DNA of 22,242 nt from a virus. Positions within the stretch are counted from its first letter, which is position 1; every line of letters begins with the position of its first letter. The stretch spans positions 1-22,242 of the IMG/VR virus record IMGVR_UViG_3300027749_000509; one strand, 5' to 3'. The notes under the pieces are model-generated. The model saw only the letters and a list, made by a program, of their open reading frames with translations. It ran no database searches and was not told where the DNA came from. Both the position numbers and the translations under genes were made by a program. Below are positions 1-22,242 of the stretch, one piece after another.

Positions 1-1
1 A

Positions 2-145
2 ACAAGCCGAGGGAATAGCCTGTTAGCTTTGAAAGAAGATAACTGGTCTAAGAAGAAACGTGAGGAAGAACGGCAAGACAAAGAGGTAACTCCTAGCTAT
101 GCACGTAAGCCTGCACGTGATGATGATTCGGAAGTCCCGTTCTGA
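2..145 (+). CDS. 3' end of unidentified gene with SSB-like acidic tail (partial)
   Basis: An open frame enters from the left edge and ends in TGA at 143-145, giving 47 visible residues that finish in a basic stretch (SKKKREEER) and then the acidic tip DDDSEVPF. An acidic tail ending in Pro-Phe is the hallmark of single-stranded DNA-binding proteins, where it docks replication and repair partners; some other phage replication proteins end in the same way. The stop overlaps the next start as TGATG, so the two genes are translationally coupled. The N-terminal fold is outside the window, so SSB is a suggestion and not an identification. The frame and the tail are directly visible. Confidence 0.6.
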   Translation, partial: TSRGNSLLALKEDNWSKKKREEERQDKEVTPSYARKPARDDDSEVPF

Positions 146-468
146 TGGCAACAAAGGTTTCACCCACACAGCGTAGCTTGGCTCACTTACGTGAGTTGGG
201 TTACCACGTTGAAGTAGTTGAGAAGTGGAACAGCTTCACCAAACAACGAAAAGACCTGTGGGGGTGGGCAGACCTTCTAGCTATCAGGAAGGGTGAGGTA
301 CTGGCAGTGCAAGTTACCGCTTCTGCTGTCAGTGACCGTATAAAAAAGATTATGGCCTCTGACACGCTTGCTCTTGTCAGGGACTCAGGAATCAGGATTG
401 AAGTACACGGCTGGCGCAAGTCAGCAAAGACCAACAAATATGTTTTAAGAATAGAGGATATATCGTGA
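145..468 (+). CDS. Small PD-(D/E)XK-like (Holliday-junction resolvase/VRR-NUC-like) protein
   Basis: This 107-aa protein has the layout of a compact restriction-endonuclease-like fold: an N-terminal helix (SPTQRSLAHLRELGY), a strand and loop with KQRKDLWGWADLLAI, and then GEVLAVQVT. D43 sits where the first catalytic Asp of resolvase-like nucleases lies. The usual E-x-K on the next strand reads Q56-V57-T58, so the canonical metal and lysine residues are missing. It may be a variant nuclease or a non-catalytic DNA-binding relative. It starts with ATG overlapping the previous stop and its own TGA overlaps the next GTG start. The position just after an SSB-like gene fits a recombination or replication role. 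The fold assignment comes from motif reading only. Confidence 0.65.
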   Translation: MATKVSPTQRSLAHLRELGYHVEVVEKWNSFTKQRKDLWGWADLLAIRKGEVLAVQVTASAVSDRIKKIMASDTLALVRDSGIRIEVHGWRKSAKTNKYVLRIEDIS

Positions 469-653
469 GTGAAGTTCAACAAGCACAACAATTACAGATG
501 AGTGATGACAGCATGAAGAAGGCTGGCAACTCCATTAACTACGCAGTCAACCTAGTCAACATGTCTCTGCAACAACTGTGGAACATAGCCTACCAAGCTG
601 GCTTTGAAGACGCACAAGCAATTATGAAAACAGACAGAGGAGTGCAGCAATGA
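465..653 (+). CDS. Small hypothetical protein (62 aa)
   Basis: I do not recognise this protein. It starts with GTG at 465 overlapping the upstream TGA (GTGA), with AGAGGA about 6 bases upstream as a ribosome binding site. The N-terminus is Gln-rich (QQAQQLQ) and the rest is predicted helical with an amphipathic stretch around INYAVNLVNMSLQQLWNIAY, and it has no signal peptide or cysteine. An in-frame ATG at 498 is an alternative start, but the overlap and RBS favour 465. The stop overlaps the start of the glycosyltransferase gene (ATGA). The coupling on both sides supports a real gene. Confidence 0.6.
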   Translation: MSEVQQAQQLQMSDDSMKKAGNSINYAVNLVNMSLQQLWNIAYQAGFEDAQAIMKTDRGVQQ

Positions 654-1396
654 GCAAGGCTCACATCTTCATTGCAACCCCTATGTATGGTGGCATGACC
701 ACTGGCTACTACTGTCAGTCACTGGTCAACACCACCGCTGTCATGCGAGCCAACGACATAGACATGTCCTTCTCTTGCATGTTTAACGAATCTCTCATCC
801 AACGTGGGCGCAACGCTCTTGCACATGGCTTTCTCAACAAGAAGGAAGCCACTCATTTAATGTTTATTGACGCAGACATCAGATGGAATCCAGCAGACAT
901 CATTCCCATGATTGAAGCAGACAAGGACATCATCTGCGGTATCTACCCCAAGAAAGAAATCAACTGGCATGAGGTAGAGAAGGCTGTCAAAGAGGGTGTG
1001 GAGGTTGACAAGCTGAAGACCCGTACAGGTAGCTTAGTGGTTAACCTTAAAGACTATCAAGGCACAGTCACAGTACCAGCGAATGAGCCTGTGGAAATAT
1101 TTAATGGCGGTACAGGGTTTATGCTTATCAAGCGTGAGTGCTTGGAAGACCTGTCAACCAAGATGGCAAGCTATATCAATGACGTTACCTTCCTGTCAGG
1201 CGAAATCAAGCAAGACAAGATTATTGAGTTTTTTGCCTGCGCTATTGAAGAAGGTGTAGGACGCTTGCTGTCTGAGGACTACTATTTCTGTCAGGAAGCC
1301 CGTAGGCATGGCTACAAGATTTACGCTGCTCCTTGGGTGGTTTTAGGGCATTTTGGAAGCTACCTGTTTGAAGGTGGCTTGATACCCGCTCCATGA
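650..1396 (+). CDS. GT-A fold glycosyltransferase (family 2-like)
   Basis: This is a 248-aa protein of usual size for phage single-domain GT-A transferases. The N-terminus (HIFIATPMYGG, residues 5-15) is the nucleotide-sugar binding strand and loop. FIDADI (73-78) carries the metal-binding D74-x-D76 signature. NGGTGFMLIKREC (152-164) is the acceptor-side strand typical of the fold, LSEDYYFC (207-214) supplies the conserved acidic ED pair, and H234 in VLGHFG could be the late metal ligand. Enzymes of this type move a sugar from a nucleotide-sugar donor. In phages the acceptors include modified DNA bases and host or virion glycans, and nothing here tells which. The gene overlaps both neighbours by ATGA, with AGAGGAG upstream at about 635-641. 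It is coupled to the PP-loop and methyltransferase genes. Confidence 0.85.
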   Translation: MSKAHIFIATPMYGGMTTGYYCQSLVNTTAVMRANDIDMSFSCMFNESLIQRGRNALAHGFLNKKEATHLMFIDADIRWNPADIIPMIEADKDIICGIYPKKEINWHEVEKAVKEGVEVDKLKTRTGSLVVNLKDYQGTVTVPANEPVEIFNGGTGFMLIKRECLEDLSTKMASYINDVTFLSGEIKQDKIIEFFACAIEEGVGRLLSEDYYFCQEARRHGYKIYAAPWVVLGHFGSYLFEGGLIPAP

Positions 1397-2244
1397 ACCC
1401 ATTCTTGATTAAAGAACCAACTTGTATCAGTTTCTCAGGTGGTAGGACTTCAGCATATATGCTTTACAAGGTGTTAGAGGCTCACCAGATGAGCTTGCCA
1501 AGTGAGGCTGTTGTCTGCTTTGCCAACACAGGCAAAGAAGAAGAAGCCACTTTAGAATTTGTCAATGAATGCTCTAAGCGTTGGAATGTTCCAATTTTTT
1601 GGCTGGAATATGTGGAGGTTGATGGTGAGCATTCTTTTAAGGTTGTTGATTATCAAACTGCTAGTAGAAATGGTGAGCCTTTTGAGGAAATTATTAAACA
1701 CTTTGACAATGCTTTACCAAATGGAAGGGCTAGGTATTGTTCAGCAAATTTAAAAACGAGAACTTTTTATAGATATTTAAGCTCTATTGGTTGGAAGGAA
1801 TGGGAATCTTTCCTTGGGATTCGTGCTGATGAGCCTAAACGAGTTGTCAAATTTAGGGCAAACCCAAACCCAGAAGGAAAACATGAGACTGTTTATTTGC
1901 CTTTGGCACAAGCCAATGTTTCGGCTAAGGATGTAAGTAATTTCTGGAAGCAGCAAGATTTTGACTTAGGCCTACCTAACATCAACGGCAAAACAATGCA
2001 CGGAAACTGTGATTTGTGTATGTTGAAGCCTAAAGCGCAGATTCTTAGCCTTATCCAAGAAAAGCCAGAGAGGGCTTTATGGTGGATTAAGCAAGAAGAA
2101 GAAGCCTCAAAAAGATGTGTAGGCGATGGAAAATTCTTTGCTATTGACAGGCCGAGTTATGCACAAATGTATAAATATGCTGCCGAGCAAACCGATATGT
2201 TTGACAAAAGTGAAGAAGCTATTTCTTGCTTCTGTGGGGATTAA
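1393..2244 (+). CDS. PAPS reductase-like PP-loop (adenine nucleotide alpha-hydrolase) protein
   Basis: This 283-aa protein opens with the PP-loop SFSGGRTSA (13-21), which binds and activates ATP or an adenylylated substrate, followed by VCFANTGKEEEATLEF, the typical second strand and helix of the PAPS reductase/DndC superfamily. Cysteines lie at C116 (RYCSAN), at C206-x2-C209 (CDLCMLKPKAQ) and at C279-x-C281 in the last residues (SCFCGD), a plausible set of Fe-S or zinc ligands. Members reduce PAPS or transfer sulfur; relatives act in DNA phosphorothioation, but no dnd partner genes are visible. The gene overlaps its upstream partner by ATGA and abuts the methyltransferase as TAAATG. It is visibly more AT-rich at about 1540-1960 than its neighbours, which hints at a separate origin. 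Family assignment is strong; substrate is unknown. Confidence 0.88.
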   Translation: MNPFLIKEPTCISFSGGRTSAYMLYKVLEAHQMSLPSEAVVCFANTGKEEEATLEFVNECSKRWNVPIFWLEYVEVDGEHSFKVVDYQTASRNGEPFEEIIKHFDNALPNGRARYCSANLKTRTFYRYLSSIGWKEWESFLGIRADEPKRVVKFRANPNPEGKHETVYLPLAQANVSAKDVSNFWKQQDFDLGLPNINGKTMHGNCDLCMLKPKAQILSLIQEKPERALWWIKQEEEASKRCVGDGKFFAIDRPSYAQMYKYAAEQTDMFDKSEEAISCFCGD

Positions 2245-2709
2245 ATGACCATCTCTCTTGACCTTGGGTGCGGTGAAACAATCCGCAACCCCTATCAAGC
2301 ATTGAAGGTGATAGGACTTGATATTCAGGACGCTGACCTGGCTATTGAGCCTATTCCTCATCCTGATGACCATTTTGACTTTGTAACTGCCTATGACTTT
2401 CTAGAGCACATCCCACGCCTCTTGTATGTCCCGCAACGCAGATACCCGTTTGTGGAACTGATGTCAGAGGTTTGGCGGGTGATGAAGGTGGGCGGCAAGT
2501 TCTTATCTTCTACACCAGCGTTTCCACATGCGCCAGCATTCCAAGACCCAACCCATGTGAACATCATCACGCCTCTAACATTTGCAGAGTATTTTGATGA
2601 CGAGAAGACTTGGGCAAAGATGTACGGGTTTAAGGGAAAGTTTCACATCAACAACATGCGCTACCACGGCCCTCACCTGATAGCTGAGTTAGAGAAGGTC
2701 AGCGTTTAG
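2245..2709 (+). CDS. Class I SAM-dependent methyltransferase
   Basis: This 154-aa compact Rossmann-fold methyltransferase has motif I LDLGCG (5-10) for SAM binding, GLDI (24-27) ending strand 2 with an acidic residue for the ribose, FDFVTAYDFLEHI (44-56) as motif IV and post-motif, and VWRVMKVGGKFL (76-87) as the L-PGG-type motif. It is shorter than most family members because it lacks an N-terminal lead-in and has only a brief C-terminal half. It starts directly after the PP-loop gene stop (TAAATG). No DNA methyltransferase target motif such as DPPY or NPPF is visible, so a small-molecule, sugar or protein substrate is as likely as DNA. Its 3' end overlaps the convergent minus-strand gene by 11 bp. 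Confidence 0.87.
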   Translation: MTISLDLGCGETIRNPYQALKVIGLDIQDADLAIEPIPHPDDHFDFVTAYDFLEHIPRLLYVPQRRYPFVELMSEVWRVMKVGGKFLSSTPAFPHAPAFQDPTHVNIITPLTFAEYFDDEKTWAKMYGFKGKFHINNMRYHGPHLIAELEKVSV

Positions 2710-2845
2710 CAGTCTGTGCAGAACGGCGAAAGGCTTCTTTTGTTGGATAACCTTTCTGTCCACGCTTCTTAGCAGGTAGTCCTGCTGCTCTGCGCTTGTT
2801 GATGTTGTAGTACAAGCCACGTTTTGCTTTAGGTGTGTATGCCAT
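2699..2845 (-). CDS. Small basic conserved phage protein (48 aa)
   Basis: The chosen start is the ATG at 2845, whose A is also the last base of the upstream TAA (TAATG), giving a 48-aa product beginning MAYTPKAKRGLYYNINKRR. A longer frame opens upstream to 2896, but it would run back through the neighbouring gene and the overlap argues for the shorter form. The protein is strongly basic and rich in Lys, Arg and Ala, with no membrane segment. I recall similar short MAYTPKAKRGLYYNIN-type proteins in aquatic phages, without known function. It is the last gene of the leftward transcription unit and its end overlaps the convergent methyltransferase gene by 11 bp. Confidence 0.65.
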   Translation of the reverse strand: MAYTPKAKRGLYYNINKRRAAGLPAKKRGQKGYPTKEAFRRSAQTAKR

Positions 2846-3072
2846 TATCTGCAACCCCATCTCTTTCTTGCTGCTTTTCCTCTTTCTCCCGTCCACGACT
2901 TACTGCGAGCGCAGAAAGACTTGTGACGAGGGCCTGATTTTGTAGGTGCTTTCAGGTTGCTACCTGTTGCCCTGTTTGTCTTTGCCCGACCTTTGGCAGT
3001 TAAGCCACCACCCTTTTTGACAGACAACTTCTCGCCTCTGCCGACAGATAAGTTAGGTGACTTCTTTCTCAT
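2845..3072 (-). CDS. Conserved phage protein with GRGEKLS/SFCAR motif (DUF6321-like)
   Basis: This 75-aa very basic protein has conserved blocks SPNLSVGRGEKLSVKKGGG, GLTAKGRAKTNRATGSNLKAP and HKSFCARSKSWTGERGKAARKRWGC. The order of blocks and the SFCAR motif match a widespread short phage protein family of unknown function that I remember as DUF6321; the two cysteines near the C-terminus (SFCAR and WGC) are retained. A basic, Cys-containing minimal protein could bind DNA or metal, but this is unproven. Its ATG overlaps the endolysin stop (ATGA) and its TAA overlaps the next start, so it is translated as part of the late lysis operon. Confidence 0.75.
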   Translation of the reverse strand: MRKKSPNLSVGRGEKLSVKKGGGLTAKGRAKTNRATGSNLKAPTKSGPRHKSFCARSKSWTGERGKAARKRWGCR

Positions 3073-3410
3073 CCCACATTTCTCTCAAAATGGGGACAGT
3101 CAACCAGGTTGGAGAAGTTACCACCCCACCTGTTTTTAGGATGCAAGGACTCCCAGTACGCACCGATTGGGGCAATGATTTCTTTGCTCCAAATAATCTT
3201 TCCATCTTTGAAGAAGTTCAGGTCTATGGCACAGCGTTTCAGGTGAATGCTGTTCATGGTCTTAGACCGACCTGTCTTGAAGTAGATGGCTTGTTGTTCA
3301 GGTGTACGGGCAAGTTCCCCACCTGTAACGACAAACCCTTGTTCTGTAGCGTAAGTAATCAACTTACACATGTCTAGCAAGAATGCTGCTTGTTCTGTGT
3401 TGAGGCTCAT
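3069..3410 (-). CDS. M15-family peptidase endolysin
   Basis: This 113-aa single-domain enzyme cuts peptide cross-bridges of peptidoglycan (L-Ala-D-Glu or D-Ala-D-Ala-type endopeptidase). The M15 zinc-site pattern is visible: GGELARTPEQQAIYF (30-44), then SIHLKRCAIDLNFF with H56 and D63 as zinc ligands (S-x-H-x6-D), and DCPHFE with H107 as third ligand and D104 placed as the catalytic acid, the same Asp-x2-His spacing as in listeria phage endolysin Ply500. W95-G96-G97 is the conserved turn before the active site. There is no signal peptide or wall-binding domain, as expected for a holin-dependent lysin. Its ATG overlaps the holin stop. The small size suggests a Gram-negative host, which is an inference. 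Confidence 0.9.
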   Translation of the reverse strand: MSLNTEQAAFLLDMCKLITYATEQGFVVTGGELARTPEQQAIYFKTGRSKTMNSIHLKRCAIDLNFFKDGKIIWSKEIIAPIGAYWESLHPKNRWGGNFSNLVDCPHFERNVG

Positions 3411-3916
3411 TTCTTCCTCATTTCTGCAAGTTTTTCAACTGTTCTGCCACCGAAATACGCACCCATGATGAGCATTCCCCAGTTACCAAGCAGGGTGACA
3501 TAGCTTTCATTTGCGTTCAAGCCATATGCAGACATCATGGCAAACAGAAAGTAGCCTAGAAAGATGGCTATAAGGGACATAGGACGGATATTCTTGGACA
3601 GCCAAGAGTCACTGTTCATATCCGCTTGCCATCTGTCTGTGATGTTGTCAGCGTCATTCTGTGCAGCTTTTGCCAACAAGTCCAATTCAGCCAATTCCAT
3701 CTTGGCTTTCTCTATACCAAGTTCAAGTAGACGCTCTTCATGTTCAAACTGTAGCTGGCGTAGTTTAGAAACATCTTCAGGAGTGGGTGCGTCTGGTATC
3801 TTTACGCCAAGGGTGTTCTCCACCACTTCCTTGCCTTTAGCTTGGATGGCAGAAGAGAGAAGACCCAAGCCGTTCTCGGCAAGAGTACCTAGCAAGGATG
3901 CAATTATTGGTATCAC
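3407..3916 (-). CDS. Holin, 3-TM type
   Basis: This 169-aa protein has an N-terminal hydrophobic or amphipathic segment (residues 2-24), a long charged helical middle (about 46-100) and two clear membrane segments at 111-133 (RPMSLIAIFLGYFLFAMMSA) and 138-158 (SYVTLLGNWGMLIMGAYFGG). The block ending in DSWLSKNIRP just before the first clear TM is characteristic of the 3TM holin family. It makes the inner-membrane hole that releases the endolysin. It starts with GTG at 3916 overlapping the upstream TGA and is followed immediately by the endolysin, the normal cassette order. The long cytoplasmic middle section is usual for this family. Confidence 0.85.
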   Translation of the reverse strand: MIPIIASLLGTLAENGLGLLSSAIQAKGKEVVENTLGVKIPDAPTPEDVSKLRQLQFEHEERLLELGIEKAKMELAELDLLAKAAQNDADNITDRWQADMNSDSWLSKNIRPMSLIAIFLGYFLFAMMSAYGLNANESYVTLLGNWGMLIMGAYFGGRTVEKLAEMRKK

Positions 3917-4206
3917 TTGTCTTCCCTTTCCCTTTTGACTTGGTTTATCAGGCGTTGGACTTGTTGCTGTTGCTGTTTAGTTTCCTTCTTAACCTCAAGG
4001 ATGTCAAGATACATCAATCCCATGATAGGCAAAAGCAAGCCAAAAACCACCACCATGCTGAGAAAAGCTATTAAGAACCCCACTTGGCTATCCTCATTTG
4101 GCGCAGGGCGAGGAACAGGAGGTGGAGGTATATAGTAACTATCATTACTGCCCCGATTATTAGAGCCTTGTCTTGAAGATTGTTTAGCATTTGCCTTCGT
4201 TGCCAC
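3913..4206 (-). CDS. Single-TM coiled-coil protein in lysis cassette (spanin-like candidate)
   Basis: This 97-aa protein has a Ser/Asn-rich polar N-terminus, a proline knot PPPPVPRP (27-34), one membrane segment (about 42-69) and a short charged, Gln-rich coiled coil (EVKKETKQQQQQVQRL). A TM followed by a coiled coil and the location beside the holin recall inner-membrane spanins, but the extra 40-residue N-terminus is unusual and no lipobox-bearing outer partner is seen. It starts with GTG at 4206, inside the preceding gene in another frame, so 136 nt code for two proteins. A later start (ATG at 4056) would cut the TM in half, which supports the long form. The function is unproven. Confidence 0.6.
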   Translation of the reverse strand: MATKANAKQSSRQGSNNRGSNDSYYIPPPPVPRPAPNEDSQVGFLIAFLSMVVVFGLLLPIMGLMYLDILEVKKETKQQQQQVQRLINQVKREREDK

Positions 4207-4610
4207 AACGCTCTCCTGTCCTTGGCCTCTTGCTCTAGCCTAGCTTGCTCCTCTTGCTCCCTCAGTTTCGCATACTCTTCCTCAAACCTTGTCCACACCG
4301 CACCCAAGGCAGGGTCTACATGATAAATAAGAAACTCACGAAGTTCAACAGCTTGACGCTCTAACTCTATTTGGTTAAAGACATTTTCTAATGCTTGTGC
4401 TTTTAAGGATTTATTCTTGGGAGGGTTACGCTTTTGCTCCTCCGCATCCTTCTTTACTTCTTCATGCGCCTCAAAGAACTGACCTATGTAACCAGATATT
4501 TCCTTGGTTATCTTGTGCAGTTCACCACCCGTCTGCTTGATGTCTTTGTAAAGGGCTACCCCTTGCTTTATCGCCGCAATAGCGCCTAGAGCAAGGGTGA
4601 ACGGGTCAAT
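4071..4610 (-). CDS. C-terminally membrane-anchored helical protein, ATT start
   Basis: The minus-strand frame is open from a TAA at 4611-4613 down to 4071 with no ATG, GTG or TTG near its 5' end; the first conventional start is a TTG at 4307, which would discard 101 conserved-looking residues. The first codon after the TAA is ATT, and an AAGGGG sits 6 nt before it, an ideal ribosome binding site, so I take ATT at 4610 as the start (IDPFTLALGA..., probably read as Met). The 179-aa product is helical and charged, with YKDIKQTGGELHKITKEISG and a long coiled region (105-140), and has one membrane segment at 148-169. Its position before the holin suggests a lysis-region or virion membrane protein. 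An unrecognised start variant is the main uncertainty. Confidence 0.72.
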   Translation of the reverse strand: MDPFTLALGAIAAIKQGVALYKDIKQTGGELHKITKEISGYIGQFFEAHEEVKKDAEEQKRNPPKNKSLKAQALENVFNQIELERQAVELREFLIYHVDPALGAVWTRFEEEYAKLREQEEQARLEQEAKDRRALWQRRQMLNNLQDKALIIGAVMIVTIYLHLLFLALRQMRIAKWGS

Positions 4611-4612
4611 TT

Positions 4613-4624
4613 ACAGCCCCTTAT
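4613..4624 (-). promoter_or_regulatory. Ribosome binding site supporting the ATT start
   Basis: Read on the minus strand, TAAGGGGCTGTAA lies between the stop of the upstream virion gene and the ATT at 4610, with 6 nt (CTGTAA) between the GGGG and the start. No other start codon lies within a suitable distance in this frame. A TTG one base downstream is in a different frame that closes quickly. Confidence 0.6.
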
Positions 4625-4971
4625 GACATGCCCTCGCCAGGTGTCACATACACAATACCTGTGCCTGTGGCTACTATGGCAGAGACATAGAGAGAACTAG
4701 CAGCAGTATTTGCCGATTGTTTTGGTGCAGTAATAATGATTGTTTGATTGTTGTGCAGTATTGCTCCGTATGCAGGAGTACCCGCAACAGGAATTACAGC
4801 ATCATCTGTGCTTCCTGTACCTACACGGAAAAACACTTCTCCTGCTGTGCCGTTGTGTATTCTGAGTTGATTGCAGGGGCTGTCCGAAAGGATAGAGACC
4901 GTATTAGCCGTAGTTGTTACGTTAATACGGGTAGTCTTACCTTGAACCTGAAAAGCAATGTTATTAGCCAT
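4621..4971 (-). CDS. Small beta-rich virion-type protein, paralogue of the gene at 12325-12654
   Basis: This 116-aa protein is rich in Thr, Ala, Ile and Val, with alternating hydrophobic residues and no charged clusters, typical of beta-sandwich decoration or tail-accessory proteins. The stretch NQLRIHNGTAGEVFFRVG and the C-terminal GIVYVTPGEGM line up with NQYRIINSGSVTVFLGYG and AVYVTCGDGM in the 109-aa protein at 12325-12654, so the two are diverged copies. I recall related proteins in podovirus structural regions but no assigned function. Its ATG shares a base with the previous stop (TGATG). A single Cys (C33) is present. Confidence 0.7.
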   Translation of the reverse strand: MANNIAFQVQGKTTRINVTTTANTVSILSDSPCNQLRIHNGTAGEVFFRVGTGSTDDAVIPVAGTPAYGAILHNNQTIIITAPKQSANTAASSLYVSAIVATGTGIVYVTPGEGMS

Positions 4972-5213
4972 CAGTACACCTTTTTGCCACCACCTGAAGT
5001 TGGTGAGTGCTTGGTGTCATAAGACGGTGTTTCAGAGAAGTCAAACACAGCACGAAAGCCACCCTTGGGTAACTCGCCTGGTTGCCATCTCTGCATGTGT
5101 GATGTCGCATCCCGTGGAATGGGAGGACGCACAGCAGTAGAAGTCTGCTGATTTAAGTCGTGGTCACGTTGATGACTACGCTTACTCGGAATTTGAGGCT
5201 TGTGATTGAGCAT
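4971..5213 (-). CDS. Small hypothetical protein (80 aa)
   Basis: I do not recognise this protein. The 80 residues are polar, with a basic N-terminus (NHKPQIPSKRSHQRDHD), a proline-containing middle (AVRPPIPRDATSHMQRW) and a Gly/Ser end (SPTSGGGKKVY); there is no membrane segment, and it is probably largely unstructured. AAGGAG lies 8 bases before the ATG, and the start lies 32 nt inside the end of the upstream membrane-protein gene in another frame. The stop overlaps the downstream ATG (TGATG). The good RBS and coupling support it as a gene. Confidence 0.6.
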   Translation of the reverse strand: MLNHKPQIPSKRSHQRDHDLNQQTSTAVRPPIPRDATSHMQRWQPGELPKGGFRAVFDFSETPSYDTKHSPTSGGGKKVY

Positions 5214-5403
5214 TACTTTTCTCCTTGGTTCTCACCGTTAGGTGACTGAATATGACATAAATTGCAAGTGTTGTCACCCTCTCCCACTCTGGCCCCCACA
5301 TCACCCAACAGGCCAGACCACATGAGGTGAGCAGAGCAAGTATGGTAATTAATCGGTTTGAGATGACTTCTAACGCTAGACGAATGATGGCGGTTGCGTC
5401 CAT
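5182..5403 (-). CDS. Small two-TM membrane protein
   Basis: The chosen start is the ATG at 5403, because AAGGAGA lies 5 nt before it; an upstream in-frame ATG at 5418 would overlap that ribosome binding site. The 73-aa product has a short amphipathic N-terminus (DATAIIRLALEVISN), a first membrane segment around ITILALLTSCGLACWVMW and a second around VTTLAIYVIFSHLTV, then a basic and polar tail (RTKEKSNAQSQASNSE). Two TM helices in about 70 residues is a class II holin-like layout, so it may be a second holin or antiholin; this is inferred from topology alone. It overlaps the next gene by 32 nt. Confidence 0.65.
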   Translation of the reverse strand: MDATAIIRLALEVISNRLITILALLTSCGLACWVMWGPEWERVTTLAIYVIFSHLTVRTKEKSNAQSQASNSE

Positions 5404-5422
5404 ATGATTCTCCTTCAAGTTT

Positions 5423-5442
5423 GTGAATAATCATATTATCAC
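5423..5442. repeat. Imperfect inverted repeat upstream of the two-TM gene
   Basis: GTGAATAATCATATTATCAC can fold with arms GTGA/TCAC and TAAT/ATTA plus one bulged base. It spans the stop of the gene at 5439-5651 and the leader of the gene starting at 5403. It has no T-tract, so it is not a standard terminator; a stem-loop or operator role is possible. Confidence 0.35.
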
Positions 5443-5651
5443 TTATCCTCATCATCTTCTACATCCATAAACCCTGAACCCCAAGCTTCGTCAGAATCCT
5501 TCATCTTCAAGGCTTCTAGCTTGAGGGCACGGTCAAGGACTTTTACCTTGTCCGTCACGGACGCATCTGGGTCATTCATCACCTGAGTCATCAAGTCAGC
5601 AATAAACTTGTCTAACTCTGGGTTGATACCCTTGTCTTTCTTCTTGCTCAT
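5439..5651 (-). CDS. Small acidic hypothetical phage protein (70 aa)
   Basis: This is a 70-aa, mostly helical protein with a basic first segment (SKKKDKGINPELDKF), a central helix pair (IADLMTQVMNDPDASVTDK, VLDRALKLEALKMKD) and a conserved-looking acidic end (EAWGSGFMDVEDDEDK). The size, the helix-turn-helix-like spacing and the acidic tail are those of small conserved proteins often found in phage structural regions, but I cannot name it. It is too small and too far from the portal to call a terminase small subunit. Its ATG overlaps the TGA of the 50-aa gene upstream. Confidence 0.65.
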   Translation of the reverse strand: MSKKKDKGINPELDKFIADLMTQVMNDPDASVTDKVKVLDRALKLEALKMKDSDEAWGSGFMDVEDDEDK

Positions 5652-5800
5652 TTGGACAGTTTGCGTCCAACAGCACGTTTGGCAGGCTTGACATCACCTT
5701 TAGATTGCTTGCGTTGCATACGGTTGTAGTCTTCAGAGGCTCTCACCTCGTTCTCGCCGCCTTCTCTTGCTAAACGCTGTTCTGTTGATTCTTTTTTCAT
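5648..5800 (-). CDS. Very small basic hypothetical protein (50 aa)
   Basis: The product begins MKKESTEQRLAREGGENEV and ends KRAVGRKLSK. It starts 4 nt after the stop of the 458-aa gene, with AAGGAG 7 nt upstream overlapping that stop, and its TGA overlaps the next ATG (ATGA). It is highly charged with a basic C-terminal half, has no hydrophobic stretch, and is probably a DNA- or protein-contact peptide of the virion region. I do not recognise a family. The ribosome binding site and coupling on both sides are the main support. Confidence 0.65.
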   Translation of the reverse strand: MKKESTEQRLAREGGENEVRASEDYNRMQRKQSKGDVKPAKRAVGRKLSK

Positions 5801-5803
5801 GGT

Positions 5804-7180
5804 TTACTCCTTGGTTTGTGTGTATTTGACAGCAGGTGAAATGGTTTGTGCCAAAGGAACATAAGGTTGAATTTTCCCCATAAAACCACCATATCTTCTA
5901 GGAACAGATGGTTGCAAACCAAGTTGTAAAGCCTTGCTAATCGGGCTTTCTGTAAGGCTTCTAAAGGCAGCCGTAGCCACACCTGGTCTTTGACTGACGC
6001 TTGTCCCTCTAAAAAGTGGGCCAAACTCAGCTAGTTTTTCAAACAATGGATTTGAACTTGCTTTTGTTCCTGACCTTCTAATAATTTCCTGTTGCAACTC
6101 ATCTAAAGGTATTTGACCAGCAGCCGTCCGACCCGAAACTTTTTGGTATGTGTCACGGATGGTTGCGTAGGCGGTGTATTGCTTTCTCCAATCTTGATAT
6201 TCTTTTACTAGCTTTGCGCCATTTGGCAAAGACCTTAAGTTGGCTTCAGCAAGATTGTGCAATGTCTCTGCGGTGTCATGCAAGATTTGAGCTTGCTTGC
6301 CTTCTGCATTTGCAAGGTAAGCGTTGACATCCTCAATAGCACCACGCAAACTTTTTGCCTCAAATTGAGGGTCAACCAAACCGCCACCTACCCGTCTGCC
6401 ACCTATATTCTTTTCCAAAATGGTTCGTACAACATTACCCTTTTCTCCAAAAGCCATGTTTGCTTCTGCATTCAATACAGAAAGTTCTTGCAAAAATTGC
6501 GGGTCAGAATAAAAAGTCTTTCCTGTAAATATCTTGTCAACATCTTTCCCAAGCTGTTGCTGTGTATTTCTTATCCATGTGTCATCTACCGATTTGACTG
6601 GATAACCAGTACGTTCAGTAGCAAGTTGCGTCATTTTTGTAAGGTTTTGGGATGCTTCAACTGGATTTTCTCCAGCGCCATACTTCATGCCTTTTGCTGT
6701 ACGAGAGCCTGGGCCAAGTGCAAAAATGTCTTTAGCTTTTTTATACAACTCGACAAGAGGTTTCTCTGCGTAACCTATCGTGCGACCAAGAACATCTGCA
6801 CCCACTTGACCAGCACCTGTGCCAACAATCTCTGCAACAGGTTGATAATCTTTGGGAACACCCAACTCTTCTGCGGCTTGACCAGCAACAACAGAACCAC
6901 CTAAACCAAGCACAGCAGACATGCCACCAGTGAAGGGGGCGGCAGCGAGAGCGTATGGCAAAGTTCTTCCTGTGCGTCTGGCAGTTCTTTCGGTCAATGT
7001 TTTGGGTTCTGCAACACCTGTTTTTTGAGCAAGTTTTTCGCCATAAAAAGGTACAGCCTCAACCACGCCAGCACCCAATTGCTTTGCCGTGCTGACAAAT
7101 CCTGGGCCTTCTGGTTCAGTGATTTTTACCGTATCACCAACATTTGAAGGTGGCAAAGTTATTTTGACTTCATCTTCCAT
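5804..7180 (-). CDS. Large putative internal virion/ejection protein (458 aa)
   Basis: The N-terminus is polar (VKITLPPSNVGDTVKITEPEG), followed by an Ala/Gly-rich, moderately hydrophobic segment at about 75-125 (LPYALAAAPFTGGMSAVLGL, GSVVAGQAAEELGV) that could insert in a membrane. The rest is long and helical with many charged residues (about 140-400) and a basic Pro-containing end. No catalytic motif is recognisable. In podoviruses, large helical proteins placed after the tail genes are often internal virion proteins ejected ahead of DNA, and the Ala/Gly-rich segment fits pore formation; this role is inferred. GGAGA lies about 9 nt before the ATG, and the gene starts 3 nt after the 509-aa gene. 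Confidence 0.6.
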   Translation of the reverse strand: MEDEVKITLPPSNVGDTVKITEPEGPGFVSTAKQLGAGVVEAVPFYGEKLAQKTGVAEPKTLTERTARRTGRTLPYALAAAPFTGGMSAVLGLGGSVVAGQAAEELGVPKDYQPVAEIVGTGAGQVGADVLGRTIGYAEKPLVELYKKAKDIFALGPGSRTAKGMKYGAGENPVEASQNLTKMTQLATERTGYPVKSVDDTWIRNTQQQLGKDVDKIFTGKTFYSDPQFLQELSVLNAEANMAFGEKGNVVRTILEKNIGGRRVGGGLVDPQFEAKSLRGAIEDVNAYLANAEGKQAQILHDTAETLHNLAEANLRSLPNGAKLVKEYQDWRKQYTAYATIRDTYQKVSGRTAAGQIPLDELQQEIIRRSGTKASSNPLFEKLAEFGPLFRGTSVSQRPGVATAAFRSLTESPISKALQLGLQPSVPRRYGGFMGKIQPYVPLAQTISPAVKYTQTKE

Positions 7181-7182
7181 GA

Positions 7183-8712
7183 TTATTTCTCCACAACTCT
7201 TCCGCCACGCACTATATATGTTTTGTTTTTATATTCGCCTGTTGTTCCTTCAGGTTTACCAGCCATTTTTTTCTCTACCACTTCAGGAATACCTGTTGGG
7301 GGTTTTCTTTCTTTGATGAAATCTTCAGTTGTGCGTGATTCAAGCAAAGGAAATTGCTCTGGGTTGTTGTGCCGCTCAACATTCAACTTGTATGTTTTTA
7401 AGTTTCTGTTGTTCTCATCTGCACGTTCTCTGATAATCTTTACAAGAGTGGTGTCTCTAGACGCTTGGTCATAAAGATTTTGAAACTGTCTATCAAGGTA
7501 CACAGAACCTCTTTGACCTGAACCTTGAACATCAGCTAATGCCAACGCAAATAATTTTTTCTGCAAGACTTTTGCGGCTTCTGCATCGTCTCTGCTGATT
7601 TCACCTTTTTGAACACCTGCATCAAGTTGTTGGTCAATAACAGCAGCTTTACTTGCGGCAACCGTAGCTTCATCTTCGCTTTGCAAACTTTTAATTGCAT
7701 CAACCTTTAAAAAGTTTTTAGCAACAGCAAGTGCGCCAACAGCATTTGGATTACGAGCCACAAAGTCAGCAACTTTTTCTGATTCTTCAACTGCACGATA
7801 TGCGCCCTGAACACGTTTTTTATCGTCTGGTGATGCACCAATTAAGGACATGGCAGTTCCGTCAGGATACTGTTCTGCAATATTTCTCAAGGCAGGGCCA
7901 ATAGATTGCAAAGCCTTTTCGTCCCTTCTTTCTCCTGTTTGAGTCATTCTTGCTTGAGCCAACTCACGCTTCAGAGCAATATCTGCATCTTTAGCTTTTT
8001 GTTTTTCATATGATTCTTTTGCTTTATCAACACCTTTTTGCAATTCATCAACAGTTTTGTAGGCATCCATCAAATAGCCTTTGTCGAGTTGTGCGTTGAC
8101 AATAGCACTACCCGCTTTGACAGCAGCCAACTTTGCATCAATCATTGCTTGCTGTTTGTCGTAGGGGGCTAACTTGACAGCATCTTCCATTTCCTTGCGG
8201 AACTCTTCATGCTTTTTAATCATGGCTTTAAAGTTTTTATCAAACTCTGCGGCCTCTTTCTTGTACAAGTCACCACGACCTTTTTGATAACCTTCAAGCA
8301 TGGCATTCATGTTTCCCAACGCCATTTGTGCATTGCCTTTGCCAGCAACCGCACCAATAACACTGATTAACGAGAACAGACCAGCAATGTCTTGCACACT
8401 GTCTTTGGTAGGTATAAAAGCAGGTAATGGCTCTGCTTGTAGTTTTCCTTGATATGCTTCTTGTGCGCCACGAACAGCTTGTGCTTCTTGCTCTGTTCCA
8501 GTCTTTTCAGCAGTTGCAAGCATTTCATCTTGTTCTTGTTTGGCTTTAGCGGCACGACCTTCTGCTCCAGTAATCTGAGTTTGCAGTTGAGATTTACTGG
8601 TTATGTAAGGCATATCTACAGCTTGCTGTGTACGCAAAGCCTTGGCTAAACCATCATCAATATCAGGTTTAGGTGCTTTCTCAGGCTTGGGTGCTTTAAT
8701 AGTCTGTGCCAT
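7183..8712 (-). CDS. Large coiled-coil putative internal virion protein (509 aa)
   Basis: The protein begins with Lys/Pro-rich AQTIKAPKPEKAPKPD and continues as almost uninterrupted charged helix. There is a short hydrophobic patch at about 108-130 (IAGLFSLISVIGAVAG), then strong coiled-coil character at about 150-270 with Lys/Glu/Ala repeats, and a Lys/Gly C-terminus. No enzymatic motif is visible. Size, composition and the pairing with the 458-aa neighbour resemble the internal core and ejection proteins of T7-like virions, which form a trans-envelope channel; this is a context inference. A lytic transglycosylase domain, common in such proteins, is not seen in either gene. AGGG precedes the ATG. 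Confidence 0.6.
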   Translation of the reverse strand: MAQTIKAPKPEKAPKPDIDDGLAKALRTQQAVDMPYITSKSQLQTQITGAEGRAAKAKQEQDEMLATAEKTGTEQEAQAVRGAQEAYQGKLQAEPLPAFIPTKDSVQDIAGLFSLISVIGAVAGKGNAQMALGNMNAMLEGYQKGRGDLYKKEAAEFDKNFKAMIKKHEEFRKEMEDAVKLAPYDKQQAMIDAKLAAVKAGSAIVNAQLDKGYLMDAYKTVDELQKGVDKAKESYEKQKAKDADIALKRELAQARMTQTGERRDEKALQSIGPALRNIAEQYPDGTAMSLIGASPDDKKRVQGAYRAVEESEKVADFVARNPNAVGALAVAKNFLKVDAIKSLQSEDEATVAASKAAVIDQQLDAGVQKGEISRDDAEAAKVLQKKLFALALADVQGSGQRGSVYLDRQFQNLYDQASRDTTLVKIIRERADENNRNLKTYKLNVERHNNPEQFPLLESRTTEDFIKERKPPTGIPEVVEKKMAGKPEGTTGEYKNKTYIVRGGRVVEK

Positions 8713-8714
8713 GA

Positions 8715-9761
8715 TTAACCCTGTGGTGTTGGTTGAGCGGGTGTGCCTGCCACTTGAGGTGCTGCACCATACAAAGTACGCATGATGTTATTCATGTAAT
8801 TAGAACTTATTTGTTGTACATACTGGTCAGCTTGCAAACCAGTTTTGATAGCACCAAGAGCAATGTTGTCACCTATACCTGAGAGTTTCAAGCCGTAATC
8901 ATATTGTTGGGCAAGCAACTGTTGACGGAATGCTTCCGTTTGAGCCTGTGATTGCATAGTGCCAACACCACCACGGGCAGTGGCTTGCTGTGCTGTTTGT
9001 GCCTGTACTGCTTGCAAGGCTTGTTGAGATTGCGGTGTCAATTCTCCTGCTTGTGCTGCACGTTGTAATTCTGCGCCTTTAGCTTGGTAAGGTTGAGCAA
9101 GTGCTTGTATCTCTGCTTTTCCTGCTTGTCCTTGTTTGGCGGCTTTGCTCGCTGTTCTAGCGCCTAACAACGCTTGGATACCACCCGCACCAAGTTTTCC
9201 AAGTGTTGCTTCCTCAACACCCAAACCTTTCGCTAAGTCCCTGAACTTATCTCCCACAGTTCCAGACGTTGTTCTAGAAGTATCAATAACTGATTCTGGA
9301 GGAGGTGTGCGAATAAAAGACGGAAAGGTTGGCATTTCGTACAAACGGCTTGCGTCTGCTTGAAAACCTTGACCTGCTGAATATGGTTGTGCAGTTGTTT
9401 TGTCAGGTTGGACACCATACGAACCACCGCCCACACCCATGTTATATCTGTCTTGAGAAACAGGTGGAACAACATCTTGCACAGGTTCTGGTGCTGGCGC
9501 TTCTACTGAAGCAACAGAGGAGGAAGATAATTCTGGCGCTGGTGCTACAGATTCTGGAGGACTGTAATCAAAGTAAGGAGCAAAAGAAGGTACACCAGTG
9601 TCAGCATGGGGCTTACCACTACCGCCTTGGCTTTTCAGCAACTCAGCTTCTTCAGGAGTAATGTAGGCAAGCATGTGTCCTTCTGGTGCTTTTGCTTGCA
9701 ACAGTCGGGCTATTTGGCGCACATCTGCGCCCATGCGGGTCATCTTTTTAAGCGTTGCCAT
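8715..9761 (-). CDS. Virion-associated protein with GGSG N-terminal module (348 aa)
   Basis: Residues 28-60 (GHMLAYITPEEAELLKSQGG, then SGKPHADTGVPSF) form a module shared with the neighbouring 471-aa protein. It is followed by a Pro/Ser-rich linker (60-170), a helical Ala/Gln-rich part (about 195-320) and a Pro/Thr-rich end. I recall the same LAHI-PEEA-LLK-GGSG-TGLP block in many uncultured phage proteins of unknown role. The Gln/Ala-rich helical half is like that of internal or tail-assembly proteins. The RBS AGGAG lies in the last codons of the upstream gene. A structural role is inferred from position between fibre genes and the internal virion proteins. Confidence 0.65.
   Translation of the reverse strand: MATLKKMTRMGADVRQIARLLQAKAPEGHMLAYITPEEAELLKSQGGSGKPHADTGVPSFAPYFDYSPPESVAPAPELSSSSVASVEAPAPEPVQDVVPPVSQDRYNMGVGGGSYGVQPDKTTAQPYSAGQGFQADASRLYEMPTFPSFIRTPPPESVIDTSRTTSGTVGDKFRDLAKGLGVEEATLGKLGAGGIQALLGARTASKAAKQGQAGKAEIQALAQPYQAKGAELQRAAQAGELTPQSQQALQAVQAQTAQQATARGGVGTMQSQAQTEAFRQQLLAQQYDYGLKLSGIGDNIALGAIKTGLQADQYVQQISSNYMNNIMRTLYGAAPQVAGTPAQPTPQG
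9582..9680 (-). repeat. Copy 2 of shared N-terminal module
   Basis: This codes residues 28-60 of the 348-aa protein, alignable without gaps to the 33 residues coded by 11026-11124: MLAYITPEEAELLKSQGGSG against MLAHINPEEAALLKSRGGSG. DNA is also similar over this block. Confidence 0.75.
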
Positions 9762-9762
9762 C

Positions 9763-11178
9763 TCATACTCCTAAAGCATCTTTGAGTCGCAAGGACTCCT
9801 CGTTCCACACGTTTTTACGGGCTTTACCCGTCTCTTTACTCTCAAGTTCACCCGCTCCACGGGTAGATGTTAAACCACCTGACGTACCCGCAAGTGGGTA
9901 AAACGGGGCTTGCGTCTTGAGAGAAGAGCCTAAAGTAGAAGGAGATTTACCACCATAGATGAACAAACTGGGGTCATACCTACCTTGTGCATCTACTGGT
10001 GGTTTAGCTTCTTTGGCAGAGGCATCTGTAGGCTCTGTTTCTTGTGTACCTGTAACTGTTGTTTCAGGCAGCGTAATGTCTGTATCTTGTAAGGTTGGGT
10101 CAGGTTCACGAGTACCTTTTACGGTAACAAGAGACAATGGTGTTTTAGACGTTGGCGCAGGAGATTTTGCTTTGGGCGAAACAGACACGTTTGGAGTAAT
10201 AATAGATGTATCTTGCAAAGTTGGGTCAGGTTCTCTTTGGTTAACAACCTGAACTGTGTCCAACATTCTTCCAGCATCAGTCATAGTTCCATCGCCAGCA
10301 GCCGCTAATTTTGTACCTTTTTGTGCTTCTAGTTTTGCTGCATCTCTCGCCGCTTGGCTACCAAGTTCACTAGCCGCACCACTTATAGCGCCTGTAGTTC
10401 CACCAGCAACTGCACCACCAGCAGCAGAGCCTGCCACACGGCTCACATCTCTGCTTACATCTGCCGTTTGTAAAGCTGTAGTCAATCCCGAACCCGTAAG
10501 AGCGGCAACCATGTTCTTTTCAATATCGTCTTTAGTACCTCCTGAAGCCGCAGTCTTTGCCGCAGAAGCACCTATAGACGTAAGAGCGTCTGCTACTTTT
10601 TGGTTTCCAACCAAATCTTCAACATAAATTGCTGCAACAGGAGCGCCTGTACTTGTCACAGCATTTATAGTTGCAGACTTCAAGGCTTGTTCAAAAGGAA
10701 CACCCTGAGCTGTTTGTAAAGCAGTATTAGCAAGAGCAGAGGCAACAGCAGTTTGGTAAGCCGCAGGCACACCCACCATATAAGGTGCTAAAGAAGAAGC
10801 TATCCCTGGCATGTAATACGCTAAAGCTAATTGCGCTACAGGATTAGCCACTATTTGCTTTACAGTGTTCTCTACAGAGCCAGGCAAATTAGCAAGATTG
10901 CTTGTAACTTGTCCTGCTGCTTTTTCTAGAGGTTTGACAATAGGTGCAGTAACTTCCTGAACTGCTTTACCTGGGTTAGTTACAGCTGCTTTAGCGCCAC
11001 CCGTAATATTTTTAAGACTCCACTTAAATTCTGGCAAACCAGTGTTGGGATTGATAGTCCCAGACCCGCCTCTAGACTTCAGCAATGCCGCTTCTTCAGG
11101 GTTGATGTGAGCCAACATGGTGTCGCCATCACGCCCATACGAGGCTAATTTTTGCATCTCTTCTCTGGTCATTGCCAT
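9763..11178 (-). CDS. Large Ala/Thr-rich virion-associated protein with GGSG module (471 aa)
   Basis: Residues 19-51 (DTMLAHINPEEAALLKSRGG, then SGTINPNTGLPEF) carry the same N-terminal module as the 348-aa neighbour. The middle (about 60-290) is Ala/Gly/Thr/Val-rich with hydrophobic helices (for example AVASALANTALQTAQGVPF and AGSAAGGAVAGGTTGAISGA) resembling membrane-active segments of tail or ejection proteins. EPDPTLQDT occurs twice, at 316-324 and 358-366, in a Pro/Thr-rich linker. The C-terminus ends DALGV, the same ALGV ending as the upstream gene, because those codons hold the next gene's ribosome binding site. The function is not known; a structural protein is likely. Confidence 0.65.
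   Translation of the reverse strand: MAMTREEMQKLASYGRDGDTMLAHINPEEAALLKSRGGSGTINPNTGLPEFKWSLKNITGGAKAAVTNPGKAVQEVTAPIVKPLEKAAGQVTSNLANLPGSVENTVKQIVANPVAQLALAYYMPGIASSLAPYMVGVPAAYQTAVASALANTALQTAQGVPFEQALKSATINAVTSTGAPVAAIYVEDLVGNQKVADALTSIGASAAKTAASGGTKDDIEKNMVAALTGSGLTTALQTADVSRDVSRVAGSAAGGAVAGGTTGAISGAASELGSQAARDAAKLEAQKGTKLAAAGDGTMTDAGRMLDTVQVVNQREPDPTLQDTSIITPNVSVSPKAKSPAPTSKTPLSLVTVKGTREPDPTLQDTDITLPETTVTGTQETEPTDASAKEAKPPVDAQGRYDPSLFIYGGKSPSTLGSSLKTQAPFYPLAGTSGGLTSTRGAGELESKETGKARKNVWNEESLRLKDALGV
10081..10107 (-). repeat. 27-bp direct repeat coding EPDPTLQDT (second copy)
   Basis: It matches 10207-10233 at 25 of 27 bases and codes residues 358-366 of the 471-aa protein. The two copies are 126 bp (42 codons) apart in the same frame. 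Confidence 0.8.
10207..10233 (-). repeat. 27-bp direct repeat coding EPDPTLQDT (first copy)
   Basis: It codes residues 316-324 of the 471-aa protein; both differences from the 10081-10107 copy are silent, so the peptide is kept exactly. Confidence 0.8.
11026..11124 (-). repeat. Copy 1 of shared N-terminal module
   Basis: This codes residues 19-51 of the 471-aa protein, partner of 9582-9680. The similarity continues just upstream, where both preceding genes end in ALGV and both leaders read GCTTTAGGAGT before TGA and the ATG. Confidence 0.75.
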
Positions 11179-11179
11179 A

Positions 11180-11518
11180 TCAGACTCCTAAAGCCGCAGC
11201 TATTTGTTCGTGAATTGTTTGATGAACCCCTATCCAATCATAGAAGTCATCCTCCACATTCCAGTCACTATCAAGCAACTGAAACGGATTGTCTAGTCCT
11301 AGCAAGTTGGCAAGTGCCACATGCTCTTGGTTGTGAACAAAAAGCCAGTCATCAAGGTTAGACAAGTTGGCATCTGTTAACGGGTACTTCTGTACAGCAA
11401 TACCTTGGTCACCCAAGATGTTGTAGAAAGTTTGGTGCTGTACACCGTTTTCAAACAAAAACTCTCCCAGTCCTTCTTTGTCTCCAAATTTGACGTAGCT
11501 GAGAGTCTCAAAATTCAT
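11180..11518 (-). CDS. Conserved hypothetical phage protein (112 aa)
   Basis: This is an acidic, aromatic-rich, mainly helical protein: ETLSYVKFGDKEGLGEFLFE, then YPLTDANLSNLDDWLFVHNQ, EHVALANLLGL and DDFYDWIGVHQTIHEQIAAA. The repeated pattern of W-h-x-x-H (DDWLFVHNQEH and YDWIGVHQTIH) is striking and hints at an internal duplication of a helical pair with His residues. I do not know a function; the location between fibre genes and the GGSG proteins suggests a structural or assembly protein. Its ATG overlaps the upstream TGA (ATGA), and its final codons TTA-GGA-GTC form the RBS of the next gene. Confidence 0.65.
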   Translation of the reverse strand: MNFETLSYVKFGDKEGLGEFLFENGVQHQTFYNILGDQGIAVQKYPLTDANLSNLDDWLFVHNQEHVALANLLGLDNPFQLLDSDWNVEDDFYDWIGVHQTIHEQIAAALGV

Positions 11519-11736
11519 TTGTCAGCCTTGTTGTCTAGCTTGTCGAAGATTTGTTTGAGGATATTTTTGATTTCAGTGATGTCAGAGCGGTAATCATTTT
11601 TTGCCACATACTCTTTAGGAAGTTCATTTAACTTGTCCTCCAAGCGTTGAATCTGTTTTGTTGTGCTGTTGAAGACATACACAGCAAGAAAGCCAGCAAT
11701 GCTGACTATGATGTTGAAGATTTGTTGGTTATCCAT
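11515..11736 (-). CDS. Small N-terminal TM plus coiled-coil protein (73 aa)
   Basis: One membrane segment at about 6-22 (IFNIIVSIAGFLAVYVF) is followed by a coiled coil (TTKQIQRLEDKLNELPKEYV, then SDITEIKNILKQIFDKLDNK). N-in TM plus extracytoplasmic coiled coil is the layout of inner-membrane spanins and of some small phage accessory proteins; the EYVAKNDYRSDI core resembles a widespread short phage protein often sitting among tail genes. No embedded outer-spanin lipoprotein is obvious. It starts just after the fibre-like gene and overlaps the following gene by ATGA. Whether it acts in lysis or in virion assembly cannot be told from sequence. Confidence 0.65.
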   Translation of the reverse strand: MDNQQIFNIIVSIAGFLAVYVFNSTTKQIQRLEDKLNELPKEYVAKNDYRSDITEIKNILKQIFDKLDNKADK

Positions 11737-11737
11737 G

Positions 11738-12322
11738 TTAGACAGCGTAGTAGGGGACTTTTACTACTGTCCCGTTAAGGTTGACTTGCATGAATCCAGC
11801 AGGTTGCAGAGGTAGACTTGCTGTGCCATATGTAGCAGTTGCAGTTGTGTTTCCTGTGAAATTAAACACACTTGCGTTTGTTGTGCCACCAATAATGGTT
11901 ACGTTAGCTACAGTCAAGTTACCTACATTACTAGTAGTACCGCCCAATGTGAGGGTGGTGTTGCCCAGTGTGAGCGTGCTGTTGGCTAAACCACCGTTGG
12001 GTATGGTTGTAGACGCTGAGACATTTGCTGTGCCATTAGCGTACATGTACCCTGTGAGAGAAGATACAGAAATGTTGACAAAGTTACCAGAGTCACCACC
12101 GTCAACCTTTTGCCAAATACTTCCGTTAAAGACTGCCCAGTCACCTACACCCCACAAAGTAGTGCCATCTAGATTTGTAGAGCCAGCAACAGACACAACA
12201 TAGTAGTCACCCTTAGTCCCTACACTTGATGTGAGCGTAGGATTATTTGTACTTGCATCCCAAGTACCTTTGTAATTAAGAGCGCCTATAGTGTTGATGA
12301 CTGAACTGACTGTCTTTAACAT
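11738..12322 (-). CDS. Tail fibre-like protein (194 aa)
   Basis: The N-terminal 80 residues hold the fibre module YKGTWDASTNNPTLTSSVGT, KGDYYVVSVAGSTNLDGTT and VGDWAVFNGSIWQKVDG, a block I recall from many phage fibre and appendage proteins. The remainder is a Thr/Asn/Gly-rich beta repeat (STLTLGNTTLTLGGTTSNVG, NLTVANVTIIGG) ending in a short hydrophobic strand (VNLNGTVVKVPYYAV). The repeat shares wording with the N-terminal repeat of the 358-aa fibre protein at 12928-14004. It probably forms part of a trimeric tail appendage for host binding. No enzymatic domain is visible. Confidence 0.75.
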   Translation of the reverse strand: MLKTVSSVINTIGALNYKGTWDASTNNPTLTSSVGTKGDYYVVSVAGSTNLDGTTLWGVGDWAVFNGSIWQKVDGGDSGNFVNISVSSLTGYMYANGTANVSASTTIPNGGLANSTLTLGNTTLTLGGTTSNVGNLTVANVTIIGGTTNASVFNFTGNTTATATYGTASLPLQPAGFMQVNLNGTVVKVPYYAV

Positions 12323-12324
12323 GA

Positions 12325-12654
12325 TTACATCCCATCACCGCAAGTCACGTACACAGCCGCAGTACCACTAACAGTGATACCAGTAAAGTAAGCGTTAGGA
12401 ACAAACGAGAGAACCTCATCTGTGCCTGGCAACAAAGGTATAGATGTACCTGTAGTGGTTATTACAGCAGTGTTGGCAGTAGCACCAGCAGAAGTATCTC
12501 CATAGCCTAGAAACACAGTCACAGAGCCGCTGTTGATGATGCGGTACTGGTTACCACCAAGCGTGGTAGAGACTGCTTGTATAGGCGTAGGAGCAGATGT
12601 AGCGGCAGTAAAGACTACCGTGTTACCTGTCTTTGTAAATGCTTGTGTACCCAT
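12325..12654 (-). CDS. Small beta-rich virion-type protein, paralogue of the gene at 4621-4971
   Basis: This 109-aa Thr/Ala/Val-rich protein with NQYRIINSGSVTVFLGYGD, SIPLLPGTDEVLSF and AAVYVTCGDGM matches a short structural protein type that I have seen in many phages, where the PLLPGT motif precedes a strand. It pairs with the 116-aa protein at 4621-4971 through the NQxRI and VYVTxGxGM blocks. The position between fibre genes suggests a small tail-accessory or decoration protein. No membrane segment or signal peptide is present. The start is 2 nt after the upstream stop with a weak RBS, consistent with coupling. Confidence 0.7.
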   Translation of the reverse strand: MGTQAFTKTGNTVVFTAATSAPTPIQAVSTTLGGNQYRIINSGSVTVFLGYGDTSAGATANTAVITTTGTSIPLLPGTDEVLSFVPNAYFTGITVSGTAAVYVTCGDGM

Positions 12655-12656
12655 TG

Positions 12657-12917
12657 TTACGCCGTACCAACAATTTTGTTAGCTTCCACTTGAGCCTGAT
12701 AAGCGGCAATGACTTCTTCTGTCCACGCCACGTTGCAGATTGCCACTACGTTAGCAGGCACACCTGTGAGGTCTTGTGCTGGTGTAAGGCTTGAGCGGTG
12801 ATAAGTCTTGCTCAGTTCGTTGCCATCTTCCATGATGCGTGTTGCTTCACGGTAGAGAACAGTTCCATCTTCTGTAACTGTAATTTGGTCTACGTTGGTT
12901 GTTTTGGTAAGTGACAT
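12657..12917 (-). CDS. Conserved hypothetical phage protein (86 aa)
   Basis: This 86-aa protein has a beta-like first half (TTNVDQITVTEDGTVLYREATRI) with MEDGNELSKTYHRSSLTPAQ in the centre and a helical end (WTEEVIAAYQAQVEANK). The order VDxIxVxExGTVxxR, then a DGxExSKTYHR-type block, then VxAIC and an AYQA helix is a familiar pattern in phage structural regions, next to fibre genes, but no function has been assigned to my knowledge. AAAGGA lies 6 bases before the ATG. It may be a fibre chaperone or a small accessory; this is speculation from position only. Confidence 0.7.
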   Translation of the reverse strand: MSLTKTTNVDQITVTEDGTVLYREATRIMEDGNELSKTYHRSSLTPAQDLTGVPANVVAICNVAWTEEVIAAYQAQVEANKIVGTA

Positions 12918-12927
12918 GATGATTCCT

Positions 12928-14004
12928 TTAAGAAGTTGATTGATAAGATACAGTTCCTAATACGTTGTAATTAGTGCCGCCAGGATACAAATTGTTATAT
13001 TGAACAAGTATCATAGATGTTGAGCCTGATAAATAAGAAGAACCTGTAAATCCAACAACCGCTATTTCCCTAATAGTGCCAGCCGATGTATTAACAGTTC
13101 CCGCAAAAGGTAAGCCATTAATAACAATTGAACCTGACCCTGTACCGTTATTTGTTATAGCGTATTGAAATTGAGCAACAACAAGACTTCCAATTTTTCT
13201 ATATTGCCCACCAGCACTTACTGTTGTGATTGTGCCTATTGAACTTGTTATAGCAGGTGACCAACTTCCCTCCTCATAATCATCCAGCGTGTTTACGTCT
13301 GTAGCGGAAACTTGTGTTGCAGGGAAAGTAATGCCAGATTTAAGCTGAAGAACACCACCATTTGCATTAGCACTTGTTACGCCAACCAGCAAGTTACCGC
13401 TGGAGTTGATACGCATATACTCTGAAGAGCCGTTGTATGTTGACCAAATTTGTGCGCCGCTGGACTGATAGTAGTTGTTGTTATCAGTGTAGCCAATAAA
13501 TATTTGACATGAGTGTGCGCTATCCGTAACTGTTAGTTTTGCACTTGGCGAAGCAGTACCAATCCCCACATTCTGTGAAGCATCTATATACACAGCATTT
13601 GTTCCGTTGGTAGACAATCCCAAAGCATTTGCCGCAGGAAGATACAAACCATTACCAGTGACTGATGTGCCTGTAGGAATCAACTTTGCACCAGTTACGT
13701 TAATGCTTGCTGTGACATTACCAGTAACAGCAGTATTGCCTAGCACTGTTTCGTTGGTAAGTACAACAAGGCTAGACACGTTGGCAGTACCACTCACGTT
13801 AGCAGTAGTCACAGACACGTTGGTGATGGTCACATTACCACTGCTGATAGTGACGTTAGCCAGTGTCAGATTGTTAAGTGTGGTAACAGTGTTACCTAGC
13901 TGAACAGCAGTGTTACCGATAGTGACTGCGGTAGCAAAGTTGCTGTCTAGTTGAGACAGGGGAATGGCAGCGGTTGCAGTGCCAAATGTATACGGGACAG
14001 CCAT
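12928..14004 (-). CDS. Tail fibre/spike-like protein (358 aa)
   Basis: The N-terminus (AVPYTFGTATAAIPLSQLDS, NFATAVTIGNTAVQLGNT) is a common fibre start that attaches to the tail. Residues about 30-110 are a regular Asn/Thr/Val beta repeat (LANVTISSGNVTITNVSVTT), consistent with a triple-stranded shaft. The middle has SQNVGIGTASPSAKLTV, the typical GIGTxxPxAKL head of fibre knobs, and the C-terminal part EEGSWSPAITSSIGTITTVS, QYRKIGSLVVAQFQYAITNN and IVINGLPF is a familiar knob domain. The last 30 residues are Tyr/Asn/Gly-rich and are the probable receptor-contact surface. No chaperone peptidase domain is seen. GAGG lies about 8 nt upstream of the ATG. Confidence 0.8.
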   Translation of the reverse strand: MAVPYTFGTATAAIPLSQLDSNFATAVTIGNTAVQLGNTVTTLNNLTLANVTISSGNVTITNVSVTTANVSGTANVSSLVVLTNETVLGNTAVTGNVTASINVTGAKLIPTGTSVTGNGLYLPAANALGLSTNGTNAVYIDASQNVGIGTASPSAKLTVTDSAHSCQIFIGYTDNNNYYQSSGAQIWSTYNGSSEYMRINSSGNLLVGVTSANANGGVLQLKSGITFPATQVSATDVNTLDDYEEGSWSPAITSSIGTITTVSAGGQYRKIGSLVVAQFQYAITNNGTGSGSIVINGLPFAGTVNTSAGTIREIAVVGFTGSSYLSGSTSMILVQYNNLYPGGTNYNVLGTVSYQSTS

Positions 14005-14005
14005 T

Positions 14006-15997
14006 TTAGAACCTCACTCTCAATTCGTGTTCAAACTCAATCGTGTTAATAGTAAATGCAGGGTCAGAAGATGTCATCGTCAAACCCAAATACTTACCAT
14101 ACTGTTGTGCATCTGACTTGTACAGGGCATACCCCGAACTTGTCAACCACCCTATCGTTGCCAAACTGTTGTTCTGCCAAGGGATTGTTGTCCCTGAATT
14201 GTTGTACCAAGTCACACTGTTGTTCAACGTGTAAACAGGACTAGAGCCAGACTCACTGTCTACAGTTACGTTGAATGTGCCACCCGTGGTAAGCGTTGCC
14301 TCTATACCGAATTTTAATGCTTGCTTGGTACGAATGGGGTCTTTCATGGGAGATAAAGCTGTTGCAATAGTGCTAGACACGTTTGCTGTGGCATCCCCAT
14401 ATAACTTGTACAAAGCAGTATCTGCCACTCCGTACAGGTTGATAACCCCGCCTACAGGGGCAGAGTTGACCAAATTAAGCGTATCACCCTGACTGGTGAT
14501 AAACCACTTCTTCTCAAAGAACACCGCCTGAACGTACCTACCGCCTGTGGCGTAAGGGTAGGACGCAGACAAGTAGAAATTGAATGCGGCTGTCAGAATG
14601 TTGTTGAGCAAGACCTGACCGCCTGATACGGGTTTAGTGAAGTCTATGTACGGGAACAGACCATCTAACTGGTCAGATATTTTGGATGTTGTAGAGCCTA
14701 CCAAGGCATACATACCGTAGTTGTTCATAAACAACACAGACCTAAAGTAAGGGAAAACACCGTACTTTAGCTTAGAGCCTACAGAAGCAGACACGTTTGT
14801 GTTGGTAAACAAGGTAGAACCTGTAGAGGTAACCCGCAAGTCAGAGAAGACGTTGATGCTGTCCTCACCAAAGATGTACAAAAAGTTGTTGGCAGACAAT
14901 AGATATTGGATGTTGCCATGCAAGGTAGAGTCAGTCAGGGTGACAGAGCCAGCAGAGACAGACACAAAGTCGTAAGGACTGGTAGATGCTGAGTAGGTAA
15001 CTGTACGACCTGTAGCCACCCACACCCTTCCTGAAAAGGTTGCAATACTGACAATCTGCTCTAAGTTAGGTACTCCTAACGCTGTAGCGGTTGTGTTTCC
15101 TGTAGGTGTTGGGGGTGCTGCTATGGTGACAGTAGGGACAGAAGTGTAATTGTTCCCCACATTGGTCATAATGACACCTGTGATGGCGTTTCCTGACACG
15201 ATAGCTGTACCTGCGGCATTAGCACCACCGCCACCAGTGATGGTCACGGCGGGTGGTGTGTTGTAACCAGACCCGCTATTTGTCACTTGTATGTATAACG
15301 CACCCTTAGTGAAGGTCAAGACTTGGGCAATAGCAGTAGCGCCTGTACCACCACCGCCTGTGATGGTCACTGTAGGGGCGGCTGTGTACCCGCTACCACC
15401 GTTAGTGACAAAGATGGAAGACACAGCATTGGATGTGATGGTGGATGTGGCTGTAGCCTGAACACCGTTTGTCTGATTGGGAGCAGAGATAGTTACCGCT
15501 GGCGCAGAGGTGTAGCCTGAACCTTTGGCTGTAATGCCTATAGTACCTACAGAGCCTACATTGATGAGGTCAGTGCCATCCCAAGTGAACAAGCCTTTGT
15601 CGAGGTCACCTATAAACACACGCTCATTCTTGTACTGGGCAACAGATACGTTGGCAGAAGAAAACGTACCTGTAACCGCTATATTTCCTTTTGTGGTGGT
15701 ATCTATCTTGTAATACTCACCCCTACCGTTAAACTCAAAACCAAGAATGTAGTTAAACAAACCAAGGTTACAGCTTGTAAGGGTAGTTACAGTGTTGCCA
15801 AAAGATACGGCGTTATTGCCACCATCCTTGATAGTTACTTGGGCGGGAACAATCTTGATATTGCCGTAGCCAACAGGCATGGCGTTCTCAATCCAAGAGA
15901 ATTCATCTTCATCAATAGCCGTTCTGTTGGCCTTGGTGTTTAGACCCTTGAAGTTCTTGATGACAGCATAGGACTTCTTTTGTTCTGCTGCTGCCAT
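14006..15997 (-). CDS. Tail nozzle / packaged-DNA stabilisation-like protein (663 aa)
   Basis: The opening [20 protein letters not shown] and [19 protein letters not shown] resembles the gp10/gp12-type proteins that close the portal channel in short-tailed phages. A beta-propeller-like middle is suggested by [36 protein letters not shown] and [16 protein letters not shown]. Residues 159-292 insert four copies of GSGYxxxPxVTI at 159, 201, 242 and 281 with poly-Gly ends, an Ig- or carbohydrate-binding-like beta insertion. The C-terminal domain is beta-rich, ending [11 protein letters not shown]. It lies directly after the adaptor, the expected order. The identification rests on the N-terminus, architecture and synteny. 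The RBS is poor, consistent with coupling to the adaptor gene 2 nt away. Confidence 0.75.
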
Positions 15998-15999
15998 GA

Positions 16000-16839
16000 T
16001 TAAAACGTAGAGTAAGGGTCAGGGATACGGCGAGTAAATGTGCTGTTCAAGACTGCATTTACTTGCTTGAGATATTCTTGTTTGTAAATTTCCGCTTCAC
16101 CATAAGACTGCTCTTTATACTTGGCTTTGTAAGCCGCATAGAAAGCCACAGGCGTGGTGTAGGGGTCAGTAATCTGGTCAGTCACGTTAGGATTGGTGGA
16201 TGACAAGGAACTAGGCAAGATGGTGGAGTCAATCTCGACAACATACGCTTGGTCAGGCACAGGCCCTATGTAAATTGTGTTTTGACCGTAGACAGAGAAG
16301 CAAACAGGTCTGCCTACATAGTTCTGCCAATAACGCAACTGGGCATTGAAGTTTGACCAAGGCAAGTACCGCAGAGGAATACGGCTGTTACCCCAGTAAA
16401 TATTGACGTTCAAGATGTCTAGCGTTGTGCCGTTGGTCAATATTCCGTAGGGAATAATCTCAGCAGGGCCAGAGTATTGCAGTGTGGCTGTACCGTCTGT
16501 GAATGGGGTAGACGGGGGAAAAGTGTAGCCAGCCGCAGGATAGGGAGGTGCTGTTGTGCTTAACACTCCACCAGTAACAACAGAGTAAATAAAAATGTTG
16601 TTAAAAATAAACTGACCAGCGGTAACAGTTGCTCCCGCAGTCCACACAGTCGCAGCTACACCTGTGCTTGAGATAGGTGTAGCCGTTATTTGCAAGGTGC
16701 GTAAACACCCAGTATCTCTGGCTACTCGCTCACGGGCATCATTGATGTAGTCCGTTAGCTCCTGAGTAGACCAGAATACAGAGTTTGCATCATGCAGTAA
16801 ACGCTGTACTTCCGTGATGTAGGAAGAGAGAGTTGCCAT
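16000..16839 (-). CDS. Head-to-tail adaptor protein (SU10-like)
   Basis: This 279-aa protein has the N-terminal signature [40 protein letters not shown] and GCLR, characteristic of the adaptor ring that binds below the portal in podoviruses such as SU10. A beta insertion (60-150, Thr/Pro-rich) is followed by [20 protein letters not shown] and [20 protein letters not shown], then a helical C-terminal arm ([29 protein letters not shown]) that would contact the portal. GAAGGT lies 3 nt upstream of the ATG. It is placed between the head genes and the nozzle-like protein. The family assignment is strong by motif and order; this gene is the main argument for a short-tailed virion. Confidence 0.85.
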
Positions 16840-16851
16840 GTTACCTTCATG

Positions 16852-17193
16852 TTAAGCAACCCTCTGATTGACTTTTCCCCCAACGGATTTCTCAATCCGC
16901 AAGGGTACTACGCCAACCGCCGAGGGTAACGAGCGGTTCTTTTCAGGAGGAGTTTCAGATATTTCTACCTTTTCAAACTTCTCCATCGCATCTTCAAGTT
17001 CACTATGAAGCCGTATCAAGCCTAGCAAGACAAGATACGGCTCTTTGTTTTCGTCACCGTAACCAAGCATGTGTCTGGCGGCAGAGACAGGGATTTTTAC
17101 TGTCTTGCCTACAGGAAAATCAAACCCTACAAAGTTGTACTCAGAGTACAAGTCTTTGTCGGAGTTGTTGGTTACATAGACTTCTTCAATCAT
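16852..17193 (-). CDS. Conserved small structural-region protein (113 aa)
   Basis: The first 60 residues form a beta-like domain: EEVYVTNNSDKDLYSEYNFV, then FDFPVGKTVKIPVSAARHML and GYGDENKEPYLVLLGLIR. The F-PxGxxVxVPxxAAxHMxGYG block is one I recall from many phages between the capsid and tail genes, without an agreed function; a head-completion or decoration role is suggested by location. The tail (60-113) is charged and probably flexible. The ATG overlaps the TGA of the upstream gene (ATGA). No catalytic motif or TM is present. Confidence 0.7.
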   Translation of the reverse strand: MIEEVYVTNNSDKDLYSEYNFVGFDFPVGKTVKIPVSAARHMLGYGDENKEPYLVLLGLIRLHSELEDAMEKFEKVEISETPPEKNRSLPSAVGVVPLRIEKSVGGKVNQRVA

Positions 17194-17600
17194 AGAGTTA
17201 CAACGTCACCATAAACCGAAATATCAACTGTGTTGTTTGCCGCAGCACCAGTGTTGACGCACACAAACAGAGAACCAGTAAAGATTGTTGTGGCGGTGTT
17301 TGCCGTCAGGTTCAAATCTTGATACTTGGTTGTACCTGTAATGTTAGAAAGCACAGTTGCGTTAGAAACTGCGTTTGCCAAATTACCATCTCCACTTGTG
17401 AAAATAGTGACGTTGGCAAGCGCAACACTTCCGTTGGCGTTATTTACGGTAATACGGCGAACAATGTAGTTTGTTCCAATCGTAGGAATAGTGGCAATGA
17501 GGTTACCTGTATTTCCCAGTGCGACTGGGGTTGAGGTTGTTCCAAGGACAATATTTCCAAACTGGTCTGGGTATAGCGCACCTACATGGTTCGAGTTCAT
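17190..17600 (-). CDS. Small beta-rich head-region protein (136 aa)
   Basis: This is a Thr/Asn/Ala/Val-rich protein with nearly no charge: HVGALYPDQFGNIVLGTTST, IGTNYIVRRITVNNANGSVA, LANVTIFTSGDGNLANAVSN and FTGSLFVCVNTG. Predicted to be all-beta, it looks like a head decoration or fibre protein; I do not recognise a named family. A strong AAGGGGAC ribosome binding site lies just upstream of the ATG, suggesting abundant product. It sits two genes downstream of the major capsid protein, where decoration proteins are often found. Its stop overlaps the next ATG. Confidence 0.65.
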   Translation of the reverse strand: MNSNHVGALYPDQFGNIVLGTTSTPVALGNTGNLIATIPTIGTNYIVRRITVNNANGSVALANVTIFTSGDGNLANAVSNATVLSNITGTTKYQDLNLTANTATTIFTGSLFVCVNTGAAANNTVDISVYGDVVTL

Positions 17601-17609
17601 ACCGTCCCC

Positions 17610-17933
17610 TTAACTTGCGTAAGTGCTGTTTGCAGAGATACCACCATTGATGGTCAACGCAGTAACAGAACCAGCACCAGCAATAGTAGATTGTGCAAAC
17701 AAGTTAACGCCATCAGACAAAATCATACCGCCAGTGTTATTGGCAAGCAGAGTTGTAATGGCAGAACCATTGTTTGCAGTAATCACTACGTTAGCAGCGG
17801 GGAACAACAGGTATGTACCTGCGGGAATCACAGTACCTGCGTTAGCGGCAGTCAGTGTGACGTTGGAGAAATAAGCACCAGCAGTGTTGGTGGTTGCATT
17901 CGCAAGAATGATTTTGTTTAGTGCTAAAGCCAT
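17610..17933 (-). CDS. Small head decoration-like protein (107 aa)
   Basis: This 107-aa, Ala/Thr/Asn-rich beta protein has almost no charged residues: LALNKIILANATTNTAGAYF, SNVTLTAANAGTVIPAGTYL, LFPAANVVITANNGSAITTL. The IPAGTYLLFPAANVVI part is reminiscent of short phage head proteins next to the capsid gene in which PAGxYxxxPxxNVxV is repeated. A very strong RBS (TAAGGAGA) lies upstream. Directly following the major capsid gene, a decoration or cement role is likely but inferred. No membrane segment or signal is seen. Confidence 0.68.
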   Translation of the reverse strand: MALALNKIILANATTNTAGAYFSNVTLTAANAGTVIPAGTYLLFPAANVVITANNGSAITTLLANNTGGMILSDGVNLFAQSTIAGAGSVTALTINGGISANSTYAS

Positions 17934-17945
17934 GTCTTTTTCTCC

Positions 17946-18947
17946 TTACAGTGAGAGGTAGTTGTAACCCGTCACCTTGGTCATTGACTTAGGCTTGACG
18001 TTCACCAATTCGGCAATCATCAAAACTGCGCCAACATAACCAATTTGCCAGTTAGGAAGTGTGGACTCAAAGCCTGTAAACACAAACGAACCTTGCTCAT
18101 GGATGTACAGAGACAAGTAGTTGGTGTTCAGGAAGTACACAGTACCTTCAGGACAGTAAGGGTCTGGATAGATAGGTACGCCAGCAACCATCAAAGCACG
18201 GAAAGCGGCTTGAGGGCCATTGTTGTCACCGTCAAAGCCTGAACCTGGGGTGATGACGTATTGCTCTTGACCGACAAAGTCTTGAGCCAACAGTGTCCAA
18301 GTACCAAAGCCGCAAACACCAAATGAAGGCATCTCAGCGCCAGCTTTCACTGTGCCAGAGATGTATTGCAGGATGTTTTGACGAGTGGGGTTAACTGAGC
18401 CAGCAGCATACTGAGTGGATTTCCACCATGTGTATGTAGTACGGTCAATGTTGCCGTATGTACCAGAGTTAGCAACAGCAGCAGGCAAGCCGATAAACTG
18501 TTGTGTATTCGTGGTGTTGTTGTACAGGGCTGTAGCCATTGCGTCCATCATCACGTTGGTAGCATCGTTCATACGTGCTTCAATCAACGGGATAATCGCT
18601 GCATCTTGCTGAACTGCGCCTTCCATACCGAGGAACGGCACGGGAGAAATCATCAGTTTCAGGTCAAATTCAGCGTTGTAAGCACCTTGTTGTACTGACG
18701 GTTGGGCAAAAGAGCCACTGTAGTCAGACCACTGAGCGTTTACGAACTGTGCACCTTGAACGGGTACGGTTACAGAAGACACACCACCAGAGGCTTGCTG
18801 ACTGTTGGCAATCAGTGCCGCCATCAATGGCGTGGAGTTGTACAGTTGTACAACGAGTTTGGGAATAAAGGCTCTACGAGTTACATAAGTCAGTTCATTG
18901 AACTGTGCTGACCCTGTAGCTGGTAGGATGCCGCCGCCAATAGCCAT
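17946..18947 (-). CDS. Major capsid protein (HK97-fold)
   Basis: This 333-aa protein has the features of an HK97-type capsid subunit without a delta domain: an N-terminal arm (LPATGSAQFNELTYVTRRAF), IPKLVVQLYNSTPLMAALIA, an E-loop-like beta region (VTVPVQGAQFVNAQWSDYSG), a spine helix (EARMNDATNVMMDAMATALY), and a long A-domain with GVCGFGTWTLLAQDFVGQ, FRALMVAGVPIYPDPYCPEG and TVYFLNTNYLSLYIHEQGSF. The MVAGVPIYPDPYCP and LNTNYL blocks are typical of A-domain strands. An 8-nt perfect anti-SD match, TAAGGAGG, lies 4 nt before the ATG, the strongest RBS in the window, as expected for the most abundant protein. The scaffold gene precedes it. HK97 fold is inferred from pattern and position. Confidence 0.85.
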   Translation of the reverse strand: MAIGGGILPATGSAQFNELTYVTRRAFIPKLVVQLYNSTPLMAALIANSQQASGGVSSVTVPVQGAQFVNAQWSDYSGSFAQPSVQQGAYNAEFDLKLMISPVPFLGMEGAVQQDAAIIPLIEARMNDATNVMMDAMATALYNNTTNTQQFIGLPAAVANSGTYGNIDRTTYTWWKSTQYAAGSVNPTRQNILQYISGTVKAGAEMPSFGVCGFGTWTLLAQDFVGQEQYVITPGSGFDGDNNGPQAAFRALMVAGVPIYPDPYCPEGTVYFLNTNYLSLYIHEQGSFVFTGFESTLPNWQIGYVGAVLMIAELVNVKPKSMTKVTGYNYLSL

Positions 18948-18948
18948 A

Positions 18949-18957
18949 AGGCCTCCT
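18949..18957 (-). promoter_or_regulatory. Near-perfect Shine-Dalgarno of the major capsid gene
   Basis: TAAGGAGG, 4 nt from the ATG at 18947, is an almost complete match to the 16S rRNA 3' end and the best in the window; it points to very high translation of the capsid gene. Confidence 0.75.
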
Positions 18958-18981
18958 TACGTGGTTTAAAAAATTACCCTC

Positions 18982-19512
18982 TTACAACCCAATAGGACGT
19001 TGCGGTTTGCGCAGGTCATTGAGTGCATTCATTGCCTCGTTCCGTGCTGCGGCAGAAGGATTCTTCCAATACGCACCCAAGTTAAATTGCTTTACAGCGC
19101 TTGGGTTGTATCCTGAAGAGGTAGGCACTGCTGCCTGTTTCATCCACGCATGGTACTCAGCGGCTGTTTCGTGGTTGTTGATGCCACGCTCCAACATAAT
19201 TTTTTCTACGTCATCAATCTCTGACTCGTTAGAAATCAAACCTTTTTTCATCAAAGAATTACGGCGTTTCTGCAATTCCTCAACAGCATCTCTTTCCCGT
19301 AACTTGGCTTCCAAGGCTTGCACACGTTTCTCGGACTGGTTAACAGCACGGTCGGTGTAGTCTTCAATGTCAAGTTCAGGGATAGGAAGGTCAGGTTTAA
19401 CCCGCTTTGTCATCCGCAAAAATTCTTTGCGAGTGTCGGGGTTCTCCGCAAGAGTTTGGGCAAGTTGAGCCAACTCATCACGGGCTTCTAAGGACAGATT
19501 TTCTAATGACAT
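18982..19512 (-). CDS. Capsid scaffolding protein
   Basis: This is a 176-aa, highly charged, helical protein with coiled-coil heptads (KRVQALEAKLRERDAVEELQ) in the middle and a basic/Pro end (LNDLRKPQRPIGL). Small acidic-basic helical proteins directly upstream of the major capsid gene are scaffolds that guide procapsid assembly and leave or are cleaved later. No protease domain is visible, so expulsion and not self-processing would be expected. The section INNHETAAEYHAWMKQAA and NLGAYWKNPSAAARNEAMN is the part most like related phage scaffolds. The RBS is weak (AGAGGG). Confidence 0.72.
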   Translation of the reverse strand: MSLENLSLEARDELAQLAQTLAENPDTRKEFLRMTKRVKPDLPIPELDIEDYTDRAVNQSEKRVQALEAKLRERDAVEELQKRRNSLMKKGLISNESEIDDVEKIMLERGINNHETAAEYHAWMKQAAVPTSSGYNPSAVKQFNLGAYWKNPSAAARNEAMNALNDLRKPQRPIGL

Positions 19513-19533
19513 AAAGTTACCCTCTTTATACGT

Positions 19534-19716
19534 TTAAATTACTTTTTTACCGTCAGCAGGCTTAGATACAGCCATGCCCATTTTGCCAATCTTGCCAGGG
19601 GCGTTTAAGCCGCCAAGCTGAGAAAAGCGGGGGGTGTTAGTGATAACACCGTGTTGTTGATTGTTGTCAGTAGGTCTGCGGGGTGCGGCTGCGCCACGGG
19701 GTTTGAACAAATCCAT
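19534..19716 (-). CDS. Small basic hypothetical protein (60 aa)
   Basis: This is a 60-aa Gly/Pro/Arg-rich protein (DLFKPRGAAAPRRPTDNNQQ, then LGGLNAPGKIGKMGMAVSKP) without hydrophobic helix or cysteine, likely disordered. The RBS AAGGAAA lies 7 nt upstream of the ATG. It lies between a Met/Pro-rich protein and the scaffold, in the region where phages often encode short portal- or scaffold-associated proteins. No family is recognised. The overlapping longer reading frames in this stretch have no RBS and are taken as shadows. Confidence 0.55.
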   Translation of the reverse strand: MDLFKPRGAAAPRRPTDNNQQHGVITNTPRFSQLGGLNAPGKIGKMGMAVSKPADGKKVI

Positions 19717-19725
19717 GATGTTTCC

Positions 19726-20187
19726 TTACATTGGTGGGGGAGAAGGTGGCATACCACCACCTTGAGGGGGAGGCATACCAGGAATGGGTGCTTGTGCCAT
19801 TGCTCTACCTTCAGGGGTAGCACCACCCGCCTGCGGCAATGTTTGTAGCATCTGAAGAATCTCAGACTGCTGAAGTTCGTTGGTCTTGCCCTTACGTGGG
19901 CCAATCAAGCCAGACAGTTGGCGAATAGCGTTCAAGGCTTTTTGGCCTTCAACAGATTCTGAGCCAAGAGCGGGGAGGGACTGTTCTAACAAATCCATCG
20001 CCATGCTGATGTTTATAAGTGCGCCTTCTTTGCTTCCCATCTTTGGTTCAGGGGTAGACATAGGTGAGGCCATAGGAGGAGTTTCGGCATCAGACATGCC
20101 GCCTGCTTGAGGCGCTTCAGGCATAGGTGCGTTGGCACTTCTACTGCCTCGCATCAACTCCATCAACTTATCTGCTGGAACACTCAT
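19726..20187 (-). CDS. Met/Pro-rich conserved structural-region protein (153 aa)
   Basis: The start is placed at the ATG at 20187, 5 nt after AAGGAG; a GTG two codons upstream lies inside that RBS and is unlikely. The product (MSVPADKLMELMRGSRSANA...) has an Ala/Pro/Met-rich linker (20-48), a helical core (KEGALINISMAMDLLEQSLP, EGQKALNAIRQLSGLIG, NELQQSEILQMLQTLP) and a Pro/Gly/Met tail (PGMPPPQGGGMPPSPPPM). The order helical core plus PPP tail, close to the portal, is seen in many podoviral head regions; the function is unknown, perhaps head assembly. Immediately upstream is a candidate promoter. Confidence 0.65.
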   Translation of the reverse strand: MSVPADKLMELMRGSRSANAPMPEAPQAGGMSDAETPPMASPMSTPEPKMGSKEGALINISMAMDLLEQSLPALGSESVEGQKALNAIRQLSGLIGPRKGKTNELQQSEILQMLQTLPQAGGATPEGRAMAQAPIPGMPPPQGGGMPPSPPPM

Positions 20188-20204
20188 AATCACTCCTTGC
20201 CGTG

Positions 20205-20233
20205 TTTGTAACCACTTACTTACATCTTGTCAA
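20205..20233 (-). promoter_or_regulatory. Candidate sigma-70-type promoter
   Basis: Read leftward, TTGACA (20233-20228) is a perfect -35, then 17 nt, then TACAAA (20210-20205), a 4/6 match to the -10. It is followed by AAGGAG and the ATG at 20187, so transcripts would start with a leader of about 10 nt. It could drive the head and tail genes. Prediction only. Confidence 0.45.
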
Positions 20234-20238
20234 TAGGT

Positions 20239-20261
20239 GGGGGGATTTTATGTCGCCCCCC
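20239..20261. other. G6/C6 hairpin upstream of the candidate promoter
   Basis: Six G (20239-20244) can pair with six C (20256-20261) across an 11-nt loop. No T-run follows on the minus strand, so it is a weak terminator candidate; it lies between the minigenes and the promoter and could separate the portal unit from the head unit. Confidence 0.4.
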
Positions 20262-20280
20262 AAGACAAATCCGTTAAGGA

Positions 20281-20319
20281 TTACTTGCGGCTTTTACGGC
20301 CTTTACGAGCTTTACGCAT
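20281..20319 (-). CDS. Tiny basic minigene (12 aa, MRKARKGRKSRK)
   Basis: A 13-codon frame from ATG at 20319 to TAA has TTGGAGAAG 3-8 nt upstream as an RBS. The product is almost wholly Lys/Arg (MRKARKGRKSRK). It resembles the 13-aa product at 20400-20441 (shared core KAxxGRKS), suggesting duplication or common function such as DNA or RNA contact. It may be chance, since frames this short are common, but two similar ones with RBSs in otherwise non-coding DNA are unexpected. Confidence 0.35.
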   Translation of the reverse strand: MRKARKGRKSRK

Positions 20320-20399
20320 GGTCTTCTCCAAGGTTAGAGGCGGCGAACTATTTGTGAAGGGAAGTAAGCCACACCCTTTTTCCCTTGCGGGGAAACTGA

Positions 20400-20441
20400 T
20401 TAGCGGCAGCTTTTGCGTCCGCGTTTAGCTTTTTTGTACAT
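20400..20441 (-). CDS. Tiny basic minigene (13 aa, MYKKAKRGRKSCR)
   Basis: A 14-codon frame from ATG at 20441 to TAA follows AGGAG with a 6-nt gap (TGAACC), 15 nt after the stop of the 56-aa gene, as a normal operon spacing would be. The product MYKKAKRGRKSCR is a Lys/Arg-rich peptide with a single Cys. The core KAKRGRKS matches KARKGRKS in the neighbouring minigene. I recall similarly short basic peptides near portal genes in other phages, but no function is established. Confidence 0.4.
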   Translation of the reverse strand: MYKKAKRGRKSCR

Positions 20442-20455
20442 GGTTCACTCCTGAA

Positions 20456-20626
20456 TTATTGTCTGGCGTAATCACGCTGACTACGCCCAGTCATGGTTTT
20501 AATCCCTGTTTGACGCATTGTCAAGTTAGGACTTGCTTCGCCTTTTTTCAGCGATTCTGTTGTTTTCCTTGGCTGGTCAGCCTTGGGTTGGGTCATGCTT
20601 CTAGTGCCTGGTGCTGTTGCCATCAT
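20456..20626 (-). CDS. Small basic protein downstream of the portal (56 aa)
   Basis: The frame runs from an ATG at 20626 (or the adjacent ATG at 20623) to TAA at 20456; the first ATG overlaps the portal stop as ATGA. The product (MMATAPGTRSMTQPKADQPR...) is polar and basic with conserved-looking LTMRQTGIKTMTGRSQRDYA near the end, no membrane segment. GGTGGG lies just upstream. Position and coupling after the portal argue for a small portal- or head-associated protein; function unknown. An antisense frame over the same DNA is discarded because it would run against both neighbours. Confidence 0.62.
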   Translation of the reverse strand: MMATAPGTRSMTQPKADQPRKTTESLKKGEASPNLTMRQTGIKTMTGRSQRDYARQ

Positions 20627-22242
20627 CCCACCTGTTTTAAGTCTGGTTTACCCTCTGACTTGGGAGGCGGTGTCTGCGCTTGTTTGGCAGCAGCTTGTGC
20701 CTCACCCTTTGCTTCCATCTTCTTAAGACGGTCTTTGAGCAATTGTTTCATTGGCGGCTCAAGCAAGTCAAGCAAGGATTCCTTGTCGATAACTTGGGCT
20801 TTGAACAGATTAAAGGCAAGCTGGCGCATATCTTCCATGAAGATTGGTGAGTTACTGTGAGCATCTACCTTGACTGTGTAGTCTTTTGTAAATTGTTCAG
20901 CAATAAACTTATTGCCTTCCATGTCCTTGAAGTGGGTGTTGTCGTACACCTGCATACATTTCAGGTACAGGGTAGCCACTTTTTCTAGGCTGTCCTCAAT
21001 GATGAGCGCCCGTTTCTTGGCTCGGCTAGAACCCAATCTTGCCAACTGGGAGGCGTGACCTGACGAGCGAACACCCGCCTCACCACGCCCTTGCAGCACA
21101 GACACAATACCAGATGCCTCTTCAAACATCAGGTCAATCTCCCCAATTTCTTTGAACAAATCAGGTGGGATAGTGGGCGCTAACTTCTCTACTTTGGCAT
21201 TAGGCATATCGGTTGCGAGTAAGCCGCCTGCTCTGTTGAGAGCAAAGTTCTTCTCGTCAAGAATGCCTGTGAAGCCAATAAGTGCGGTAGGTGGGCTGAC
21301 TTGTTTTGAGAGCAAGTCAAGAATCTCAGTCATGCGCTTGTTGCGTAAGTCTTGGAGGTAGACCAGACGCTGAACCTCTGAACCACCCCAGTAGTAATCG
21401 TAAAGCGGGTTAGGGCAAATCTGCACAAATGGCAACTCGCCTTTGAGGAAGATAGACGAACCTGGTCGGTCATAAATGATGATGTCAGGGTCTGCTTTTG
21501 TTACGCACTGATAATCTTTTGTCTCATCGTTCCACACCCACAACTCTGTCATCTCAACTGTGTCTTCAGCGACAGTTGCTTTGTAGCGGTTCATGCCGCT
21601 CAAGTTCAGATTGACGTTACCGTACAGCGTTGGATTGACTTGCGACATCAAGATGCGCTCAATACCGTTTGCTACTTCTGTGCGCTGGTGTTGTGAAGAT
21701 GTAACACGGGCGACAATCTTTTCTCTCTGAGGGTGGCTGTACAGACGGTCAAGCAGTTCGGACTTGGTTATGTAGTAAGTCTGGACAATTGCTTCTTGTC
21801 TGTCGGTGTAGGCAGAGTCTTCCCGCAAGACACCTATACACGCAGGCTCAACCATGTAGGGATGGATGCCGTTGTTCATGACCAGTTTGATAAAAGCAGA
21901 GTTGTAGCAAAGTGACCAAGTAACCGCTTGGGAAAATACTTGGTCAGCGTTACTGTTTAGCCACTCATCATTAAGCGCACGGGTGAGTGCGGGGACTTTT
22001 ACTTGCTCTGCATTTTCTACTGCCGCACCAGTGTTGATGCTGAACCTTGTGGTTTCTGCTGAGTAGAGGAACGAGGTCAGTTGGTCAATGTGCGGAAAGA
22101 TTTTGTTGTACAGAGCGGGGGTGTCATCTGGGCCATTGCCAAACAGATAGTAAGAACGCAAAGAGTTGTAGTCTGCTTTGCGCTCTTCCCGACTGACCAT
22201 GCACTTTTCTATGAGGTCTAAATAAAAGCGTTCACGGTCAAC
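20623..22242 (-). CDS. Portal protein (5' end outside window)
   Basis: The frame is open from the right edge to TGA at 20623, giving 539 visible residues. An internal ATG at 22200 is probably not the start, because the 14 codons before it (VDRERFYLDLIEKC) are open and look like part of the same helix. The protein shows portal features: REERKADYNSLRSYYLFGNG, YNKIFPHIDQLTSFLYSAET near the N-terminus, a beta-rich wing (TVEMTELWVWNDETKDYQCV), LPFVQICPNPLYDYYWGGSE, a crown and tunnel helix (VQRLVYLQDLRNKRMTEILD), VSVLQGRGEAGVRSSGHASQ with LARLGSSRAKKRALIIEDSL, and a Gln/Pro/Lys tail. It forms the dodecameric DNA gate of the head. Terminase genes probably lie further right. Confidence 0.85.
   Translation of the reverse strand, partial: VDRERFYLDLIEKCMVSREERKADYNSLRSYYLFGNGPDDTPALYNKIFPHIDQLTSFLYSAETTRFSINTGAAVENAEQVKVPALTRALNDEWLNSNADQVFSQAVTWSLCYNSAFIKLVMNNGIHPYMVEPACIGVLREDSAYTDRQEAIVQTYYITKSELLDRLYSHPQREKIVARVTSSQHQRTEVANGIERILMSQVNPTLYGNVNLNLSGMNRYKATVAEDTVEMTELWVWNDETKDYQCVTKADPDIIIYDRPGSSIFLKGELPFVQICPNPLYDYYWGGSEVQRLVYLQDLRNKRMTEILDLLSKQVSPPTALIGFTGILDEKNFALNRAGGLLATDMPNAKVEKLAPTIPPDLFKEIGEIDLMFEEASGIVSVLQGRGEAGVRSSGHASQLARLGSSRAKKRALIIEDSLEKVATLYLKCMQVYDNTHFKDMEGNKFIAEQFTKDYTVKVDAHSNSPIFMEDMRQLAFNLFKAQVIDKESLLDLLEPPMKQLLKDRLKKMEAKGEAQAAAKQAQTPPPKSEGKPDLKQVG

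What the first reader, a model, noticed from the sequence alone, without database searches (positions are those of the whole stretch)
20281..20441. Two paralogous 12-13-aa Lys/Arg minigenes between portal and head genes
MYKKAKRGRKSCR (20441-20400) and MRKARKGRKSRK (20319-20281) share the core KA(K/R)(R/K)GRKS, each follows a plausible RBS, both use TAA stops, and they lie in DNA without other genes. They fall below the length cut-off of gene callers, so this class could be systematically missed. They may bind DNA or RNA in the capsid, or act through the act of translation itself.
Basis: partly seen in the sequence, partly recalled or inferred. Interest (0 to 1): 0.6.

Follow-up and report, generated by a model that had tools for sequence, protein, structure and literature searches.

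The report
Two tiny conserved basic-peptide phage genes
A large group of freshwater phages carries, between its portal and head genes, one to three protein-coding genes of only 10 to 15 amino acids, more than half lysine and arginine; the second follows an RNA pseudoknot that occurs only with it, and gene callers miss them completely.

Summary
Both minigenes recur in 64 of 66 relatives chosen by the portal gene alone, and a pair of 10-15-residue Lys/Arg genes persists where the portal is only ~40% identical. They have conserved Shine-Dalgarno sites, optimal arginine codons, no acidic residue in 128 copies, and mostly synonymous changes (rough dN/dS ~0.1). So these are real ultra-short genes under selection on the peptide. 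GenBank annotates wrong antisense genes over them in the two named relatives.

The "empty" DNA around them is structured RNA. A covarying H-type pseudoknot (PK1) lies between the genes and was never found without minigene 2; a second (PK2) lies between minigene 2 and a conserved TTGACA element before the head operon. Neither matches Rfam.

The most distant relatives keep the minigenes without pseudoknots, so the basic peptide, not the act of translation, looks like the core function. Best reading: free nucleic-acid-binding peptides made in bulk with head proteins, functionally like microvirus J protein, with minigene 2 controlled (perhaps autogenously) through PK1. Translation, virion location and binding are inferred, not shown.

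The parts
20456..20626 (-). 56-aa frame (MMATAPGTRSMTQPKADQPRKTTES...) overlapping the portal stop; upstream neighbour of minigene 1
   Evidence: alignable in relatives
20442..20453 (-). Shine-Dalgarno region of minigene 1 (CAGGAGTGAACC)
   Evidence: GGAG-type SD in nearly all relatives
20400..20441 (-). minigene 1, MYKKAKRGRKSCR
20379..20395 (-). hairpin HP1 (TTTCCC CGCAA GGGAAA), 4 nt after the minigene 1 stop
   Evidence: weaker than the pseudoknots; kept where minigene 1 is lost, e.g. L260, L257
20342..20377 (-). pseudoknot PK1: S1 AGGG/CCCT; S2 GGC-UU-ACU/AGU-UC-GCC; directly upstream of the minigene 2 SD
   Evidence: covariation; covariance model; occurs only with minigene 2 in the sample
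20320..20333 (-). Shine-Dalgarno region of minigene 2 (CCTTGGAGAAGACC)
20281..20319 (-). minigene 2, MRKARKGRKSRK
20268..20282 (-). hairpin HP2, begins inside the stop codon of minigene 2 (AATCC TTAAC GGATT)
20238..20267 (-). pseudoknot PK2: S1 TGTC/GACA; S2 TGGGGGG/CCCCCCA; A-rich loop TAAAAT
   Evidence: covariation; alignment-free test
20204..20233 (-). promoter-like element TTGACA-N17-TACAAA with a palindrome (GTTTGTAA-N4-TTACAAAC in most relatives, imperfect here), upstream of orf155
   Evidence: the simple sigma-70 scan did not list it because the second hexamer lacks T at position 6

Best explanation
The two frames are real, translated, ultra-short late genes. Each makes a free 12-13-residue, strongly basic peptide that binds nucleic acid electrostatically. 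The most likely use is charge neutralisation and condensation of the phage genome during head assembly, like the J protein of microviruses, since the genes lie between portal and head-assembly genes and look highly expressed. Minigene 2 has its own structured leader, PK1, which controls its initiation, most likely by autogenous repression when free peptide binds the pseudoknot (as T4 gp32 does). PK2 marks the 3' boundary of this portal/minigene transcript, just before the TTGACA promoter-like element of the head operon. Shown here: conservation, selection on the peptide, both pseudoknots, PK1 found only with minigene 2. Inferred: translation, nucleic-acid binding, virion location, autoregulation, roles of PK2 and TTGACA.
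For: Both kept in 64/66 portal-selected relatives. All 194 loci found by minigene DNA patterns in 2.9 million viral contigs carry genes of this phage group. Deep persistence: MARKARKGRKARK at ~50% portal identity (L281, L283, L300); MARKHKRAKRK + MARHMRRSRRK at ~40% (L305-L307). Near-identical pairs: 25 synonymous to 9 nonsynonymous (minigene 1) and 30 to 8 (minigene 2), against about 1:3 expected. No D/E in 128 copies; Arg CGT+CGC 90% against 57% in ten structural genes. Net charge stays near +7 to +10 while length runs from 10 to 24 residues. PK1: 89.4% of cells paired, 49 two-sided changes, 0/500 shuffles, best slid control 67%. PK2: 90.6%, 54 two-sided changes, 0/500, best slid control 52%; 88.5% of 157 representatives against 2.5% of shuffles. 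Conserved G-U pairs in PK1 place it in RNA of the minigene strand. PK1 lost with minigene 2 (L067, L077, L110), kept when minigene 1 is lost (L260, L257, L225).
Against: No expression, proteomic or binding data. Minigene 2 is missing in L067/L077/L110, minigene 1 in ~20 loci, both in L282, so neither is essential everywhere. Some relatives keep minigene 2 without PK1 (L299, L301, L302, L306), so autoregulation through PK1 cannot be universal. Cultured phages with distant MCP similarity (Mx8, Mx9, BUCT555 and others) lack such genes, so DNA condensation is not a general need of this head type. The virion role rests on position, charge and codon bias only.
Confidence: 0.5

Rival explanations
1. 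RNA-targeted regulators: arginine-rich-motif peptides (like BIV Tat or lambda N) whose main job is to bind PK1/PK2 in the late mRNA and switch head-gene expression, not to enter the virion.
For: Peptide length and composition fit short arginine-rich RNA binders (own knowledge); two covarying pseudoknots flank minigene 2; PK1 found only with minigene 2.
Against: L305-L307 keep both minigenes with no recognisable pseudoknot, and orf155 starts shortly after the minigene 2 stop; L299/L301/L302 keep minigenes without PK1. A sequence-specific RNA binder should not drift from MRKARKGRKSRK to MARHMRRSRRK while keeping mainly charge.
Confidence: 0.22
2. Leader peptides: ribosome passage or stalling on the minigenes controls the hairpins and pseudoknots and so downstream expression; the free peptide has no function.
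For: HP1 starts 4 nt after the minigene 1 stop and HP2 begins inside the minigene 2 stop, where a terminating ribosome would melt them; polybasic nascent chains slow ribosomes (own knowledge).
Against: Synonymous codons vary while amino acids are kept; Arg codons are the optimal ones; the minigenes outlast the RNA structures in the deepest relatives; HP1 is kept where minigene 1 is gone.
Confidence: 0.13
3. Host-directed effectors: small cationic peptides that inhibit a host process (ribosome, RNA polymerase, nucleoid) or help lysis.
For: Small basic phage proteins can act on host machinery (own knowledge); codon bias suggests high expression.
Against: Location inside the head-assembly module rather than with early or lysis genes; conserved tandem arrangement next to portal over deep divergence.
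Confidence: 0.1
4. The region is only a structured RNA and the frames are by-products, or chance.
For: The whole 20456-20204 interval is densely structured.
Against: About 60% of differences fall on third codon positions, in-frame length changes, conserved SD-ATG-stop, deep persistence without the RNA structures.
Confidence: 0.04

Closest known systems
J protein (VP8) of Microviridae
   Same: Very small basic virion peptide encoded among capsid genes; the J homologue lies in the capsid interior (PMC11945456)
   Different: ssDNA T=1 phages, one gene, about 25-40 aa (own knowledge). Here tailed dsDNA phages, 10-15 aa, one to three tandem genes, an RNA pseudoknot upstream of one; no homology shown and no virion evidence
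T4 gene 32 translational operator (gp32 / leader pseudoknot)
   Same: ~28-nt pseudoknot 5' of the SD of a phage gene for a nucleic-acid-binding protein; operator sequence diverges between phages (PMC535899)
   Different: gp32 is a large cooperative ssDNA-binding protein and its operator has UUAAA repeats; none here; autoregulation not tested
Downstream-peptide (RF01704) and STAXI (RF01728) motifs
   Same: Downstream-peptide: structured 5' leader of 17-100-aa frames; STAXI: tandem pseudoknots near DNA-binding protein genes (PMC2864571)
   Different: No Rfam match to either in the window up to E 5; different hosts; peptides here shorter and basic
Metagenomic small-ORF catalogues (GMSC; Fremin et al. 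2022)
   Same: Conserved tiny genes missed by standard callers; GMSC predicts ORFs from 30 nt
   Different: GMSC's taxonomy does not include phages; Fremin et al. could not be read here, so it is unknown whether these genes are already listed
Lambda bar minigenes
   Same: Very short phage frames called minigenes
   Different: Bar minigenes act by translation and peptidyl-tRNA drop-off (own knowledge); here the peptide is under purifying selection

Membership tests
Conserved protein-coding small ORF | Position, SD, start and stop conserved in relatives not selected on the ORF | tested here: met
   64/66 portal-selected intervals
Conserved protein-coding small ORF | Synonymous excess and in-frame indels | tested here: met
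   Near pairs 25:9 and 30:8 syn:non against ~1:3 expected; lengths change by whole codons
Conserved protein-coding small ORF | Translation detected | not testable with these tools
   Needs ribosome profiling or intact-mass spectrometry
Microviral J / VP8 protein | Strongly basic, few or no acidic residues, gene among capsid genes | tested here: met
   No D/E in 128 copies; between portal and head genes
Microviral J / VP8 protein | ssDNA microvirus genome | tested here: not met
   Tailed-phage portal, MCP and head-closure homologues; analogue at most, not a member
Microviral J / VP8 protein | Present inside virions, binds the genome | not testable with these tools
   No virion proteomics available
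T4 gene 32-type autogenous pseudoknot operator | H-type pseudoknot 5' of the SD of the regulated gene | tested here: met
   PK1
T4 gene 32-type autogenous pseudoknot operator | Encoded product is gp32-like (SSB fold) | tested here: not met
   12-residue peptide
T4 gene 32-type autogenous pseudoknot operator | Product binds the pseudoknot and represses its own translation | not testable with these tools
   Needs a binding assay and reporter
Rfam families, including Downstream-peptide and STAXI | Covariance model match | tested here: not met
   Only three unrelated sub-threshold matches up to E 5

The most novel reading that the evidence does not exclude
A previously undescribed class of phage gene: tandem 10-15-codon genes for protamine-like peptides, one with its own autoregulatory pseudoknot leader, making tailed-phage genome condensation partly genetically encoded and self-limited. 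They are invisible to gene callers by length, and to trypsin-based proteomics because the peptides would be cut to a few residues.
Probability: 0.3. Interest if true: 0.85.

Novelty: new variant of a known kind. Interest (0 to 1): 0.68.

Why it matters
These are among the shortest genes for which selection on the peptide can be shown by comparison across hundreds of phages. Annotation pipelines place spurious antisense genes over them, and trypsin proteomics would destroy the products, so such peptides may be common and unseen. Two new covarying pseudoknots give an immediately testable regulatory model, and the peptides can be synthesised directly for binding tests.

Tried and rejected
Chance: rejected by 64/66 presence and deep persistence. 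Programmed bypassing or frameshifting joining the two frames (T4 gene 60 style): rejected because each has its own SD and either can be lost alone; L291 carries what looks like a deletion fusion of both. Known RNA family: none in Rfam up to E 5 beyond three unrelated sub-threshold matches. General trait of this capsid type: not found in Mx8, Mx9, BUCT555, Bradyrhizobium, Microcystis and two Manatee Spring phages. PK2 as a plain terminator: most copies lack a U-tract, though some relatives have one (L101, L214, L227, L263) and L280/L281 have ordinary terminators in this region. DNA cruciform instead of RNA: interleaved arms and conserved G-U pairs argue for RNA. The MAFFT alignment of the long-loop PK2 clade (A3) was too poor to count; the alignment-free test covers that clade. 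A repeat finder failed on strand syntax and was not needed.

Full report
OBSERVATION. Both frames exist as stated: 20441-20400 (-) MYKKAKRGRKSCR and 20319-20281 (-) MRKARKGRKSRK, each with a GGAG-type SD and TAA stop. The window is a 22,242-base virus record. The gene before is a portal protein, and the gene at 18947-17946 a major head protein. Between portal and minigene 1 is a 56-aa frame (20626-20456) overlapping the portal stop.

CONSERVATION. A search with the portal protein alone gave 80 IMG/VR relatives at 81-97% identity. Of 66 portal-selected intervals that are complete (including two GenBank genomes), 64 hold both minigenes; L067 and L077 lack minigene 2. Copy number varies: three in L249, L207, L258, L269, L166, L301; about 20 loci have only minigene 2. 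A search from a distant portal reached ~50% identity (L281, L283, L300), where minigene 2 is MARKARKGRKARK, and ~40% (L305-L307; MCP 55% where covered), where two 11-aa genes sit in the same place, MARKHKRAKRK and MARHMRRSRRK in L305/L307 and MARKSRRHKRK and MARRMRRHKRK in L306. L280 has a longer basic frame, MYGKMPKPMKKPPMRDGKRS; L282 has neither minigene.

SELECTION ON THE PEPTIDE. In the portal-selected set, near-identical gene pairs show 25 synonymous to 9 nonsynonymous codon changes for minigene 1 and 30 to 8 for minigene 2, where about 1 to 3 is expected, a rough dN/dS of 0.1; the pairs are not independent. No Asp or Glu occurs in 128 copies. Arg codons are 90% CGT/CGC, against 57% in ten structural genes of the window. 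Across all loci charge stays near +7 to +10 while minigene 2 length runs from 10 to 24 residues (that script excluded acidic residues by filter, one search did not). These features fit abundant free basic peptides.

RNA STRUCTURE. Reading the intervals side by side showed two interleaved helix pairs. PK1 lies between the minigenes, ending about 10 nt before the SD of minigene 2: on 47 diverse sequences 89.4% of cells pair (slid controls at most 67%), with 49 two-sided changes and 0/500 shuffles reaching any measure. Two wobble pairs in stem 2 are the commonest state, which only works in RNA of the minigene strand. PK2 lies between minigene 2 and TTGACA: 90.6% paired (slid at most 52%), 54 two-sided changes; an alignment-free H-type finder scores 88.5% of 157 representatives at or above 28, against 2.5% of dinucleotide shuffles. 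Hairpins also follow both stop codons, with weaker support. Rfam has no relevant match. A model of PK1 finds it immediately upstream of minigene 2 in the clades that have it, and not in L067, L077, L110, L280, L282, the L299/L301/L302/L305 clades or seven control phages. A rough core pattern gives 246 intervals with both minigene 2 and PK1, 0 with PK1 alone, 6 with neither, 10 with minigene 2 only. PK1 is thus best read as the leader of minigene 2.

TTGACA ELEMENT. TTGACA is almost invariant directly after PK2. In the near relatives it is followed by a palindrome (GTTTGTAA-N4-TTACAAAC, imperfect in the window) and TACAAA at 17 nt. Other clades carry different sequences there. This is promoter- and operator-like, but no expression data exist, and the simple promoter scan did not list it.

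MECHANISM. Because the deepest relatives keep the minigenes but not the pseudoknots, and synonymous codons drift, the peptide is the conserved function; the pseudoknots look like a clade's added control (or were lost in the others). Position among assembly genes, optimal codons and net charge suggest electrostatic binding of DNA in the head, analogous to microviral J protein, with autogenous control of minigene 2 through PK1 in the manner of T4 gp32 (PMC535899). These last steps are inference. L288-L290, which have only minigene 2, carry a further histone-like 28-aa basic frame, MATKHAKVAAKKAAMKKAVKKTLKPKVR, after the orf60 homologue, as expected if basic charge is what matters; this is suggestive only.

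ANNOTATION. In GenBank MW202825 and MW202753 the minigenes are absent and antisense hypothetical CDSs are annotated over them. Host: two relatives lie in beta-proteobacterial MAGs, others in Balneolaceae, Saccharibacteria and Alphaproteobacteria bins; binning of phage contigs is unreliable.

LIMITS. The paper library lacks the main phage small-gene survey, so prior listing of these frames cannot be excluded. Paralogy of the two minigenes cannot be established on 12 residues. Loci overlap between searches and are not independent samples. That the group is freshwater rests on the sources of a few named records, not on a survey.

Noticed in passing
window 20204-20233 (-): Near-invariant TTGACA followed in near relatives by a perfect palindrome GTTTGTAA-N4-TTACAAAC (imperfect in the window) before the head operon; other clades appear to carry different palindromes there, as expected of a co-evolving operator.
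   Followed up: partly
L082 6713-6973 and L083 4740-5038 (GenBank MW202825, MW202753): Annotated antisense hypothetical CDSs cover the real minigenes on the opposite strand; likely spurious gene calls.
   Followed up: yes
L288 5615; L289 6080: Histone-like 28-aa Lys/Ala-rich frame MATKHAKVAAKKAAMKKAVKKTLKPKVR between the orf60 and scaffold homologues, in a lineage with only minigene 2.
   Followed up: partly
L291 from about 4722: Single 15-aa frame MYKSMMRMKGRKARR that looks like an in-frame deletion fusion of minigenes 1 and 2 of its sister L302.
   Followed up: no
window 2699-3072 (-): Two overlapping Lys/Arg-rich frames; the second matches DUF6321 (PF19846).
   Followed up: no
window 1393-2709 (+): PAPS-reductase-domain gene followed by a methyltransferase-domain gene, on the strand opposite to the head genes.
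   Followed up: no
window 20456-20626 (-): 56-aa frame overlapping the portal stop, with a conserved 'PKADQPR' stretch in relatives.
   Followed up: no
L281 about 2560-2760; L280 about 3700: Distant relatives have ordinary intrinsic terminators after the minigene, where nearer relatives have PK2.
   Followed up: partly
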